From NCBI GenBank assembly GCA_000403335.2, contig KE159629.1:310001-374000 (forward strand): a stretch of DNA of 64,000 nucleotides. The letters are read 5' to 3'. Under the pieces are notes generated by a model, which did not search any database, was not told the origin of the DNA, and worked only from the letters and a program-made list of their open reading frames with translations. Position 1 is the stretch's first letter; each line of letters starts with the position of its first letter. Shown here piece after piece: positions 1 to 64,000 of the stretch. Origin of the DNA: Lachnospiraceae bacterium MD335 (GTDB lineage Bacteria > Bacillota > Clostridia > Lachnospirales > Lachnospiraceae). A program made the position numbers and the translations under genes.

Positions 1-108
1 GGCCGGAAATATGAATCAAACAAGGAACACGCGCTTCTTCGGAAGACTGGCTATATTGACGGAAAGAATTTTCAGAACGCCGGCGACAAAGAAAGAATCG
101 CAAACTAA
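1..108 (+). CDS. 3' end of an unknown phage gene (partial)
   Basis: Frame 1 is open from the window edge to a TAA at 106-108, giving 35 lysine-rich residues. The codon use (CGG, GAA) matches the genes that follow, and a good ribosome site for the next small gene begins just after it. The product is not recognisable from this tail. Confidence 0.45.
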   Translation, partial: GRKYESNKEHALLRKTGYIDGKNFQNAGDKERIAN

Positions 109-127
109 AAAACGGGAAGGTGGTTGA

Positions 128-292
128 ATGAACTTTGATAAATGCAAGGAAAAGTATTTCGTCATTGTGGAAGGCGAAGAACGCGCGACAATCCGTGAAT
201 CCCTGGCGGCGGCGGAGAAGAAAAGAAAAAAGCTGGCGAAATATAGCCAGGGAAAGAAGATATTTATTTTCAAGGCGACGGAAAGAAACTGA
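128..292 (+). CDS. Small phage protein, unknown
   Basis: A 54-residue lysine-rich ORF starts at ATG 128, preceded by GGAAGGTGG. The protein starts MNFDKCKEKYF and holds a short Lys/Glu-rich helix-like stretch in the middle. Two small genes flank it in the same direction. I do not recognise a family. Confidence 0.5.
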   Translation: MNFDKCKEKYFVIVEGEERATIRESLAAAEKKRKKLAKYSQGKKIFIFKATERN

Positions 293-317
293 ATCCCAGG
301 ATAAGAAAATTTATAAA

Positions 318-803
318 ATGCTTGAATCCCTGGATTTTAATTTCGGCGGCAAAACCTATAAAGTGGGCGAAGCCGGATTGATGTTCGCTTATGAAATAGG
401 CATGGAGCGCGGACAGATATACGTTATAGCACTTACGGAAAACTTCGGGACAATTATATTCTACATACCGGAAGAAGCGGAAGAGAGGATAAAAGGGCGC
501 GTTCAGGAATTACCGTATTCATTGAATGATTATTTGTTTTTCTTAATTGAATTTAAAGATTTTGAAAAAACATTGAAACCATATAAAGCATATGGATTGT
601 CTATAAACGAAGCCGCCGTCGAGTTCAAAAAAATGCTGATTAACTGCGGAATGTATGCACAGGACGCGGCCGGTTCACTGGCCGCTTTTGCCGCGGCATA
701 CGGAGAGAAGATCCAGGAGCCGGCGCCGGTTCCGAATAACTGGCTGAAAATACACGGCTTCCCTATGCGGAGAAAAGAAAGGGGGAAAAGAAAAAGTGAA
801 TAA
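318..803 (+). CDS. Hypothetical phage early protein
   Basis: The open frame begins further upstream (135), but residues before ATG 318 are Arg-rich and overlap the preceding small gene. The protein-like part starts MLESLDFNFGG, so 161 residues are preferred. It ends with a basic KRK-rich tail and overlaps the SSB start by 8 bp, which implies translational coupling. No known domain is recognised, and the start is uncertain because only a weak AGGA lies upstream. Confidence 0.5.
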   Translation: MLESLDFNFGGKTYKVGEAGLMFAYEIGMERGQIYVIALTENFGTIIFYIPEEAEERIKGRVQELPYSLNDYLFFLIEFKDFEKTLKPYKAYGLSINEAAVEFKKMLINCGMYAQDAAGSLAAFAAAYGEKIQEPAPVPNNWLKIHGFPMRRKERGKRKSE

Positions 804-1218
804 ATGGATCGGAAGCGGAAAAGTAACGGAAGAACCAGTTATCAGATATAACGGCGATAAAGCGTCCTTTGTTGCGTTTACCATGATGTGTAAACGGAAC
901 CGGAGAATAAAAGAAGGCGATCAACCGGTGGATTTTATTGATTGTGTATGCGTCGGACAGAACGCGAAGCTGGCCCAGGAATTTCTTCGCAAGGGAAAGA
1001 AAGTTGAAGTATGCGGCCCGTTACAATCCGGCCACTATGAAAAGAACGGCCGGAAAGTTTACACGAAGACGGTATTTGTCGAAGATTTATCTTTTGCAGA
1101 ATCGAAGGCGGAAGAAGAAGCGCGTCTTCTGGCAGAGAAGGCCGCCCAGACGCCGGCGGAATCAGGATCCGGCTTTATGGATATTCCAGACGTTGACGAC
1201 GGTTTACCGTTTCAATAG
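796..1218 (+). CDS. ssb: Single-stranded DNA-binding protein
   Basis: This 140-residue OB-fold protein coats single-stranded DNA during phage replication. The N-terminus (NKWIGSGKVTEEP), the central FIDCVCVGQNA / GKKVEVCGPLQSG stretch and an acidic C-terminal tip ending DDGLPF plus Gln match bacterial and phage SSBs. In bacterial SSBs that tip recruits repair and replication partners. The start is a GTG at 796 behind a GGGGGAAAAG ribosome site. It sits in the early block and fits a replication role. Confidence 0.9.
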   Translation: MNKWIGSGKVTEEPVIRYNGDKASFVAFTMMCKRNRRIKEGDQPVDFIDCVCVGQNAKLAQEFLRKGKKVEVCGPLQSGHYEKNGRKVYTKTVFVEDLSFAESKAEEEARLLAEKAAQTPAESGSGFMDIPDVDDGLPFQ

Positions 1219-1231
1219 GGGGGGCGCGGCT

Positions 1232-1432
1232 ATGAATCAGAATGATATAAAATACAATGCTTCCGGCTATCGTGACAAAGTGGCGGAAACAGCAATCAGG
1301 AAGGCAGACCGGACGCCGCCGGAAATAACGGAACTTGTTGACGTGATTAAAAAGATTTCTGGCGCCTATGGCTATGACGTGGAAGGCCGGATCGCGTTCA
1401 GGTGTAAGAAAACAAATATGATTTACAAGTGA
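1232..1432 (+). CDS. Small phage protein, unknown
   Basis: A 66-residue ORF from ATG 1232, preceded by a run of seven G that serves as ribosome site (1218-1224). It begins MNQNDIKYNASGYRD and ends with a Lys-rich tail. It lies in the same direction as ssb, 13 bp downstream. No family is recognised. Confidence 0.5.
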   Translation: MNQNDIKYNASGYRDKVAETAIRKADRTPPEITELVDVIKKISGAYGYDVEGRIAFRCKKTNMIYK

Positions 1433-1442
1433 GGTCTGAAAA

Positions 1443-1766
1443 ATGATGAAAACAATATGTATATGTGATCGTTGCAAGAAAGAATTTCCGGCTAAAAAGG
1501 CAAAACGAATTATTTTTGAAAGTTCTTTACCGGAAAAAGAAAATGCCGGTTCAAAAATAGTTGATATGATAATGACTTTGTTTCCCCTTCCGGTATCGCG
1601 TGACTATTGCCCGGAATGTGTTTCTGAAATTAAAGAATTTATGAAAAAGAAAGAAGGTGTAAATGATGAAAACTGTATTGATAAGCATAAGGGCGAAATG
1701 GTGGAAACTGATTCTTTCGGGGAAAAAGACGGTGGAGATCAGGAAGACGGCGCCGGCGGAAATTGA
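1443..1766 (+). CDS. Zinc-ribbon-like phage protein
   Basis: This 107-residue protein has two Cys pairs, C8-x2-C11 near the start and C56-x2-C59, spaced as in a zinc ribbon. The rest is Lys/Glu-rich and looks disordered. Its last 104 bp overlap the start of the ASCH gene in another frame. The overlapped residues (Asp/Gly/Glu-rich) look unstructured, so the conserved part probably ends near residue 70. Function unknown; nucleic-acid binding is only a guess from the fold type. Confidence 0.5.
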   Translation: MMKTICICDRCKKEFPAKKAKRIIFESSLPEKENAGSKIVDMIMTLFPLPVSRDYCPECVSEIKEFMKKKEGVNDENCIDKHKGEMVETDSFGEKDGGDQEDGAGGN

Positions 1767-2508
1767 TTTCCCCTTCCGCGCGATCGTCTATGTTCCGAAG
1801 GTTGGAATCGTCGGTCTGTTTGACTGTGAAGGAATAACGCGGACGAATCTTTATGATTCCCTGACGGAAAGAAGCTGTCTGACGGCTGAACAGATTTCAA
1901 AATATGCTGGCGGCGGTAAGATTTGCGGCTGGCTGATTGAAAAGGGATCGCCGGTGGAATTTGACAATCCGCTTCCCGTTGAAACGTCCGGCCAGACGCG
2001 GCCGCCGCAAAGTTGGTGCTATATTCCGAATTACCGGGCGAACCTGGTATCATATAGCTTCGACAATGAAACTTACGGTTGCACGTATGTAAACACGGCC
2101 GAAGCGCTGAAAGACGCCGCCGCGGATCTGAAAAGCTGGGCGCCTTATTATCAGACAGACGGAAAGAAAATATATGTCGGAACTTGTGAATTTTTCAAGC
2201 CTTGCCTTTCGGCGTGTGCCTTCGACGCGGTGGAATCCGTTATTTGCCAGGCAGACGACGAAGGCTTCGGAGAATGGGCCGACGATTACTTATCGGACGT
2301 AACAAAAGAACAGTATCAGGAGTTGGAAGAACAGCTTGACGCCGTGTTCAATGCGTGGATTGAAAAGAATGGCCTTCACGCTGGATTCTATAAGATAAAT
2401 TCATATAGTGAATATTTGTTTGACAAGGCGGAAGGCGAATTTGTGACGCCTGAAATATATTATAGCCGCCGTGTGAAAAAAGAATTTTCGGGAAAGGGGA
2501 AAGAATGA
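1663..2508 (+). CDS. ASCH-domain (PUA-like) phage protein
   Basis: This 281-residue protein begins with the hallmark of ASCH domains, KTVLISIRAKWWKLILSGKK followed by VEIRKT. The ASCH fold resembles PUA RNA-binding domains and is common in phages, usually with unknown substrate. Residues from about 120 onward form a second, unrecognised domain rich in acidic and aromatic residues. The start is ATG 1663 behind AGAAGGTG, with a second ATG one codon later. The gene overlaps the preceding zinc-ribbon gene by 104 bp. Confidence 0.7.
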   Translation: MMKTVLISIRAKWWKLILSGKKTVEIRKTAPAEIDFPFRAIVYVPKVGIVGLFDCEGITRTNLYDSLTERSCLTAEQISKYAGGGKICGWLIEKGSPVEFDNPLPVETSGQTRPPQSWCYIPNYRANLVSYSFDNETYGCTYVNTAEALKDAAADLKSWAPYYQTDGKKIYVGTCEFFKPCLSACAFDAVESVICQADDEGFGEWADDYLSDVTKEQYQELEEQLDAVFNAWIEKNGLHAGFYKINSYSEYLFDKAEGEFVTPEIYYSRRVKKEFSGKGKE

Positions 2509-2729
2509 AAAGCCAGGAAGAAAGAATTAAGGAATTTATGAAGGGTATGTCTGAAATGACAGAGAAAACCGGCATAACCTACGCCGTGGAAGCTGGCCGG
2601 AATATGGTCGTTTTCGATGTTTGGAACAATGATCCGGTTGAACTGGAAATCACGGTCGGAACGGAAGTTGTAAAGAAAGACGGGCGGACGTCAATCACAA
2701 CTTTTGACCGGTCAAATATAACTGAATGA
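2505..2729 (+). CDS. Small phage protein, unknown
   Basis: A 74-residue ORF overlaps the ASCH stop by 4 bp (ATGA) and has GGGGAAAG as ribosome site. It overlaps the next gene by the same ATGA arrangement, so it sits inside a translationally coupled operon. It has an amphipathic N-terminal helix and a beta-rich C-terminal half. Not recognised. Confidence 0.5.
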   Translation: MKSQEERIKEFMKGMSEMTEKTGITYAVEAGRNMVVFDVWNNDPVELEITVGTEVVKKDGRTSITTFDRSNITE

Positions 2730-3646
2730 ACGTCGGACTGATTGACGTTGACGGACATAGCAATTTCCCGAATTTGCCGCTGATGAAATTATCGGCATGG
2801 CATAAGAAACGCGGTGACACCGTTCGATGGTACAATCCTATTTGCGACAGCTTTCCGCGGCCGCCTTTCGATCGGGTTTATATGTCTAAAGTGTTTACAT
2901 TTACGCCGGATTTCCCGTATTACATAAACGCGAAGGAAGTTATAAAGGGCGGAACCGGATATTCATATCCAGACGGCGGAAAACCGCTTGATCCAGAGAT
3001 AGAGCATATATATCCAGATTATTCTTTGTATGGGATAACTGATACGGCATACGGATTTTTAACGCGCGGTTGTCCGCGAAATTGTGATTTCTGTATTGTA
3101 GGGAAGAAAGAAGGATTGAAAAGCCGGAAAGTCGCTGATCTTTCGGAGTTCTGGAACGGACAAAAGAATATAATGCTTTGTGATCCGAACCTGATCGCGT
3201 GTCCTGACTGGAAAGACCTGATTCAACAGCTTATTAAAAGCAAGGCGAAAGTCAATATAAATCAGGGGATAGATATTCGGATCATGACAGAGGAAAAGGC
3301 GAAAATGATTAAGCGCCTTCGCGTCGATAGCGTTCACTTTGCCTGGGACAGATACGAAGATAAAGAAATAATTATTCCGAAGTTTAAGCAATTTAAGGAA
3401 ATTACAGAATGGGGAGCCAGAAAAACAAGTGTCTATGTCCTTACGAATTTCAACACTACAATAGAACAAGACCTTGAACGGATATATACACTTCGGGATC
3501 TTGATTATGATCCGTATGTGATGATATACGAAAAAGAAAAGACACGAAACGACGATCCCGTTCGGTATCTTCAAAGGTGGGTGAATAATAGAAAAATATT
3601 TAAAACTATTCGGAGATTTGAAGACTACGATCCAAAAATGGGTTGA
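2726..3646 (+). CDS. Phage radical SAM protein
   Basis: This 306-residue protein has the radical SAM iron-sulfur signature C116-x3-C120-x2-C123 (RGCPRNCDFC). Residues 1-100 resemble the B12-binding/Rossmann half found in B12-radical SAM proteins (VGLIDVDG at the start) but lack an obvious DxHxxG cobalamin motif. Residues 105-290 form the TIM-barrel part. Such enzymes cleave S-adenosylmethionine to start radical chemistry. The substrate cannot be read from sequence. It is immediately followed by an adenine methyltransferase gene, so nucleic acid modification is a reasonable guess only. Confidence 0.8.
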   Translation: MNVGLIDVDGHSNFPNLPLMKLSAWHKKRGDTVRWYNPICDSFPRPPFDRVYMSKVFTFTPDFPYYINAKEVIKGGTGYSYPDGGKPLDPEIEHIYPDYSLYGITDTAYGFLTRGCPRNCDFCIVGKKEGLKSRKVADLSEFWNGQKNIMLCDPNLIACPDWKDLIQQLIKSKAKVNINQGIDIRIMTEEKAKMIKRLRVDSVHFAWDRYEDKEIIIPKFKQFKEITEWGARKTSVYVLTNFNTTIEQDLERIYTLRDLDYDPYVMIYEKEKTRNDDPVRYLQRWVNNRKIFKTIRRFEDYDPKMG

Positions 3647-3671
3647 AATTGCATGGAAAGAGGGAAGAAAA

Positions 3672-4144
3672 ATGAATACAGAAGTTATGTTTTCAAGTAA
3701 AACTGATTCATGGGCCACGCCTATAAATTTCTTCCGGGAACTGGACGAAGAATTTCATTTCAACCTTGATCCGTGTGCTGATGAATTTAATCATAAATGC
3801 GATAGATATTTCACCGTTAAAGAAGACGGCCTTTCGCAAAACTGGGGGGGGGTTCTTCTGTTTTTTGCAATCCCCCTTATGGCCGCGAAATAGGAAAGTG
3901 GGTTGAAAAAGCCTATCGCACGAATCAGGAACACGGGAATCTTGTTGTTATGTTATTACCGGCCCGGACAGATACGAAATGGTTCCATGAATTTATTTAT
4001 CAAAAAGCGGAAGTCCGTTTTGTGCGCGGCCGCCTGAAATTCGGCGATAGTAAAAACAGTGCGCCGTTCCCTTCGATGGTTGTCATTTACAAAAAGAAAG
4101 AAGGTGCTGACAATGGGAAAAGTAAAGGGGAAGAAAAAGAATAA
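3672..4144 (+). pseudogene. Phage DNA N-6-adenine methyltransferase (Dam family), frameshifted at a G9 tract
   Basis: The first frame runs from ATG 3672 (MNTEVMFSSKTDSWATP) through a NLDPCADE stretch to NWGG. It then leaves frame at nine G (3844-3852) and stops at 3893. The NPPY catalytic motif (CNPPYGREIGKW, 3866-3901) and the conserved LPARTDTKWFH and GRLKFGDSKNSAPFP parts continue in the -1 frame to TAA 4144. A G7 or G10 tract, or -1 ribosomal slippage, would restore a normal-length protein of about 157 residues. The cause may be a real mutation, phase variation or a homopolymer sequencing error. Confidence 0.8.
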
Positions 4145-4409
4145 GCGCCCGGAATACGTCGTTATATGCCGGGAGTTCAACCGGGACGCCGGCAGAATCG
4201 AAATATCCGTTATAGATTCCGGCGTTACGGATCACTTATTAGATAATTTAATCAAAATGCACTTACGGGATCCGCACAAGCGGTATTTTCTGACATTGAA
4301 AAAAGATTATCAGGTTTACGGCGCCGTATGGAAGAAACAGATCGAAACAATGTCAATTAAAAATAACAAGCGAATTGTCGAACTGGGGATTGAACTTGAA
4401 AAAGATTAA
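4113..4409 (+). CDS. Small phage protein, unknown
   Basis: A 98-residue ORF is chosen from ATG 4113 because AGAAGGTG (4098-4105) lies 7 bp upstream. The longer frame to 4059 would run through the methyltransferase C-terminus. The protein starts with a very basic segment (MGKVKGKKKNKR), then a mixed alpha/beta body. No family is recognised. Confidence 0.5.
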   Translation: MGKVKGKKKNKRPEYVVICREFNRDAGRIEISVIDSGVTDHLLDNLIKMHLRDPHKRYFLTLKKDYQVYGAVWKKQIETMSIKNNKRIVELGIELEKD

Positions 4410-4707
4410 AAAAGTCGTATTTTACGAATGTCCGGTATGCGGAAAAAGTTCTTCCGACAGAAAAGCGATAGAAAGTCATTATAAGACGCACACAATCAGG
4501 TCGAAGGAAGTTTGTTATTGCAGTATATGCGGCGAAGGTTGGTATTCTAACGCCTGGGGCGCCGCCAGGGCGGCAGAAATGGCGCGGAAGTGCTATCAAA
4601 AACACATTGACGAAGGAAATATCGACGAAGTGGCGACACGGGCTTTCTTTCTGTCCGGCGGCGCCTTCGGATATGTGAAAACCTTCGGGAAGGGAGAAGA
4701 AGAATGA
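4396..4707 (+). CDS. Zinc-finger phage protein
   Basis: This 103-residue protein has C2H2-type spacing, YECPVCG followed by ESHYKTH, then a second pair, CYCSICGEGW. It therefore probably binds zinc and perhaps nucleic acid. Start is taken as TTG 4396 with GGGGA 7 bp upstream; other TTG codons lie at 4375 and 4390. It overlaps the preceding stop by 14 bp and the next start by 4 bp. Target unknown. Confidence 0.55.
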   Translation: MKKIKKVVFYECPVCGKSSSDRKAIESHYKTHTIRSKEVCYCSICGEGWYSNAWGAARAAEMARKCYQKHIDEGNIDEVATRAFFLSGGAFGYVKTFGKGEEE

Positions 4708-5060
4708 AAAAGAAAACCTTTTATTCGCTGTATCAAAAAAGCGAAGTGACGGGAGCCGTAAAACACGAAGGATTCCAGTTTGAGAAAAACGGAATAAAAC
4801 TATATGTATATCAGAACAGAGTAGGGACTATTTTTATTATTGATCCGCCGACGGGGTTATCCCTTACAAGTGAATGTTGTTCCGTCGAAGACGCGCCGCT
4901 ATACATAACAGAATACAGAATCGAAGATCTGGCAGAACGACGGAAGACGGAAGAATATCAGATAAAAGCTAAAATGTTTAAGGCATTTAAGAAAGCCGCA
5001 AAGGTGAAAGAAGAATGTGAAATCATGCTGAAAGGAATAAAAAAGAATGAAAAAATATGA
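4704..5060 (+). CDS. Hypothetical phage protein
   Basis: A 118-residue ORF with AAGGGAG 7 bp before ATG 4704. The N-terminal two thirds are beta-rich, while the last 35 residues are a Lys/Glu-rich helix. It is coupled to both neighbours by short overlaps. Not recognised. Confidence 0.5.
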   Translation: MKKKTFYSLYQKSEVTGAVKHEGFQFEKNGIKLYVYQNRVGTIFIIDPPTGLSLTSECCSVEDAPLYITEYRIEDLAERRKTEEYQIKAKMFKAFKKAAKVKEECEIMLKGIKKNEKI

Positions 5061-5355
5061 CGATCAACTTTTGAAATTTGCAATCACAAATAATAAATTG
5101 AAAATGGAAATCAAATTGTCGGATCTGGTCTGGCTATTCAGAAATTCGCCTGATAACGTGGCAGACGACGGAGAACATGAATTTTGTCGCGTGAAAAAGG
5201 GAGAGAATCAGGCGTTTACAGAAGAATTTGTTCAAATGCTGATGGACGAAGCGCCGGAAAATGGAAATGATACACGCTGGGGACATATGTTTGAAAAAAT
5301 ATTTCAGGAGTTACGGGAGAGTGGCGCGGACTTTCTGAAATATTATAATGATTAG
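5047..5355 (+). CDS. Hypothetical phage protein
   Basis: A 102-residue acidic protein starting at ATG 5047 (AAAGGAAT upstream) and overlapping the previous gene by 14 bp. It contains VWLFRNSPDN and ends in a helical segment. Its stop is followed directly by a run of ten G that is the ribosome site of the next gene. Function unknown. Confidence 0.5.
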   Translation: MKKYDDQLLKFAITNNKLKMEIKLSDLVWLFRNSPDNVADDGEHEFCRVKKGENQAFTEEFVQMLMDEAPENGNDTRWGHMFEKIFQELRESGADFLKYYND

Positions 5356-5369
5356 GGGGGGGGGAGAAT

Positions 5370-5786
5370 ATGTCTTTTGATTTCAATTCAGAATGGAACG
5401 GAACGTCGGCGTCTGATATTATTTTCGATATTATGAAGGCTAAAGAAGCGATCGCGGCCCAGCGGTTTTTTACAATGAACCGGAAGACAAAAGAAAAAGT
5501 GTTCAGGGGTTCGGCAGAGTATGACGAAATGATTGCTGAAAATGAAAGCGTCCCTGATGATCTGATTATTTCTTTCAATCCGTCCCCGTCGTGCGGTTCC
5601 GGGGCGCCTGAATTTATAAAAGTTATAGACACGGCGGAAAAAGATTGTTCTTCGTTTGTGAGTTGCGCGGTGACGAATAAAGACAGGCTTCCGGCCGTTC
5701 AGGGACATTCAGGAAACCGGAAACAACGCCGCGCCGAAGAACGCGCCAGGCGCCGGGCAAAGAAAGGAAGAAAGCAGTTGACTTGA
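5370..5786 (+). CDS. Hypothetical phage protein with basic C-terminus
   Basis: A 138-residue protein translated from ATG 5370 behind the G10 tract at 5355-5364. The C-terminal 25 residues are strongly basic (NRKQRRAEERARRRAKK), typical of nucleic-acid contact, while the N-terminal part is acidic. It is the last gene before the promoter region at 5,778. Function unknown. Confidence 0.5.
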   Translation: MSFDFNSEWNGTSASDIIFDIMKAKEAIAAQRFFTMNRKTKEKVFRGSAEYDEMIAENESVPDDLIISFNPSPSCGSGAPEFIKVIDTAEKDCSSFVSCAVTNKDRLPAVQGHSGNRKQRRAEERARRRAKKGRKQLT

Positions 5787-5806
5787 CAAAAAATATTCTG
5801 TAAAAT
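5778..5806 (+). promoter_or_regulatory. Sigma-A-type promoter before the HTH gene
   Basis: The -35 TTGACT (5778-5783) and -10 TAAAAT (5801-5806) are separated by exactly 17 bp. It overlaps the end of the preceding gene and faces the sigma-like HTH gene, so that gene can be expressed independently of the early operon. Confidence 0.7.
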
Positions 5807-5853
5807 AAAAGAACGAACCGCTTTTCCAGCGGCCCGAATCTTCAACCTTTAAT

Positions 5854-5879
5854 AATCATACCATATTCGCGGTATGATT
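5854..5879. promoter_or_regulatory. 9-bp inverted repeat in the leader of the HTH gene
   Basis: AATCATACC (5854-5862) and GGTATGATT (5871-5879) form a perfect inverted repeat with an 8-nt gap, just upstream of the ribosome site AAGGGGA. No T-run follows, so an operator or a leader hairpin is more likely than a terminator. Confidence 0.5.
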
Positions 5880-5898
5880 GCAAGGGGAAGCTGGAAAT

Positions 5899-6351
5899 AT
5901 GGCGAAACCGGTTAAAACTGTCAAGGAAAGGAATCTTTTTGATGAAATTGACCTGAAAATCATGTTAATCAATGAACAGATCAAAAATCATCGCCGATCA
6001 ATCGAAAAAGCGAAACGGGAATGTGGCTGGAATGGGCCTTCCGCGGTCGGCGGCGTCGATTACTCAAAAGAGCAGTCAAAAGGCGTTCATATTGCCTTTA
6101 TTGACGGCTTGCGAATGATCGAACTGGACGAAAGGCGGATCCGGGAACTGGAAGAAGAACGAAAAGACCTTCGGAAAAGCAAAAAGCGGATCAAAAGGAT
6201 TTATGAAAGCCTGGCCGGCTATGAATCCCAGGTTTACTATTACAGAATTATTCGGGAAATGACACAAGCGGCCGCGGCTGATGAAATGTCAATTTCTGTA
6301 AGGCAATTCCAGAGGATTGAAAGCGATATGAAGGAAAAGGGGCTGATCTGA
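5899..6351 (+). CDS. Sigma-like/ArpU-like HTH phage regulator
   Basis: This 150-residue protein has a long charged coiled-coil N-terminal region (residues about 20-95) and a C-terminal helix-turn-helix (about 105-148: YYYRIIREMTQAAAADEMSIS then VRQFQRIE). This resembles sigma-70 region 4 and the short sigma-like late regulators of Firmicutes phages. ATG 5899 is preferred over TTG 5878 because AAGGGGA lies 10 bp upstream. It has its own promoter and lies just before a repeat array at the head of the late genes, so it may activate late transcription. That role is inferred from position. Confidence 0.65.
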   Translation: MAKPVKTVKERNLFDEIDLKIMLINEQIKNHRRSIEKAKRECGWNGPSAVGGVDYSKEQSKGVHIAFIDGLRMIELDERRIRELEEERKDLRKSKKRIKRIYESLAGYESQVYYYRIIREMTQAAAADEMSISVRQFQRIESDMKEKGLI

Positions 6352-6456
6352 CGGGTTCAAAAATGAAAATTTTTTAATTCTAAAATTTTTCTAAAATTTG
6401 AACACACATTTTTTCAAAAAAGCCTGATTTTATGCGGCTTTCAGACGAATTTGAAT

Positions 6457-6525
6457 GTCGTGTTTTATGTCGTGTTTTTGTCGTGAAATATGTCGTGGAA
6501 ATGTCGTGTCAATATGTGTTATACT
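6457..6525 (+). promoter_or_regulatory. Five phased GTCGTG repeats with a -10 box: candidate late promoter
   Basis: GTCGTG occurs at 6457, 6469, 6480, 6492 and 6503, spaced 12, 11, 12 and 11 bp, so each copy faces the same side of the helix. Four copies extend to ATGTCGTG. A -10 box TATACT follows at 6520-6525 with no good -35, as expected for an activated promoter. The array stands between the HTH gene and the late genes. Confidence 0.65.
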
Positions 6526-6562
6526 AGATATGCTGAAAAGTGTATGAAGAAGGACTTGAAAG

Positions 6563-6587
6563 GCGTCGCCGAAGGGCGGCGCTTTTT
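6563..6587 (+). terminator. Terminator-like hairpin after the repeat-array promoter
   Basis: GCGTCGCC (6563-6570) pairs with GGCGGCGC (6575-6582), one G-T wobble, GAAG loop, followed by five T. With the -10 box at 6520 it would end a roughly 60-nt leader RNA. It may be an attenuator or a target of antitermination before the late genes. Confidence 0.6.
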
Positions 6588-6613
6588 GTATGCCAGAAAG
6601 AAGGAATGATGAA

Positions 6614-7054
6614 ATGATTAAAATTGCAGATTTTATCTTTAGAAACTGGCGGATTTTTGCCCTTGTTTATGCAATCGGCGGAACGGTTGTTTTCATTTTG
6701 TCGCTTGTGTTCATGCGCCTATTGGCAAAATGGGCCGATTATGACAAAGAAAATTTTCCTGATTTCGATTATGACTATCCCCCGGAAGGCTGGAAGAATA
6801 CCGCAAGAGTGATAATTGTATCGCTTTTTCTTTCGGTTTTATGCGCCGTATTATGGCCGGTGATTCCGCTTGCATTTTTCGGAGTGCTATTTTTGACGGA
6901 AATCGCGGAGCGCTTCCCTTCGCTTATGGGACATTTAGCGGACGACGATTCAGAGGGGGACGAAAAAGGGGGTGTGCCTGATGAATACAGTCGAGCCGAT
7001 CCGGGACATGGATCTTGTGATGGACGTCGCGGATTTCCTGAAAGCGAGGAATGA
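6614..7054 (+). CDS. Phage membrane protein, unknown
   Basis: A 146-residue protein with two hydrophobic segments (about residues 12-36 and 62-95, including VVFILSLVF and VIIVSLFLSVLCAVLWPVIP) and an acidic, low-complexity C-terminus. ATG 6614 has AAGGA 8 bp upstream; the earlier ATG 6590 has none. The last 74 bp overlap the recombinase gene in another frame. Its job is unknown. Confidence 0.55.
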   Translation: MIKIADFIFRNWRIFALVYAIGGTVVFILSLVFMRLLAKWADYDKENFPDFDYDYPPEGWKNTARVIIVSLFLSVLCAVLWPVIPLAFFGVLFLTEIAERFPSLMGHLADDDSEGDEKGGVPDEYSRADPGHGSCDGRRGFPESEE

Positions 7055-7544
7055 CCGCGATTATTTAATGTTCATGTTCGGCATATATACGGGGCTTCGC
7101 ATTTCGGACATTCTGAAATTCCGTGTCCGCGATGTGAAGGAAAAAGACGCCGTTTATATACGGGAAGAAAAAACGGGTAAGGAAAAACGCTTCCCGATAA
7201 ATTCCGAATTAAAACCTATTATCCAGGAATTTATTCGTGGGAAAAAGGACTATGAATATTTGTTCAAGTCCCCGAATTTCCCGAATAAGCCTATCACCAG
7301 ACAGCAAGCCTATAACATATTAAGCCAGGCGGCCGCCGCGTTTGGGCTGGATTCTATCGGCACTCACACATTACGGAAGACGTTCGGCTATCATATGTAC
7401 CAGCAGACACACGACGCCGTGACTATCAAGGAAATACTGAATCATTCGGATATATCCGTCACGCTTCGCTATATAGGGATAAACCAGGACAATAAAGACA
7501 AGGCTATCAAGGGGCTATCATTCAGGAAGAAGGCCCACAAATAG
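6981..7544 (+). CDS. Small tyrosine recombinase (catalytic domain only)
   Basis: This 187-residue protein keeps all tyrosine-recombinase active-site positions: R40 (TGLRISD), K64 region, H129-x2-R132 (THTLRKTFGYH), H155 (LNHSD) and nucleophile Y164 (TLRYIGI). It lacks the N-terminal arm- and core-binding domains of phage integrases, which are usually over 350 residues. ATG 6981 sits 6 bp after AAGGGGGTG. Its place directly before the terminase genes is not typical for the integrase of the same phage. It may resolve genome dimers or act on DNA near the packaging site, but this is unproven. Confidence 0.8.
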   Translation: MNTVEPIRDMDLVMDVADFLKARNDRDYLMFMFGIYTGLRISDILKFRVRDVKEKDAVYIREEKTGKEKRFPINSELKPIIQEFIRGKKDYEYLFKSPNFPNKPITRQQAYNILSQAAAAFGLDSIGTHTLRKTFGYHMYQQTHDAVTIKEILNHSDISVTLRYIGINQDNKDKAIKGLSFRKKAHK

Positions 7545-7914
7545 CCTTGTCTTTATGTGTGTATATGCGCCTATGTATGGGCCGAAGAATGGGAAGCGCT
7601 TTCTTTCTTATGCCTTGTACTTGACACAATGAGCCTATGACAAATGATATATGTCACTTTCATTCGCACTTAATTGAAAGAAAACAGTCACGGCACGACT
7701 TGACACAATTACAAGATATGTCAAGAGAAGGAAGGCAAAGAGAGAGCCGCCAGGGCGAACGAACATTCGTAAGAAAATCGCCGCCGGCCGGGTAGGTTCT
7801 TCCGGCGCCCTGACAAGGCTTGCGGGTAAGCGAAGCCCAAAATCTGTCTAGCTACAAAGAAAAAAATATAAAAGTTGCCGTTTCCGCTTTTCCGGCCAGA
7901 AAGGAAGTGAGAGC
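7545..7914. other. 370-bp gene-free region upstream of terminase; candidate packaging (cos) region
   Basis: No credible gene is seen. A 12-bp direct repeat ACTTGACACAAT occurs at 7619 and 7698. A GC-rich part holds inverted repeats CAGGGCG (7751-7757) with CGCCCTG (7806-7812) and CGCCGG (7782-7787) with CCGGCG (7802-7807). Lambda-like phages carry cos just before the small terminase gene, and the head module here follows lambda order. The cos call is therefore positional inference. Confidence 0.35.
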
Positions 7915-8475
7915 ATGGCGAAGGCTGACACGGATTCAACGAAGGTTACTGACATTGACAGCCTTACCGTTTCGGCGGCCGTCCTGGGGGGAATATTCGG
8001 CGTGACAGATCGCCGCGTCCGCCAGATGGCAGAAGAAGGAATCATCGTTCGGGCCGCAAAGGGCCGCTATAATCTTGTTGAATCACTAAAGAATTACATA
8101 CTGTCTTTAAAGCTGGCCGCCGAAGGCGCGACAATCGACGGGCCAGACGGAGAAATCGACATTGACGAAGAAAAGGCCCTTCACGAAAGAGTGAAGCGCC
8201 ACATTTCAGAACTGAAACTTCAAACCATGAGAGGGGAACTTCACAAGGCGGAAGACGTCGAAAAGGTTATGTCCGATATGCTGTCCGCCTTTAAGACAAG
8301 GGTTATGAATATCCCGTCGAAGGTGGCGCCGATTCTGGAAGACCGCGACGCTGGCTATATCAAAGACCGGCTGACAAACGAAGTCGTCGAAGCGCTGAAT
8401 GAGTTGAAGGACTACGATCCGAAGGCGTTCTATTCCGACGAATACGTCGAAGGGGAAGAAGATTATGAGGAATAA
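7915..8475 (+). CDS. Terminase small subunit (Nu1-like)
   Basis: This 186-residue protein recognises the packaging site and delivers DNA to the large terminase. Residues about 20-60 form a winged HTH with the Nu1/MerR-like pattern (VLGGIFGVTDRRVRQMAEEG), and the C-terminal half is a charged helix ending in an acidic tail. ATG 7915 is preceded by AAGGAAGTGAG. Its stop overlaps the large-subunit start by 11 bp, as in lambda Nu1-A. Confidence 0.8.
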   Translation: MAKADTDSTKVTDIDSLTVSAAVLGGIFGVTDRRVRQMAEEGIIVRAAKGRYNLVESLKNYILSLKLAAEGATIDGPDGEIDIDEEKALHERVKRHISELKLQTMRGELHKAEDVEKVMSDMLSAFKTRVMNIPSKVAPILEDRDAGYIKDRLTNEVVEALNELKDYDPKAFYSDEYVEGEEDYEE

Positions 8476-10390
8476 AAAAATTACGGTGGAAGAATCGCCG
8501 CTTGTTTCCCCTGATACCGTCGTCGTGAAAAAGCGTCATAAAGATTTAGGAATAGACTACAAAACAATTAAACTATTCCGGGATATTGCAAAAGTAGTTG
8601 CGCCGCCGCCGATTCTGACGGTTAGTCAATGGGCGGATCGTTATCGAAAATTGTCCGCTGAATCTTCGGCAGAACCGGGACAATGGAACACTGACCGGGC
8701 GCCGTATCAACGCGAAATCATGGACGCGATAAACGATCCAGAATGTGAAGAAATCGTGATAATGTCTTCGGCCCAGGTGGGGAAAACAGAACTTATATTG
8801 AATATCATCGGTTATTTTATAGCCTATGATCCGGCGCCGATGTTAGTTGTTCAACCGACAGTCAAACCGATGGCGGAAGATTTTTCAAAAGATAGGTTGT
8901 CGCCGATGATCCGCGACACGCCGTCATTGAACGGGAAAGTCCGGGACGTAAAGTCGCGCACTTCCGGGAATACGATTCTTCACAAGACATTTCCTGGCGG
9001 TCATATAACGCTTGCCGGCGCAAATTCGCCGTCAAGCCTTGCGTCAAGGCCCGTCCGAATCGTGCTTATGGACGAAATAGACCGCTATCCGGCCAGCGCC
9101 GGAAGCGAAGGAAATCCGATAAAACTTGTTGAAAAGAGGACAACGGCCTTCTGGAACCGGAAGAAGATAAAAGTATCGACGCCGACGATCAAAGGAATAA
9201 GCCAGGTTGAAAAAGAATTTGAATCAGGTTCACAAGAAGAATGGTGTGTTCCTTGTCCGGTATGCGGAAAGTATCAACCGTATGAATGGCCGCGGATCCA
9301 CTTTTCAGATGTGACAATGGAATGTAAATTTTGCGGCGAACATATCCCGGAAATTGACTGGAAACAGCAGACCGGGAAATATATCGCAAAATTCCCGGAG
9401 CGCCGCCGGAAGCGTTCTTTTCACCTGAACGAATTAGCGTCGCCCTGGAAACACTGGGAAGAAATTATCCGGGAATTTAAGGAAGCCCAGCATGAACTAA
9501 AGGTAAACGGCGATATTAACAAAATGAAAACGTGGATCAATACCACGCTTGGCGAAACATGGGAAGAACGCGGAGCCAGCGCGGACGATGATTCATTGAT
9601 AGGCCGCCGCGAAAAATACGAAGCGGAGATCCCCGACGGCGTTCTTCTTCTGACGGCCGGCGTTGACGTTCAGGACGATCGCTTCGAGATAGAAATAACC
9701 GGCTGGGGCCGTGGTTATGAATCGTGGGGCGTCCGGTATGATAAGATTTTCGGCGATATGGAAAAAGACGAAACCTGGGACAAACTAGAAGAATACCTTG
9801 ACCGGGAATTATACTTTGCGTCCGGTTCCGGCCTTCTGATTGCTTGTACTTGCATAGATACCGGCGGCCACTATACGACGGAATGTTATAAGTGGCTGAA
9901 AAAAATGGAAGCGAAGAATAAAAAAATTTACGGTATAAAGGGAATGGGCGGCCCTGGGATTCCTTTAATACATAAAGTTTCAAAGAATAATGAATACAAA
10001 GTGAAAATCTTTATCCTGGGCGTGGATTCAGGAAAAGAAATTCTTATGACGCGGTTAAAAATCGAAGAAGAAGGCCCTGGATATTGCCACTTTCCGAGCA
10101 ATTCCGAATTGGGATATAACGAAACTTATATCAAGGGGCTAAACAGCGAACAGCGCGTCGTTGAATTGAAGGACGGGCGGCCCGTGATTAAGTGGAAAAA
10201 GAAGGCTGGAACCAGAAACGAACCGCTGGATCTTCGGAATTATTCGACGGCCGCGGCGGAAATCCTTCGTCCGAACTTTGAAATCCTGGAAAAGAAGGTA
10301 AAAGCCGGGATAAATTACATGAAAAAAGCGCCGGCGAAGACCGGGAAGAAAAGAAAAACCGGGGCAGTAAGCCGCGGAGTTCAACTATAA
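8465..10390 (+). CDS. Terminase large subunit (gpA family)
   Basis: This 641-residue motor and nuclease packages DNA into the capsid. The ATPase part has a Walker A variant (SSAQVGKTE, near residue 105) and Walker B (IVLMDEIDR, near 200). A CPVCG...CKFCG zinc site lies at about 260-285. The RNase H-like nuclease half begins at LTAGVDVQDDRFE (about 395), with a further Asp in CIDTGG. Length matches lambda gpA (641). It is coupled to the small subunit upstream. Confidence 0.93.
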   Translation: MRNKKITVEESPLVSPDTVVVKKRHKDLGIDYKTIKLFRDIAKVVAPPPILTVSQWADRYRKLSAESSAEPGQWNTDRAPYQREIMDAINDPECEEIVIMSSAQVGKTELILNIIGYFIAYDPAPMLVVQPTVKPMAEDFSKDRLSPMIRDTPSLNGKVRDVKSRTSGNTILHKTFPGGHITLAGANSPSSLASRPVRIVLMDEIDRYPASAGSEGNPIKLVEKRTTAFWNRKKIKVSTPTIKGISQVEKEFESGSQEEWCVPCPVCGKYQPYEWPRIHFSDVTMECKFCGEHIPEIDWKQQTGKYIAKFPERRRKRSFHLNELASPWKHWEEIIREFKEAQHELKVNGDINKMKTWINTTLGETWEERGASADDDSLIGRREKYEAEIPDGVLLLTAGVDVQDDRFEIEITGWGRGYESWGVRYDKIFGDMEKDETWDKLEEYLDRELYFASGSGLLIACTCIDTGGHYTTECYKWLKKMEAKNKKIYGIKGMGGPGIPLIHKVSKNNEYKVKIFILGVDSGKEILMTRLKIEEEGPGYCHFPSNSELGYNETYIKGLNSEQRVVELKDGRPVIKWKKKAGTRNEPLDLRNYSTAAAEILRPNFEILEKKVKAGINYMKKAPAKTGKKRKTGAVSRGVQL

Positions 10391-10402
10391 GGCGGTGATA
10401 AT

Positions 10403-10639
10403 ATGGGAAAATTGCAGAAAGAACGCCTGGAAAGATATAAAAAGCGGCTTGAAATGTATTATGAAGCCGAAGAAGCCGTCCTTCTGAATCAGGAATACAC
10501 GATCGGAACAAAGAGCCTGAAACGGGCCGATTTGTCTACCATACGGGCGGCAATTAAGGAACTGGAAGGGCAGATCGAAGCGCTGGAAAGTACCGGCGGA
10601 AAAAACAAGGCGGCGCGATTTCTTCCGCGTGACATTTAG
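10403..10639 (+). CDS. gpW-like head-tail connector protein
   Basis: This 78-residue helical protein lies between terminase and portal, the lambda W position. It contains the pattern EYTIGTKSLKRADLSTIR followed by AIKELEGQI, matching gpW/DUF6148-type small phage proteins. Lambda W joins completed heads to tails. AAGGCGGTGATA precedes ATG 10403. Family assignment is from pattern and synteny. Confidence 0.65.
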   Translation: MGKLQKERLERYKKRLEMYYEAEEAVLLNQEYTIGTKSLKRADLSTIRAAIKELEGQIEALESTGGKNKAARFLPRDI

Positions 10640-10656
10640 AAAGGCGGTGAAGAAAA

Positions 10657-12345
10657 TTGAATATCATAGACAAGTTTGTCGAAGCCGTCAATCCTTCGGC
10701 CGCCTTACGACGTCAAAATGACCGAATCAAGCTGGAACTGATCCGGTCATTTAAAAATTCCGGGTATGATGAAAGCGGCGCGTCCAGGAATAAAAATTCC
10801 ATGCGTGGCTGGCTGGCGTCGAGTAAATCCCCACAAGAAGACATAGACCGGAATATTCCGATCCTTCGGCAGAGATCCAGAAGTCTTTATATGTCGGCGC
10901 CGCTTGCAGTATCGGCAATAAAGACGAATCGAACAAATATTGTCGGTGAAGGGTTGCGGCTGAAAAGCACAATCGACGCGGCCTTCCTGAGAATGACGCC
11001 AGAAGCGGCGGCAGAGTGGCAACGCAACACGGAACGCGAATTTGAGTTATGGGCGGATTCAAAATTTTGTGATTCAACACGGGTTAATAATTTTTATGAG
11101 ATCCAGCAAGTCGCGTGTCTGTCCTGGCTGATGAATGGCGACGCTTGCGCCCTTGTGGAGTATGAACGGCCGACGCCGGCGTTCCCTTATGGCTTGCGCG
11201 TCCACCTGATAGAAGCTGACCGCGTATCAACGCCGCACACAAGCGGAACGGCGGTCAATCTGTACGCGACGGAAAGCACGACGGGGAACCGGATATTTAA
11301 CGGCGTTGAAGTGACGGACGCCGGGCGCGTGGTCGCGTATCATATTTGTTCTACCTATCCGAACAGCCAGCTTCGGGCGGCGAAAAAGTGGCAGAGGGTG
11401 AAAGCCTTCGGGGATAAGACGGGAACGCCGAACGTCTTAATGATTTTTGAAGCGGAACGCGCGGAACAATACAGAGGGGTTCCGTATCTGGCGCCGGTGA
11501 TTGAATCATTAAAACAGCTTACAAGATACGGTGAAGCCGAAATGATGGCGGCCGTTATCAACGGTTTTTTTACTGTCTTCATTACTTCCGAAGGAAACAC
11601 CGGCGAAGTGGGATTTACCGGGGTTCTGGACGACGAAGACCGCGTTTCTGATGATGATCTTAACTATGAATTAGGCCCTGGAATGGTTAATGTCTTAAAG
11701 CCTGGGGAAAAGATTGATATTGCAGATTCAAAGCGGCCTTCAAGCAATTTTGACGCCTTCACGACAGCGCTTGCAAAGTATGTCGGCGCCGCGCTGGAAA
11801 TACCGGTCGAATTACTGATAAAATCGTTCAATTCCAGTTATTCGGCGTCACGCGCCGCCCTTCTGGAAGCGTGGAAGGCTTTCAGAATGAAAAGAAAATG
11901 GCTGGCCGCTGATTTCTGTCAACCGATTTATGAAATATTTTTGACGGAAGCGATCGCAAATGGAAGAATTAAGGCGCCTGGATTTTTTTTAGATCCGGCG
12001 ATTAAGAAAGCATATTGCCGCGCCCAGTGGAACGGGCCGGCGCCTGGTATGCTGGATCCGGTAAAGGAAGCAACCGCGGCAGAAAAGAGAATCGCGATCG
12101 GAGTATCAACGCGCCAGCGCGAATCTATCGAAATGACGGGGACGGATTTTGACGCGAACGTCGCCCAGCTTGCCAGGGAAAATCAGTTGATGAAAGAAGC
12201 CGGACTTGTTTCGGCCGCCGCGCCGCCTGGGAGCGCGGAAGAAAACAAGGAAAAGGAGAGTGAAAAACCCGATGAAGGAGAAGAAGACAAGGATCCTGAA
12301 TCAGACGGCGACACCGACGGCGCCGAAGAATCAGAGGATCAATAA
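10657..12345 (+). CDS. Portal protein (lambda gpB family)
   Basis: This 562-residue protein forms the dodecameric ring through which DNA enters the head. Lambda-family portal features include a conserved N-terminal SPQEDIDRNIPILRQRSR region, the WLMNGDA stretch, and KSFNSSYSASRAALLEAWK followed by FRMKRKWL near residue 390-410. The acidic C-terminus is probably disordered. Start is TTG 10657 behind AAAGGCGGTGA. Its last 74 bp overlap the protease/scaffold gene. Confidence 0.92.
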   Translation: MNIIDKFVEAVNPSAALRRQNDRIKLELIRSFKNSGYDESGASRNKNSMRGWLASSKSPQEDIDRNIPILRQRSRSLYMSAPLAVSAIKTNRTNIVGEGLRLKSTIDAAFLRMTPEAAAEWQRNTEREFELWADSKFCDSTRVNNFYEIQQVACLSWLMNGDACALVEYERPTPAFPYGLRVHLIEADRVSTPHTSGTAVNLYATESTTGNRIFNGVEVTDAGRVVAYHICSTYPNSQLRAAKKWQRVKAFGDKTGTPNVLMIFEAERAEQYRGVPYLAPVIESLKQLTRYGEAEMMAAVINGFFTVFITSEGNTGEVGFTGVLDDEDRVSDDDLNYELGPGMVNVLKPGEKIDIADSKRPSSNFDAFTTALAKYVGAALEIPVELLIKSFNSSYSASRAALLEAWKAFRMKRKWLAADFCQPIYEIFLTEAIANGRIKAPGFFLDPAIKKAYCRAQWNGPAPGMLDPVKEATAAEKRIAIGVSTRQRESIEMTGTDFDANVAQLARENQLMKEAGLVSAAAPPGSAEENKEKESEKPDEGEEDKDPESDGDTDGAEESEDQ

Positions 12346-13501
12346 ATTCTGGAATTTCATCAATAAAGACGATGAAACGGCAGAATTACAGCTTTTCGGC
12401 GAAATATCCAGTGAAGAAAGTTGGTGGAATGAAGATTGTGTTACATATCGAAATTTTATCGCCGATCTAAACGGATTAGGAGAAAAGAAAAATATAAACG
12501 TGCTGATCCAGTCCGGCGGAGGTGATGTTTTCGCGGCAAATGCAATATATAACGCGCTGATTCTTAATAAAGCAACGATCACCGGGACAATTATCGGGGT
12601 TTGCGCCAGTGCCGCAACGGTTATTTTGATGGCTTGTAAAAATAGAAAGATTGCTAAAAATGCGATCCTTATGGTACATGATCCGGCGACGGTTCTTCGC
12701 GGTTCCTATACATCGGAAGAACTTATGAAATTAGTGGAAGCAACGGACAAAGTAAAGAAAAGCATAGTAACCGCATATATGGATCGTCTTGATAAAACGG
12801 AAGAAGAAATCAATCAGTTAATGGACGCTGAATCATGGTATGTGGGCCAGGAAGCAGTTGACGCCGGTTTTTGCGATGAAGTGATAGAAACCGGATTCCA
12901 GGACAACGGATTTTCCGACCGTTCAATAACGGACGATGTTTCTTATAATTTTAAAAACTATCTGGAAACTTCCGTCCCTGAAAACATTCGGAAAAAGGTT
13001 CAGGATCTTTCGATAACGCCGCCGAAAGACAGAGGAACTTTTTCAAATAAAACAACGAAGAAAGGAAATGAAAACATGGGTGAAGAATCAACCAAAAACA
13101 CGACGCCGGTTATTACTGACGCCGCGCATTTAAGAAGCGTCTATCCTGATTTTATCAATCAGATTGTGGCAGACGCGGTGAAAGCGGAACGGGAACGCCT
13201 GAAAGCGATTGACGAAATCGCGTCCGGGATTCCTGGCGATGTGCTGACACGGGCGAAGTATGATGAACCGATTTCCGCCGCTGATCTTGCGCTGGCCCAG
13301 ATGAAGGCAAACAACAAGGCCGGACAGCAGACGTTAAATAATATAGTCGATGATCTGGCAAATTCCGGCGCTTCTTCTGTCGGGACTACGCCGAACGCCG
13401 GAGCCGGCGGAGAAGAAGACAAAAAAGCGGAGAGCGAAGCAAAAGTCAATAATTTCGCTTCGTTTCTTGGAAAAGATAAAAGAAGGGGGAAAAGAGAATG
13501 A
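12272..13501 (+). CDS. Head maturation protease with scaffold (ClpP/S49-like, lambda gpC-like)
   Basis: The 409-residue product has a ClpP-fold protease at about residues 20-210: the oxyanion/Gly stretch SGGGDVFAANAIY, nucleophile Ser in GVCASAATVIL and catalytic His in LMVHDP. The C-terminal third is a charged, helical scaffold-like part. ATG 12272 follows AAAGGAG by 13 bp, inside the portal gene; the open frame reaches 12206. A second start at 13076 yields the scaffold alone. Protease plus nested scaffold reproduces lambda C/Nu3. Confidence 0.88.
   Translation: MKEKKTRILNQTATPTAPKNQRINKFWNFINKDDETAELQLFGEISSEESWWNEDCVTYRNFIADLNGLGEKKNINVLIQSGGGDVFAANAIYNALILNKATITGTIIGVCASAATVILMACKNRKIAKNAILMVHDPATVLRGSYTSEELMKLVEATDKVKKSIVTAYMDRLDKTEEEINQLMDAESWYVGQEAVDAGFCDEVIETGFQDNGFSDRSITDDVSYNFKNYLETSVPENIRKKVQDLSITPPKDRGTFSNKTTKKGNENMGEESTKNTTPVITDAAHLRSVYPDFINQIVADAVKAERERLKAIDEIASGIPGDVLTRAKYDEPISAADLALAQMKANNKAGQQTLNNIVDDLANSGASSVGTTPNAGAGGEEDKKAESEAKVNNFASFLGKDKRRGKRE
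13076..13501 (+). CDS. Nested scaffold protein by internal start (Nu3-like)
   Basis: ATG 13076 is in frame with the protease gene and has a strong AAAGGAAA site 8 bp upstream, where such a site is not otherwise expected. The 141-residue product (MGEESTKNTTPVITD...) contains an Ala/Glu-rich helix (VADAVKAERERLKAIDEIA), as in phage scaffolds. In lambda the scaffold Nu3 is made the same way inside gene C. Expression is inferred, not shown. Confidence 0.65.
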   Translation: MGEESTKNTTPVITDAAHLRSVYPDFINQIVADAVKAERERLKAIDEIASGIPGDVLTRAKYDEPISAADLALAQMKANNKAGQQTLNNIVDDLANSGASSVGTTPNAGAGGEEDKKAESEAKVNNFASFLGKDKRRGKRE

Positions 13502-13875
13502 AAATGTTTGAGCAGATCGGAGAGTTTACGCCGGATTCCTTAATTACTTCCGAAGATTTCTCGATTCTGAAAGAGGGGATCGGGTTGAAAGCCGGCCAGG
13601 GCGTTTTGAAGCGCGGATCCCTGATTGTCAAGTCTGAAAAAGCCGGCTATCTTGCCGGGACGGCAGATATTGAAGGGAAGATCTTCGGAATCCTTACGGA
13701 CGATACCGACACCGGAGCCGACGCCGCCGGCGACAATATCCCGGCCGTGTGCTATCAGACGGGGAATTTTAACCGCGCCGCGGTGATCGTTGCGGAAGGT
13801 GCAACTGTTGACACTTACGAAGACGATATGAAGGCCGTTTCTTTGTTCCTTCGTAACGTCCAGAAATATGAATAA
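13498..13875 (+). CDS. Head decoration protein (gpD-like)
   Basis: This 125-residue protein sits between scaffold and major capsid, the lambda D position. It shares the gpD pattern of Gly-rich beta segments (GQGVLKRGSLIV, FGILTDDTDTGADAAGDN, VCYQTGNFNRAAVI). Such proteins trimerise on the capsid surface and stabilise the expanded shell. The start overlaps the upstream stop (ATGA). Confidence 0.8.
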   Translation: MKMFEQIGEFTPDSLITSEDFSILKEGIGLKAGQGVLKRGSLIVKSEKAGYLAGTADIEGKIFGILTDDTDTGADAAGDNIPAVCYQTGNFNRAAVIVAEGATVDTYEDDMKAVSLFLRNVQKYE

Positions 13876-13890
13876 AAAGGGGGTTTTAAA

Positions 13891-14925
13891 ATGCCTGACT
13901 TAACAACACGTGAAATGATGGAAGCGATCGATCAGACGCCGCCCGTAAGAACTTTTTTACAGAAAACCTTTTTCCCTGGCGAACAGACGCACATAACCGA
14001 AAAGGTGGAATTTGACGTCCGCAAAGGGAAAAGAATCATGGCGCCTTTTGTAAGTCCCAGAAAAGGCGGAAAGGTTATCACGCGCCAGGGATTCAGGACG
14101 AATCAGTTCACTACGCCGAAGATCGCGCCGGAAAGAGTGCTGACAATCGACGATATTACCAAACGCGCGATCGGAGAAAATATCTATTCGCAGAGGACGC
14201 CGGAAGAACGCGAAAACGAACTTTTGGCGAAGGATATGACAGACCTGGAAGAATCTATCGCCAGAAGAAAAGAGTGGATGTGCCGGCAGATTCTTTTTGA
14301 AGGAAAAATCGACGTCGTGGACGAAGAAGAAGGCGTTGACGTTCAGATCGACTTTGGTTTTGATAATATTGTCGTCCTGGCGGCTGATGAACAGTGGACG
14401 ATTGCCACGGTGGATCCTATGATTCTTCTTCGGAAACTTCGGAAACGGATCATTAAGGACACCGGAAGAGCGCCCGACATTATGGTTTTTTCTTCTGATG
14501 TTATAGAAGATTTTACCACGAATCCGTTCATCGAAAAAGCTATGAATATGTTGAAGTATAAAAACATTGTGATCGAACCGCGCGTCATTGATCCGGCCCT
14601 GACGTTTTACGGGAGAATCGCAGAACTGGATCTTGATATTTATAGTTATGATGAATGGTTCCTGAATGATGAAGGCGAAGAAGAAGCGATGATCCCAGAA
14701 GGAACCGTTCTTATGGGACATTCCACGGGAGAAGGCCAGATCGAATATGGCCTTGTTACGCAGATGGAAGATAAAAAGTGGCAGAGTTACGAAGGAAAAC
14801 TTGTCCCGAAGAAATGGGCGGACGAAAACGACGAAGTGGAAAAACTTCGCCTTACTTCCCGGCCGCTTCCGCGCCCGTTTGACGTGGCTTCCTGGGTTGT
14901 TATTTATGCGAGAAAGGGGGCTTAA
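13891..14925 (+). CDS. Major capsid protein (gpE family)
   Basis: This 344-residue protein of the lambda gpE family builds the icosahedral shell. Family signs are the N-terminal MPDLTTREMMEAIDQ, the RKGGKVITRQGFRTNQF region and the long middle domain with DPMILLRKLRKRI. AAAGGGGG lies 9 bp upstream of ATG 13891. It lies between the decoration and connector genes and matches the usual length (about 340). Confidence 0.92.
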   Translation: MPDLTTREMMEAIDQTPPVRTFLQKTFFPGEQTHITEKVEFDVRKGKRIMAPFVSPRKGGKVITRQGFRTNQFTTPKIAPERVLTIDDITKRAIGENIYSQRTPEERENELLAKDMTDLEESIARRKEWMCRQILFEGKIDVVDEEEGVDVQIDFGFDNIVVLAADEQWTIATVDPMILLRKLRKRIIKDTGRAPDIMVFSSDVIEDFTTNPFIEKAMNMLKYKNIVIEPRVIDPALTFYGRIAELDLDIYSYDEWFLNDEGEEEAMIPEGTVLMGHSTGEGQIEYGLVTQMEDKKWQSYEGKLVPKKWADENDEVEKLRLTSRPLPRPFDVASWVVIYARKGA

Positions 14926-14928
14926 TTT

Positions 14929-15354
14929 ATGGCGGCATATAAAGCAAAAGTTACCGTTATGACAAATGGAAAAGAGTATCGGCCGGGTTCTATCCTTCCG
15001 GCCGATATTTCTTCGGTTGATCTGGCGTTCCTGAAAGAAAAGAAGTTCGTCGAACTGGCAGACGTTCCGGAAGTCGTTACCGATGAAGACGAAGACGACG
15101 AAGGATTTGAAGGCTTCGACGAAATGGATCCCGGCGCGGTAAAGAGTGAAGACGAAATCAGGAAGATCCGAACAAAAAAAGATCTGGTCGCCTATGCCGC
15201 GTCTATCGGCTATGACCTAGGAGAATGGAAGGAAAAAAGCGTCAAGATCCTTCAGGAAGAAATCATCAACTACCAGGAAGAACAGATCGGAGAGAGAGAA
15301 GACGGCCAGGAAGCCGGGGAAAACCAGGAAGACGGAGAAGGCGAGGGCGTTTGA
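14929..15354 (+). CDS. Head completion protein (gpFI-like position), HeH/SAP-type C-terminus
   Basis: This 141-residue protein follows the capsid gene by 3 bp. The N-terminus (KAKVTVMTNGKEYRPGSILP) is a beta segment. The middle is a long acidic run and residues about 80-115 (IRKIRTKKDLVAYAASIGYD then LGEW) look like a HeH/SAP helical DNA-contact motif. It occupies the lambda FI place, whose product aids DNA packaging and head completion. Sequence similarity to FI itself is not obvious. Confidence 0.55.
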   Translation: MAAYKAKVTVMTNGKEYRPGSILPADISSVDLAFLKEKKFVELADVPEVVTDEDEDDEGFEGFDEMDPGAVKSEDEIRKIRTKKDLVAYAASIGYDLGEWKEKSVKILQEEIINYQEEQIGEREDGQEAGENQEDGEGEGV

Positions 15355-15355
15355 A

Positions 15356-15682
15356 ATGCGTTCATTCAAAGATCAGTTAGAAAAGGATTTTGACAGTACA
15401 TTCTTTAACATGAATGAGTTCGCCGAGTTACACAACATAGACGGGAAAGAAGTACCGGTTGTTGTTGATAACGACACGCTTTTAGCGCTGAACCTGGGGA
15501 AAAATGCTGATTCTGACGGAATATTTGAAGACGCAAAACTATTTTTTATCCTGAAAAAGTATCTGGATTCCGAACCGGTTATCGGGCAGATCATAGACTT
15601 TGACGGTGAATCATATCCGATCGGAAACATTCTGGAAGACTTCGGCGGCTATACTATTATTTTGAGGGGGAATGAAAGTTGA
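15356..15682 (+). CDS. Head-tail joining protein (gpFII-like)
   Basis: A 108-residue protein whose helix (MRSFKDQLEKDFDSTFFN) followed by a small beta barrel (VPVVVDNDTL..., ESYPIGNILEDFGGYTIIL) fits the lambda FII / Gifsy-2 attachment family. FII attaches to the portal and receives the tail. Start overlaps the preceding end region by 1-2 bp spacing, and the gene is coupled to the next by a 4-bp overlap. Confidence 0.7.
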   Translation: MRSFKDQLEKDFDSTFFNMNEFAELHNIDGKEVPVVVDNDTLLALNLGKNADSDGIFEDAKLFFILKKYLDSEPVIGQIIDFDGESYPIGNILEDFGGYTIILRGNES

Positions 15683-16266
15683 TTTATTCCGAAATCAAGG
15701 TTACAAGCGTTGAAGAAGTACAAAAGCGGCTGGGGAATTTTAAAAGCAAAACGCCGCTTGTATTATCCAGGGCGATCAATCGGGCGATTCAGAACGTGAA
15801 AAAGAACATGGGGAAGGAAACTTCCCAGCTATATTATATTTCAAGTTCTGATGTAAAAAAAACTGTGAGAATCACAAAAGCGTCGAAAGGGAGCCTGAAA
15901 GCCGCGGCAATTTCCGCCGGCGGCGGAATAGAACTGTCAAAGTACAAAGTATCACCGAAAACGCCGGTAAGATACCGCGGAAAATCACGTTCGCCCAGGG
16001 TGTATAAAGCCGGGGTTAAAAAGGACGGCGGAATAAAACCGCTTGACGGAGATCCGAAGTCTTTTGTCGCCGTGATGAAATCGGGACACGTCGGAGTGTT
16101 TACCAGGAAAAACGGAAAAAGTCTTCCGATAAAACAGCTTTACGGCCCGTCGGTTCCGCAGATTGTGAAGAATGAAGACATTATGTCTAAAATCAACAAA
16201 GAAGCGTCTGAAACGCTTCAAAAGAGAATCGACGCGGAAATCAATAATATTTTACGGAAGGGGTGA
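15679..16266 (+). CDS. Minor tail protein Z-like (tail completion)
   Basis: This 195-residue basic protein has the gpZ family pattern: VEEVQKRLGNFKSKTPLVLS near the start, then AINRAIQNVKKNM, and a C-terminal KINKEASETLQKRIDAEIN helix. In lambda Z is needed to finish a tail able to join heads. Start TTG 15679 lies 10 bp after GAGGGGGAA. Order FII-Z-U is preserved. Confidence 0.75.
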   Translation: MIYSEIKVTSVEEVQKRLGNFKSKTPLVLSRAINRAIQNVKKNMGKETSQLYYISSSDVKKTVRITKASKGSLKAAAISAGGGIELSKYKVSPKTPVRYRGKSRSPRVYKAGVKKDGGIKPLDGDPKSFVAVMKSGHVGVFTRKNGKSLPIKQLYGPSVPQIVKNEDIMSKINKEASETLQKRIDAEINNILRKG

Positions 16267-16273
16267 TTGAACC

Positions 16274-16744
16274 TTGCAGACGGACGTTCTTCTTCAAAAG
16301 GCGCTTGTCGAAGAAGTGAAGGAAGAATTGAAAAATTATACTTCGGTCAATAACGACGGGGAATATATCAAATTCAATGTCTATCCGCAGAACTTACCGG
16401 CGAAGAAAGGGAAAAATGACGATGAACATTTCCCCTATGTCCTGGTATGCATGGACGAAGAACAGATCAACGGGGAAGATGATGATCTGATATGTTCGAT
16501 TTATTTCCTTGTCGGCATAAACGATAAAAACCCGAACAAACAAGGCCACTTTGATATTGCAAACGTTTTGAACCGTCTTTCAAAGCGCTTCCTGGAAAAA
16601 CGCCTTGTTAATGGCCGGTACAGAATCGCCTTTCCACTCACGAAAAAATTCCAGGAAGAAGACACATATCCGAAGTTTATCGGCGGTATGTCTACATTAT
16701 GGACGTTAGAAAAACCAGAAATCGAGGAAACAGAATATGACTAA
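16274..16744 (+). CDS. Tail terminator (gpU-like)
   Basis: A 156-residue protein at the lambda U position, just after the Z-like gene. Features are an N-terminal helix (LLQKALVEEVKEELKNY), the FPYVLVCMDEEQ strand and a SIYFLVGINDKN strand as in tail terminators that cap the growing tail tube. TTG start 16274 lies behind GGGGTGATT. It overlaps the next gene by 8 bp. Confidence 0.65.
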   Translation: MQTDVLLQKALVEEVKEELKNYTSVNNDGEYIKFNVYPQNLPAKKGKNDDEHFPYVLVCMDEEQINGEDDDLICSIYFLVGINDKNPNKQGHFDIANVLNRLSKRFLEKRLVNGRYRIAFPLTKKFQEEDTYPKFIGGMSTLWTLEKPEIEETEYD

Positions 16745-17006
16745 AAGTGAATCGCCCGTTATGTACTTAGGGCCTACGATCCGCGGCGTCGTGAAATACG
16801 GCGCCGTTTTTAGTGGCGGAATCCCCAAAAGGCTTGAAAAGCTGGCCAGGAAGAAGCCCATTGTGAAACAGTTAATCGTTCCGCTTTCTGACATTGTGAA
16901 AGCTAAAACCGCAATCGACACCGAAGGGACGGTCGAAGCGGTCGCCTACGACAAGATCGAAGCACTTTCGGAAGCGGAAGTCAAAAAAATTACGGAAGGA
17001 GAATAA
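16737..17006 (+). CDS. Small phage tail-region protein, unknown
   Basis: An 89-residue protein directly before the sheath gene, the same place as small DUF2635-type proteins in Mu-like contractile phages. It contains VMYLGPTIRGVVKYGAVFSGG and a Lys-rich middle. Its biochemical job is unknown; a link to tail assembly is inferred from position. Confidence 0.6.
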   Translation: MTKSESPVMYLGPTIRGVVKYGAVFSGGIPKRLEKLARKKPIVKQLIVPLSDIVKAKTAIDTEGTVEAVAYDKIEALSEAEVKKITEGE

Positions 17007-17012
17007 AAGAGT

Positions 17013-18488
17013 ATGTCTAATTATAAGCATGGAATCCGCACGAGCCGCCGGCCCACTCAATTAGCGGTTCCGATTACGTCTGACGGTTGCTTACAGTGCG
17101 TAATAGGAACGGCGCCGGTCAACCTGGCCGCGGATCCTTACGACACGGTAAACAAGCCGTTTGTTTTTCATAATAAAGCGGCCGCGATTGCCGGCCTGGG
17201 GTATTGTACCGACTTCAAAAATTATACCCTTTGCCAGTCCATGTATGCGACTTTCGATGTGTTCGGCGTGGCGCCGCTGATTATGATTAACGTCCTGGAT
17301 CCTGAAAAGCACGTGAAAGCGGAGTTATCGAAGGAATACGCCGTCGAGGGCGGCAAAGTGAAGATTCCTGAAACGGGGATTTTGCTTGATAAACTTTCGA
17401 TCGCTTCGACGGGAGAGTCCGAAACAGTGTATAAGCCTGATGAAGATTATATCGCGTCTTTCAATACGGACGGAACCGTTACGGTGGCAATCGTAACCAC
17501 GGGCGCCGCGGCGGCAGAAAAGAACCTGAAAGCAACCTTCGCCCAGCTTGATCCGTCCCTGGTAACATACGAAGACATTATCGGATCCTATGACGTGAAG
17601 ACGAAGAAGAAAACCGGAATGGAACTGATCGGCCGCGTATATCCGAAATTCGGGATCGTTCCGTCGCTTCTTCTGGCGCCTGGCTGGTCGCATATTCCGG
17701 CCGTAAAACTGGCGCTTGCGGCAAAGTCCCAGCTTATATCAAGTCTTTTCACGGCGAAGGTCGTCGTTGATCTTGATACCGCAGAAGGCAAGGCTGACAG
17801 CATGGAAGAAGTGAAGGAATACAAGGATAAAAGCGCGTGTTCTGACCGCGACACTATCCCCATGTGGCCGCTTGTTGGGGTAGGGGACTATAAATATTAC
17901 TATTCCGCGCAGATGGCGGCGCATATGGAGTATTTGGCCGCGAATAATGGCGGCGTTCCGTCCCGTTCCCCGTCGAATAAGGATATTAAAATCACCGGGC
18001 TTTATACGGCAGACGGGGAAGAAGTTGTCCTTGAAATGGACGAAGCAAACGACTATCTGAACGCTTGCGGCGTCGTGACGGCGATCAATGTCAACGGCTG
18101 GAAGTGCTGGGGGAATAATACGGCGGCTTATCCGTCTTCTACGGATCCGCTTGACCGGTGGATCAACATTGTGACGATTTTCGATTATATCGAAAATAAC
18201 TTTAAGCTGTCCTTCTTCCAGAATGTCGATGATCTGACAAATTATCGGCTGATTGACGAAGTTGTGTCCGGCTTTAATATGCAGTTGAACGGATTACAGG
18301 GTTCGGACGATATAGCCGGCGGCGAAATCGTCTTCGATCACGACGAAAACCCGATCAACGAAATTCTGAACGGACATATCAAATTCCATACGCGGATCGG
18401 TGGATATGCGCCGGCGGAAGATATTGAAAACGTCTTCGAGTTCGATCCCACGATTACCGAAGCCGCGCTTGAAGGGGGTGCTGAATAA
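17013..18488 (+). CDS. Tail sheath protein
   Basis: This 491-residue protein forms the contractile outer tube that drives the inner tube into the cell. The order sheath-tube-chaperone-tape measure is diagnostic of contractile tails. Sheath-like parts include an N-terminal TSDGCLQCVIGTAPVNLA, the central LLAPGWSHIPAVKLAL nucleotide-fold-like strand-helix, and a C-terminal DRWINIVTIFDYIENNF with YRLIDEVVSGFNMQLN, typical of sheath domain I/II. It is coupled to the tube gene by overlap at 18488. Confidence 0.9.
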   Translation: MSNYKHGIRTSRRPTQLAVPITSDGCLQCVIGTAPVNLAADPYDTVNKPFVFHNKAAAIAGLGYCTDFKNYTLCQSMYATFDVFGVAPLIMINVLDPEKHVKAELSKEYAVEGGKVKIPETGILLDKLSIASTGESETVYKPDEDYIASFNTDGTVTVAIVTTGAAAAEKNLKATFAQLDPSLVTYEDIIGSYDVKTKKKTGMELIGRVYPKFGIVPSLLLAPGWSHIPAVKLALAAKSQLISSLFTAKVVVDLDTAEGKADSMEEVKEYKDKSACSDRDTIPMWPLVGVGDYKYYYSAQMAAHMEYLAANNGGVPSRSPSNKDIKITGLYTADGEEVVLEMDEANDYLNACGVVTAINVNGWKCWGNNTAAYPSSTDPLDRWINIVTIFDYIENNFKLSFFQNVDDLTNYRLIDEVVSGFNMQLNGLQGSDDIAGGEIVFDHDENPINEILNGHIKFHTRIGGYAPAEDIENVFEFDPTITEAALEGGAE

Positions 18489-19003
18489 TGGGATATAAAA
18501 TTCCTACGGTATTAAACAATTTTAACGCCTACGGATCCGGTCACAAATACGTCGGCCTGACTTCCGAAGTGGCGCTTCCCAGCTTCGAGTATTTAACCGA
18601 AACGATCGACGGCGCCGGCATTGGCGGAGAAATCGAAGAAGCGGTCGAAGGTTCCTTCGGTTCCCTGGAAACGGAAACGTCCTTCCAGAATATCGGCCGT
18701 GAATACTTTGATTTTGTATGCCAGACCGGAATGATTACCTATCGCGGATCTATGCAGGTTTTAAACACGGCGACGCAGACAAACGACTATGAAGGGATTG
18801 TTGTCACCACGAAGGGAAAAGTGAAATCGTTTGAACTTGGTTCCCTGAAAAAAGGCGGCAAGGGCGAACCGAAAGTCGTCCGGGAGATTACCTATTGCAA
18901 GATCACAATAGGCGGCGCGACAGTCCTTGAACTGGATAAATTCAATCTGATATGGAAGTTAAACGGCGTTGACCGTTTACAGAAGGTTAGAAGCCAGATT
19001 TAA
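18488..19003 (+). CDS. Major tail tube protein (P2 FII-like)
   Basis: This 171-residue protein forms the inner tube. It begins with GYKIPTVLNNFNAYGSGHKY, close to the P2 gpFII/tail-tube pattern. It continues with EVALPSFEYLTETIDGAGIGG and a C-terminal LDKFNLIWKLNGVDRL, the strand that packs between rings. It directly follows the sheath. Confidence 0.9.
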   Translation: MGYKIPTVLNNFNAYGSGHKYVGLTSEVALPSFEYLTETIDGAGIGGEIEEAVEGSFGSLETETSFQNIGREYFDFVCQTGMITYRGSMQVLNTATQTNDYEGIVVTTKGKVKSFELGSLKKGGKGEPKVVREITYCKITIGGATVLELDKFNLIWKLNGVDRLQKVRSQI

Positions 19004-19007
19004 ACAA

Positions 19008-19043
19008 AAGGCGGCGAAATGCTTTCAGGCATGGCGCCGCCTT
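19008..19043 (+). terminator. 9-bp hairpin between tube and chaperone genes
   Basis: AAGGCGGCG (19008-19016) pairs perfectly with CGCCGCCTT (19035-19043), an 18-nt loop. It has no clear T-run, so partial termination or mRNA stabilisation downstream of the abundant tube mRNA is more likely than full termination. Confidence 0.5.
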
Positions 19044-19077
19044 CATCATGCAAAAAAGAAAGCGAGGAAATGAGCAA

Positions 19078-19512
19078 ATGGAAAACTATCAGGAAATGAA
19101 CAGAGAAGACTATAACGGAGCCGAAGGCGAAAACCAGGGAATGAACAATCAGGAAATCCCGGTCGCGCAGTCCCCGGCCGCGTCTGGCGCGTCCCTTCTT
19201 CCGGCGAAAGAGGGTGACGACGACGAACTTATTATCAAGTTCAGAAAGCCCTATGTCTTTGACGGGGAAACCTTCACGGAACTTGACCTTCACGGCCTGG
19301 AAGACCTTCGCGGCCGCGATTTGACAGCGATCGAAAAAGCCTTCAACAAGACCGGCGTTTCTTCCTTTGTTCCCGAATCGACGACGACTTACGCAAAGAT
19401 CGTCGCAACAAAAGTCACCGGCCTTCCGGCCGAATACTTCGAGGATCTTCCGGTCGGAGAGGTGGAAAAGATCAAAAATGCCGTCGTGGGTTTTTTCTAC
19501 AAAGACGAATAA
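19078..19512 (+). CDS. Tail assembly chaperone (gpE-like)
   Basis: This 144-residue protein helps load the tape measure during tail assembly. It has the gpE-like core (IIKFRKPYVFDGETFTELDL, then EDLRGRDLTAIEKAFN, then YFEDLPVGEVEKIKN). ATG 19078 is preferred over 19048 because GAGGA lies 9 bp upstream. Near its end the codons GGT TTT are preceded by G, a -1 slippery heptamer (19488-19494) that gives a longer form. Confidence 0.82.
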   Translation: MENYQEMNREDYNGAEGENQGMNNQEIPVAQSPAASGASLLPAKEGDDDELIIKFRKPYVFDGETFTELDLHGLEDLRGRDLTAIEKAFNKTGVSSFVPESTTTYAKIVATKVTGLPAEYFEDLPVGEVEKIKNAVVGFFYKDE

Positions 19513-19688
19513 GGCATGATTCCGGCCGCGACATTCAGAAAACTTCGGTTTATCTGTCTATGGCGACAAATACCGGAATGGACTTTTTTACCGATCTTCC
19601 GGTCGATGATTTTATCGACATAGCAAAGGAAGTGGGCGAAATTGGCAAACAAAACAACTTACGAACTGGCGCTAGAAATCGGCGGTAA
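19078..19688 (+). CDS. Extended tail chaperone (E-E' type) by -1 frameshift
   Basis: The slippery heptamer GGGTTTT at 19488-19494 is in the correct phase (G GGT TTT). Sliding back one base opens a frame to TAA 19688, giving about 203 residues. The -1 extension includes MATNTGMDFFTDLPVDDF, matching the second chaperone domain found after tail chaperones. It ends inside the tape-measure start region. Lambda G-GT and P2 E-E' work the same way. Frameshifting itself is not shown here. Confidence 0.72.
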
Positions 19689-22600
19689 AATACAGAGTTC
19701 CCTTGAAAAGTCGGTCGGCGGCGTCAATAAGAAGCTGGATTCTATCGGAAAAGCCGCGAAAACGGCCGCGAAAATTGCCACGGCCGCGTTTGCGGCGGTA
19801 AAGATAGGCGATTTCGTAAAAGACGCCGTTTCCGTCTATGCAGATTTCGATCAAGCGATGGCGAACACGGCCGCCACGGCCGGCGCCACAAGTGAAGAAT
19901 ACGCAAAACTGGAAGCCGCCGCCCTGGAAATGGGGAAAAAGACAACCAAAACAGCAACGGAAGCAAGCGAAGCCCTGGGATATATGGCCCTTGCCGGCTG
20001 GGACGTGAACACTTCTATTTCGGCCCTGGAACCGGTTCTTCGGTTGTCGGAAGCTACTGGAATGGATCTGGCGACGTGTTCTGATTTGGTAACTGATTCA
20101 ATGAGTGCGTTGGGCCTTACCGTCGATGAACTATCAGGCTATCTTGATGTGGCGTGTAAGGCGAATAATAAATCAAACCAGACGGCGCAACAGCTTATGG
20201 AAGCATATATCGGTTGTGGCGGCGTCCTGAACAATTTAGGCGTATCCGTGGAAGATAGCGCGACGGCGCTTGGAGTGCTGGCGAACCGCGGAATCAAAGG
20301 ATCAGAAGCCGGAAACAAATTAAATACTGTTTTAATTAACCTAACGTCGGGAACCGGCCAGGCCGGCGCGATGATGAAGAAGTTAGGTATTTCCGCCTTT
20401 GACAGCGAAGGGAAGTTCATCGGGCTTCAAGAAACCCTTCAACTTGTCAATGAAGCAACAAAAGACCTGACAGAAGAAGAACGGAACGCCGCGCTTGCGG
20501 CTATCGGCGGAAAGACGCAGATCGACACGCTGAACGATCTTCTGTCTGGATTGAATACCACAACAGCGGACGGCCGTTCAGAGTGGCAAGCCCTAAACGA
20601 TGAACTATACAACGCAGAAGGCGCTATGATGGATATGGCCGGAAAAGTGACGGACACTTTACCGGGCGCGATGGCGGTTTTCGGTTCCGCGGTAGACGAC
20701 GCGAAGATCCGGTTGTGTAAAATCTTCGCGCCTATGGCGAAGGACGCAATTTTCGCAGTTGCCGATCATATACCGAAAATCACGGAAAAAGTGACCGGAT
20801 TTATTCAGGCGCTATCAGAAAGGGCCGTTCCGGCGATTGCTTTATTCAAGGATAAGGCCGTCGCTTTCTTTGGAATGGTTCGTCCGATTCTGGAAGATGT
20901 GAAAAATAAAGGCGTCGCGGCGTTTCAATTCCTGGCGAATACCGGAAGAACAGCCTTTGAAAATATCAAGGCAAAAATCGAGGAAAACAAGCCGGCTATT
21001 GATAAGGTGATCGCGGTCGCCCTGGATCTGAAAGATAAATTTTTTGAAGCGTTTGAAAAGGCGAAGCCCGTCATTTCTTTTATTGCAACAACGGCCCTTC
21101 CGTCGGTTGTTGGCGCTATTATGAAAGTGATCGGCGCCGCGGCCACGGTCTACCAGAAGTTAAATGAATGGGGGGCGCTGAAACCTATTATTATAGGCGT
21201 TGCCGGCGCGATAGCGTCTATGAAAATAGTCGGGCTGGCAAAAGATACCATGAACGCGGCGAAGGCGGTCAAGGCCCTTGTAACCGTGTTTATAGCAGAA
21301 AAGAAGGCTATGCTGGCAAATATCGCCCTGAAAGTAAAGGATAAGGCGGAAACTTTGTATTTGCACGCCTTATATGCGAAAGACGCAATTTTGAAAGGAG
21401 CCAGCACGGCCGCAACCTGGGCGCAAACGGCCGCTATGACAGCATGGAACGCGATTTGTACGGTAGGAACGGCCGTCACTTCGGCACTTGGCGCCGCTTT
21501 TACCTTCCTGACAAGCCCGATCGGCCTTATTATCCTGGCGATTGCCGCGGTTGTGGCGATTGGCGTTTTGCTTTATAAAAACTGGGACACGGTGAAAGAA
21601 AAGGCTTCGCAGTTGGGACAATGGATCGTCGGCGTATTTAACAACCTGAAAGAGAAGGCCACGGCCGCGATTCAGGCGTTCGCCGACAAATTTCCGGCCG
21701 CGTTCGCTTTCATATCCTCAATTTTCGAGAGTTGGAAGCAGACCGTGACGGGCGTATTCGACGGCGTGAAACAGGTATTCCAGGGGATCATTCAGTTTGT
21801 GACCGGCGTTTTTTCTGGCGATTGGTCGAAAGCGCTTGACGGGCTGAAAAATATCTTTTCTGGCGCCTTCAAGGCTCTTTCTTCGCTGGCGCTGGCGCCG
21901 CTTAATGCGCTGAAAGGCGTTGTTGTCGGCGCGTTCAATGCGATAGATACCGCGACGGGCGGAAAATTGACGGCGATCAAAGAAAAGGCGTCCGCCGCCT
22001 GGACTTCGATCAAGGAGAAGGCCGGAACCGTTCTTTCGGCCGCGAAAGATACAATCACGGAAAAACTTTCAAATATAAAGTCGGCATACGAGCAACACGG
22101 CGGCGGAATAAAGGGAATAGCCGCGGCCGCTATGGAGGGAGTGAAGGGCTATTATACAGCCGGATATTCCTTTATAAACAACTTGACCGGCGGAAAATTG
22201 GAAGAAATGCGGTCAAAATTCAGTGAAAAATTGTCCGCGGTGGGAACGAACGTTTCAAACGCTTTTAACAGCGTGAAGTCTACAATAGGAAATTTTATGT
22301 CCCAGGCCGTTTCAAACGTATCTTCAAACCTGGAAAGCATGAAAACAGCATACACGAACGCCGGCGGCGGAATAAAAGGGATTGTCGCCGGCGCGATGGC
22401 TGGCGTACAAGGTACTTTTTCAAATGTTATGTCGGCCGTGAACACATTAACCGGCGGAAAACTGGAATCTATCAGATCCGCCTTTGCTTCAAAACTGGAC
22501 GCGGCGAAGCAAGCCGCAACTTCAAAATTTGAAGAAATCAAAAGCGGAATATCGTCGAAACTGGAAGCGGCAAAACAGACCGTACAAAACGGGCTGAACG

Positions 22601-23199
22601 CGATCAAGAATTTCTTTTCTGGTTGCCACTTATCGCTTCCGAAAATTAAGTTGCCACATTTTTCAATAAGCGGTTCCTTCTCGCTTTCGCCGCCTTCGAT
22701 TCCGAAAATCGGCGTCGAGTGGTACAAAGACGGCGGAATCCTGACGGGGCCGACGATCTTTGGCGCGAACGGCGGTTCCCTTTTGGGCGGCGGCGAAGCT
22801 GGAAAAGAAGCTGTCCTTCCTCTTTCTGAATTATGGTCAAACATGAAATCGGTCGTCGCCGGCGTGGTCGGGAGCCAGCCGGAAGCAAGCGGCGCCGCGG
22901 ATATGTTCGGAAGAATCAAACAGTTAGTCGAAGGCGGCCAGGCGGTAGGCCAGGAAGGCGGATCCGTCACAAAAGAACTTTATAACACAATAAACAATAA
23001 TAACACCGTGAACAGAACCAGCGAAACGAGTTCAACGGACGATTCACAACGGATCGTCTATTCGCCGCAAGTGATTATCCAGGGGAACGCGAGCAAAGAA
23101 GACGTTCAGTCGGCGCTTGATATGTCCCAGGAGAAATTTAATCAAATGATGGCGGAATACAACTGGCAGAATCAGCGGACTTCGTTCGCGCCGGCATGA
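19642..23199 (+). CDS. Tail tape measure protein
   Basis: This 1185-residue protein sets tail length and is ejected ahead of DNA. Residues about 60-330 carry the TP901-type core (AMANTAATAGATSEEYAKLE, AGWDVNTSISALEPVL). A hydrophobic stretch near 620-645 (IGLIILAIAAVVAIGVLLY) follows. From about 750-980 there are imperfect repeats around GGGIKGI...GGKLE. The C-terminus has a GPTIFGANGGSLLGGGEAG segment typical of tape-measure ends. The start is TTG 19642 with AAGGAAGTGGG upstream. Confidence 0.93.
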   Translation: MANKTTYELALEIGGKIQSSLEKSVGGVNKKLDSIGKAAKTAAKIATAAFAAVKIGDFVKDAVSVYADFDQAMANTAATAGATSEEYAKLEAAALEMGKKTTKTATEASEALGYMALAGWDVNTSISALEPVLRLSEATGMDLATCSDLVTDSMSALGLTVDELSGYLDVACKANNKSNQTAQQLMEAYIGCGGVLNNLGVSVEDSATALGVLANRGIKGSEAGNKLNTVLINLTSGTGQAGAMMKKLGISAFDSEGKFIGLQETLQLVNEATKDLTEEERNAALAAIGGKTQIDTLNDLLSGLNTTTADGRSEWQALNDELYNAEGAMMDMAGKVTDTLPGAMAVFGSAVDDAKIRLCKIFAPMAKDAIFAVADHIPKITEKVTGFIQALSERAVPAIALFKDKAVAFFGMVRPILEDVKNKGVAAFQFLANTGRTAFENIKAKIEENKPAIDKVIAVALDLKDKFFEAFEKAKPVISFIATTALPSVVGAIMKVIGAAATVYQKLNEWGALKPIIIGVAGAIASMKIVGLAKDTMNAAKAVKALVTVFIAEKKAMLANIALKVKDKAETLYLHALYAKDAILKGASTAATWAQTAAMTAWNAICTVGTAVTSALGAAFTFLTSPIGLIILAIAAVVAIGVLLYKNWDTVKEKASQLGQWIVGVFNNLKEKATAAIQAFADKFPAAFAFISSIFESWKQTVTGVFDGVKQVFQGIIQFVTGVFSGDWSKALDGLKNIFSGAFKALSSLALAPLNALKGVVVGAFNAIDTATGGKLTAIKEKASAAWTSIKEKAGTVLSAAKDTITEKLSNIKSAYEQHGGGIKGIAAAAMEGVKGYYTAGYSFINNLTGGKLEEMRSKFSEKLSAVGTNVSNAFNSVKSTIGNFMSQAVSNVSSNLESMKTAYTNAGGGIKGIVAGAMAGVQGTFSNVMSAVNTLTGGKLESIRSAFASKLDAAKQAATSKFEEIKSGISSKLEAAKQTVQNGLNAIKNFFSGCHLSLPKIKLPHFSISGSFSLSPPSIPKIGVEWYKDGGILTGPTIFGANGGSLLGGGEAGKEAVLPLSELWSNMKSVVAGVVGSQPEASGAADMFGRIKQLVEGGQAVGQEGGSVTKELYNTINNNNTVNRTSETSSTDDSQRIVYSPQVIIQGNASKEDVQSALDMSQEKFNQMMAEYNWQNQRTSFAPA

Positions 23200-23214
23200 A
23201 AGGGGGCCTGATAT

Positions 23215-23424
23215 ATGGACGAAAACCGGATATATACCACGGTACAAGGCGATATGTGGGATTCAATCGCCTATCAGTTTTACGGGGACGTGAAATATAT
23301 CGGCCTTCTTCTTCAAAATAACGCCGATTTGCTGGAAATTTACGTCTTTTCGGCCGGAACGAAGGTTTATATCCCGAAATTGCCGGAAGAAGACGAAGAA
23401 GACGTCCCGGAATGGAGATTGTAA
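23215..23424 (+). CDS. Tail protein X (LysM-like)
   Basis: A 69-residue LysM-fold protein (TVQGDMWDSIAYQFYGDVKY, ending FSAGTKVYIPKLPEE) of the P2 gpX family, found between tape measure and gpD in contractile phages. It helps join the hub parts of the tail. AAAGGGGG precedes ATG 23215. Confidence 0.85.
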   Translation: MDENRIYTTVQGDMWDSIAYQFYGDVKYIGLLLQNNADLLEIYVFSAGTKVYIPKLPEEDEEDVPEWRL

Positions 23425-23427
23425 AGC

Positions 23428-24693
23428 ATGAAGGCGCGTCAATCTTCCGTAACTGTATTATATAACGGTAACGACATAACAAAGACAATTACTGACTATA
23501 TCGAAAGTTTTCAGTATGTGGATCATGCCAGTGGAACGGCCGACACGGTGACTTTGAAGCTGAATAACAGAAGCGGAAAGTGGTCGGGAAGCTGGATCCC
23601 CGTTCAGGGGGATTATGTCGAAACAATTATCAAACTGACAAACTGGAAGAAGGAAGGCGACAACCGGAAATTTAATTGTGGATATTTCCTGATTGATGAT
23701 TTGAGTTTTTCGGGGCCGCCTTCAACGGCTTCCGTCGGCGGCATAACGACGCCGATCAATACAGACTTCAACGTCACAAAGAAATCGAAGACCTGGAAGA
23801 AAACGTCGGTGAAAGGAATCCTTTCAGAAATCGCAAAAAAAGCCGGCGTCGGGCTTTTCTTTTCCGGTCAAGATTATCCGGTCGATGAACTGGAACAATC
23901 GAATCAGGAAGATATTTCATTCGCCTTTAATCTTTGTTCTTCCTACAATCTGGCAATGAAATTATACAACCGGAAAATAGTTGTCTTTGATAGTGTGGAG
24001 TATGAGAAGAAGGGGACGTCCCTTTCGATTGACCGGACGGAAACCGAATCATGGTCGGCAAAAAAAGGAATGACACGCGCTTATGACGGCGTTTCGATTT
24101 CTTATACCGATTCAAAGAAGAATCAGACCTTGACATATAAATTCATGTTGCAAGACGGAAGCCGGATCCTGAAGCTGAACGAAACAGCCGAAAGCCTTCA
24201 AGACGCCGAAGTCAAGGCAAAGGCGAAATTGCTTGAACATAACAGACAATGCCAGACGATGAATGTAAAAGTCAAGGGGGACACGAAATATATATCCAGC
24301 AAGTGCGTAAAAATGACCGGCTTCGGGAAGCTGGACGGGAAATATTATATTGATACCGTCACGCACGAAAAGAACGCCGGCGGCGGTTATTTTTGTTCGC
24401 TGGATATGCACTTGTGTATTATTGTAAAAGGCGTTACGGTTGCGACGGTCGCTTCTGGAAGCACTACAAAGAAGGCGGCGGATCCTTCGACGAAGGCTAA
24501 AACCTATACGATTGTATCGGGTGATACCCTTTGGAAAATCAGCACAAACCATTTAGGATCCGGCGCAAAGTATATGCAGATTTACAACGCAAATTCAAGC
24601 GTTATCGAATCCGCGGCAAAATCACACGGGAAATCTTCGTCCAGTAACGGACATTGGATTTATCCGGGGACGACACTAACCATACCAGGATAG
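23428..24693 (+). CDS. Baseplate hub / late control D-like protein with LysM end
   Basis: This 421-residue protein follows gpX as gpD does in P2. The N-terminal two thirds form the hub fold (SGTADTVTLKLNNRSGKWSG near residue 35; LSEIAKKAGVGLFFSGQDYP about 135). The C-terminal 65 residues are a LysM domain (YTIVSGDTLWKIS... HWIYPGTTLTIPG) for peptidoglycan contact. The hub plus LysM arrangement occurs in many Firmicutes contractile phages. Confidence 0.82.
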   Translation: MKARQSSVTVLYNGNDITKTITDYIESFQYVDHASGTADTVTLKLNNRSGKWSGSWIPVQGDYVETIIKLTNWKKEGDNRKFNCGYFLIDDLSFSGPPSTASVGGITTPINTDFNVTKKSKTWKKTSVKGILSEIAKKAGVGLFFSGQDYPVDELEQSNQEDISFAFNLCSSYNLAMKLYNRKIVVFDSVEYEKKGTSLSIDRTETESWSAKKGMTRAYDGVSISYTDSKKNQTLTYKFMLQDGSRILKLNETAESLQDAEVKAKAKLLEHNRQCQTMNVKVKGDTKYISSKCVKMTGFGKLDGKYYIDTVTHEKNAGGGYFCSLDMHLCIIVKGVTVATVASGSTTKKAADPSTKAKTYTIVSGDTLWKISTNHLGSGAKYMQIYNANSSVIESAAKSHGKSSSSNGHWIYPGTTLTIPG

Positions 24694-24709
24694 AGAGGGG
24701 GGCAAGAAA

Positions 24710-25168
24710 ATGTCTGACGTTGTGCGCGTCGGCTATATATCGGCCGTGAACCATGCAGAGGGAACGGCCCAGGTCGTTTATAAGGATCGGGATAATTCTT
24801 TGTCACCCTTCATGCCTTTATGGTCTAATGAATGGAATCCGCCAGAGATTGACACAATGGTTTATGTTATTCACTTACAGAACGGCGGAACGCGCGGAAT
24901 GATACTTGTTCCGCCTTACACAACCGGAAACCGGCCCGTCGAAGGCGTGGCCGGGATCTGGCGGAAAGACTTCGGCGACGGAAGCTATATCAGATACGAT
25001 CGAGAAGAAAAGCGGCTTGACATTGTAAGCGATTCTGTACACGTGGAATCGCTGAATATAGCCGGTGATTTGACCGTTGACGGCGCTATTGAAGCAAAGT
25101 CGATAAAAACAACCGGAAACGTCCATGTGGGCGGAAATTTGACCGTTGACGGCAGTTATCCGGGGTAG
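24710..25168 (+). CDS. Baseplate assembly protein V (spike)
   Basis: A 152-residue protein with an N-terminal OB fold (VGYISAVNHAEGTAQVVYKD) and a C-terminal beta-helical part with the repeated NLTVDG motif (GDLTVDGAIEAK, GGNLTVDGSYPG). This is the P2 gpV spike layout. It pierces the envelope below the hub. GAGAGGGGGG precedes ATG 24710. Confidence 0.85.
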   Translation: MSDVVRVGYISAVNHAEGTAQVVYKDRDNSLSPFMPLWSNEWNPPEIDTMVYVIHLQNGGTRGMILVPPYTTGNRPVEGVAGIWRKDFGDGSYIRYDREEKRLDIVSDSVHVESLNIAGDLTVDGAIEAKSIKTTGNVHVGGNLTVDGSYPG

Positions 25169-25185
25169 AAATGGGGTGATTCTGT

Positions 25186-25575
25186 TTGATAGGCTATTTC
25201 GGCGAAGTGATATTTGAAACAAACGATAGAAGAATTTGCACATTTAACAATTTAAAAAGGACAATTTCGGCGTCATATTCTGAACACAAGCGATATAGAA
25301 AAAAATCCGAATTGGAGTTTGAAGGGCCGCAGAACCAGGGCGTAACTTTTGAAATGAAATTTATCGCCGGTCACGGCGTCCGGCCCTGGAGCATGGTTCA
25401 CAAAATAACCTTGATGTGTGAACAAGGGGTTGTAAATTCTTTCGTCCTGGGCGGACACAAAGTCGGCGGCGGAAAATGGGTTATAACCGGAATAGACGAA
25501 GATTATAAAGAAGTCTGGAATCACGGCGAACTTGTTTCCGTTGCGATTACAGTCACGGCGAAAGAATATCTGTAA
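25186..25575 (+). CDS. Phage tail protein U (P2-type)
   Basis: A 129-residue protein near baseplate genes with P2 gpU features: GYFGEVIFETNDRRICTF at the start, SYSEHKRYRKKSELEFEGP and KWVITGIDEDYKEVWNHG. TTG start at 25186 follows ATGGGGTGATT. Its exact position in the tail is not known from sequence. Confidence 0.7.
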   Translation: MIGYFGEVIFETNDRRICTFNNLKRTISASYSEHKRYRKKSELEFEGPQNQGVTFEMKFIAGHGVRPWSMVHKITLMCEQGVVNSFVLGGHKVGGGKWVITGIDEDYKEVWNHGELVSVAITVTAKEYL

Positions 25576-25587
25576 GGCGGTGATATT

Positions 25588-25902
25588 GTGTTAATAATAG
25601 ACGACGTTCAGATTATTATAAATAGTGTCTATGAAAGGGAACTTCGGGAAGAAATTCTTGAAAAGGCCCTTTTTCTTTTGACTTGTATAAAAGGCACAAT
25701 CCCGAATAACCGGGAAATCGGGCTGGATCCTGATATTATTTCAAGCCCGGCCTATATCGCGCAGAATCTTTATACAATAAGTGCGATTGAACTAATAGAA
25801 GAATTTGAACCACGCGCAAGCGTGGAAGAAGTATCATTTATAGCTTCCGGCGGCGCCGGAAATATGATTCCGAAGGTGGTGCTTACATACAATGCAGAAT
25901 GA
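25588..25902 (+). CDS. Baseplate wedge protein (gp25/W-like)
   Basis: A 104-residue protein between gpU-like and J genes, the P2 W / T4 gp25 place. It has the gp25-type helix pair and ends in LTYNAE. Start GTG 25588 comes after AAGGCGGTG. It overlaps baseplate J by 11 bp. Confidence 0.65.
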   Translation: MLIIDDVQIIINSVYERELREEILEKALFLLTCIKGTIPNNREIGLDPDIISSPAYIAQNLYTISAIELIEEFEPRASVEEVSFIASGGAGNMIPKVVLTYNAE

Positions 25903-27049
25903 AATTTCAAAACTTTATAATTTGCCTGATATTTCCTTTGTCGATGATATATCATACGAAAAAATTTTGAATGAAATGATCGCCGACTATGAAAAGAAGT
26001 ATCAGGAAGCAACCGGCCGGAAGGTTACGCTTCGCCCTGGCGACAAAGAACATATCCATTTAAGGATAGAAGCCGGTCAATACTTTCAAATGTATCAAAT
26101 ATTAGATAATGCGGCGAAAATGAATCTTTTGAAATACTCAAAGGGGAATTTCTTGCGGCATTTAGGCGCCTTCAAGAAAACCTTTATTCAGGAGCCGAAA
26201 CCGGCAGTTGTGACGGCGCGGTTCACACTTTCGGAGATAAGAAAGGACGTGATCTATATTCCGCAAGGAACCAGAATCACGGCCGGCGATGGCGTGTATT
26301 TTGCTACTGATGATTACGCGGAAGTAAAAGCTGGCGATTCCTTCGTCGATGTTGACTGTACGTGCGAAACCGTCGGGGAAGTCGGGAATGAATATATTGT
26401 CGGACAGATTGAAACGATCGTCGATCCGGTTCCTTATGTTTCCGGCGTATCGAATATTACAAAATCAGACGGCGGAACCGGCGAAGAATCCGAAGACAGC
26501 TTCCGGGAAAGAATCTTCCTGGCGCCTTCTTCTTATTCCGTGGCCGGCCCGGCGGACGCTTACGAATACTGGGTGAAGCAGTATAACAGCGCCGCGATTG
26601 AAGATGTGAAAATATATGAACCGACGGAAGCGGTCGTTGATATTCGGATCCTTCTGGTTGGCGGCGCCCTTCCCAGCAAGACGTTTTGTTCCGGTTGCCT
26701 GGAATATTTACGGGAAAACCCGATCATACCGCTAACAGACAATGATCTTGTGGCGGCGCCTGATGTGGTGAATTATAACCTGAAAGCGGTTTACTATATC
26801 GCACGAAGCGACTTGAACAATATCAAGGTGATTCAGGAATCCATTGAAGCCGCAAAAGAAACATATTTAAACTGGCAGAGGACGAAGATCGGCCGGGACA
26901 TAAACCCGGACGCATTGACGGAATTTGTTCGCGCCGCCGGCGGAAAGCGCGTTGTGATAACTTCGCCGGTATTTACGCCGATTCCTGAAACGTCGATCGC
27001 TATGGAAAAAACGGTTGAATTTACATACGGTGGAATAGAAGATGATTAA
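25892..27049 (+). CDS. Baseplate J family protein
   Basis: This 385-residue wedge protein has the J family pattern: ...YEKILNEMIADYEKKYQ near the start, the QGTRITAGDGVYFATDD beta region about 135 and GGTGEESEDSFRERIFLAP (about 195-215), the most conserved segment of the family. It is coupled to the next gene by 8 bp. It ties the hub to the sheath in contractile baseplates. Confidence 0.92.
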   Translation: MQNEISKLYNLPDISFVDDISYEKILNEMIADYEKKYQEATGRKVTLRPGDKEHIHLRIEAGQYFQMYQILDNAAKMNLLKYSKGNFLRHLGAFKKTFIQEPKPAVVTARFTLSEIRKDVIYIPQGTRITAGDGVYFATDDYAEVKAGDSFVDVDCTCETVGEVGNEYIVGQIETIVDPVPYVSGVSNITKSDGGTGEESEDSFRERIFLAPSSYSVAGPADAYEYWVKQYNSAAIEDVKIYEPTEAVVDIRILLVGGALPSKTFCSGCLEYLRENPIIPLTDNDLVAAPDVVNYNLKAVYYIARSDLNNIKVIQESIEAAKETYLNWQRTKIGRDINPDALTEFVRAAGGKRVVITSPVFTPIPETSIAMEKTVEFTYGGIEDD

Positions 27050-28256
27050 ACTTGCAGATTACCGGACAGAAAACGCGCTTCCGTCCGAAATGAAGACGCC
27101 TGAAAGAATCGCCCTTTCGTATGCCTTCGATATGCAGAAAAAGAAATATTTTGACCGTGTGCGGCGTGTTTATATATGGGCGGATCTGGAATCCGTGTCT
27201 GATGATAAACTTGACTTTCTGGCGGTCGAAAACCGTGTTTTATTTTACAGCCCTTCCCTTTCGCCCAGCGTGAAGCGGAACATGATCCGAAATTCTATTT
27301 ATTGGTATATGAAGCTGGGGACGCGCCAGGCGATGGAAGAAATGATTGATACGGTATTCGGAAATGAAAATACTTCCGTCGAAGAATGGTTCACCTATGC
27401 CGGAGAACCTTTTCATTTTCGGATTGCCGTCGGAACCGAAGTCACGCAGACGTCAATCAAGGAATTTTTGAAATATTTAAACCAGGTAAAAAATGCGCGG
27501 TCGCGCTTCGATTACATGGTTTTTCAAAATGGAATAAAACTGGTATTCAAACAGATTTCAGAATTTCAATCTTTTGTTTATACATTTTGCGGTGAATTTG
27601 AGTGTGGCACTTATCCGAATACAGAAGTCGGATTCTTGCCTTCCGAAGTGAATATCACGCTGGAAGGCGCCAGCGATAGCGCAAATACAGTATATACAAA
27701 CGCCGGAACCACGCCGGATATTTCCGTCGGTGCCGCGCTTGTAGAAAACCAGATTGATTTTCAGGCCGCTTCCGAAGAAGGTTTTTCTGTCTATTCTTCG
27801 GACAGTGAAACAGAATCAGGAACCGCGCCGGATATTTCCGTCGGCGCGGCATTTACCGACGGCCAGATCGACATTCAGGCCGCTTCCGAAGAAGGTTTTT
27901 CTGTCTATTCTTCGGACAGCGAAGCGGAATCGGGAACCACGCCGGATATTTCCGTCGGCGGCCAGTTTGCCGAAGCCGAAGTCGATATTGAAGGCGAATC
28001 CGGGACGGGTTCAACGGTTTATCAGGAAACCGGAACCGCGCCGGATATTTCCGTTGGCGCACAATTTAACGAAGTTCAAGTCGGGCTTGAAGGCGAATCC
28101 GGGACGGGTTCAACCGTCTACACCGAAACCGGGACAATTCCCGATCCTTCGGTCGGATTTTCCGGCGCGGAAAGCGGCGTTTCCGCGGCTGGGGAAAGTA
28201 CCGGCTATGACTTATATTATAACACTGACGCGGACAAATACGCCGCGGAAGAATAG
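27042..28256 (+). CDS. Tail protein I with C-terminal repeats
   Basis: The 404-residue protein has an N-terminal P2 gpI-like region (residues 1-170: ALPSEMKTPERIALSYAFDM ... WYMKLGTRQAMEEMIDTVFG). Residues about 220-390 consist of five imperfect repeats of 35-38 residues with the core TxPDISVG and ESG...VY. Two of the repeat units are 114 bp apart with a nearly identical 44-bp core (27760 and 27874). The repeats probably extend the fibre attachment region. The repeats also sustain a long open shadow frame. Confidence 0.82.
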   Translation: MIKLADYRTENALPSEMKTPERIALSYAFDMQKKKYFDRVRRVYIWADLESVSDDKLDFLAVENRVLFYSPSLSPSVKRNMIRNSIYWYMKLGTRQAMEEMIDTVFGNENTSVEEWFTYAGEPFHFRIAVGTEVTQTSIKEFLKYLNQVKNARSRFDYMVFQNGIKLVFKQISEFQSFVYTFCGEFECGTYPNTEVGFLPSEVNITLEGASDSANTVYTNAGTTPDISVGAALVENQIDFQAASEEGFSVYSSDSETESGTAPDISVGAAFTDGQIDIQAASEEGFSVYSSDSEAESGTTPDISVGGQFAEAEVDIEGESGTGSTVYQETGTAPDISVGAQFNEVQVGLEGESGTGSTVYTETGTIPDPSVGFSGAESGVSAAGESTGYDLYYNTDADKYAAEE

Positions 28257-28272
28257 AAAGGAGTTTGGAAGC

Positions 28273-28605
28273 ATGACAGAAGCAAGCTATATTCCTTTGA
28301 CGGCCGAAGCGCTGGAAGACATAAAGGAATATATTAAAAAAGTTATCGCTTATGCGGAGTACAGATCCGGCGAAACCTGGTCGAAAATCCCGATCGAAAA
28401 AGTGGAAACATTACCGGACGGCCGCGTCGCTATCTATGTAATGTTCGATCACGAAGCGCCGGACGAAATCAACGGGATCCGCTTTTATCATCGGGACGGC
28501 TTTATGTGGGCCGGCGGAAATGAGAATTTAAACAAGGCGGAATTTGACGAAGGGATTCAGTACCGCTATACCCTGAAAATCGTCCAGACTTCGGCAAAGA
28601 GTTAG
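28273..28605 (+). CDS. Small tail/fibre-associated protein, unknown
   Basis: A 110-residue protein from ATG 28273 after AAAGGAGTTTGG. A longer open frame to 27754 is a shadow of the repeat region. It contains YIPLTAEALEDIKEYIKKVI and HDEAP-like turns (FDHEAPDEINGIRFYHRDGF). Its place between gpI and the fibre genes suggests a baseplate or fibre role, not proven. Confidence 0.55.
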   Translation: MTEASYIPLTAEALEDIKEYIKKVIAYAEYRSGETWSKIPIEKVETLPDGRVAIYVMFDHEAPDEINGIRFYHRDGFMWAGGNENLNKAEFDEGIQYRYTLKIVQTSAKS

Positions 28606-28623
28606 AAGGGAAGGTGAAGAAAA

Positions 28624-29115
28624 ATGTATATCCCGGTATTTTGGGAAGATCGTATCGTCCAGTATCCCCGGCGCGTATCCGTTGAAAGCCTGGGGAACGG
28701 TCTGTATAACTGGGCGCCGGCGCCTGGCGAAGTCGAGAAAAAAGGCACACAACAGAGCAAAAGGAACTTCGGAAACATGGATTTCGGAGTTCTGGAAAAC
28801 GCCCTGATTGTCGGGTTTGTGTCAATGAATCTTCGGTTAGTCCAGGAATCGCTTGACGATGTGCGCGGCCAGATTTTGACGGTCGATCTTAAAAACACGA
28901 TGAAATATCCGGCGACAAACGCCGAAAAAACGGTTACGCTTCCGCGCCCGGCGAATAATTCCGATTACACGGTCGAAGCGGAGATCGTCGAAGCTGACGG
29001 CCCGGTCGAAAACGTCGAAGTGTACGGAAAAGCCCTGAACGCCTTCAAGGTATGTTATTCAGGGAGCGCTAAAAACGTAACCTTGAAACTTCATGTGATA
29101 GGGGGCTTGTACTAA
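28624..29115 (+). CDS. Fibre-region protein, unknown
   Basis: A 163-residue protein beginning MYIPVFWEDRIVQYPRR, with beta-rich body and the stretch VTLPRPANNSDYTVEAEIVE, reminiscent of fibre or collar proteins. AGGGAAGGTG precedes ATG 28624. Its stop overlaps the next ATG by one base. No family is recognised. Confidence 0.5.
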   Translation: MYIPVFWEDRIVQYPRRVSVESLGNGLYNWAPAPGEVEKKGTQQSKRNFGNMDFGVLENALIVGFVSMNLRLVQESLDDVRGQILTVDLKNTMKYPATNAEKTVTLPRPANNSDYTVEAEIVEADGPVENVEVYGKALNAFKVCYSGSAKNVTLKLHVIGGLY

Positions 29116-29285
29116 TGGTTGGTATAATTGTTAAATCAGATGAACGACGCGCCCAGGAAGCTAATATTTTACGGCAGTTTGGCGGCGGTTCCCCTGAAAA
29201 TTCCGATCGGCTGAATCGGGAGTATGCAGAGGAAATCAACGCCAGAATGAACGAAGTAAAAAGAGAGGTAGGTATAACGCGATGA
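29115..29285 (+). CDS. 56-residue small protein, unknown
   Basis: ATG 29115 overlaps the upstream TAA by one base and its TGA overlaps the next gene's ATG by 4 bp, so it is translationally coupled. The protein begins MVGIIVKSDERRAQEAN and ends with an amphipathic helix (EYAEEINARMNEVKREV). Not recognised. Confidence 0.5.
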   Translation: MVGIIVKSDERRAQEANILRQFGGGSPENSDRLNREYAEEINARMNEVKREVGITR

Positions 29286-29656
29286 AAATTATCGAAGCAA
29301 ACGAAGGCCCGAAGATTCACTATGAAGAATCGGGAACCTGGATCAATTTCGACGATCAGATCATGCTGAACCTGAAAAAGAGCGAAGCGGATCACGACGT
29401 CCATATCGACATTACTTCGGACGCCTTCGGACGCCTGAACACCGGCGCCGGCGCCTATTACGTGGCCCAGGTAGACATTCCGGCCAGGAAATACGACGAA
29501 ACGGAAGTTCCGAATCCTGATTATGTGGAGCCGGCAGAGGACGACGACACCGGCGCCGGATACGTCAACAAAACAATCACAAAACGCGAACCGCTTCCGT
29601 TTTCTATGGAAAATGTGACAGTGACTTTGTTCGCCCTGAAAGAAGGTGTATTCTAA
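29282..29656 (+). CDS. Hypothetical protein before the DGR target
   Basis: This 124-residue protein begins MKIIEANEGPKIHYEESG and ends with ENVTVTLFALKEGVF, a beta-rich protein with acidic linker (PAEDDDTGAGY). Its stop lies one base before the start of the variable protein, so the two are probably made together, perhaps as a chaperone or attachment partner. Only position supports that. Confidence 0.5.
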   Translation: MKIIEANEGPKIHYEESGTWINFDDQIMLNLKKSEADHDVHIDITSDAFGRLNTGAGAYYVAQVDIPARKYDETEVPNPDYVEPAEDDDTGAGYVNKTITKREPLPFSMENVTVTLFALKEGVF

Positions 29657-29657
29657 A

Positions 29658-30716
29658 ATGAAAAGTTACAATTTTGACAGCTTGAAATTTGCAACGGAAG
29701 GGCTGACTGGCTTCGGGTGTACCGTGATCCAGGATAACGCGAATCTTCCTTCCTTCATGATCCCGATCAACAAGCGCACAAACGCGCAGTTGTACGAAGG
29801 CGGAAGCCAGAAGACACATTCCGCCTTCGTTGTCGATGATGTGGAATACAAGCGATTCTTTATGAGTAAATTTTTGAATTGTATCATCAACGGCCGCGCC
29901 TATTCCTGGCCCGGCATGGATCCGGCGGCGGTGATTGATTACGACGCTTCACACGCGGCTTGCAACGCAAAAGGCGCCGGCTTCCACCTGATGAGTATTC
30001 CCGAACGTGCGGTCATTAACCACTTAATCTATAAAAGTGGTTTTGTTCCGCGCGGAAATACGCAGTACGGGAAAAGTCATTCCCACACATACGAAGCCGG
30101 AGAGCAAACCGCAGACGAAAGCGACGGAAGCGGCGGACGGCGCACAACCAGGACGGCGACGGGATCCGGCCCGGCGACGTGGTTCCACGACGGGACAAGG
30201 AACGGAATCGCCGACTGGGTGGGAAACATCTGGAAATGGAGTTCCGGTATGCGTATTAAGGACGGAGAGATTCAGATCTTCGTTGGCAACCTGGCCGCGA
30301 AACAGGTCGCGCACACGGACGCAAGCACTTACTGGAAGGCTATTCTTCCCACGGGCGCACTTGTGGAGCCTGGAACGGCCGGAACGCTGAAATATACAAA
30401 GGATCTCAAGATTGCAACCGCGACGGGCGGAGCCGGAACAAACAGCACGTCGAATTTCGGAAGCCTGGCCGCCGCTTCTGGCGTGACAATCCCCGAAATT
30501 CTGTATGAGTTAATGCTTGCGCCGAAATCCGGCGTAACGCATAGCGGCGGATTTTGGATCAATACCGAAGGTGAACGCTTGCCGCTCGTGGGCGCCAGCT
30601 TCAACAACACGTCGTACTCTGGGCCTTCCGCGTTGTATTTGTCCCACGTCCGGTCGCACGTGAGCACGAGCTTCGGCTTCTTTTCCGCTTTTATGGAGTT
30701 GGAATCTGTAATCTGA
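29658..30716 (+). CDS. DGR target: FGE-sulfatase/C-type-lectin-fold tail protein
   Basis: This 352-residue protein is the diversified receptor-binding candidate. ATG 29658 follows AGAAGGTG by 9 bp; a GTG at 29646 would lie inside the previous gene. A formylglycine-generating-enzyme-type fold is shown by the central WFHDGTRNGIADWVGNIWKW (about 174-195), seen in many DGR target proteins. The last 47 residues hold the variable repeat (about 306-344) and end in ELESVI. Nine codons (310, 320, 327, 329, 330, 334, 336, 338, 339) differ from the template. Its place at the end of the tail module agrees with host binding. Confidence 0.88.
   Translation: MKSYNFDSLKFATEGLTGFGCTVIQDNANLPSFMIPINKRTNAQLYEGGSQKTHSAFVVDDVEYKRFFMSKFLNCIINGRAYSWPGMDPAAVIDYDASHAACNAKGAGFHLMSIPERAVINHLIYKSGFVPRGNTQYGKSHSHTYEAGEQTADESDGSGGRRTTRTATGSGPATWFHDGTRNGIADWVGNIWKWSSGMRIKDGEIQIFVGNLAAKQVAHTDASTYWKAILPTGALVEPGTAGTLKYTKDLKIATATGGAGTNSTSNFGSLAAASGVTIPEILYELMLAPKSGVTHSGGFWINTEGERLPLVGASFNNTSYSGPSALYLSHVRSHVSTSFGFFSAFMELESVI
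30574..30690 (+). repeat. DGR variable repeat (VR)
   Basis: A 117-bp stretch inside the target gene matches the template repeat at offset +663. The only differences are at 30585, 30615, 30636, 30642, 30643, 30645, 30657, 30664, 30670 and 30672. At each, the template has A and the VR has C (4), T (4) or G (2). The last 18 bp (30673-30690) are unchanged, fitting a mutagenic-homing initiation region. Confidence 0.92.
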
Positions 30717-30732
30717 AAACTGTAAATCTGTT

Positions 30733-30754
30733 AGGGGCCACGATAGTGGCCCCT
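30733..30754 (+). terminator. Perfect 9-bp hairpin downstream of VR (DGR cruciform and/or terminator)
   Basis: AGGGGCCAC (30733-30741), loop GATA, then GTGGCCCCT (30746-30754), followed by TTTGTTTTT. A GC-rich hairpin with a 4-nt loop just 3' of the VR is needed for retrohoming in the Bordetella phage DGR. The T-rich tail also allows termination of the tail transcript. Confidence 0.72.
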
Positions 30755-30785
30755 TTGTTTTTAGAAACAGAAAGGAACCTGAAAA

Positions 30786-31211
30786 GTGGGACAACAAAGA
30801 AGATATGATGATCGGCCGCGCGGCAATCCCGAAACCGACGAAGGACGGGATCAAAGAAGCGGCTTGATTATATTGCAGAAAACGAAAGACGCTATGAAAT
30901 ATTTATATACTTCGTGGGTGAAATATCCCAGGAGTGAAAAGTTGGGGTTTGTTTCGGACTATAAGAAATGTTTATTTCAATTCCTGATTTACATTATCAC
31001 GGCGCAAAAGAAGTATTACAAAAAGACCACGCTTCAAGACGCCGACGTCCAGCTTGAACTTCTTCGACTTTTCAACGATCTTTCGTATGATATGAGATTT
31101 ATTGATGAAAAGCGTTATCAGTTGATTTCCGAAAGGCTTAATGAAATAGGACGGCTTCTGGGCGGCTGGATAAAGTCACAAAAGGAAACCAGCACAACAA
31201 ACGGGAAATAA
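30786..31211 (+). CDS. avd: DGR accessory variability determinant (Avd)
   Basis: A 141-residue helical, basic protein of the Avd/S23-like four-helix family: residues about 30-130 include SWVKYPRSEKLGFVSDYKKC and RLFNDLSYDMRFIDEKRY. Avd forms a pentamer that binds the DGR reverse transcriptase and RNA. The start is GTG 30786 with AAAGGA 10 bp upstream. It lies between VR and TR, the classic place. Confidence 0.85.
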   Translation: MGQQRRYDDRPRGNPETDEGRDQRSGLIILQKTKDAMKYLYTSWVKYPRSEKLGFVSDYKKCLFQFLIYIITAQKKYYKKTTLQDADVQLELLRLFNDLSYDMRFIDEKRYQLISERLNEIGRLLGGWIKSQKETSTTNGK

Positions 31212-31236
31212 TATTCCCGGTGGGAATAGGTCAAAT

Positions 31237-31353
31237 AACGCTTGCCGATCGTGGGCGCCAGCTTCAACAACACGTCGAACTCTGGGCCTTCCGCGTTGAA
31301 TTTGAACAACGTCCGGTCGAACGTGAACACGAACATCGGCTTCTTTTCCGCTT
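31237..31353 (+). repeat. DGR template repeat (TR)
   Basis: The 117-bp template is non-coding and has about 25 adenines, many set in AAC/AAT triplets in the reading phase of the VR. Read as codons, AAC substitution can give many residues but not stop codons, which is typical of DGR templates. It lies 26 bp after avd and 258 bp before the reverse transcriptase gene. Confidence 0.92.
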
Positions 31354-31499
31354 ACCCTTTGAGCCAGACGGGAAAGTTTACGGACTTTTCACAGTGCATG
31401 AAAGGGAAAGGGATCTATCCCCGTTCTGGCGAAGCCAGAAGAATTGACGCCGCTATCAATGCAGTTAGTACCGAACCAGAAGCCGGCCAGGGCTGAAAG

Positions 31500-31595
31500 G
31501 GAAGGGCTAGAAGGGTGTAACGGGTAGCGCCGCGCCTTCGGCCGAAAGCCTGGGCGCAAGTCCCGTCTGTACTGGCATACAGACGGTAAAACATA
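31500..31595 (+). ncRNA. Structured spacer between TR and RT (probable part of DGR RNA)
   Basis: No gene fits here. A perfect 9-bp hairpin CCGTCTGTA / TACAGACGG (31563-31571 and 31578-31586, CTGGCA loop) follows a GC-rich fold with outer stem 31527-31531 to 31553-31557. In the Bordetella DGR, the RNA 3' of the TR primes and templates cDNA synthesis. The structure here could do that, or could control RT translation. Confidence 0.55.
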
Positions 31596-31611
31596 GAAAG
31601 GGAAAAGGCTA

Positions 31612-32736
31612 TTGAAAACTTTCGATGTGACACACGAAGAAGTGATCGACTTCGGAAATTTGCTGGAAGGGCATAAAAACGCTTCGCAAAGCAAACATTA
31701 CCGCGACGAAAATCTTGCCTTTGAAGCGCATAGGGAAGATGAATTGATCGATCTTCATAACAAACTAACCTATTTCCCGAAAGACGGGGTTCCGGGAAAT
31801 CCCCTGGAATCGTCCTATCATGTAGGGAAGTATCGAAAGAAGAAAATCTATGAACCGAAGCCGCGGATCGTCATGGCTTTATCATATCCCGATCGCGTCG
31901 TACAATGGGCGTATTACCAGAAATTAAACCCGTTGTTTGACCGGCAGTTCATAACACATAGTTACGGTTGCCGCGTTGGGAAAGGAACCACAAAGGCGAG
32001 AGAACAGCTTCAAACGTGGCTTCGTAAGGCTTCCAGGAGTTCTAAAAAGTGGTATGTGCTGAAATTGGATATAGCAAAATATTTTTACCGCGTGGATCAT
32101 GAAGTCCTGATGAAGATTCTTTCAAGGCACATAAAAGACGAACTTATCCTTCGGGATCTGTATAAACTGATAAATTGTGAAGACACGGCCTTCGGCCTTC
32201 CGGCTGGCGTACAACCGGAATTATGCAAACAAGAAGACTGGATTTACAATAGGGGTATGCCGATCGGAAACCTGACTTCTCAAATGTTCGCTAATATTTA
32301 CTTAAACGAATTAGATCAGTTTTGCAAACATGATTTACATATCCGTTATTATATCCGGTACATGGACGACATTATTATTCTTTGGCCGGATAAAAACGAA
32401 TTGTTTCAAATACTGGCAGAGATCGAACGGTTCCTTGATGAAGAACTTCGCCTTGAATTAAATAAAAAGACCTGTATTCGCCCGGCCTGGCTTCCGGTTA
32501 CGTTCGTCGGAGCGCAGATCACGGCGAAAAAGATCATTATGCGAAAGAGTACGCGAAAGCGTATGTTCCTCCGCATGAAGTTTATAAAAGGACTTTTTGA
32601 AGCTGGGAAGATAGCCTTTGAAAAGGTCAACAATACAATGCAAAGTTATTTCGGCCTGATACAGCATTTCACGGCCGGAAATCTGTTAAGAAAAATTATA
32701 GACGAATTTTCCTTCCGAATATTCAACAATTCGTAA
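31612..32736 (+). CDS. DGR reverse transcriptase
   Basis: This 374-residue enzyme copies the TR RNA with adenine-directed errors. Motif A is LKLDIAKYF (D153). The DGR-type motif 4 is RGMPIGNLTSQMFANIYLNE (from 214), where group II intron and retroviral enzymes have a QG motif. The catalytic motif is YMDD (250-253). The thumb-like C-terminus is short, with no maturase or endonuclease domain. Start is TTG 31612 with AAAAGG 3-8 bp upstream. A terminator overlaps its stop. Confidence 0.93.
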   Translation: MKTFDVTHEEVIDFGNLLEGHKNASQSKHYRDENLAFEAHREDELIDLHNKLTYFPKDGVPGNPLESSYHVGKYRKKKIYEPKPRIVMALSYPDRVVQWAYYQKLNPLFDRQFITHSYGCRVGKGTTKAREQLQTWLRKASRSSKKWYVLKLDIAKYFYRVDHEVLMKILSRHIKDELILRDLYKLINCEDTAFGLPAGVQPELCKQEDWIYNRGMPIGNLTSQMFANIYLNELDQFCKHDLHIRYYIRYMDDIIILWPDKNELFQILAEIERFLDEELRLELNKKTCIRPAWLPVTFVGAQITAKKIIMRKSTRKRMFLRMKFIKGLFEAGKIAFEKVNNTMQSYFGLIQHFTAGNLLRKIIDEFSFRIFNNS

Positions 32737-32758
32737 CCGGATAAGCCGGTTATTTTTT
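32735..32758 (+). terminator. Rho-independent terminator after the RT gene
   Basis: AACCGG (32735-32740) pairs with CCGGTT (32746-32751), followed by TATTTTTTAT. It ends the DGR transcript and separates it from the lysis genes. Confidence 0.7.
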
Positions 32759-32790
32759 ATTGTCTAAATTTTAAGAAAGGGGGCTTGTCT

Positions 32791-33057
32791 ATGTCGGAAT
32801 TATCTTTTGAAAGGGAAGTTCTTGATCGTCTGATTGCGATTGAAGGAAAACTTGACGGCTACAACAACGCGAAAGCGAAGACCTATGAAAACGAAAAAGA
32901 CATCATTCAGTTAAAAGACGACGTTCAGGACGCGGAAAAGAGAATTTCAGATCTGGAAGACGCGAATAAATGGCTGGCGCGGACGATTGCCGCCACTATT
33001 ATAACAATCGTCGTCGGCACCGTCGTCTTCGCTATTCGCATGGGCGCCGGAGTTTAG
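32791..33057 (+). CDS. XhlA-like holin-associated protein
   Basis: This 88-residue protein has an N-terminal coiled coil (LDRLIAIEGKLDGYNNA ... IIQLKDDVQDAEKRISDLED) and one C-terminal membrane span (IAATIITIVVGTVVFAIRMG). That is the XhlA/hemolysin-type layout found next to holins. ATG 32791 is preceded by AAAGGGGG. A frame-internal TTG at 32785 is less likely. Confidence 0.75.
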   Translation: MSELSFEREVLDRLIAIEGKLDGYNNAKAKTYENEKDIIQLKDDVQDAEKRISDLEDANKWLARTIAATIITIVVGTVVFAIRMGAGV

Positions 33058-33074
33058 GAAAGGAGCCGGGAAAC

Positions 33075-33392
33075 GTGGGAAGAAAACGCAGAAGGAAGCG
33101 GCCGCCGGAGTTTTCAAAGAAAATCCTGACGGAAGCAAAAATCGAATGTTGGATCATTACCGCCTTCGGACTGTTTTTCACCTGGAAGGGGCTTGACGTG
33201 ACGTTCTTCTGCTATGTGATTCCGGTATGCTGGGGCGGCTATGCAATCGCCAGGGCGTTTTATTACAACAAGGCGAAGGCGGAAAATGCGATCAAACTTC
33301 GCAAGGCATACCAGAAAGCCGGGCTTGACGCGGCGCCGGCGGAAGAACAGTTTGAAAGCGCGATGAATGAAGACATTCAGGAAACGTATTAG
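33075..33392 (+). CDS. Lysis-module membrane protein
   Basis: A 105-residue protein from GTG 33075 with AGGAG about 10 bp upstream. It has a very basic N-terminus (MGRKRRRKRPP) and two close hydrophobic spans (IECWIITAFGLFF; FFCYVIPVCWGGYAI), then a charged helical tail. Holin or holin-partner topology fits. An upstream extension of the frame would overlap the XhlA gene and is rejected. Confidence 0.6.
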   Translation: MGRKRRRKRPPEFSKKILTEAKIECWIITAFGLFFTWKGLDVTFFCYVIPVCWGGYAIARAFYYNKAKAENAIKLRKAYQKAGLDAAPAEEQFESAMNEDIQETY

Positions 33393-33408
33393 AAGGGAGA
33401 TTTTAAAA

Positions 33409-33777
33409 ATGGATTTACAGAATTTGCTTGAAACTATTGTCAATACCGTACTGATTCCGGCGATCCCGATCGTCGTCGGTGCCGCGGTTCAGTATGTCCG
33501 CACGAAGACGGAAGGAAGCAAGATTGAAGAAGCCGTCGGAATCGTCCTGGACGCCGTGGATCAGACGAACCAGACGTTCGCGGATCAGTTGCGGAAAGAC
33601 GGAACCTTCACGGAAGAAAAACAGCGTGAAGCGATGGAAAAATCAGTCAAAACCGCGCTTTCCATGATGAACGAACGCACGTTGAAGATCCTTGAAAGGG
33701 AGTTCAACGACGTTGAAGCGTGGATTGTATCGAAGATCGAAGCGGCTTGTAAAGAGAATAAGAGAATTAACAGCTAA
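33409..33777 (+). CDS. Holin, LLH family
   Basis: This 122-residue protein has one N-terminal membrane helix (NTVLIPAIPIVVGAAVQYV) and a long, charged helical body (DQTNQTFADQLRKDGTFTEE followed by KQREAMEKSVKTA), the phage LLH holin pattern. Holins form membrane lesions that let endolysin out. ATG 33409 follows AAGGGAG. It is followed by a terminator hairpin and then the endolysin. Confidence 0.8.
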   Translation: MDLQNLLETIVNTVLIPAIPIVVGAAVQYVRTKTEGSKIEEAVGIVLDAVDQTNQTFADQLRKDGTFTEEKQREAMEKSVKTALSMMNERTLKILEREFNDVEAWIVSKIEAACKENKRINS

Positions 33778-33783
33778 TAACCG

Positions 33784-33815
33784 GGCGGCACCTTTTCACG
33801 GGCGGCCGCCTTTTT
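33784..33815 (+). terminator. Hairpin with T-run between holin and endolysin
   Basis: GGCGGC (33784-33789) pairs with GCCGCC (33805-33810), then five T. It could reduce read-through into the endolysin gene or simply trim the mRNA. Confidence 0.6.
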
Positions 33816-33832
33816 CTGAAAGAAGGTATTTT

Positions 33833-35197
33833 ATGGCATTAAGAGGAAAAGACAACGCGGAAAAAATCTGGAACTTTTTTCTTGATGAAGGATTCAGTAT
33901 TTACGGAATCGCCGCACTTATGGGAAATCTTTCCGCGGAAAGCGGCCTTGATCCGAAGAATCTTCAAAATTCATGTGAAAAGCGCCTGAACTATACCGAT
34001 GCCGAATATACGGCCGCCGTTGATAATGGAACATATAAAAATTTTACATACGACGGCGCCGGATATGGGCTTCCACAATTCACATTCCCTTCAAGGAAAG
34101 AAGCGTTTTATAAATATGCAAAAGCCGCCGGGAAGTCGATCGGCGATCTGGAAACACAACTTCTTTTCATGGTTGAGGAAATGAAGAAAGATTTCAAGTC
34201 TGTGTATTCGGCATTGAAAACGGCGTCCGATGTGAAGACAACTTCGGATCTTGTGCTAAAAAAATATGAAGCACCGAAGGATCAGTCCGACGCGGTGAAA
34301 AGGAAACGGGCCGAATACGGCCAGGAATATTTTAACCGGTTTTCAGGAGCCGGAGAAAAGAAAGGGGAAATCAATATGTCTATCATGGTAGGAAGTGCAA
34401 GAATTGACGAAAGAGGAAACGCCAGCGGCGGCGCCGCCGGAGATCAGAAGCAGACGTCCGCAAAAAACGATCTGACCGGTGAAGTAAGTATGCAGAAAAT
34501 GTATTCCCACTCTAAAGGGTGGTATATTTTGCGGCCGAAGTCCGCGGCACACGCGGTAAAAATGGCGGATCTGATGAAGGCCGCGTGTAACAATGCAAAT
34601 ATCGGATACGATCAGGGCAACCGCCTGGGGGTTGTGCAACACGGCATTATGACAGCCGTTAAAACTGAATGTGATTGTTCTTCGCTTGTCCGTGAAGTAG
34701 TGAAGGAAGCAACCGGAAAGGATCCCGGAAACTTTACCACGGCAAACGAAGCGGCGTCCCTGGAAGCAACCGGCCTTTTTGAAAGCAAGCGTTCCTATGT
34801 ATCGCAGAGCGCGACGCCGGTATATGACGGGGACGTGTTAGTCACGAAAACAAAAGGTCATACCGTGATTGTCGTAAGCGGAAACGCAAGAAAGGCCGCT
34901 TCCGGTTCTTCCAGTGCGCCGGTGCCGTCCGTTTCTACGGCGAAGATTGAGAGCGCGAAAGGGTTTGACAAAACGCTTGCCGGCACATATAAGACGATCG
35001 GAAGCCTTTATTTAAGGGCCGGAGCCGGGAAAGGAAAGCCGGAACTTGTCGTCATGCCGAATAATACAACCGTGAGAAATTACGGATATTATACCCTTGT
35101 TGATGGTACAAAGTGGCTTTATGTGCAGACGACGATCAAGAGCGTTACATATACCGGTTTTTGCAGTAGTAACACAAAATATCTTGCTAAACAGTAA
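33833..35197 (+). CDS. Modular endolysin (phage lysozyme + Cys amidase/peptidase + SH3b)
   Basis: The 454-residue protein has an N-terminal phage-tail-lysozyme-like domain (residues 1-165: WNFFLDEGFSIYGIAALMGN, GAGYGLPQFTF). A papain-like Cys domain (about 185-345) follows, with the catalytic Cys in TECDCSSLVREV and His in TKGHTVIVV. A C-terminal SH3b binds the wall (370-454: TIGSLYLRAGAG...). ATG 33833 follows AGAAGG. An in-frame ATG at 34376 with its own AAAGGGGAAATC site begins a typical stand-alone endolysin start (MSIMVGSARIDERGNASGG). Confidence 0.87.
   Translation: MALRGKDNAEKIWNFFLDEGFSIYGIAALMGNLSAESGLDPKNLQNSCEKRLNYTDAEYTAAVDNGTYKNFTYDGAGYGLPQFTFPSRKEAFYKYAKAAGKSIGDLETQLLFMVEEMKKDFKSVYSALKTASDVKTTSDLVLKKYEAPKDQSDAVKRKRAEYGQEYFNRFSGAGEKKGEINMSIMVGSARIDERGNASGGAAGDQKQTSAKNDLTGEVSMQKMYSHSKGWYILRPKSAAHAVKMADLMKAACNNANIGYDQGNRLGVVQHGIMTAVKTECDCSSLVREVVKEATGKDPGNFTTANEAASLEATGLFESKRSYVSQSATPVYDGDVLVTKTKGHTVIVVSGNARKAASGSSSAPVPSVSTAKIESAKGFDKTLAGTYKTIGSLYLRAGAGKGKPELVVMPNNTTVRNYGYYTLVDGTKWLYVQTTIKSVTYTGFCSSNTKYLAKQ
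34376..35197 (+). CDS. Shorter endolysin from internal start (amidase/peptidase + SH3b)
   Basis: ATG 34376 is in frame with the long endolysin, behind AAAGGGGAAATC at 7 bp. The product of 273 residues starts like full-length Clostridia phage amidases (GSARIDERGNASGGAAGDQK). Clostridia endolysins with secondary starts that make a wall-binding or amidase-only form are known. Real expression is not shown by sequence alone. Confidence 0.55.
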   Translation: MSIMVGSARIDERGNASGGAAGDQKQTSAKNDLTGEVSMQKMYSHSKGWYILRPKSAAHAVKMADLMKAACNNANIGYDQGNRLGVVQHGIMTAVKTECDCSSLVREVVKEATGKDPGNFTTANEAASLEATGLFESKRSYVSQSATPVYDGDVLVTKTKGHTVIVVSGNARKAASGSSSAPVPSVSTAKIESAKGFDKTLAGTYKTIGSLYLRAGAGKGKPELVVMPNNTTVRNYGYYTLVDGTKWLYVQTTIKSVTYTGFCSSNTKYLAKQ

Positions 35198-35240
35198 AGC
35201 ACCGTTTTCAAAATGTAAAATAATGTTTTAAAAACTACAC

Positions 35241-35269
35241 TTGACCGTTTAAATAATGTGTGATAAAAT
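35241..35269 (+). promoter_or_regulatory. Promoter in the region after the endolysin
   Basis: -35 TTGACC (35241-35246), 17-bp spacer, -10 TAAAAT (35264-35269). The region downstream has no ORF on this strand until the terminator at 35401-35455. Confidence 0.65.
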
Positions 35270-35275
35270 GGGCGG

Positions 35276-35455
35276 CGAAGGGGGTTTTAAAGGGGGTACA
35301 ATCCCAGGACGCCAGGCCGCCGCTATGCGAAGCAAAATTCCGGCCGCCTGACGCGCCAGAATAGCCCAGGAAGCCCCCGAACGGGTTCAAGTGTAGAAAT
35401 ACCCACATACGGAAGAAAACGTCTTAAAACGGCCGTGTGTGGGTTGTTTTATTTT
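35276..35455 (+). ncRNA. Candidate phage small RNA (about 180 nt)
   Basis: A promoter (35241-35269) and a strong terminator (35401-35455) frame a region with no gene. GGCGGC (35271-35276) can pair with GCCGCC (35316-35321), though it starts at the predicted transcript edge. The region includes part of a 22-bp repeat found again at 35486. Function unknown. Confidence 0.45.
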
Positions 35456-35507
35456 CTGGATTCCGGCGCCGGCTTCCCTGGGCGTAAATTCCGGCCGCCT
35501 GACGCGC
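35335..35507. repeat. 22-bp direct repeat pair
   Basis: An identical 22-bp sequence, AAATTCCGGCCGCC followed by TGACGCGC, occurs at 35335-35356 and 35486-35507. Similarity continues in AGGAAGCCCCCG after a small indel. Both copies are in the non-coding region. They might be recombination or protein-binding sites. Confidence 0.6.
35401..35455 (+). terminator. Strong terminator of the candidate small RNA
   Basis: ACCCACATACGG (35401-35412) pairs with CCGTGTGTGGGT (35433-35444), one G-T wobble, followed by TGTTTTATTTT. Confidence 0.7.
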
Positions 35508-35580
35508 TAGGAAGCCCCCGGAATGATTCAGGCAAGGAAACGGCCGCTAAAAGAAATAAGGCCCTTTACGGGGCTTATAT

Positions 35581-35640
35581 TAAGTCTGATTAAGTCTGAT
35601 ATACTCTGATTAAGTCTGATATATTCTGATTAACACTGAA
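35581..35640. repeat. Six tandem 10-bp repeats
   Basis: Six adjacent units of exactly 10 bp: TAAGTCTGAT, TAAGTCTGAT, ATACTCTGAT, TAAGTCTGAT, ATATTCTGAT and TAACACTGAA. One turn of DNA per unit puts all copies on one face, like a protein-loading or iteron site. The array ends 25 bp before the stop of the leftward gene. Confidence 0.7.
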
Positions 35641-35665
35641 ATCAAAAAGACGGCCAGCCGGCCGC
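35641..35665 (-). terminator. Leftward terminator-like hairpin
   Basis: Read leftward, the bases after the gene ending at 35666 form GGCCGGCTGGCC followed by TCTTTTT. It would end the first leftward operon before the 10-bp repeats. Confidence 0.5.
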
Positions 35666-35890
35666 CTAAAATATGGTGTATTCACTTGTATTTCTGAAAT
35701 TTATAGTGATACTTTGCGGCGTTATCATGTGTTCGGCCGCTTCGGTTATTTCTATCACTTCATAGGTGGAATCAAGGTTTTCTTGCACTATCCGCCGCGC
35801 GTCTGATTCTGAACACGCTTTCACATATCCAAAATGCCCCGGTACATATTCCGGCGAAGTCTTCATTTTCCAATAAGCCCTATAAATCAT
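35666..35890 (-). CDS. Small leftward phage protein, unknown
   Basis: A 74-residue protein starting MIYRAYWKMKTSPEYVPGHF. ATG at 35888-35890 is preferred over an upstream start because AAGGAAGG lies just ahead. It is second in an operon with the gene ending at 35941. Aromatic-rich N-terminus, beta-rich C-terminus. No family is recognised. Confidence 0.5.
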   Translation of the reverse strand: MIYRAYWKMKTSPEYVPGHFGYVKACSESDARRIVQENLDSTYEVIEITEAAEHMITPQSITINFRNTSEYTIF

Positions 35891-35940
35891 GTTTTCCTTC
35901 CTTTCCGGCCAGCGGCACCAGGCCGCCGGCCCTTGCAAAT

Positions 35941-36360
35941 TTATTTTGTTATCATGCTTACCGTGGAAGCGTCAAGGCGAAGAACCGTGTCAAGAATTGT
36001 CTGTCTGTATTTTAAGACGTTCGACACACGCGCCAGCGCTTCGCGTTCTTTCTTAAATGGAATCAGTGAAAGCGCATACTGTACAAGATTTTCTTCCGCC
36101 TGGCGGAATGTTTCTTTTGCTTCAACCAGCTTCGCCCATAACCCGGATTCCTCAACCAGCTTTCCAAAATCTTCAATCGCTTTGTCGGCGGCTTCGTCGT
36201 CGTCGATGGCCCATGTTGCGACAGGAACGGAACCGTCTTCGTTTACGATTCCCAGGGATTTAACGAAATCCGCTTCCATTTTCTTTTCCTGGGATTCCAG
36301 AATGTCAAGCGCCTTCTTTGCTTCGATATATGCCTTTTGTTCTTTACTGTATTTTCTCAT
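35941..36360 (-). CDS. Leftward coiled-coil phage protein, unknown
   Basis: A 139-residue, helical, charged protein (MRKYSKEQKAYIEAKKALDI then LESQEKK, later ALARVSNVLKYRQTILD). Its promoter is the duplicated element at 36396-36424, and AAGGAAGG serves as ribosome site. Expression from a consensus promoter near the lysogeny regulator hints at a role in the lysogen, which is inference. Confidence 0.55.
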   Translation of the reverse strand: MRKYSKEQKAYIEAKKALDILESQEKKMEADFVKSLGIVNEDGSVPVATWAIDDDEAADKAIEDFGKLVEESGLWAKLVEAKETFRQAEENLVQYALSLIPFKKEREALARVSNVLKYRQTILDTVLRLDASTVSMITK

Positions 36361-36395
36361 TTTTATTTTCCTTCCTTTCTTTACCTTATGTCTAT

Positions 36396-36424
36396 ATTAT
36401 ACACGTGAAAGTGTAATTTGTCAA
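36396..36424 (-). promoter_or_regulatory. Consensus promoter, copy 1, with inverted-repeat operator
   Basis: Read leftward: -35 TTGACA (36419-36424), 17-bp spacer, -10 TATAAT (36396-36401), both perfect consensus. TACAC-N6-GTGTA (36400-36415) overlaps the spacer and -10, so a bound repressor would block it. The same roughly 95-bp element recurs at 37365-37460. Confidence 0.8.
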
Positions 36425-36490
36425 GTATAAATGTAAAAATAAAGTGAAAAATTTAAAAGAAATGTTTCCATATTTCATTTTAAAATGAAA

Positions 36491-36512
36491 CGGCGGCCGC
36501 CTGGGCCGCCCT
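36491..36512 (-). terminator. Leftward terminator after the second operon
   Basis: GGCGGCC (36492-36498) pairs with GGCCGCC (36504-36510). Read leftward the stem is followed by GTTTCATTTT. It separates the operon of 36516-37367 from the promoter of the next one. Confidence 0.6.
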
Positions 36513-36515
36513 GGT

Positions 36516-36860
36516 TTATATCCCGTTTTCTAACGCATACATAAAATAATCGCGCCAGCGTTCAGACATATAATAATCGAAATCGTGAAACGCATAACTA
36601 TTACATTGCACATCGTGAAGATCATGGGTTGTTGTAATGTGCATATCGTCATACGCTTGTTCGTTCGCCTGATACCCACGGATCGCACTTTCAACATAGC
36701 TTGAAAAATTCCGCGTTCCGTATGTGTCATAATACATAAAATTCAGACTTTCAAAGAAATCTGCTAATTCACGGGCTTTTCTTGCGACTTCATATCCCAT
36801 TACTTCGCCATTATCCAGCCGGCGCCATTTATTAACAATTACTTCTTGCCACAATTCCAT
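36516..36860 (-). CDS. Leftward phage protein, unknown
   Basis: A 114-residue acidic, aromatic-rich protein (starts MELWQEVIVNKWRRLDNGEV, has HDLHDVQCNSYAFHDFDYY). GGAAAGGAAAAAG precedes the ATG. It is downstream of and in the same operon as the gene ending at 36909. No family is recognised. Confidence 0.5.
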   Translation of the reverse strand: MELWQEVIVNKWRRLDNGEVMGYEVARKARELADFFESLNFMYYDTYGTRNFSSYVESAIRGYQANEQAYDDMHITTTHDLHDVQCNSYAFHDFDYYMSERWRDYFMYALENGI

Positions 36861-36908
36861 TTTCTTTTTCCTTTCCGGCCAGCGGCGCCAGGCCGCCGGC
36901 CTTTTGTC

Positions 36909-37367
36909 TTATGCTTCCGCCAGGATAGCAGAAGAAACGCTTTTATAATATCCCTGAATATTGACTTGTTTCTTTACAATGTCGCTTTCTTCCCCAAAAT
37001 TCCAGGAATCGCGGCGGATTCTTTCGGTAAGTTCGTCGGCCATTTCCTTGAAGAAGTCCGCGACTTCCGCCCGGCTGATTCCGGTTTTCACTTCGATTTC
37101 GGCGTGTTCCTGGTTCCATTTACGAGCTTCCGCCGTCTTCGCGCGGTCGCTTATAAAAACCGCTATCGGCCAGAAACAAATATTTTTCTTCGCCTGGCTG
37201 ATCTTGCCGCGCTTCGATATTTTGTGAAGGCAATAATCAGAGCCGAGCCAGCCGGGATCCCCTTCCGATCTTTCTACGAAATAGAATCCGTTATCAGTTT
37301 TGAAATATGATCCGGTGATTTCCACAATGTCGCCCGTTTTGATTTCGATTCCGTTTTTATCTGTCAT
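36909..37367 (-). CDS. Leftward phage protein, unknown
   Basis: A 152-residue protein with a short beta-barrel-like start (DKNGIEIKTGDIVEITGSYF) resembling KOW/YopX-type phage proteins, followed by a long charged helix (KWNQEHAEIEVKTGISRAEV). It is first in the operon driven by promoter copy 2 and lies back-to-back with the XRE gene. No function can be assigned. Confidence 0.5.
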   Translation of the reverse strand: MTDKNGIEIKTGDIVEITGSYFKTDNGFYFVERSEGDPGWLGSDYCLHKISKRGKISQAKKNICFWPIAVFISDRAKTAEARKWNQEHAEIEVKTGISRAEVADFFKEMADELTERIRRDSWNFGEESDIVKKQVNIQGYYKSVSSAILAEA

Positions 37368-37402
37368 TTTTATTTTCCTTCCTTTCCTTACCTTATGTCT
37401 AT

Positions 37403-37431
37403 ATTATACACGTGAAAGTGTAATTTGTCAA
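37403..37431 (-). promoter_or_regulatory. Consensus promoter, copy 2, with inverted-repeat operator
   Basis: Identical to the copy at 36396, offset 1007 bp: -35 TTGACA (37426-37431), 17-bp spacer, -10 TATAAT (37403-37408), operator TACAC-N6-GTGTA (37407-37422). It drives the gene 36909-37367 and faces away from the XRE promoter, leaving 46 bp between the two -35 boxes. Confidence 0.8.
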
Positions 37432-37477
37432 GTATAAATGTAAAAATGAAGTGAAAAAATTCAAATATAATTTACCA

Positions 37478-37506
37478 TTGACATTTCAAAGTGTATTGTG
37501 TAAAAT
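37478..37506 (+). promoter_or_regulatory. Promoter of the XRE gene
   Basis: -35 TTGACA (37478-37483), 17-bp spacer, -10 TAAAAT (37501-37506). The spacer and -10 include AAGTGTA and TGTGTAA, half-site-like copies of the divergent operator, so cross regulation is plausible. Confidence 0.72.
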
Positions 37507-37538
37507 AGCAGTACAACCGAAAGAAAGAAGGTGTAAAA

Positions 37539-37757
37539 ATGAAAGCTAACACGGCAGAGAAGATCCGGTTCCTGAAAAATAGAAGAAATGTAACGCTGGG
37601 AGAAATCGCGGAAGTGACGGGGCAGACGCGCCAGAACTTTTCAAATAAATTAAAGCGGAACGATTTCAGAGAGTCCGAACTTTCGGCGATCGCCGATTTC
37701 CTGGGTTGTGAATTAAAGATTTCATTCGTTGACAGAGAATCCGGCGAAGAAATCTAA
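37539..37757 (+). CDS. XRE-family HTH regulator (Cro/CI-like)
   Basis: A 72-residue lone helix-turn-helix protein (IRFLKNRRNVTLGEIAEVTG followed by QTRQNFSNKLKRND). It lies divergent to two leftward operons whose promoters hold TACAC-N6-GTGTA, which makes it the obvious candidate to bind them. AAGAAGGTG precedes ATG 37539. No dimer or protease domain is present. Whether it maintains lysogeny or acts as Cro cannot be decided. Confidence 0.78.
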   Translation: MKANTAEKIRFLKNRRNVTLGEIAEVTGQTRQNFSNKLKRNDFRESELSAIADFLGCELKISFVDRESGEEI

Positions 37758-37783
37758 TAAAAATTTAAAAGAGGGAAAGTCTT

Positions 37784-39232
37784 ATGTATAATGAAATAGA
37801 TCTTGACGCGATCGACACGACGCAAGAACCACCGACAGAAGAACCGGCCCGTCAATATTATTTTATGGCAAAATGCCGGGAATGGGTTCGGGAGTTTGAA
37901 CGGAAAAACGGACGTCGCCCGTTCGCGTTTACTCAAACGTTCGGGTGTCAGATGAATGCAAAGGACAGCGAAAAGCTGATTGGCATTCTCGAAGAAATCG
38001 GCTTTGAAATGATTGACGACGAGTCGGCGGATTTGGTGTTTTACAACACCTGCACCGTGCGTGACAATGCAAACCAGCGCGTGTATGGAAGGCTTGGTCT
38101 TGTGCACAGCATGAAAAAGAAAAATCCGCATAAAAAAATTGCCTTGTGCGGCTGCATGATGCAGGAACCGACCGTTATCCAAAAGATACAAAAAAGCTAC
38201 TCGTTTGTGGATTTGATATTCGGAACGCATAATATTTATAAATTTGCGGAGCTGCTTGTTGCAATGTACAGCTCTGAGGGCATGATTATTGATATTTGGA
38301 AAGACACGGATAAAATTGTGGAGGATTTGCCGGCGCAGCGCAAGTATCCGTTTAAATCAGGCGTCAATATCATGTATGGCTGCAACAATTTCTGCAGCTA
38401 CTGCATTGTACCATACGTGCGCGGCAGAGAGCGGAGCCGCAGTCCAAAAGACATTATCCGTGAAATCGAAACGCTTGTGGCAGACGGCGTTGTGGAAGTG
38501 ATGCTTTTGGGGCAGAATGTCAACTCTTATGGAAAAACGTTGGATGAACCGATGAGCTTTGCCGAACTTTTGCAGAAAGTTGAAAAAATAGAGGGCTTGG
38601 AGCGAATCCGCTTTATGACCTCGCATCCAAAGGATTTGTCGGATGAACTGATCCAGGTCATGAAGCACTCTAAGAAAATCTGCCGTCACCTGCACTTACC
38701 GCTGCAGGCAGGATCTACGCGGATTTTAACGGCAATGAACAGACGTTACACAAAAGAGCAGTATTTGGAACTGGCACAAAAAATCAGACGCGAAATCCCT
38801 GATATTTCCCTGACGACGGATATTATCGTTGGTTTTCCGGGGGAAACGGCAGCGGACGTCGACGAGACAATCGAAGTTGTGAAAGCAGTAGAATATGACA
38901 ACGCGTTTACGTTCATTTATTCCAAACGGACAGGCACCCCCGCGGCAGCAATGCCCAATCCGGTAAGCGATGCGGAAATTAAAGAAAATTTTGACAGGCT
39001 TTTAAAGGTTGTACAAGAAACGGCGAGGAAGCGCGTCGGACGCCTGACTGGCGAAGTGCACAGCGCGCTTGTGGAGGAAATCAATGAGCATGACAATACG
39101 CTTGTTTCGGGACGGCTTTCCAACAACACCATTGTTCATTTTCCGGGCGATGCTTCACTGATTGGGAAAATCGTGGATGTACGGCTTGCAGAGTCGCATG
39201 GATTTTATTATATCGGCGAACTGATGTCTTAA
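37784..39232 (+). CDS. miaB: tRNA-2-methylthio-N6-dimethylallyladenosine synthase MiaB
   Basis: A 482-residue enzyme that adds a methylthio group to A37 of tRNAs reading U-starting codons. The N-terminal methylthiotransferase domain shows three Fe-S cysteines (TFGCQMN, YNTCTVRDN, LCGCMM). The radical SAM cluster is GCNNFCSYC (CX3CX2C, near 200). A C-terminal TRAM domain follows (about 405-480). ATG 37784 has GAGGGAAAG upstream, only 27 bp after the phage regulator. The partner gene miaA, which makes its substrate, lies at 53,667. Confidence 0.95.
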   Translation: MYNEIDLDAIDTTQEPPTEEPARQYYFMAKCREWVREFERKNGRRPFAFTQTFGCQMNAKDSEKLIGILEEIGFEMIDDESADLVFYNTCTVRDNANQRVYGRLGLVHSMKKKNPHKKIALCGCMMQEPTVIQKIQKSYSFVDLIFGTHNIYKFAELLVAMYSSEGMIIDIWKDTDKIVEDLPAQRKYPFKSGVNIMYGCNNFCSYCIVPYVRGRERSRSPKDIIREIETLVADGVVEVMLLGQNVNSYGKTLDEPMSFAELLQKVEKIEGLERIRFMTSHPKDLSDELIQVMKHSKKICRHLHLPLQAGSTRILTAMNRRYTKEQYLELAQKIRREIPDISLTTDIIVGFPGETAADVDETIEVVKAVEYDNAFTFIYSKRTGTPAAAMPNPVSDAEIKENFDRLLKVVQETARKRVGRLTGEVHSALVEEINEHDNTLVSGRLSNNTIVHFPGDASLIGKIVDVRLAESHGFYYIGELMS

Positions 39233-39324
39233 ATCATTTTTCCGTTATGCACAAAAAAAGCAAAAAAAATATGTAAAAAATGTAAGAAATGCAAAAAACA
39301 AGTAGAATATTCAGCGATTAGTGC

Positions 39325-39330
39325 TATAAT
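39325..39330 (+). promoter_or_regulatory. -10 box before the chemoreceptor gene
   Basis: TATAAT at 39325-39330, 62 bp before the start codon. The -35 (about GTAGAA) is poor, so only the -10 is firm. Intergenic 39233-39391 holds nothing else I can support. Confidence 0.4.
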
Positions 39331-39391
39331 GAATATGATATATAAGTTTTTTCAATTATATATTAAAATTAAAAATTGCAGGGGGTTTCTT

Positions 39392-41182
39392 ATGAATGGC
39401 GGAAGTGTAAAACGTTCATTAGTCCTGATGTCGCTGATTCTTGTTTTGCTGGCTGTTATTGTAGTAGGCGGCGTTTCGATACTAGGAATTGAGTCCATGT
39501 CAAAAATGGCAAACAGTGATTATGAAAAGGCAAAAGTTGAAGGGTATGATGCGGAAATTACATCACAGGTTCAGGCGGTGCTCAGTATCCTGCAGAGCGA
39601 GTATGACAAGGTTCAGACAGGAGAGCTGTCAGAGGAGGAGGCAAAGCAGGAAGCAGCGGAAATTGTGCGTGCAATTCGTTACGGAGACGACAGCAGCGGA
39701 TACTTTTGGATTGACGATACGGATTACATCCTTGTGATGCATCCCATTTTACCGGAACAGGAGGGCAGCAACCGGTATACGCTTGAAGATCAGAACGGCA
39801 TTATGATTATACAGAGTATTTATTCTGTATGTACAAGCGCCGAGAAGGCAGGATTTAACGAATTTTACTTTACGAAATCGGATGGAGTGACGGTCGCTCC
39901 AAAACGTGCATATTCCGCAATGTTTGAGCCGTGGAACTGGATGATTTCCACCGGGAATTACATAGACGAGATGGAAGCCGACATGAAAAATGTAAAGTCA
40001 ACGATAAAGAATACGGAAATCCGGCTTGAGGTTGCAATGGTTGTTGCGGGAATTATTATCGCGGTTGCGGCAGTCTTTGCATCAGCGGTATTTGGCGGCG
40101 CAATCTGCGCACCGCTTACAAAAATCCAAAAACTTGCGGACCGTATGGCAGTGGGCGATTTGTCGTCGAATGTGGATATTCGCAGTAACAATGAGTACGG
40201 AAAGACCGGAAAAGCGCTCAATGACGCGCAGACGCAGATGGTTGGTCTGATTTCGAACATCAAGAATATTTCCATGGATTTGGAAAATGCCGTCACTGAG
40301 TTTTCCGACAATTTTTCAAGAATGGACGAGTCCATACAGAATGTGTCCATTGCCATTAATGAAATTGCGGAAAATATCAACCAGCAGGCGGAGTCTACAG
40401 CGACAGCATCTGACAATGTTGAGCGTATGGCGGAAGGAATTGAAGAAGCGGCACATGAAATTACGGCACTGGAAGAGAATTCCGAAATTATGGCGGACCG
40501 TTCCGCAAAATCAATGGATTCCTTTAAGCAGTTAATTGATATTAACGAAAAGACAAAAGTTGACATTGATTCCATGTATACACAGACAGAGAACAATAAC
40601 GAAGCAGTCAATAGAATTCGTGAGGCGGCAGGGCTGATTGGGGATATTGCGGAGCAGACGAATCTATTGTCTTTGAATGCTTCGATTGAGGCAGCAAGAG
40701 CGGGTGAGGCCGGAAAGGGCTTCTCGGTGGTTGCGGAAGAAATCGGAAAGCTGGCGCAGCAGTCGGACGATACAGTCGGACAGATTACGAATATTATAGA
40801 AGAGCTTACCGTAAATTCCGAAAATTCCATGGGTATTATGAAGGCGATGAGTGAAGCGTCAGACATACAGGTAAATGTGATTCAGCAGACAAGGGAAATG
40901 TTTATGGAGCTCAAAAATGCATCGGATGCATGTACGGCTTCTATTAGGACCATCAGCGAGCGCATGGACAACTTAAATGCACAAAGAGAATCGATTACGG
41001 ATACAATTGTCACATTGAATAATATTGCAACGGATAACGCGTCATCCACACAGGAGACTTCCGCGATGTCTTCCGAGCTTGGAAGTGCAGTTACACAGGC
41101 ATCAGAGCTTGTACAGTCCCTTGCAAACGATATGAATGTATTGACGGAGAACTTAAATATCTTTAAGCTTGCGGGAGAATAA
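39392..41182 (+). CDS. Methyl-accepting chemotaxis protein
   Basis: A 596-residue receptor. An N-terminal membrane span ([20 protein letters not shown]) is followed by an extracellular sCache-like domain ([20 protein letters not shown], then [15 protein letters not shown]). A second span (about 210-235), HAMP, and the signalling domain with the highly conserved hairpin tip [20 protein letters not shown] come next. The Cache domain binds small molecules. ATG 39392 has AGGGGG upstream; the earlier ATG 39329 has no site. Confidence 0.92.
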
Positions 41183-41213
41183 AACAAACAGGAAAAGGAG
41201 CAAAAGGATTAAA

Positions 41214-41987
41214 ATGAGAATTCAGGATTTCTGCAACATGGATAAATTTGAAGACATTATGGCGAACTGGGCAAAGTGTACGGGGCTTGCCACGGTGGCT
41301 GTTGGCGATGACGGCAAGTATATCAGTGAGTGTTACAATTTCACGGATTTTTGTATCAAATATACACGCGGCAGCGCTGAAGGCTGCAAACGATGTGAGA
41401 AGAATGACAGAGAAGGAAAAGGCGTGTATAGCTGTCACGCCGGCTTGGTAGATTTTGGCATTCCCATTACATTGGACGACGGCACGGTGCTTGGAAGCAT
41501 TATCGGCGGACAGGTTTTGCCCGTAAATCCTGATGAAGATAAATTCCGGGCGACGGCGAGAGAGCTTGGAATTAATGAAGATAAATATATTGAAGCATTA
41601 CAGAAGGTGTCTGTAAAAACAAGAGAGGAAATCGAAGCATCTGCGACGCTTTTGGGCGATGTAATCAATATGTTTGTGCGTGCAAGCTACTCATCTTACA
41701 AAAACCAGTCGATTGTCGAAGGGTTAAAAGACGGAATACAGAAAGCGGCGGATCAGGTACTGCTTGCGAATGAAAGCAGAAAGCAGATTGAGGCGTTTAG
41801 CAGCAGACAAAAGATTTTGGCGCTGAACGCAAGTATTGAGGCGGCAAGAGCCGGAGAGAGCGGAAAAGGGTTTGCGGTTGTGGCAACCGAGGTAAAGAAG
41901 CTTGCTGAAGGAATGGTGGAAACGAGCACGAATATTAAGAATGCGCTGGATGCCGTGACGGAAACGATTATGAGCTTAAATAAATAA
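41214..41987 (+). CDS. Soluble PocR-domain chemoreceptor
   Basis: A 257-residue protein with no membrane span. Residues 1-165 form a PocR sensory domain with Cys-rich [21 protein letters not shown]. The rest is a shortened chemotaxis signalling helix pair with tip [19 protein letters not shown]. It follows the membrane receptor by 31 bp and probably joins its arrays from the cytoplasm. PocR domains sense small organics in some regulators. ATG 41214 follows AAAAGGA. Confidence 0.82.
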
Positions 41988-42007
41988 GAGTATTGTAATG
42001 TAGAAAT

Positions 42008-42053
42008 AACACTATGGAATGTGCCTGTCACATTTTGATAGTGTTTTTCTTTT
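42008..42053 (+). terminator. Terminator after the chemoreceptor pair
   Basis: AACACTAT (42008-42015) pairs with ATAGTGTT (42038-42045), with inner stem AATGTG/CACATT, followed by TTTCTTTTA. Confidence 0.72.
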
Positions 42054-42125
42054 ATGAACATTTTCATGAAAAATCAACGATTGATTGAGTTGTTCCGAAT
42101 ACAGTCGCGAGGTCGGTTATTGCGG

Positions 42126-42149
42126 GTATACAATAAAAATGTGTATACT
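42126..42149 (+). promoter_or_regulatory. Promoter with paired GTATAC sites before the HTH-PurM gene
   Basis: -10 TATACT (42144-42149). Two GTATAC palindromes lie 17 bp apart (42126-42131 and 42143-42148), the second overlapping the -10. This suggests autoregulation by the HTH protein. No strong -35 is seen. Confidence 0.45.
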
Positions 42150-42168
42150 AATAACAGAGGTGAGGGAA

Positions 42169-43428
42169 ATGTTAGACAAAGAAAAGATTGGAAAAACAAT
42201 CGCATTTTACAGAAAAGAACTGGGAATGACGCAGAAAGAACTGGCGGATTTGCTGCACATTTCCTATCAGGCGGTATCCAAGTGGGAGGTGGGTGCGGGA
42301 ATACCCACAGTGGAAATGCTTTATGAGCTTTCTGCCTTGTTTCATGTATCCGTTGATGCGCTGCTGAATAATGAGCAATGGGATAACAGGCGGATTACGT
42401 ATCAGGATGTCGGATTGGATTCACACAGGCTTAATATATTGAAGCATGAGCTGATGGGGTGGAATTCACAGGATGCAAATCTGCTTTCGGCATATTTTGC
42501 AGATGCGACGTTATTTCAGATCGATACATCCTCCTATAAAGATCCCGTCTATTCCATGATTGTGTGTGTTCCAGGCTCGAAGGAACATCTTGCGCAAATC
42601 TTTGGATATGATAAGGAAATCTGTATGGATACGGTATCGAGTGCAATCAACCATTTGTTGCAGCACGGCATGAAGCCGATCCTGTTAAAAGCAATGGTTT
42701 GGTGCGACGGAAGCAATCATGACTGCCTTCGCCAAATGGCACATGGATTTCAGGCGGCATGTAAACAAAATGACATTTTGTATTCCGGAATGGAAATTTC
42801 GGCTCAGCCGATTAATTATAAGCAGGGTGAATACCATGTTGTGGTATCGCTTGTCGGGGTGGCAGAAAAAAGTGACTTAATCCGTTCAGAACATGTGCAG
42901 GCAGGAGATGCCGTAATTGGCATTCAGACAGACGGCATTGACGGAATCAATTATCCGTTCATTAAGGTTATGGCTGACCGGAATAAAAATCTTTTCAGTG
43001 AGCGGCTGGCAAACGGAAACTCGGTTTTGGATGAAATTATGAAGGTCAATTCTGCATATACGCAGGAAATTCTGCTTTTACAGAAGGAAAAGCTCATTCA
43101 TGGCGCCTGCCGTATGCGCAGCCATCTTTTTAATACCCACTTTCGCCGTACGCTGCCAAAAGGCATTGGAATGTGCGTTGATTTGTCCGCAATTCCGGTC
43201 ACGGATTTATACCGTTTTTTGTTTCATCAGGATATGATTGGCAGAAATATGTTTCAGTATCATTTTCATTTCGGCATCGGAATGCTGGTGGTTGTTCCAA
43301 ACGCAAAAAAAGAACGGGCATTGGAAATTATTTCCCGGTATCACAAATGCTTTTGCATTGGAAGGATAGAAACCTGCCGTCAGGATGACGCGCAAAGAAT
43401 TTGGACAAAGGGGGAAATACAATGGTGA
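42169..43428 (+). CDS. HTH (XRE) regulator fused to a PurM/AIR-synthase-like domain
   Basis: A 419-residue protein. Residues 1-65 are an XRE HTH (MTQKELADLLHISYQAVSKW). From 95 on it resembles PurM-type enzymes: GDAVIGIQTDGIDGINYPFI like the PurM ATP-side loop, and a C-terminal NMFQYHFHFGIGMLVVV like the conserved MYRTFNMGIGM segment. The enzyme catalytic residues cannot be confirmed, so a nucleotide-sensing role is likely. ATG 42169 is chosen (TGAGGGAAA). It overlaps the first ABC gene by 7 bp, suggesting control of the exporters. Confidence 0.72.
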   Translation: MLDKEKIGKTIAFYRKELGMTQKELADLLHISYQAVSKWEVGAGIPTVEMLYELSALFHVSVDALLNNEQWDNRRITYQDVGLDSHRLNILKHELMGWNSQDANLLSAYFADATLFQIDTSSYKDPVYSMIVCVPGSKEHLAQIFGYDKEICMDTVSSAINHLLQHGMKPILLKAMVWCDGSNHDCLRQMAHGFQAACKQNDILYSGMEISAQPINYKQGEYHVVVSLVGVAEKSDLIRSEHVQAGDAVIGIQTDGIDGINYPFIKVMADRNKNLFSERLANGNSVLDEIMKVNSAYTQEILLLQKEKLIHGACRMRSHLFNTHFRRTLPKGIGMCVDLSAIPVTDLYRFLFHQDMIGRNMFQYHFHFGIGMLVVVPNAKKERALEIISRYHKCFCIGRIETCRQDDAQRIWTKGEIQW

Positions 43429-45203
43429 AGAAAAAAGGGAAAAGCTTTGTGTGGCAGGCGGCGAGAAAGCATATTGGGCTGTTGCTTAGTTACATTGCGC
43501 TTGCGTTTGTTTTTGACCAAATTGTAATCATCGGAAACGATACGATTGCAAAAGCAGCGGACCAAATACTGGCTGGTCAGAAGATTGCCCTTGGAGACTT
43601 GATGAAAACGCTTATGACAATGGCGTTTGCCGGTGCGGCGGCAGCGTTTGGAAAGAGTTTTTGTTCTGGAAAATACAATGCAATTGTGCAAAAAGACGTG
43701 AAAGCCGGTCTGTGCAGACACATTTTGGTTCTGCCGCTGGAATACTTTGAAAAAAGCGGTTCCGGCGGTCTGATGACACGATTGTCATCGGATATGAATG
43801 AGGTCGGACGTTTCTTTTCGGAAATCCTGCCGACATTTTTAATCAATCTGATTACGGTAATTACGGTAACCTTCTATCTTGCAAAAATGGATATTCTGCT
43901 GATTGTGATTTTATTTGCAAGTTATCCGCTGATGCTGATTGTGGCAGATCGTTTATCAAAACGTTTGGCAAAAATTGTAAAGGGCTTTCGCAGCCGTATG
44001 GATGACCGTACACAGGCGGCGTATGACGCCATTCAGGGAATTACGGTCGGAAGAAGCTATAATCTGTATGATATTATGAAAAAGCGCCTTGACGCCATAA
44101 TTGACGATATTGCGGTGCATGGGTGGAAAAGTACGCGGATTTCATCGCTTGGATGGTCGTTAAAAAGCATTATAACGACAATACCGGTTGTAGGGTGTTA
44201 TTTTTTTGCCCTGCATGAGACGTTAATCGGTCGTATTACAACCGGGGAAATGCTTGCTTTTACGGTGCTCCTTGGAAGAATTCTTTCTCCAATCGGGGAT
44301 GTTGTCTTTAGTATGAACGAATTTCGGGAAATTGGCGTTGCATTTGAACGCATTCAAACGATTTTTGCAGTACAGACTGAGACAGGGGAGGATGCTGCGG
44401 CGACTATTGACCGCACATTTTCACAAAGAAACATCCCCGAAACTGATTTGGCGGTTAGTTGGGAGAATGTGACATTTTCTTATCAGGCGCAGCATCCTAT
44501 TCTAAAAGGAGTGTCATTTACCGCAAAGCGCGGAGAAACAATCGCCTTTGCGGGCGGTTCGGGAGAGGGAAAGAGCACGATTATGAAGCTGCTATGCGGC
44601 TTTTATCCAAAAAGCAGCGGAAGTTTTCGTCTTTTTGGAAAAGAATATGAAGCATGGGATATTCAGGAGGCAAGGGCGTGCATTTCCCTTGTATCGCAGA
44701 ATGTGTTTCTTTTTCCCGTCAGTGTTTGGGAAAATGTCGCCTACGGAAAGGAGCACGCGACAAGGGAGGAAGTAATTGAGGCGTGTAAAAATGCCAATAT
44801 CCATGCGTTTATTGAACGGCTTCCGCAAGGATATGATACGCTTGTCGGAGAGCGCGGCGTACGGTTGTCCGGCGGGGAACGGCAGCGTATTTCGATTGCG
44901 CGGGCATTTTTAAAGGATGCTCCGATTTTGCTTTTAGACGAACCGACTGCTTCTGTGGATGAAGAAACCGAAGAACTGCTTCAAGAGGCAATTGCACGGG
45001 TTTCCAAAGGGCGCACGGTACTGATTGTCGCGCACAGGCTTTCGACAATTGCCAAAGCCGACTGTATTTATGTGCTAAAGCAGGGTGTGATCGCAGAGGC
45101 AGGAGGACACGAAGAGCTGCTGGCACGGCATGGCGTGTATGAGAATCTTATGCAGTGCGGTATGCACAATATGGTACATAACACGGAGGGGAGCAGCGTA
45201 TGA
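43422..45203 (+). CDS. ABC exporter half-transporter (MsbA/multidrug type), subunit 1
   Basis: A 593-residue fused membrane and ATPase protein. Six-span membrane domain (about 20-310), then ATPase with Walker A GGSGEGKST, signature LSGGERQR, Walker B ILLLDEPT and H-loop AHR. It overlaps the regulator upstream and the second half-transporter downstream by 4 bp, so the pair forms a heterodimeric exporter. The substrate is unknown. ATG 43422 has AAAGGGGGAAA upstream. Confidence 0.88.
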   Translation: MVKKKGKSFVWQAARKHIGLLLSYIALAFVFDQIVIIGNDTIAKAADQILAGQKIALGDLMKTLMTMAFAGAAAAFGKSFCSGKYNAIVQKDVKAGLCRHILVLPLEYFEKSGSGGLMTRLSSDMNEVGRFFSEILPTFLINLITVITVTFYLAKMDILLIVILFASYPLMLIVADRLSKRLAKIVKGFRSRMDDRTQAAYDAIQGITVGRSYNLYDIMKKRLDAIIDDIAVHGWKSTRISSLGWSLKSIITTIPVVGCYFFALHETLIGRITTGEMLAFTVLLGRILSPIGDVVFSMNEFREIGVAFERIQTIFAVQTETGEDAAATIDRTFSQRNIPETDLAVSWENVTFSYQAQHPILKGVSFTAKRGETIAFAGGSGEGKSTIMKLLCGFYPKSSGSFRLFGKEYEAWDIQEARACISLVSQNVFLFPVSVWENVAYGKEHATREEVIEACKNANIHAFIERLPQGYDTLVGERGVRLSGGERQRISIARAFLKDAPILLLDEPTASVDEETEELLQEAIARVSKGRTVLIVAHRLSTIAKADCIYVLKQGVIAEAGGHEELLARHGVYENLMQCGMHNMVHNTEGSSV

Positions 45204-46870
45204 AAAAACAATACAGCACTTTTATATGGTTTATGGGGCTTATGGGAAAGCGGCTTCCTCTTTATTTGGCGGCAGTGCTGGTTTCCACATTAGGTTTGGC
45301 GTTCGAGAGAATTGCAAACGCAAGGATTGTAGAAGCGATTGTTTCCGCGGCGCAGACACGGGAAGCACAAGGTCTTCTATGGTCAGTTGCCATAACCTTT
45401 ATTCTTTTTGTAATTGCACGGTTTATATGGCGTTTTGGGATTATACACTACAATATAGAGGCGCGCAGAGGTGTAGCAACATTGGAAAAATTGGTGTTCT
45501 CTAAGGCAATGCGTCTTCCGTACGCTTATTATGAGCAGCATCACAGCGCAGATTTTATGTCGAGGCTGACGTTTGACACAGAGCGTGCAGGTGATATTTA
45601 CAGTTCAAGGCTGCGCCGGCTTTTGGCGGCGGTGATTTCGTCTGCCGTATATCTTGTTCCGATGTTTTGTTACAGCTGGCAGCTGACATTGTGCCTGTTA
45701 GGGGTGAGTATCCTGTCGTTGACCGTCAATACGCTGTTTACAACGCCTATGAAGAAGGTTGGTACAAAGCTTTCCAAACAGCATAGCGTGATGTTGGAAA
45801 AGCTGACAAATATTCTTGCAGGAATGGAACTGATAAAGGTTTTTCCGATGGGGAAAACGATGTGGGCAGATTACAGTGCGTCAAATGAGGCATATTATGG
45901 TACACAGGTAAGGTCGGCAAAGCTTACGGCGGCATTGGAAAGCCTGAATGCGCTGTTTGATTTGACAGGAGCGCTTGCATTTTTGGGCTTGGGGATTTCT
46001 TTTATTTCGCAAAACAGAATAAACCTTGGACAACTGACAGCAATTTATACGCTATATGGAAGCTTTCGCTATGTATTTCTCGAGATTGGACTGTATCTGC
46101 CGCAAATGATGAACTGCATTGCAAACGCGGAGCGTCTGCATGCGTTTTTGCAGCTTGAAGAGGAGACTGACCATATTTTTCAAGAACCAAACAAACCGGA
46201 GCAAGGATATGCGGTTACGGTGGATAATCTTTCCTTTTCTTATGAGGAAGCGCTGCCGGGACAGAAGAATCTTTTGGAACATCTGTCATTCAAAATAAAG
46301 GAAAACAGTTTTGTTGCGCTGACCGGCGAGTCCGGCTGCGGCAAGAGTACGCTTACAAAGCTGCTGTTGGGATTTTACGAACCAAAGGAAGGACAGATTT
46401 GTATCTGCGGGAAAGATTACCGGGGATGCAGTAAAAAGGAGATTCGTGATATGATTGCCTATGTGCCGCAGGAGCCGTATCTCTACGGCGTGAGCATTGC
46501 GGAAAATATTGCTTACGGCAGAAGCGCAGTTTCGCCAAAGGATGTGCCGATGGAGGATATTATTGCGGCGGCAAAGGCGGCAAACGCGCACGACTTTATT
46601 ACGGAGCTTCCCAAGGGGTATCAGACGGTTGCAGGGGAGCGGGGCAATACGCTTTCCGGCGGAGAGAAACAGCGCATTGCCCTTGCGAGGGCGGTGTTGA
46701 AAAACGCACCGGTTCTGCTGCTTGACGAAGCGACTTCAGCGCTTGACAGCGAGTCGGAAAAGCTGGTAAATGAGGCAATTAAAAAGGTCTGTCAAAATCA
46801 TACGACAATTATGATTGCGCACCGCAGCTCAACAATCGCTATGGCGGATGAAGTGATTGCAATTGGCTGA
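45200..46870 (+). CDS. ABC exporter half-transporter, subunit 2, shortened C-terminus
   Basis: A 556-residue partner with membrane domain (about 15-300) and ATPase: Walker A GESGCGKST, signature LSGGEKQR, Walker B VLLLDEAT, H-loop AHR. It stops 14 residues after the H-loop (MADEVIAIG), about 25-30 residues earlier than usual for this family. No frameshift that restores the tail is visible. Function is likely kept because all catalytic motifs precede the stop. Confidence 0.87.
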   Translation: MKKQYSTFIWFMGLMGKRLPLYLAAVLVSTLGLAFERIANARIVEAIVSAAQTREAQGLLWSVAITFILFVIARFIWRFGIIHYNIEARRGVATLEKLVFSKAMRLPYAYYEQHHSADFMSRLTFDTERAGDIYSSRLRRLLAAVISSAVYLVPMFCYSWQLTLCLLGVSILSLTVNTLFTTPMKKVGTKLSKQHSVMLEKLTNILAGMELIKVFPMGKTMWADYSASNEAYYGTQVRSAKLTAALESLNALFDLTGALAFLGLGISFISQNRINLGQLTAIYTLYGSFRYVFLEIGLYLPQMMNCIANAERLHAFLQLEEETDHIFQEPNKPEQGYAVTVDNLSFSYEEALPGQKNLLEHLSFKIKENSFVALTGESGCGKSTLTKLLLGFYEPKEGQICICGKDYRGCSKKEIRDMIAYVPQEPYLYGVSIAENIAYGRSAVSPKDVPMEDIIAAAKAANAHDFITELPKGYQTVAGERGNTLSGGEKQRIALARAVLKNAPVLLLDEATSALDSESEKLVNEAIKKVCQNHTTIMIAHRSSTIAMADEVIAIG

Positions 46871-46921
46871 TGATATAAAATAACAGCACTTTTGATTTTT
46901 CCAATATCATGTTACAGAGTC

Positions 46922-46950
46922 TTGCAAATTTTGCCAAATAGGTATATATT
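46922..46950 (+). promoter_or_regulatory. Promoter of the SulP gene
   Basis: -35 TTGCAA (46922-46927), 17-bp spacer, -10 TATATT (46945-46950), 47 bp before the start codon. Confidence 0.55.
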
Positions 46951-46996
46951 GGATATGTTTATAAAATTTTAATATTTACCGATGAGGAGAACGATC

Positions 46997-48649
46997 ATGG
47001 AAAAATTAAAACCAAAGCTGTTTTCGGTAATGAAAACATACACCAAACAACAGTTTGTTAAAGACATTGTGGCAGGCATTATTGTCGCAATCATTGCCCT
47101 GCCGCTGTCGATTGCGCTTGCACTTGCGTCAGGGGTTGCTCCCGAACAGGGTATTTATACTGCAATTATTGCGGGCTTTCTGATTTCGTTTTTTGGCGGA
47201 TCGCGTGTGCAGATTGCCGGACCAACGGCGGCATTTGCAACCATTGTTGCAGGAATTGTCGCACAAAAGGGGATGGATGGGTTGATTCTTGCAACAATTC
47301 TTGCAGGAGTGATACTTATCGCAATGGGATTTTTAAAACTTGGGAATCTGATTAAATATATACCCTATACAATCACAACCGGATTTACGGCAGGCATTGC
47401 CGTGACTATTGCAATCGGGCAGGTGAAAGATTTCTTGGGTCTTACCTATCCGGCAGGTACTGTGACCATTGAAACAATGGAAAAGGCACAAGCGGTAATA
47501 AACAATATTATAACAGTCAATCCGCAGGCATTGATTGTCGGACTTGTATGCCTTGCAATCCTGATTATATTTCCTTATATTAACAAGACAATTCCCGGCT
47601 CACTGATTGCCGTAATTGTGGGGATTTTAATGGTACAGCTTTTACATATGGACGTTAATACAATCGGTGATTTGTATGAAATCAGCAACCGCCTTCCGGC
47701 GTTTCACATACCGTCTTTTACGCTGCGGGATATTGGCGATATTTTTCCGGACGCATTTACCATTGCAATTTTAGCGGCAATTGAATCGCTGTTGTCCTGT
47801 GTGGTTGCAGACAGTATGATTAACTCCAAGCACCGCTCCAATATGGAATTAATCGCTCAGGGTATCGGCAATGTGGGTTCCGCACTGTTTGGCGGTATTC
47901 CCGCGACCGGAGCGATTGCAAGAACGGCAGCCAACATCAAAAACGGCGGACGCACGCCGATAGCAGGTATGGTACATGCAGTTGTGCTTGTATTAATTTT
48001 GGTAATCTTAATGCCGTACGCGGCGCTGATCCCCATGCCCTGCATCGCGGCAATCCTGTTTATGGTTGCCTACAATATGTGCGGTTGGCGGGCTTTTTGG
48101 AATTTGTGCAAGTCGTCGCCCAAAAGCGACATTATTGTGCTTGTGACAACCTTTGTGCTTACGGTGGTGTTTGATTTGGTGGCGGCGATTGAGGTCGGCA
48201 TTTTGCTTGCGGCAGTGCTTTTTATGAAGCGGATGAGTGAGGTTACGGAAGTGGAAGGCTGGAAATATGTGGATGATGAGGAGGACCCTGACAGCATTGC
48301 GCTGCGGGAAGTGCCAAAGCATACGCTTGTATACGAAATTTCCGGTCCGATGTTTTTTGCGGCGGCTGATAAGATTTTAAAAATATCCATAAAAGAAGAT
48401 ACAAAATGTGTGATTTTGCGTATGCGAAGCGTAAGTGCCATTGATGCGACGGCAATGCATTCCTTGGAGCAGCTTTATGAAAAGTGTGAAAAAAAGGGGA
48501 TTCAGATTATTCTATCACATGTCAATGAACAGCCAAGGACTGTTATGCAAAAAGCGGGATTTCAGAAGAAGGTAGGCGGAGAAAACTTCTGTGCCCACAT
48601 TGATGAGGCGCTTGCACGGGCGGAACGGTTTACGGCAAATCAAGTATAG
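46997..48649 (+). CDS. SulP-family anion transporter with STAS domain
   Basis: A 550-residue inner-membrane transporter of the SLC26/SulP family (sulfate, bicarbonate or other anions). The signature is at the start of the membrane part (DIVAGIIVAIIALPLSIALA, then GVAPEQGIYT). About twelve spans follow to residue 405. A C-terminal cytoplasmic STAS domain (about 435-545, with RMRSVSAIDATAMHSL) ends it. ATG 46997 has GAGGAGA upstream. The substrate cannot be told. Confidence 0.9.
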   Translation: MEKLKPKLFSVMKTYTKQQFVKDIVAGIIVAIIALPLSIALALASGVAPEQGIYTAIIAGFLISFFGGSRVQIAGPTAAFATIVAGIVAQKGMDGLILATILAGVILIAMGFLKLGNLIKYIPYTITTGFTAGIAVTIAIGQVKDFLGLTYPAGTVTIETMEKAQAVINNIITVNPQALIVGLVCLAILIIFPYINKTIPGSLIAVIVGILMVQLLHMDVNTIGDLYEISNRLPAFHIPSFTLRDIGDIFPDAFTIAILAAIESLLSCVVADSMINSKHRSNMELIAQGIGNVGSALFGGIPATGAIARTAANIKNGGRTPIAGMVHAVVLVLILVILMPYAALIPMPCIAAILFMVAYNMCGWRAFWNLCKSSPKSDIIVLVTTFVLTVVFDLVAAIEVGILLAAVLFMKRMSEVTEVEGWKYVDDEEDPDSIALREVPKHTLVYEISGPMFFAAADKILKISIKEDTKCVILRMRSVSAIDATAMHSLEQLYEKCEKKGIQIILSHVNEQPRTVMQKAGFQKKVGGENFCAHIDEALARAERFTANQV

Positions 48650-48728
48650 TTAATTCATTAAATTTTTATCAATAACAACAAAGCAACCTTTGATTTTTTA
48701 CACAATTGTGATAAAATAGGAAAGAGTA

Positions 48729-48760
48729 AAAACGGGCAGACGGTTTTCTTTGCCCGTTTT
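48729..48760 (+). terminator. Terminator between sulP and mutS
   Basis: AAAACGGGCA (48729-48738) pairs perfectly with TGCCCGTTTT (48751-48760). A promoter-like pair TTGATT / TAAAAT (48690-48717, 16-bp spacer) with the palindrome CACAATTGTG lies just before it, so this may be a short attenuated leader of mutS. Confidence 0.65.
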
Positions 48761-48842
48761 AAAGTGTGTATTTGTTTTCCTACAAAAGAAAGGTAAGGTG
48801 CAAATTTGTGCCATACACAAATTCGCAAACGGAGAAAGGAGC

Positions 48843-51500
48843 ATGGTTATTAATATGGCAGGAATGACGCCAATGATGACACAATATATGGAAACCAAAA
48901 AGCAGTACAAGGACTGTATTCTTTTTTACAGACTCGGTGACTTTTATGAAATGTTTTTTGAGGATGCAAAGCTGGTTTCCAAGGAGCTTGAGCTGACGCT
49001 GACTGGAAAAGACTGCGGGCTTGAGGAGCGTGCTCCGATGTGCGGCGTGCCGTATCATGCATTGGACAATTACCTGACGCGCCTTGTGTCAAAAGGCTAT
49101 AAAGTGGCAATCTGCGAACAGGTCGAAGATCCCAAAATGGCAAAAGGACTTGTAAAACGCGAAGTGACGCGCATTGTCACACCGGGCACAAATTTAAATA
49201 TGCAGGCGCTGGAAGAATCTAAAAACAATTATATTATGTGTATTTCACACTTTCCGAATAAAATCGGCATTGCAATTGCGGATGTTACAACGGGGGACTT
49301 TTATATTACCGAAGTCGAGGGTTTGGCAAAACTAACCGATGAATTGTACAAATATATGCCCACGGAAATCATTTGCAACGATGCTTTTTTGATGAGCGGT
49401 TTTGATATCGATGATTTGAAAAACCGCCTGAAAATGGCTGTGTATTCTCTTGAGCCGTGGTACTTTGACGAGGACGGATGCCGCAAATGCCTGATGGAGC
49501 ATTTTAAGGTCAATACGCTTGCAGGCATGGGGATAGAGGATTTTCCTTCCGGCATGATTTCCGCGGGCGCATTGATGCAGTATCTCCTTGAAACTCAAAA
49601 GACGCCGCTGACGCATATCACGCATATCACACCGTATCTTGCAAGCCGCTTTATGCTTCTTGACAGCTCGACGAGGCGCAATTTGGAGCTGACGGAAACG
49701 TTGCGTGAGAAGCAGAAGCGCGGTTCGCTTTTGTGGGTGCTTGACAAGACAAAAACAGCGATGGGCGCAAGGCAGATTCGGACGGATATGGAGCAGCCGC
49801 TCATTGACAAGGACGACATTAATGACCGTTTGGATACGGTTGAACAGCTCTGCAAAAATATGGTGGCAAGAGATGAAATCAGGGAGTATTTAAACCCGAT
49901 TTACGATATGGAACGGCTTTTGGGCAAGGTCAGCTACAAAACCGCCAATCCGCGCGACCTAATCTCTTTTGCCAATTCGATGGAGATGCTTCCGCATATC
50001 AAGACGGTTTTAAAGGAATTCGATGCAAAGCTGCTGCGGGAAATTGATGCGCAGATTGATTCGCTTGAGGATTTGTTTTCGCTGATTAAACGTTCTATTT
50101 GTGAAGAACCGCCGCTTTTAATCCGGGAGGGAGGCATTATCCGGGACGGTTTTGACGCGGATATTGACCATTTGCGCAAGGCAAAGACGGACGGGAAAAA
50201 CTGGCTTGCGCAGCTTGAGGAGGAAGACCGCGAGCGGACGGGAATTAAAAACCTTAAAATCAAATATAACAAAGTATTCGGCTATTATTTTGAGGTTACC
50301 AATTCGTTTAAGAACATGGTTCCTGACGATTATGTGCGCAAGCAGACGCTTGTCAATGCCGAGCGCTATACAACGCCGAAGCTAAAGGAGCTGGAAGATA
50401 CCATTCTCAACGCGGAGGACAAGCTCAACACATTGGAATATGACATGTTCTGTAAAATCCGGGACGATATTGCCGGACAACTGGAACGCATTCAAAAGAC
50501 TGCAAAAGCCGTAGGGCGTCTTGATGTTTTTGCATCGCTTTCACTTGTTGCCGAACAGAATCATTATGTCAGACCGGCTTTAAATGACAAAGGCATTATT
50601 GACATTAAGGACGGCAGGCATCCCGTTGTGGAAAAAATGATAGACCACGATATGTTCGTGTCAAACGATACGTATTTAAATAACGGCAATCACTGCATCG
50701 CCGTTATCACGGGACCCAATATGGCAGGAAAATCAACCTATATGCGGCAGTCGGCATTGATTGTGCTGATGGCGCAGCTTGGCAGCTTTGTGCCTGCAAA
50801 AAGTGCGGATATTGGCATTGTTGACCGGATTTTTACGCGTGTCGGCGCATCGGACGATTTGGCAAGCGGGCAAAGTACCTTTATGGTGGAAATGAATGAG
50901 GTTGCCAATATTTTAAGAAATGCCACTGCAAAAAGTCTTTTGGTGCTTGATGAAATCGGCAGGGGGACATCGACCTTTGACGGGCTGAGCATTGCGTGGG
51001 CAGTGATTGAACATATCAGCAACAAAAAGCTTCTCGGCGCAAAGACGCTTTTTGCCACGCATTACCACGAACTGACAGAATTGGAGGGCAAGATTAACAA
51101 TGTCAACAATTATTGTATTGCCGTAAAGGAAAAAGGTGACGACATTGTATTTTTGCGCAAGATTGTAAAGGGAGGCGCCGACCGCAGTTATGGTATTCAG
51201 GTTGCAAAGCTTGCAGGTGTGCCGGATATGGTGATTGACCGTGCGAAGGAAATCGCGGAGCAGTTAAGTGATAACGATATTACGAACAAAGTTCAGGAAA
51301 TCGCCGTGGATACGAAGGGCGAACGCAAAAAAGTAAAGCATTATGATGATGTGGATATTGGTCAGATGTCGCTGTTGGATACGGTGAGCGATGCGGATAT
51401 ATTAAATGAGCTAAAGGAGATTGACGTGTTTAACCTCACGCCGCTTGACGCGATGAATACGCTTTACAGGCTGCAGAGTAAGATCAAAAACAGATGGTAA
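48843..51500 (+). CDS. mutS: DNA mismatch repair protein MutS
   Basis: An 885-residue protein that binds base mismatches and recruits MutL. The mismatch-binding motif is FYEMFFEDA (Phe-x-Glu, near residue 40), followed by connector, core (about 270-560) and ATPase with Walker A GPNMAGKST and Walker B LLVLDEIGRGTS. ATG 48843 is 8 bp after GGAG (the AGGAG immediately before it is too close). A start at 48855 (MAGMTPMM) is also possible. Confidence 0.95.
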   Translation: MVINMAGMTPMMTQYMETKKQYKDCILFYRLGDFYEMFFEDAKLVSKELELTLTGKDCGLEERAPMCGVPYHALDNYLTRLVSKGYKVAICEQVEDPKMAKGLVKREVTRIVTPGTNLNMQALEESKNNYIMCISHFPNKIGIAIADVTTGDFYITEVEGLAKLTDELYKYMPTEIICNDAFLMSGFDIDDLKNRLKMAVYSLEPWYFDEDGCRKCLMEHFKVNTLAGMGIEDFPSGMISAGALMQYLLETQKTPLTHITHITPYLASRFMLLDSSTRRNLELTETLREKQKRGSLLWVLDKTKTAMGARQIRTDMEQPLIDKDDINDRLDTVEQLCKNMVARDEIREYLNPIYDMERLLGKVSYKTANPRDLISFANSMEMLPHIKTVLKEFDAKLLREIDAQIDSLEDLFSLIKRSICEEPPLLIREGGIIRDGFDADIDHLRKAKTDGKNWLAQLEEEDRERTGIKNLKIKYNKVFGYYFEVTNSFKNMVPDDYVRKQTLVNAERYTTPKLKELEDTILNAEDKLNTLEYDMFCKIRDDIAGQLERIQKTAKAVGRLDVFASLSLVAEQNHYVRPALNDKGIIDIKDGRHPVVEKMIDHDMFVSNDTYLNNGNHCIAVITGPNMAGKSTYMRQSALIVLMAQLGSFVPAKSADIGIVDRIFTRVGASDDLASGQSTFMVEMNEVANILRNATAKSLLVLDEIGRGTSTFDGLSIAWAVIEHISNKKLLGAKTLFATHYHELTELEGKINNVNNYCIAVKEKGDDIVFLRKIVKGGADRSYGIQVAKLAGVPDMVIDRAKEIAEQLSDNDITNKVQEIAVDTKGERKKVKHYDDVDIGQMSLLDTVSDADILNELKEIDVFNLTPLDAMNTLYRLQSKIKNRW

Positions 51501-51505
51501 AAATA

Positions 51506-51568
51506 GCGTCGCCCGGCGGCGACGCATTAAGAGAATGCAAAGCCATTCTTCAAATGGCATGCATTCTC
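51506..51568. other. Two hairpins between mutS and mutL
   Basis: GCGTCGCC / GGCGACGC (51506-51525) is a perfect 8-bp stem. GAGAATGC / GCATTCTC (51531-51568) encloses GCCAT / ATGGC. No T-run follows, so these may be mRNA processing or partial stop sites in the mutSL operon. Confidence 0.5.
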
Positions 51569-51640
51569 CCAAAATAAAGCAGGCTGCTGCGTTTGTTCAT
51601 CAGTAATGGTTTTTCATTTTAAGAAAGGATAACGTTATAT

Positions 51641-53644
51641 ATGGCAGAAATTCATGTACTTGATGATACGACAATTGATAAAATAGCCGCAGGAGAGGTT
51701 GTGGAGCGTCCTGCAAGCGTCGTAAAGGAGCTGGTGGAAAATGCGATGGACGCCGGAGCGCATGCCGTTACGGTGGAAATTAAAGAGGGCGGTATCGAGT
51801 TTATCCGCGTGACGGATGATGGAGACGGCATCGAACATACGCAGGTACGCAATGCCTTTATGCGTCATGCGACAAGTAAAATCAGCTCCGTGGCAGACCT
51901 GATGTGCTTAAACAGCATGGGATTTCGCGGAGAAGCGCTCTCAAGCATTGCCGCAGTCGCCAAAGTGGAGCTGATTACAAAGACGAAGGATGCGATTACA
52001 GGAACCCGGCTTTGCCTCGAGGGTGCACGCGAAATGGCATTTGAGGAGGTCGGCGCACCAAACGGCACAACATTCATTGTACGAAACCTGTTCTTCAACA
52101 CGCCGGTCAGACGCAAATTCCTGAAAACATCCATGACAGAGGCAAGCTATATTACGGATTTGCTGGAACATATGGCGCTCTCAAGACCGGAAATTTCGTT
52201 TAAGTATGTGCTGAACGGACAGACCAAATTTTATACAAACGGAGACGGCGACCTGCATGCCATTATCTACCGCATTTTCGGCAGGGATATTGCAAATGAA
52301 CTGATGGCATTCCAGGCAGTTGACGAAAATATCGTGATTGAGGGGTTTTTGGGGAAAACAGCGCTCAACCGCGCAAACAGGAATTTTGAAAATTATTTTG
52401 TTAACAGACGCTATGTCAAGAGTAAAATCCTGTCAAAGGCAATTGAGGAAGGGTATCAGCCCTATATGATGCAGCACCGGTATCCGTTCTGCGTCGTGCA
52501 CATCACGGTGCCGCCGGAGAGTGTCGACGTAAACGTTCATCCGACTAAAATGGAAGTGCGCTTTTCCAACCAAAATAGCATCTATAAGCTGATTGCGGAC
52601 AATATTTCCGAATTTTTGTCACAGCAGGAAATGATACCGCAGGCAACCTTGGGACAGGATAAAAAAAGCAAAAAAAAGGAAGAGAAAAAACAAGAGGCGC
52701 CCGAGCCTTTTGAAAAGGAACGGCGGCTTGCAGATACTGTTGCAAATGCCGCAAACCTCCTGCGCGAGGATACCGGATATAACCGCGGCAAAAATGACAC
52801 GAGTGTCATTTTTGCCAGCAGCTATGACGATGCAAAGACAGAAAAGGAGCCCTTTTTCGTCGATAACCGTGCTCCAATACAGCCGCAAAGTTCTTCTGTG
52901 ACAGCCAATTCGCAGCCTAATCCGGTGCAGAACAAAATACTCGGTGCACCGCCAAAAGAAAACGACATGCAAAATAGCGGCATCATTAAAGCAAAGGATC
53001 AGATTATTGTAGAGAAACCGGAGCAGTTAAACTTCTTTGACGAAAAGCTTTTAACACGCGAGGCAAAGCAGGAGTACCGCATTGTAGGACAGATATTTGA
53101 TACCTACTGGATTATCGAATATCGTGATAAAATGCTGATGATCGACCAGCACGCCGCCCATGAAAAAGTAAAATACGAACAGATATTAAAAAAAGTGGAA
53201 GCCAACGAAGTCTACACGCAGACGCTCACCCCACCCGTTGTCATCAGCGTGACGCCCAAGGAGGCGGACATTATCAACAGCTATGCCAAATATTTTGAGG
53301 AGCTTGGCTTTGAAATCGAGGATTTTGGTATGAATGCGTTTGCAATCAGAGGCGTGCCGCTGGATTTGTTCAGTTATCAGATCAAAGACTTATTTGAAGA
53401 GATTCTGACACAGATGTCAGAAAGTCCGGTCAAAGGCGTACCGCAGATTATCCGCGAAAAAATAGCGTCAATGGCATGTAAGGCGGCGGTAAAGGGAAAC
53501 AATTCATTAAGCTTTTCAGAGGCAGACAGGCTGATTGAACAGCTTTTGGAACTTGACAATCCGTACAATTGTCCGCACGGCAGACCGACCATTATTTCCA
53601 TGTCAAAATACGAGGTGGAAAAAAAGTTTAAAAGAACAGTGTGA
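51641..53644 (+). CDS. mutL: DNA mismatch repair protein MutL
   Basis: A 667-residue GHKL ATPase. Motifs are ENAMDAG (Asn of ATP site, near 35), DDGDGI, GFRGEALSSI and the tail of the ATPase half VNVHPTK. A flexible linker (about 330-450) leads to the dimer/endonuclease half with the DQHAAHEK motif (DQHA-x2-E-x4-E type), so it is likely the nicking MutL of bacteria without MutH. ATG 51641 follows AAGAAAGGA. Confidence 0.95.
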   Translation: MAEIHVLDDTTIDKIAAGEVVERPASVVKELVENAMDAGAHAVTVEIKEGGIEFIRVTDDGDGIEHTQVRNAFMRHATSKISSVADLMCLNSMGFRGEALSSIAAVAKVELITKTKDAITGTRLCLEGAREMAFEEVGAPNGTTFIVRNLFFNTPVRRKFLKTSMTEASYITDLLEHMALSRPEISFKYVLNGQTKFYTNGDGDLHAIIYRIFGRDIANELMAFQAVDENIVIEGFLGKTALNRANRNFENYFVNRRYVKSKILSKAIEEGYQPYMMQHRYPFCVVHITVPPESVDVNVHPTKMEVRFSNQNSIYKLIADNISEFLSQQEMIPQATLGQDKKSKKKEEKKQEAPEPFEKERRLADTVANAANLLREDTGYNRGKNDTSVIFASSYDDAKTEKEPFFVDNRAPIQPQSSSVTANSQPNPVQNKILGAPPKENDMQNSGIIKAKDQIIVEKPEQLNFFDEKLLTREAKQEYRIVGQIFDTYWIIEYRDKMLMIDQHAAHEKVKYEQILKKVEANEVYTQTLTPPVVISVTPKEADIINSYAKYFEELGFEIEDFGMNAFAIRGVPLDLFSYQIKDLFEEILTQMSESPVKGVPQIIREKIASMACKAAVKGNNSLSFSEADRLIEQLLELDNPYNCPHGRPTIISMSKYEVEKKFKRTV

Positions 53645-53666
53645 AAGCAGGGAGAACAGGAATAAT

Positions 53667-54620
53667 ATGAAAAAACTCATTATTCTGACAGGACCGACTG
53701 CCGCAGGAAAAACCAAACTTTCAATCGCGCTTGCAAAAGCCATAAACGGTGAAATTATTTCTGCCGATTCCATGCAGGTTTACCGTCATATGGACATCGG
53801 TTCGGCAAAAATCCGTCCCGAAGAGATGCAGGGAATACAGCATTATCTGATCGATATTTTGGAACCGTCGCAGGACTTTAATATCGTCTTGTTTCAGACA
53901 TATGCCAAGCAGGCAATGGCGGAAATTTATGCAAAGGGCAAAATTCCTATTTTTGTAGGCGGTACGGGGTTTTATATCCAATCTGTTCTCTATGACATAG
54001 ATTTTTGTGAAAGTGATGAGGATACGGCGCTGCGGTCAGAGCTTGCATTCATTGCCCGGCAAAAAGGAGCAGCATATCTGCATTCCATGCTGAAAGAATG
54101 TGACGAAAAAGCCGCCGCCGAAATTCACGAAAACAATGTCAGGCGCGTCATCAGGGCAATTGAATTTTTCCGGCAGACCGGAACAAAAATATCAGAGCAT
54201 AACGCTATGGAGCGGCAAAAGGAAGCAGCATACGATTTTCGTTATTTTGTGCTTACGGACGAACGGCAAAGGCTCTACAAAGCCATTGACAGACGTGTTG
54301 ACCTCATGCTGGAAAACGGACTTGTGGAAGAAGTAAAAAAGCTGATGGATATGGGATGCAGACGCGATTCTGTGGCAATGCAGGGACTAGGCTATAAGGA
54401 AATTATTTCGTATTTGGAAGGCGAATGTACACTGGACGAAGCGGTTTGCGTTATAAAAAGAGATACACGCCGATTTGCCAAAAGACAGCTCACATGGTTT
54501 CGGCGGGAGCGGGACGTTATTTGGATTGAAAAAGACAAATTTGAATACGACGATGAAAAAATGTTACACTATATGTTAGGAGCAATCAATAATGAATACG
54601 GAAACAGAGAACATATATAA
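53667..54620 (+). CDS. miaA: tRNA dimethylallyltransferase MiaA
   Basis: A 317-residue enzyme that adds a dimethylallyl group to A37, making the substrate of MiaB. P-loop GPTAAGKT near residue 10, SADSMQVYRHMDIG, and FVGGTGFYIQ are the family signature. ATG 53667 is preferred over the longer open frame (53535), which overlaps mutL. It overlaps the next gene by 29 bp. Confidence 0.95.
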   Translation: MKKLIILTGPTAAGKTKLSIALAKAINGEIISADSMQVYRHMDIGSAKIRPEEMQGIQHYLIDILEPSQDFNIVLFQTYAKQAMAEIYAKGKIPIFVGGTGFYIQSVLYDIDFCESDEDTALRSELAFIARQKGAAYLHSMLKECDEKAAAEIHENNVRRVIRAIEFFRQTGTKISEHNAMERQKEAAYDFRYFVLTDERQRLYKAIDRRVDLMLENGLVEEVKKLMDMGCRRDSVAMQGLGYKEIISYLEGECTLDEAVCVIKRDTRRFAKRQLTWFRRERDVIWIEKDKFEYDDEKMLHYMLGAINNEYGNREHI

Positions 54621-55878
54621 GGAACTTGGAATATCCGATAAAATCTATCGGTTTAGTAAAGAAATTTTAGACAGCTTAAAACAGCGTTTTTGTGAAATAG
54701 ACCAAACCGCGGAGTATAACCAGCTTAAGGTCATTAAGGCAATGCAGGACAATAAAGTAAGTGAGGCATGCCTGCTTGGCACAACCGGCTATGGCTATAA
54801 TGATTTGGGGCGCGACACGCTGGAGGCAGTTTATGCGTCTGTTTTTCACACGGAAGACGCACTGGTCCGCCCGCAGATTACCTGCGGCACACACGCGCTC
54901 GCGCTTGCGCTGATGAGCAACCTAAGACCGGGGGATGAGCTGTTATCGCCTGTCGGTAAGCCGTACGATACCTTGGAGGAAGTTATCGGAATACGACCGT
55001 CTAAAGGTTCTCTTGCGGAATATGGCATTACGTATAAACAGGTTGATCTTTTAGCGGACGGCAGTTTTGATTACGATAATATCAAAAAAGCAGTAAACGA
55101 AAAAACAAAACTGGTGACAATCCAACGCTCAAAGGGTTATCAGACAAGACCAACCCTTTCCGTACAAAAAATCGGCGAGCTGATTTCCTTTATTAAAGGA
55201 ATAAAACCCGATGTCATCTGTATGGTTGATAACTGCTACGGAGAGTTTGTAGAACGGCTGGAGCCTACGGACGTGGGGGCGGATATGGCGGTCGGTTCCT
55301 TAATCAAAAATCCGGGCGGCGGACTTGCTCCCATAGGCGGCTATATCGTCGGTAAAAAGGAGTGTGTGGAGAATGCCGCATACAGATTGACCTCGCCGGG
55401 GCTTGGCAAGGAAGTCGGAGCATCGCTTGGAATTTTAAAGGATTTTTATCAGGGTCTGTTCCTTGCGCCAACCGTCACGGCGGGCGCGTTAAAGGGCGCT
55501 GTTTTTGCTGCAAATGCATACGAGAAGCTGGGCTTTGCGGTCGTTCCCGATTCCACGCAGTCACGGCACGATATTATTCAGGCGGTTACGTTTGGAACGC
55601 CTGAAGGCGTGATAGCCTTCTGCAAGGGCATACAGGCAGCGGCACCCGTTGACAGTTTTGTGACGCCCGAGCCGTGGGATATGCCGGGCTATGACAGCAA
55701 AGTCATTATGGCGGCGGGCGCATTTGTATCCGGATCGTCGATTGAGCTGAGCGCGGACGGTCCCATAAAGCCGCCGTATGCCGTATATTTTCAAGGGGGG
55801 CTTACGTATGAACATGCCCGCTTTGGGATTATGAAAACCTTGCAGAGCATTGCAGATGCGGGACTTGTCACACTTTAG
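54592..55878 (+). CDS. PLP-dependent aluminium-resistance/methionine gamma-lyase family protein (YnbB)
   Basis: A 428-residue fold-type I PLP enzyme of the YnbB family. Family signs are TTGYGYNDLGRDTLE, CGTHALALAL and DNCYGEFVE. The PLP lysine is probably in GSLIKNPGGG. The family is named for aluminium resistance and is related to Met gamma-lyases, but its true reaction is poorly known. It lies between miaA and radC, typical for Lachnospiraceae and close relatives. Confidence 0.88.
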   Translation: MNTETENIYKELGISDKIYRFSKEILDSLKQRFCEIDQTAEYNQLKVIKAMQDNKVSEACLLGTTGYGYNDLGRDTLEAVYASVFHTEDALVRPQITCGTHALALALMSNLRPGDELLSPVGKPYDTLEEVIGIRPSKGSLAEYGITYKQVDLLADGSFDYDNIKKAVNEKTKLVTIQRSKGYQTRPTLSVQKIGELISFIKGIKPDVICMVDNCYGEFVERLEPTDVGADMAVGSLIKNPGGGLAPIGGYIVGKKECVENAAYRLTSPGLGKEVGASLGILKDFYQGLFLAPTVTAGALKGAVFAANAYEKLGFAVVPDSTQSRHDIIQAVTFGTPEGVIAFCKGIQAAAPVDSFVTPEPWDMPGYDSKVIMAAGAFVSGSSIELSADGPIKPPYAVYFQGGLTYEHARFGIMKTLQSIADAGLVTL

Positions 55879-55990
55879 AGAAGCGGTGTCGAAAAAAAAC
55901 GAATATTTCTTGTGTACAGACGTTGACGGGTGTGGTAAGATAACAATTGGATTACGCTTATTTGAATAGAGGGCAGCCTCACAAAAAGAT

Positions 55991-56680
55991 ATGAGTCATT
56001 TTAAGGAAATTTACGCATCCGACGAATTGCCGTACGACAAATTCCTGCGCCTTGGAGCCGAAAATCTGTCCGACGCGGAACTGCTTGCAATTATGCTGCG
56101 TACCGGAACAAGGGACAAGACGCCGATTGAGCTTGGACGCGACATCTTAAATCTTGCCGGAGACAAGCTCGGTCTCTTAGGTCTGTATCATTTCGGCGTT
56201 AAGGAGCTGATGCAGATACCGGGAATCGGCGAGGTGAAGGCAGTACAGCTTTTATGCATTGCCGAGATTGCAAAACGCACTGCAAACATGAAAGCGAAAA
56301 CCAATCTTTGCTTTGATAAACCAGAAACCGTGGCGGCATATTATATGGAACGGCTGCGTCATAAAGCGACGGAGCAGCTTTTGCTGGTGCTCTTGGACAG
56401 CCGTAAAAATATAATCAGCGAAACGATTATCTCTGCGGGAACCGCCAACGCTACGCTCGTGTCTCCGCGGGAAATCTGCGGCAGGGCGCTTCGATTGGAT
56501 GCGGCATATATGCTGCTTTTGCACAATCATCCAAGCGGAAATCCAAAACCTAGCAGACAGGATCTTCTTGCAACGCAAAAGATAAAAGAAGTGTCCGATT
56601 TAGTTGAAATTCCGCTGTTGGATCACATTATCATAGGTGACAACAGATATACAAGTTTTAATCAAAAAGGACTTTTATAA
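55991..56680 (+). CDS. radC: RadC-like JAB/JAMM protein
   Basis: A 229-residue protein with an N-terminal helix-hairpin-helix region (LMQIPGIGEVKAVQLL) and a JAMM metal site HNHPSGNPKPSRQD (near 177-190). Although called a DNA repair protein, its function is not settled. ATG 55991 lies after GAGGGCAGCC. The 112-bp gap before it holds only a weak -10 TAAGAT (about 55934). Confidence 0.93.
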   Translation: MSHFKEIYASDELPYDKFLRLGAENLSDAELLAIMLRTGTRDKTPIELGRDILNLAGDKLGLLGLYHFGVKELMQIPGIGEVKAVQLLCIAEIAKRTANMKAKTNLCFDKPETVAAYYMERLRHKATEQLLLVLLDSRKNIISETIISAGTANATLVSPREICGRALRLDAAYMLLLHNHPSGNPKPSRQDLLATQKIKEVSDLVEIPLLDHIIIGDNRYTSFNQKGLL

Positions 56681-56701
56681 AACAGAAAGGAGTTGTTAAA
56701 A

Positions 56702-57709
56702 TTGGCTAACAACGCATTTGGTATCGATTTAGGTACCAGAACAATCAAAATCTACAATACACATGGGGATACCGTTGTGGTAGAGAAAAATATGATTGCC
56801 ATTGAAGACAAGAAAAATTTATTTGCATATGGGGATTCTGCTTTTGAAATGTTTGAAAAAGCGCCCTCCAATATTGAAATTTCCTATCCGCTGTGCAACG
56901 GTGTGATTGCGGATATTAAAAATATGCAGCTTCTGCTCAAGAATTTTATTTTTGACTGCAATAAGGGCGTTGTGAAGCCGGCAGAGTTTTATATTGCAGT
57001 GCCTTCCGATATAACGGCAGTGGAAAAGAGAGCTTTTTCCGATTTAGTAAAGGATGCAAATGTTAAGGCAAAAAAAATCATGCGGGTAGAGAAGGCTGTC
57101 GCGGACGGTCTCGGACTGGATATTGACGTAAAGAATGCACAGGGGATTCTTGTCGTCAATGTGGGCTTCCACACGACGGAGATTTCCATTCTCTCCCTTG
57201 GCGGCATTGTACTCAGTAAACTGATAAAGATTGGCGGACAGAAGTTTGACGAGTCGATTAAAAATGCGATTCGAAAGGAATTCAGCCTGATTGTCGGCAG
57301 TAAAACAGCAGAGAACGTTAAAGTCAGCCTGCGGGAGCTGGAGGCGGAAAACCGCGGCGCAATTGTATACGGACGCGATATTGTGACAGGACTCCCGATG
57401 GAAAAAGAGATACCGACCAATTTGGTCAGTGAGAGTATGCTTGAAAACTTTAACGTGATTATTGATAACATCCGCGTGATACTGGAGCGGACGCCGCCAG
57501 AACTTTCGGCGGATATTTTCAGGCGCGGCATTTATCTGACGGGCGGCGCTTCCCAGGTGGCACACCTTGCGGAACTGATTGCAAAGGGGACAGGCTTAAA
57601 GGTCAATATGAGTGAAAATCCTGTATCGGGCGTCGCACTCGGACTTGCAAAAATCATTAAAGACGATAACTATAAATCAGTAGCTTATTTAGAAGGAACG
57701 GGGCGCTAA
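56702..57709 (+). CDS. mreB: Rod-shape protein MreB (divergent ATP motif)
   Basis: A 335-residue actin-like protein guiding wall synthesis. Phosphate-1 loop FGIDLGTRTIKI at the start is kept. The phosphate-2 motif, usually D-I-G-G-G-T-T, reads NVGFHTTEIS here, and the typical PGG/DGVIAD part is CNGVIADIK. ATPase activity or nucleotide use may be altered. Start TTG 56702 is 9 bp after AGAAAGGAG. It leads mreC and mreD in an operon. Confidence 0.9.
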   Translation: MANNAFGIDLGTRTIKIYNTHGDTVVVEKNMIAIEDKKNLFAYGDSAFEMFEKAPSNIEISYPLCNGVIADIKNMQLLLKNFIFDCNKGVVKPAEFYIAVPSDITAVEKRAFSDLVKDANVKAKKIMRVEKAVADGLGLDIDVKNAQGILVVNVGFHTTEISILSLGGIVLSKLIKIGGQKFDESIKNAIRKEFSLIVGSKTAENVKVSLRELEAENRGAIVYGRDIVTGLPMEKEIPTNLVSESMLENFNVIIDNIRVILERTPPELSADIFRRGIYLTGGASQVAHLAELIAKGTGLKVNMSENPVSGVALGLAKIIKDDNYKSVAYLEGTGR

Positions 57710-57714
57710 AATCA

Positions 57715-58584
57715 ATGAGTCCGATTGCAAAGAGAAAGAGAACAAAATTCTCTATTCCAAGTAAATACTTATTGCTGCTGCTTACCTTTGCGTGCATACT
57801 CCTAATGGCGGTAACCTTTTTTACGGATTATTCCGCAACTCCCTTAAATAAGCTTGTAGGGTATGTCATTGTACCGTTTCAAAACGGTGTAAGCCGTATC
57901 GGCGCATGGATTTCCGTTCGGGTGGACGAGCTTGGCGAGCTGCGTGTTGTTCTTCAGGAAAATCAGGAGCTAAAGCAAAAAGTGGACGAGCTTACCGTAC
58001 AGAATACGCAGCTCCAGCAGGATAAATATGAGCTGAATAATTTAAGAGAGCTTTATAAACTGGACGAGCAGTACAGCGGTTACGAAAAGGTGGGCGCACG
58101 GATTATCGCAAGAGACAGCGGAAACTGGTTTCATTCCTTTATCATTAATAAGGGCAGTGACGACGGGCTTGCGATGGACATGAATGTCATTGCAGGAGGC
58201 GGTCTTGTGGGGCGCATTGTCGATATTGGAACAAACTGGTCCAAGGTCAACGCCATAATCAATGATAACTCCAATGTCAGCGGAATGGTGCTTGCAAGCT
58301 CCGACATCCTTATGGTGAAAGGCTCATTGGAGCTTATGGCGGACGGGGTAATCGGTTTTGAGCAGCTCACTGATTCCGCAGACAAAGTTCAGGTCGGCGA
58401 TAAGGTGGTAACCTCCAATATCAGTGACAAGTATCTTCCAAGTATTTTAATCGGCTATATTACGGAAATTAATCCGGATTCCAATAATATTACGAAATCG
58501 GGAAAAATTACGCCGGCGGTTGATTTTGAGCATCTTGAGGAAGTGCTTGTCATCACAAAAACAAAACAGCAGATCGCAGATTAG
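57715..58584 (+). CDS. mreC: Rod-shape protein MreC
   Basis: A 289-residue protein with one N-terminal membrane span (YLLLLLTFACILLMAVTFF), a coiled coil (about 75-115: LRVVLQENQELKQKVDELTV followed by QNTQLQQDKYELNNL) and a beta-rich periplasm-side domain. It links MreB filaments to PBP2. ATG 57715 overlaps closely with the end of mreB. Confidence 0.94.
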   Translation: MSPIAKRKRTKFSIPSKYLLLLLTFACILLMAVTFFTDYSATPLNKLVGYVIVPFQNGVSRIGAWISVRVDELGELRVVLQENQELKQKVDELTVQNTQLQQDKYELNNLRELYKLDEQYSGYEKVGARIIARDSGNWFHSFIINKGSDDGLAMDMNVIAGGGLVGRIVDIGTNWSKVNAIINDNSNVSGMVLASSDILMVKGSLELMADGVIGFEQLTDSADKVQVGDKVVTSNISDKYLPSILIGYITEINPDSNNITKSGKITPAVDFEHLEEVLVITKTKQQIAD

Positions 58585-58593
58585 GTGTGGCGG

Positions 58594-59109
58594 ATGAAAA
58601 GAAATGTTATTTTATTTTTTGTAATTATAACAGGATTTGTACTGCAGACGACGCTCTTTCAAGCGCTTAGTTTGGGCAGTATTTCTCCGAATATAATGAT
58701 TATTATTACCGCTGCATACGGTTTTATGTTCGGGAAGCATTACGGTATGACGGTGGGATTTATATGCGGACTTCTCATGGATATATTTTATGGGGACGTA
58801 CTTGGGTTCTACGCATTGATTTATTTATACATAGGCGCCGCAAACGGATTTTTTAACAGCATCTTTTTTCAGGAAGACATTAAATTGCCTCTGCTTTTGA
58901 TTGCGGTGAGTGATTTTTGCTATTCGTTTGTCTGTTATGTGCTGCTTTATCTGCTGCGCAGCAGGTTTCATCTTGTGTTTTATTTGAAACACGTGATTGT
59001 GCCGGAGATGATTTACACGATATTTGTTACCGTATTTTTATATCCGCTTATTCTGCTTCTGAATTGGACAAGAGAGGATACTGGGTATCATTCACAGCAA
59101 GAGGGGTGA
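58594..59109 (+). CDS. mreD: Rod-shape protein MreD
   Basis: A 171-residue integral membrane protein with about five spans (VILFFVIITGFVLQTTLFQ, MIIITAAYGFMFG and others). It has the MreD layout and operon place. ATG 58594 (AGGTG 6 bp upstream) is preferred over GTG 58585. Confidence 0.92.
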   Translation: MKRNVILFFVIITGFVLQTTLFQALSLGSISPNIMIIITAAYGFMFGKHYGMTVGFICGLLMDIFYGDVLGFYALIYLYIGAANGFFNSIFFQEDIKLPLLLIAVSDFCYSFVCYVLLYLLRSRFHLVFYLKHVIVPEMIYTIFVTVFLYPLILLLNWTREDTGYHSQQEG

Positions 59110-59116
59110 AGCAAAA

Positions 59117-61990
59117 TTGTTTCGGAATTTAAGGGAAGGTCTTTTTAACTTCTTTACGTCGCGGCTTTTGCTGCTGTTTATTGTTTTTGTGGGAATGGCA
59201 GTGACACTGATTTACAGACTGTTCGATTTGCAGATTGTAAACGGTCAGGCGTATTTAGACAATTTCCGTCTGATGATTGAGAAGGAAAAGATAATACAGG
59301 GCACAAGAGGCAATATATATGACAGAAACAAAAACCTCCTTGCCTATAATGAACTGGCATACTCTGTCACGATAGAGGATGTGTATGAATCTAATTCCTC
59401 AGGAAGGGAGCAGCTTAATGATACGCTCTATAAGCTGATTCATATGGTTGAGGAAAACGGCGATTCGATTATCAGTGATTTCAATATTATATTAAATGAA
59501 AACAATGATTATGTATTTTCGGTAGAAGGCACAAAACTTTCAAGGTTTAAGGCGGACGTATACGGTCATGCATTGATTACCGACCTTAAATTTTCGGAGG
59601 AGAATGCGTCTGCACCGGAGATTATTGATTATCTGTGCAATAAATATAAAATCGGTGAGTATGAAATTCTTGCAGACGGAAAAAGGGGAAGCGCTTTTTT
59701 TGCAGGTAAAGGATATACGAAACGGGAGGCGCTGCAGCTTGTCACAATCCGGTATCAGATGAGTCTCTACAGCTATCAGAAATATATCTCCACCACGGTT
59801 GCAACGGACGTGTCGCTTGAGACGGTTGCCGTGGTTATGGAAAACGCAGATACGCTTGACGGTGTTGCCATAGAAGAGGATACGATAAGAAAGTACAATT
59901 ATCCGTTTTATTTTTCACATATTTTAGGCTACACGGGGAAAATCGATTCGGACGAGCTTGCCGCGCTTACGGAACAGGATTCAACGTATACGATGAACGA
60001 TATTGTCGGAAAAGGCGGTATTGAGCAGGTAATGGAGATTGACTTACAGGGACAAAAAGGATCGCAGACAATCTATGTAGACAATATGGGAAAGGTGATT
60101 GATACAACGGACATTGTGGAGTCGCAGGCAGGACATGACGTATACCTGACGATAGACAAAGACCTTCAGGTGGCAATCTACAATATTTTAGAGCAGAAAC
60201 TTGCAGGTATTCTTGTTTCAAAGATTAGAAATATTTACAATTATGATCCGTTGACATCCTCTTCAAGACAAAATATTATTATTCCGATTGATGACGTATA
60301 TTATGCACTGTTCAATAATAACGTTATTGACATTAACCATTTTTCGGATGCCAATGCATATGACACCGAACGAGAGGTTTTACAGATTTTTAATGATAAA
60401 AAGGCTCGTGTGCTTGCTTCCATTGAGGCGGAGCTTTTGGAAACGAAAACGCCGTATGATAAGCTTACGAAAGAATATCAAAATTATGAAAGCTATATTG
60501 TCTCCATGCTGACCGAAAAAGGCGTGCTCGTAAGCTCTGCGATTGACAGAGAAGATGCGACCTATATCGCATGGACGAACGATGAGGTTATCAGTCTGAA
60601 TGAGTATTTAACGTATGCTGTTTCCAAAAACTGGATTGATGTCACAAAGCTTTCCGTGGAGACCCAGTATTCGGATTCTTATGAGGTTTTGAGCAGCATT
60701 GTGCAATATATCCTTAAAAACCTTGACGACAATACTAAATTTTCAAAGATGATGTACAAATTCATGATCAGCGACCAAACGATTAGTGACAGGCAAATCT
60801 GCATGATTTTGTGGGAACAGGATTTAATCAGTGTGGACGAGAGCAAAATCACCGCTTTAAAGAGCGGTAAGACAAGACCTTATAATTTTATGCTTGAGAT
60901 GATTTCCACGCTTCAGATAACACCCGCACAGCTTGCGCTTGACCCGTCTTCCGGTTCCTGCGTGGTAACAGATGTCAACACCGGAGAAGTGCTTGCGCTT
61001 GTATCCTATCCGGGTTATGACATCAATAAGCTTGCAAACGGTGTGGACGCGGAATATTTTGCAAAGCTGCAGGCGGATTTGTCCGTACCGCAGTGGAGCG
61101 CCGCAACGCAGCAGGAGACTGCCCCGGGTTCTACTTTTAAAATGATGGTTGCGGTTGCCGCTATGGAGGAAGGTGCAGTTTCCTCCGTTGGAGAAACGAT
61201 TACCTGTACCGGTGTGTTCGATAAAATTCCGCCGGATATTCACAGGTGCCATATCTATCCCGGCGCGCACGGCGCAATGAATTTGCAGAATGCCATTTCA
61301 AATTCATGCAATATGTATTTTTATGAGATCGGCTACCGGCTAAGTTTGGACGGCAGCAATTACAATAGTAATTACGGTCTTTCAAGGCTTGAAAAATATG
61401 CGGATTTATTCGGATTGACAGAAAAATCAGGGATTGAAATTACGGAGTCCGAACCGAATTTTTCATCGGAATTTTCCGTGCCTACAGCAATCGGTCAAGG
61501 TTCAAACAACTATACAACCGTTGGGCTTGCACGCTATGTAACAGCCGTTGCAAACAGCGGAACGGTATATAACCTTAGCATTCTTGATAAGGTTGCCGAT
61601 GCAAACGGCACGATCATCAAGGATTACACGCCTGAAATCAGAAATGTGATAGATATTGATGCAAATATTTGGAATACCATTCATGCAGGTATGCGGGGCG
61701 TGGTAGAAAAAAAGAAGTATTACGAGGAACTTCCGGTTCATGTGGCAGGAAAGACCGGTACTGCGCAGGAAGGAAGAAACCGTACAAACCACGCGTTGTT
61801 TCTTAGCTATGCACCCTATGAAAATCCTGAGATTTCGGTAGCAGTGCGCATTGCGTACGGTTACAGCTCAGATTACGCGGCACAGACTGCAAGGGATGTA
61901 TATAAATATTACTATGATTTAGCAGAGGAAGACGAGCTTATCACCGGTACTGCTGAAATTCCGGATGCGGTAAGCGGTGACGGTGACTAA
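59117..61990 (+). CDS. mrdA: Penicillin-binding protein 2 (elongation transpeptidase), extended
   Basis: A 957-residue transpeptidase with one N-terminal span (LLLLFIVFVGMAVTLIYRLF). Active-site motifs are APGSTFKM (nucleophile Ser, near 672), SNSCN (728) and AGKTGTAQE (near 878). About 250 residues lie between ITIDKDLQ-like VYLTIDKDLQVAIYN (about 343) and ITPAQLALDPSSGSCV (about 605). That makes it longer than E. coli PBP2 (633). It sits in the mreBCD operon, so it acts in lateral wall growth. TTG 59117 follows GAGGGGTGA. Confidence 0.92.
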   Translation: MFRNLREGLFNFFTSRLLLLFIVFVGMAVTLIYRLFDLQIVNGQAYLDNFRLMIEKEKIIQGTRGNIYDRNKNLLAYNELAYSVTIEDVYESNSSGREQLNDTLYKLIHMVEENGDSIISDFNIILNENNDYVFSVEGTKLSRFKADVYGHALITDLKFSEENASAPEIIDYLCNKYKIGEYEILADGKRGSAFFAGKGYTKREALQLVTIRYQMSLYSYQKYISTTVATDVSLETVAVVMENADTLDGVAIEEDTIRKYNYPFYFSHILGYTGKIDSDELAALTEQDSTYTMNDIVGKGGIEQVMEIDLQGQKGSQTIYVDNMGKVIDTTDIVESQAGHDVYLTIDKDLQVAIYNILEQKLAGILVSKIRNIYNYDPLTSSSRQNIIIPIDDVYYALFNNNVIDINHFSDANAYDTEREVLQIFNDKKARVLASIEAELLETKTPYDKLTKEYQNYESYIVSMLTEKGVLVSSAIDREDATYIAWTNDEVISLNEYLTYAVSKNWIDVTKLSVETQYSDSYEVLSSIVQYILKNLDDNTKFSKMMYKFMISDQTISDRQICMILWEQDLISVDESKITALKSGKTRPYNFMLEMISTLQITPAQLALDPSSGSCVVTDVNTGEVLALVSYPGYDINKLANGVDAEYFAKLQADLSVPQWSAATQQETAPGSTFKMMVAVAAMEEGAVSSVGETITCTGVFDKIPPDIHRCHIYPGAHGAMNLQNAISNSCNMYFYEIGYRLSLDGSNYNSNYGLSRLEKYADLFGLTEKSGIEITESEPNFSSEFSVPTAIGQGSNNYTTVGLARYVTAVANSGTVYNLSILDKVADANGTIIKDYTPEIRNVIDIDANIWNTIHAGMRGVVEKKKYYEELPVHVAGKTGTAQEGRNRTNHALFLSYAPYENPEISVAVRIAYGYSSDYAAQTARDVYKYYYDLAEEDELITGTAEIPDAVSGDGD

Positions 61991-62008
61991 AACACGAAGG
62001 GAGAACAT

Positions 62009-62686
62009 GTGAAAAATTCAGTGATTTTAAAAAGCTTTTCCAGCGGAATATCCGTGATTATGGACGACACAATTCCATATGAGGAGCTGCTTGCGGACAT
62101 TGCAGTAAAATTTCAGGAGGCGGATCGCTTTTTTAAGGATGCGGCTGTTGCAATTTCTTTGGAAGGCAGAAATCTGACTGAAAAACAGGAGCGTGAGGTG
62201 CTGGATATTATTACGCAGAATTCACGTTTGAAGGTACTGTGCCTAATGGGCAGGGATCAGGATAAAAATATTAAATTTTTAGGGATACAAAACAATCTGA
62301 GCTTTCAGAAGGATGAAAACTGTGGGCAGTTTTACAGAGGATCGCTTAGCGGCGGACAAAGCATCGAAACGGAGAACAGTATTATTATACTGGGTGATGT
62401 GTGCGATGGAAGCTATGTTTGGTCAGCAAAGGATATTGTGATACTGGGAAGCCTCACAGGAGAAGCACACGCCGGAGCAGGCGGCGGTCTGAATCATTTT
62501 GTCGTGGCATTGGAAATGAATCCAAGCGCTTTAAAAATCGGATCTCTCAGCTATAATATACAGCCTCAGAGGACCTCCCTTTGGGGGCGGAAGCCAAAAT
62601 CAACACCGAAAATTGCATACACCTGTAATGGTGAGGTATTGATGGAATCGATTACGAAAGAATTGCTGGACGGATTTACACTTTAA
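62009..62686 (+). CDS. minC: Septum-site inhibitor MinC
   Basis: A 225-residue FtsZ inhibitor. The C-terminal beta-helix (about 105-205: YRGSLSGGQSIETENSIIIL then GDVCDGSYVWS, and VILGSLTGEAHAGAGG) is diagnostic. The N-terminal half is the FtsZ-binding domain. Start is GTG 62009 because the nearby ATG runs into TGA at once. AAGGGAG lies upstream. Confidence 0.93.
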   Translation: MKNSVILKSFSSGISVIMDDTIPYEELLADIAVKFQEADRFFKDAAVAISLEGRNLTEKQEREVLDIITQNSRLKVLCLMGRDQDKNIKFLGIQNNLSFQKDENCGQFYRGSLSGGQSIETENSIIILGDVCDGSYVWSAKDIVILGSLTGEAHAGAGGGLNHFVVALEMNPSALKIGSLSYNIQPQRTSLWGRKPKSTPKIAYTCNGEVLMESITKELLDGFTL

Positions 62687-62728
62687 ATTTGTCCGGAGAC
62701 CATTATCAATAATAATGGAGGACATCCT

Positions 62729-63538
62729 ATGAGTGAAGTAATCGTTGTTACATCAGGAAAAGGCGGCGTGGGAAAGACCACCACATCCGCAAACGTAGGA
62801 ACAGGTTTGGCAGAGATGGGAAAGAGCGTTGTTTTAATTGATGCCGATATTGGCCTTAGAAACCTTGATGTGGTTATGGGGCTGGAAAACAGGATTGTGT
62901 ACAATCTTGTGGACGTGATAGAAGGCAACTGCCGTTTAAAACAGGCGCTGATCAAGGACAAACGGCATGCCGGACTGTATCTGATGCCGGCGGCACAGAC
63001 AAGGGATAAAAACTGTATCACACCGGAGCAGATGATTAAGCTGATTGACAGCTTAAAGGAGCAGTTTGACTACATAATTCTTGACTGTCCGGCGGGTATT
63101 GAACAGGGATTTCAAAATGCAATTGCAGGAGCAGATCATGCAATCGTAGTCACGACGCCGGAAGTATCCGCAATCCGCGATGCTGACCGGATTATCGGTC
63201 TTTTGGAAGCGAATGAGATTAAACGGATTGACCTTGTCATTAACAGGCTCCGCCACGACTTAATCCGGCGCGGCGAAATGATGACCGTGGATGATGTGCT
63301 TGATATTTTGGGACTTCCGCTGCTTGGCGTGGTACCCGATGACGAGAACGTGGTTATCGCCACAAATCAGGGAGAGCCGTTGGTCGGAAAGGGTTCGATG
63401 GCAGGACAGGCATTTTATAACATCTGCAAGCGGCTGGCTGGAAAAGAAGTTCCTTTTATGGATTTTAGCAAAAACGTAACACTGTGGGCAAGGTTTTCGG
63501 GCTTATTCAAAAAAAGTCTACAGGAGGAACAGGCATGA
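62729..63538 (+). CDS. minD: Septum-site ATPase MinD
   Basis: A 269-residue ParA-family ATPase. The deviant Walker A is GKGGVGKTT (residues 10-18), with DADIGLRNLDVVMG and LDCPAGIEQGF. The C-terminus ends in an amphipathic FSGLFKKSLQEE helix for membrane binding. It recruits MinC and oscillates or concentrates at poles. It overlaps minE by 4 bp. Confidence 0.96.
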   Translation: MSEVIVVTSGKGGVGKTTTSANVGTGLAEMGKSVVLIDADIGLRNLDVVMGLENRIVYNLVDVIEGNCRLKQALIKDKRHAGLYLMPAAQTRDKNCITPEQMIKLIDSLKEQFDYIILDCPAGIEQGFQNAIAGADHAIVVTTPEVSAIRDADRIIGLLEANEIKRIDLVINRLRHDLIRRGEMMTVDDVLDILGLPLLGVVPDDENVVIATNQGEPLVGKGSMAGQAFYNICKRLAGKEVPFMDFSKNVTLWARFSGLFKKSLQEEQA

Positions 63539-63801
63539 GTATATTTAATATTTTCCGAAGGAAAACTTCACGACAGATTGCAAAAGACAGACTGAAAATA
63601 CTGCTGATTTCCGATCGCGTAAACTGTTCGCCCGAGATGATGGAGCTGATTAAAAACGATATTGCTGAGGTTATATCGAAGTATATGAAAATTGATACTT
63701 CCAATATGGATATTCAAATATCCAAGGCAGGCACAAACAGCAGAAACGGAAAATCACCGGTGCTTTATGCCAACATACCGATTTTAGACTTAAGAAATTA
63801 G
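63535..63801 (+). CDS. minE: MinD topological regulator MinE
   Basis: An 88-residue protein with membrane-targeting N-terminus (MSIFNIFRRK) and the typical AKDRLKILLISDRV helix that stimulates MinD. ATG 63535 is right after an AGGAGG site (GGAGGAAC) and overlaps minD by ATGA; the longer open frame is a shadow. Confidence 0.94.
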   Translation: MSIFNIFRRKTSRQIAKDRLKILLISDRVNCSPEMMELIKNDIAEVISKYMKIDTSNMDIQISKAGTNSRNGKSPVLYANIPILDLRN

Positions 63802-63828
63802 ACTAGATTATGAGAAACGGAGCGTAAT

Positions 63829-64000
63829 ATGTTAAAAAGGTACAGAATAAGGGATTATGATTTTAAATTAATACTGATGCTTATAGCAATAACGGCAATC
63901 GGCGTGTTTTCCGTAGGAAGCGCAAGAGCCGATTTGCAGGGCAGGCAGCTTTTGGGCTTTATTATGGGCTTTTTTATCATGATTGTTCTGTCCTTTTTTG
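63829..64000 (+). CDS. RodA/FtsW-family (SEDS) protein, 5' part
   Basis: 57 codons are visible from ATG 63829 (ACGGAG upstream) to the window end. The start MLKRYRIRDYDFKLILMLIA, then VGSARADLQGRQLLGF and a second hydrophobic span, match SEDS glycosyltransferases. Next to mrdA-minCDE the elongation enzyme RodA is the likeliest identity, but FtsW or SpoVE cannot be ruled out from this piece. Confidence 0.75.
   Translation, partial: MLKRYRIRDYDFKLILMLIAITAIGVFSVGSARADLQGRQLLGFIMGFFIMIVLSFF

Follow-up and report, generated by a model that had tools for sequence, protein, structure and literature searches.

A retroelement cassette in a phage tail module

Within the window, by which we mean the whole 64,000-nucleotide stretch of Lachnospiraceae bacterium MD335 that was analysed, a tail-module target gene (29658..30716; forward strand, as are all window features given here) starts with ATG at 29658 and encodes 352 amino acids. 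Its product carries the N-terminal FD segment typical of tail targets and matches phrog_2889 (E 4e-105). The 3′ end of the gene is a variable region, VR1 (30574..30690), a 117-nt direct repeat whose partner, the template repeat (TR; 31237..31353), holds 25 adenines. VR1 is followed by the AACTGTAAATCTGT element (30718..30731) and then by a hairpin or cruciform (30733..30754) with a 9-bp stem and a GATA loop, 42 nt 3′ of VR1. The hairpin rule, as far as the account in PMC3240598 goes, comprises a 4-nt GRNA loop, a stem of 7–10 bp and a distance of 4–34 bp from the VR; the loop found here is of the GRNA type, but the spacing is wider. Next comes the gene for the accessory variability determinant, Avd (30786..31211; Pfam bAvd, E 3e-23; phrog_3206, E 6e-29). 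Downstream of it, a structured RNA element (31347..31439) spans the TR 3′ end and the first part of the spacer between TR and the reverse transcriptase (RT), with covarying helices running on to about 31557; Rfam gave no match anywhere in the window, this RNA included. The RT gene (31612..32736; TTG start, 374 amino acids, YMDD) is an open frame that matches Pfam RVT_1 (E 3e-23) and phrog_1423 (E 4e-117), with 8ub7 as best PDB match (E 2e-32). Other RVT_1 matches in the genome comprise two open frames of 612–637 amino acids and a shorter one.

The host is a gut bacterium, and the retroelement sits in a prophage. Window genes for Phage tail tube FII, Baseplate_J, Tail_P2_I and terminase GpA, together with a serine integrase encoded in L048, argue for a temperate phage with a P2-like tail that is probably contractile. 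A DNA search found no close relative among phage records, and a plasmid search returned 12 records, all below 60% identity. As a candidate for the exact att site we considered, and rejected, a 13-bp word common to L048:6279 and window position 36504; this word falls in GC-rich inverted repeats, and the prophage ends are therefore not fixed.

Adenine-specific variation with a fixed template

VR1 and TR differ at 10 positions, all of them TR adenines (hypergeometric p = 3.7e-8). The first-pass annotation had reported the same 117-bp repeat with the same count, which recomputation reproduces exactly; its hand estimate of about 2e-7 for the chance probability points the same way, although the computed value is smaller. 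Its nine altered codons also stand, with the residue classes it gave: one Ile becomes Leu and another Phe, two Asn become Tyr, three Asn become Ser and two Asn become His. A chance repeat is ruled out by this probability and by the comparison with sister prophages. Sister prophage L016 differs from the window at 10 positions in 9122 bp, and nine of these lie in VR1, all at TR adenines, while TR is identical; the check proposed in the first-pass annotation, adenine-only variation against a fixed TR, was borne out in assembled sister prophages.

The pattern extends to relatives. A scan of the 18 loci with an RT of at least 77% identity (L005–L022) yielded a VR/TR pair in 16, the two without one (L006 and L012) being short contigs. 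Under a scoring scheme biased towards adenine mismatches, 213 of 216 mismatches over the 16 loci fell on TR adenines, or 224 of 227 with the more distant L025 added; the other distant loci (L026–L043) were either minus-strand loci, which were skipped, or yielded no pair. VR is identical to TR in L007 and L020.

The first-pass annotation had described a complete, recently active diversity-generating retroelement (DGR) with target, Avd, TR, RT and hairpin. Each part has been located by open reading frame, Pfam or PHROG, repeat or hairpin evidence, and the RT frame carries no frameshift. The locus thus has the hallmarks of a DGR, namely an intact DGR-type RT, adenine-specific TR/VR mismatches, Avd, a GRNA-loop hairpin, and a VR that varies between relatives while TR stays fixed. 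Since the parts are present, TR is identical and sister differences are nearly confined to VR at TR adenines, the window element is, judged from its sequence, a complete DGR that has acted recently.

A second variable region in an early gene

Searching the genome with TR as query returned TR itself, VR1, a further variable region termed VR2, and a single match of 22 bp at C1:588091 that we take as chance (E 0.145). VR2 lies at G000:C13:304713-304816, about window −5287 to −5184, which places it 5.3 kb beyond the left edge of the window, at a distance of 36.5 kb from TR. It forms the 3′ end of an early gene that is paralogous to the tail target and is the third open reading frame in a rightward series beginning near the repressor. 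VR2 differs from TR at five positions, all adenines, and the 14 letters of AACTGTAAATCTGT recur 3′ of it; the VR2 hairpin in the window's own prophage group has a 6-bp stem, shorter than the stem range in the account of PMC3240598. In having a further VR that draws on this one TR and lies away from the structural genes, the system resembles two-target DGRs of the Quimbyvirus type.

Several observations tie VR2 to this TR. Adenines account for 118 of the 124 mismatches in 11 VR2/TR pairs of the own group (100 of 106 after dropping the duplicate L059), and the six exceptions fall in L055 (one) and L056 (five). Where the TRs of relatives depart from the window's TR at non-adenine positions, VR2 tracks its own TR at 94 of 97. 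In a 2-kb early region (L048 11500-13499), the only substitutions between sisters, 11 in number, are all in VR2 and all at TR adenines, and a second pair (L072/L057, 1636 to 2560) shows nine differences, every one of them in VR2 at adenines. Based on these comparisons, one TR serves two targets, VR1 in the tail gene and VR2 in the early gene.

The early target also occurs in other phages and lineages, yet not in all DGR phages: among 17 genomes with a phrog_2889 match above 200 bits, only five have both branches, and whole-assembly searches of G015 and G113 found no early match despite their related RTs. The early VR of Dulem virus 37 has 4 of 20 mismatches off adenines. In 7 of 7 arrangements examined, the neighbours of the early target are early or replication genes. 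The location of the early gene is also compatible with a minor virion protein. PADLOC assigned no family to the early target or to four tested neighbours.

Relationships of the two targets

The tail target alone matches 5vf4 (E 8e-57), an entry that PMC6328139, in the portion available, identifies as the CLec-fold DGR variable protein TaqVP. A profile of early targets matches the same structure (E 8e-33), with residues 13–202 aligned to TaqVP 27–241 and the N-terminal TaqVP segment unmatched; in both searches it was the sole PDB sequence relative found. A mixed profile of nine tail and six early rows reaches E 5e-72. By this homology the tail target is an FGE-type C-type lectin variable protein. 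Early and tail targets share family phrog_2889, but early targets are without the N-terminal segment carried by most tail targets.

Trees built without the variable part split early from tail targets at 100/99. E_Lagaffe is flagged as a long branch in both trees, both of which omit two G246 proteins; the second tree omits L121, L127, L113, L131 and L132 (repeats of rows present), L115 and L124 (the G246 proteins), and L151 and L153. A simple hydropathy scan found no membrane-like segment in 12 of 12 early rows (highest 19-residue mean 1.51), and thus nothing marks the early target as a membrane protein.

One template for two targets and their proposed functions

We consider it very probable that this locus is a complete and recently active two-target DGR of a temperate, probably contractile-tailed phage, with copying of the BPP-1 type and receptor variation by the tail copy. 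On the BPP-1 model, RT–Avd would copy the RNA from TR and the spacer, making errors at adenines; the resulting cDNA would substitute for VR1 or VR2, steered by their shared 3′ sequence and downstream hairpins. The tail copy would vary receptor binding. The early copy may be made early in infection and act outside the virion, with a binding partner inside the cell that changes and comes from the host or from competing phages, a role to which we give a little less than an even chance. More tentatively still, we propose that temperate gut phages may keep hypervariable proteins that form an ancient class dedicated to early, intracellular action and that the tail-encoded DGR mutates in step with the receptor-binding protein, so that one template RNA would diversify entry as well as a function in intracellular conflict, for example counter-defence or rival exclusion.

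The best-surviving alternative, which we regard as unlikely, casts the early paralogue as another adhesin of the virion, attached to particles and doubling the receptor-binding repertoire, as proposed for Lagaffe_CP (PMC11792537). The common family, the common relative TaqVP and the lack of membrane-like segments would fit such a role, but the setting among early and replication genes, the missing N-terminal segment and the well-supported branch between the two kinds of target argue against it.

It is very improbable that the early gene is carried along without a function and stays variable only through its resemblance to TR. Its frame is lost at VR2 in one of 11 own-group copies (L062), and many genomes have a related tail target without an early one; against this, the gene is found in all 11 own-group prophages with contigs long enough and in other lineages, and outside the VR it is under purifying selection (dN/dS 0.12–0.29, six pairs).

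We give still less credence to gene conversion from VR1, instead of retrohoming into VR2 itself, as the source of VR2 variation. The two VRs have a template and frame in common, and in L022 six of eight positions changed in both carry the same base. By contrast, doubly changed positions agree at 0 of 2 in the window's own prophage and 0 of 2 in L016, and raw counts over 11 pairs, taken with no chance model, give 28 of 71 (25 of 62 once the duplicate L020 is dropped); a hairpin and a flanking element of its own also accompany VR2. Finally, the first-pass account taken alone, a tail DGR with one target that serves receptor switching, is scarcely credible: the tail DGR stands and all features inside the window agree with it, but the account missed the second, early target that the same TR feeds just beyond the window.

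The window element is an ordinary, good DGR, and the second target is of greater weight. Early hypervariable phage proteins appear to form an old paralogous branch that several phage lineages keep alongside the tail branch, and not a single-phage oddity; the selection outside the VR suggests a branch that is maintained while still being diversified. An early branch that is both conserved and diversifying makes it testable what a hypervariable protein from the early region of a phage binds. Closely related prophages offer a natural experiment, with hardly any other difference near each VR.

Comparison with known DGRs

The DGR of Bordetella phage BPP-1 has one target, whereas the present system has a second one, in the early region. 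The systems are otherwise alike, as far as the accounts in PMC3240598 and PMC12875486 extend, in gene order (Mtd, Avd, TR and bRT in BPP-1), adenine-only changes, Avd, a GRNA-loop hairpin and a structured TR–RT spacer. Mtd is a trimer with extra domains, whereas TaqVP of a Thermus aquaticus prophage DGR, the nearest solved relative in the present case, is described as monomeric in the portion of the literature consulted. By sequence both targets are related to TaqVP, which has the FGE-type CLec fold, but its N-terminal segment has no counterpart in the early profile.

Phage DGRs that have two targets, one of them non-structural, have already been published (PMC8008677 and, in the part available, PMC12629997). 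The Quimbyvirus DGR (PMC8008677), set beside the present system by description and not by target sequence, belongs to another phage family with a Bacteroides host and has its RT in three overlapping frames. Four gut prophage species in the available account of PMC12629997 resemble the present phage in having a second, distal VR that is well separated from the RT cassette and lies near counter-defence-type genes such as a DNA methyltransferase; compared by description and not by sequence, that account differs from ours, which gives a paralogue family, an N-terminal motif and a tree. Faecalibacterium phages FP_Lagaffe and Lagaffe_CP (PMC11792537) likewise combine one TR with two related targets. 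The second target of FP_Lagaffe follows integrase and HTH genes and precedes recombination genes, and all 11 of its VR mismatches fall on adenines. The RT is 44% identical to the present one, and a scan found no GRNA hairpin behind either Lagaffe target; for Lagaffe_CP, the authors of PMC11792537 report that both targets are similar to Mtd and suggest that both may widen host range. Relative to these published two-target DGRs, what appears to be new here is a conserved, anciently separate early paralogue with a putative function.

The Retroelement of the Tail Module

The diversity-generating retroelement (DGR) within the window is of the standard type and recently active. As the first-pass annotation had claimed, the variable region of the tail target (VR1, 30574–30690) and the template repeat (TR, 31237–31353) share 117 bp with 10 mismatches, and all 10 lie at TR adenines (hypergeometric chance 3.7e-8, with 25 As in the TR). 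The tail target (ATG at 29658, ending at 30716), Avd (30786–31211), the TR, and the reverse transcriptase (RT, 31612–32736, an open frame with YMDD) likewise follow one another in the expected order. Genes for tail tube FII, Baseplate_J, and Tail_P2_I lie upstream and an XhlA gene and an endolysin-like gene downstream; thus, the DGR sits among the tail genes of a phage whose tail is P2-like. The Tail_P2_I ORF (27042–28256) carries in its C-terminal part an imperfect repeat at 28000–28156, with two 58-nt copies 99 bp apart.

Sister isolates were predicted by the same annotation to vary in VR1 at adenines only, with the TR fixed, and this is what the assembled sister prophage locus L016 exhibits. 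Over 9122 bp, this locus from a separate assembly is collinear with the window and differs at 10 sites in total, nine of them in VR1 and all nine at TR adenines; the TR does not differ, and the remaining change affects one base of the RT gene. Sixteen of 18 close loci yielded a VR/TR pair (L006 and L012, on short contigs, did not), and 213 of their 216 VR1 mismatches fall at TR adenines, in a pair scan whose scoring favors adenine mismatches.

A Second Target in the Early Region

A search of the whole genome with the TR recovered a third copy, VR2, 36,524 bp from the TR (G000:C13:304713–304816 of the same genome; 12713–12816 of L048, the early-region stretch of this prophage; about −5287 to −5184 in window coordinates). 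VR2 matches TR positions 14–117 with five mismatches, all at adenines, and is read in the same frame as VR1, forming the C terminus of a 318-aa paralog of the tail target; both proteins match phrog_2889. We consider this conserved early target just outside the window the best surprise of the locus. Its gene is the third ORF (counting those of at least 70 aa) of a rightward series beginning near a divergent HTH repressor gene. A serine integrase gene lies to its left, and a TubZ-like protein, a DnaD-like replisome organizer, and a DnaC-like loader are encoded to its right. The TubZ/PhuZ-like tubulin gene of this early region occupies L048:14177–15289. Between the repressor gene and the rightward series are two divergent promoter-like sites with 11 of 12 matches each, which are no more than suggestive, in a scan that returned 7 sites overall against 4.6 expected.

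Two findings indicate that VR2 is overwritten from the TR across 36 kb. First, its changes are concentrated at adenines. Between this prophage and its sister, L048 11500–13499 contains 11 substitutions, every one in VR2 and at a TR adenine; the wider early region has 109 differences in 12829 aligned bases, part of the host flank included. In the pair of relatives' loci L072/L057, all nine differences at positions 1636–2560 are within VR2 and at adenines, and another 19 sites differ near the gene start. Across the 11 prophages of the own group, that is, those closest to the window's, 118 of 124 mismatches between VR2 and its own TR (positions 15–117) are at adenines, or 100 of 106 once one of two identical members is removed; the non-adenine mismatches number one in L055 and five in L056. 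At three of the five in L056 (G103), VR2 has the base of the window's TR, which would fit a VR2 partly older than the present TR. The VR2 of one further contig, L100, referred to the window's TR, has 13 of 13 mismatches at adenines. Second, at non-adenine sites where relatives' TRs differ from the window's, VR2 tracks its own TR at 94 of 97 and VR1 at 97 of 97.

Within one prophage, VR1 and VR2 look mostly to change independently: by raw count, 28 of 71 doubly changed positions carry the same base, and the clearest exception is L022 (6 of 8). Among the 11 own-group prophages, one, L062 (G114:C19), has an early gene whose frame is lost at the left edge of VR2. There, TR-like sequence begins further upstream than in other VR2s, and the edge looks like an off-register cDNA junction. 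Outside VR2, early genes have dN/dS of 0.12–0.29 (six pairs, one with saturated dS).

Distribution of the Two-Target Layout

The early paralog was searched for in 18 genomes or records holding RT relatives, and was found far from the tail target in nine, which comprise ten own-group prophages and one more distant case, G110:C208; adding the window's own prophage brings the own group to 11. The other nine records gave no early paralog, and their tail-target contigs end less than 36 kb upstream, so that the corresponding place lies beyond the contig end. Two of these, G015 and G113, gave no early match anywhere in the whole assembly, and in G015 VR1 alone was seen in bases 1–50000 of the contig.

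Beyond the own group, mismatches of second targets fall at adenines in 7 of 7 cases in G110:C208, 17 of 17 in G238, 15 of 15 in G373, 11 of 11 in FP_Lagaffe, and 16 of 20 in Dulem virus 37, as well as 12 of 13 and 6 of 8 on contigs C20 and C88 of G121, for which the TR came from another G121 contig. The second target adjoins early genes in all seven arrangements looked at, the own group included. Its neighbors are the replication initiator phrog_3584 in G110:C208, G238, and G373; a primase and SSB in G121:C20; integrase/HTH and exonuclease, Gam, Erf, and SSB in Lagaffe; and HTH, methyltransferase, restriction-alleviation, and integrase genes in Dulem virus 37.

Tail and Early Branches of the Target Family

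In a tree of 32 targets without the VR part, one branch (support 100/99) separates 17 tail targets from 15 others, of which 12 were distal or early and three unclassified beforehand. A second tree, with nine rows added and the N terminus also cut in 39 of 41 rows (T_G121C10 and X_G168 were missed), still sets 21 tail rows apart from 12 early ones at 100/99, and eight ungrouped rows are distributed over both sides. These phylogenies argue for an old split kept in parallel and against repeated local duplication. At L142 (G121:C88:152–2436), two targets stand in tandem on a single contig, and both group with the early rows.

Matches to phrog_2889, many of them weak and partial, are present in 12 of the 299 host-family genomes, 26 of the 391 in the class, and 5 of the 38 in the genus. 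Seventeen genomes have a match above 200 bits, and in five of these both branches coexist (G000, G121, G238, G373, and G075, the last assigned by the 41-row tree). The layout is not universal: in G129, G489, and G577, for example, the only target found is the one beside its TR.

Sixteen of 17 tail rows carry FD or YD at residues 4–7 within an N-terminal segment, as does the seventeenth, L021, if an upstream TTG start is taken; none of 12 early rows has this segment there. Against a strict rule, L149 and L152, targets beside their own TR, have no such segment at that place, and in the early protein of Dulem virus 37 the N terminus is longer and includes a VDSL stretch aligning there. TaqVP (5vf4), the solved variable protein of a Thermus aquaticus prophage, shows the residues DSLRQAV at the corresponding position in a mixed profile of nine tail and six early rows. 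In a simple hydropathy scan averaging over 19 residues, no early row of 12 reaches 1.6 (highest 1.51) and three tail rows reach 1.64–1.79 near residue 270–291. Our best guess, to which we give a little less than an even chance, is that the binding partner of the early protein is intracellular and part of a conflict with the host or with rival phages.

Downstream Cassette and Template RNA

In this prophage AACTGTAAATCTGT stands downstream of both VR1 and VR2. Each copy precedes a GATA-loop hairpin that lies 42 nt beyond the VR; the stem measures 9 bp at VR1 and 6 bp at VR2, and its letters differ. Compared with the DGR hairpins described in excerpts of PMC3240598 (stems of 7–10 bp, GRNA loops, distances of 4–34 bp), the stem at VR2 falls slightly under the given range and the two distances slightly over it. 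Dulem virus 37 has an identical 45-bp stretch with a GATA-loop hairpin behind both targets; in FP_Lagaffe, a hairpin scan behind either target found none.

The TR–RT spacer folds into helices with compensatory changes (14 of 51 pairs altered on both sides); pairing holds in 97.9% of cells versus 93.2% in shuffles and 38–55% with slid partners. The covarying structured RNA runs from 31347 to 31557, over the TR 3′ end and into the spacer. When 23 sources were scanned with a covariance model built on the TR end and the first part of the spacer, 10 distant loci gave full-length matches (E 3e-6 to 0.1). The match begins at the TR 3′ end in the seven with a known TR (L025, L084, L133, L135, L137, L139, and L140); the remaining three are L149, L152, and L023. 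Among the same sources there was no match in FP_Lagaffe, Dulem virus 37, and L150, all with a TR, nor in L146, L147, and L028. In the model-fitted alignment of 14 distinct rows, 20 of 28 pairs are altered on both sides versus a shuffled mean of 13.1. An Rfam 15 search of the window gave no match. The idea of a structured spacer RNA is already known from BPP-1, whose spacer folds and recruits RT-Avd (PMC12875486, in excerpt).

Comparison with Known Two-Target Systems

In the portions of the literature searched we met no statement of an old early/tail paralog split and no mention of the tail-type N-terminal segment or of target adjacency to a replication initiator, each of which may still be in print. 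A DGR survey states, in the sections consulted, that remote targets would escape it (PMC8144416). Second targets have been published, as excerpts of the following reports describe: that of the Quimbyvirus DGR lies in a counter-defense neighborhood (PMC8008677), four prophage species have distal second VRs near counter-defense genes (PMC12629997), two VRs are reported in Lagaffe_CP, Lelie, and CP11 (PMC11792537), Bacuni phages have a distant target (PMC8143477), and two-target phages with tentaclins are known (PMC10743442). Non-structural second targets are thus already known as a type. In the part of PMC11318856 that includes Table 3, LM41phi3 combines two phrog_2889 genes (Orf13 and Orf71), placed there under host metabolism, with Avd (Orf73) and RT (Orf76) in one prophage, and no two-target interpretation was seen in that part. 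LM41phi3 probably has the same two-target layout as the prophage described here.
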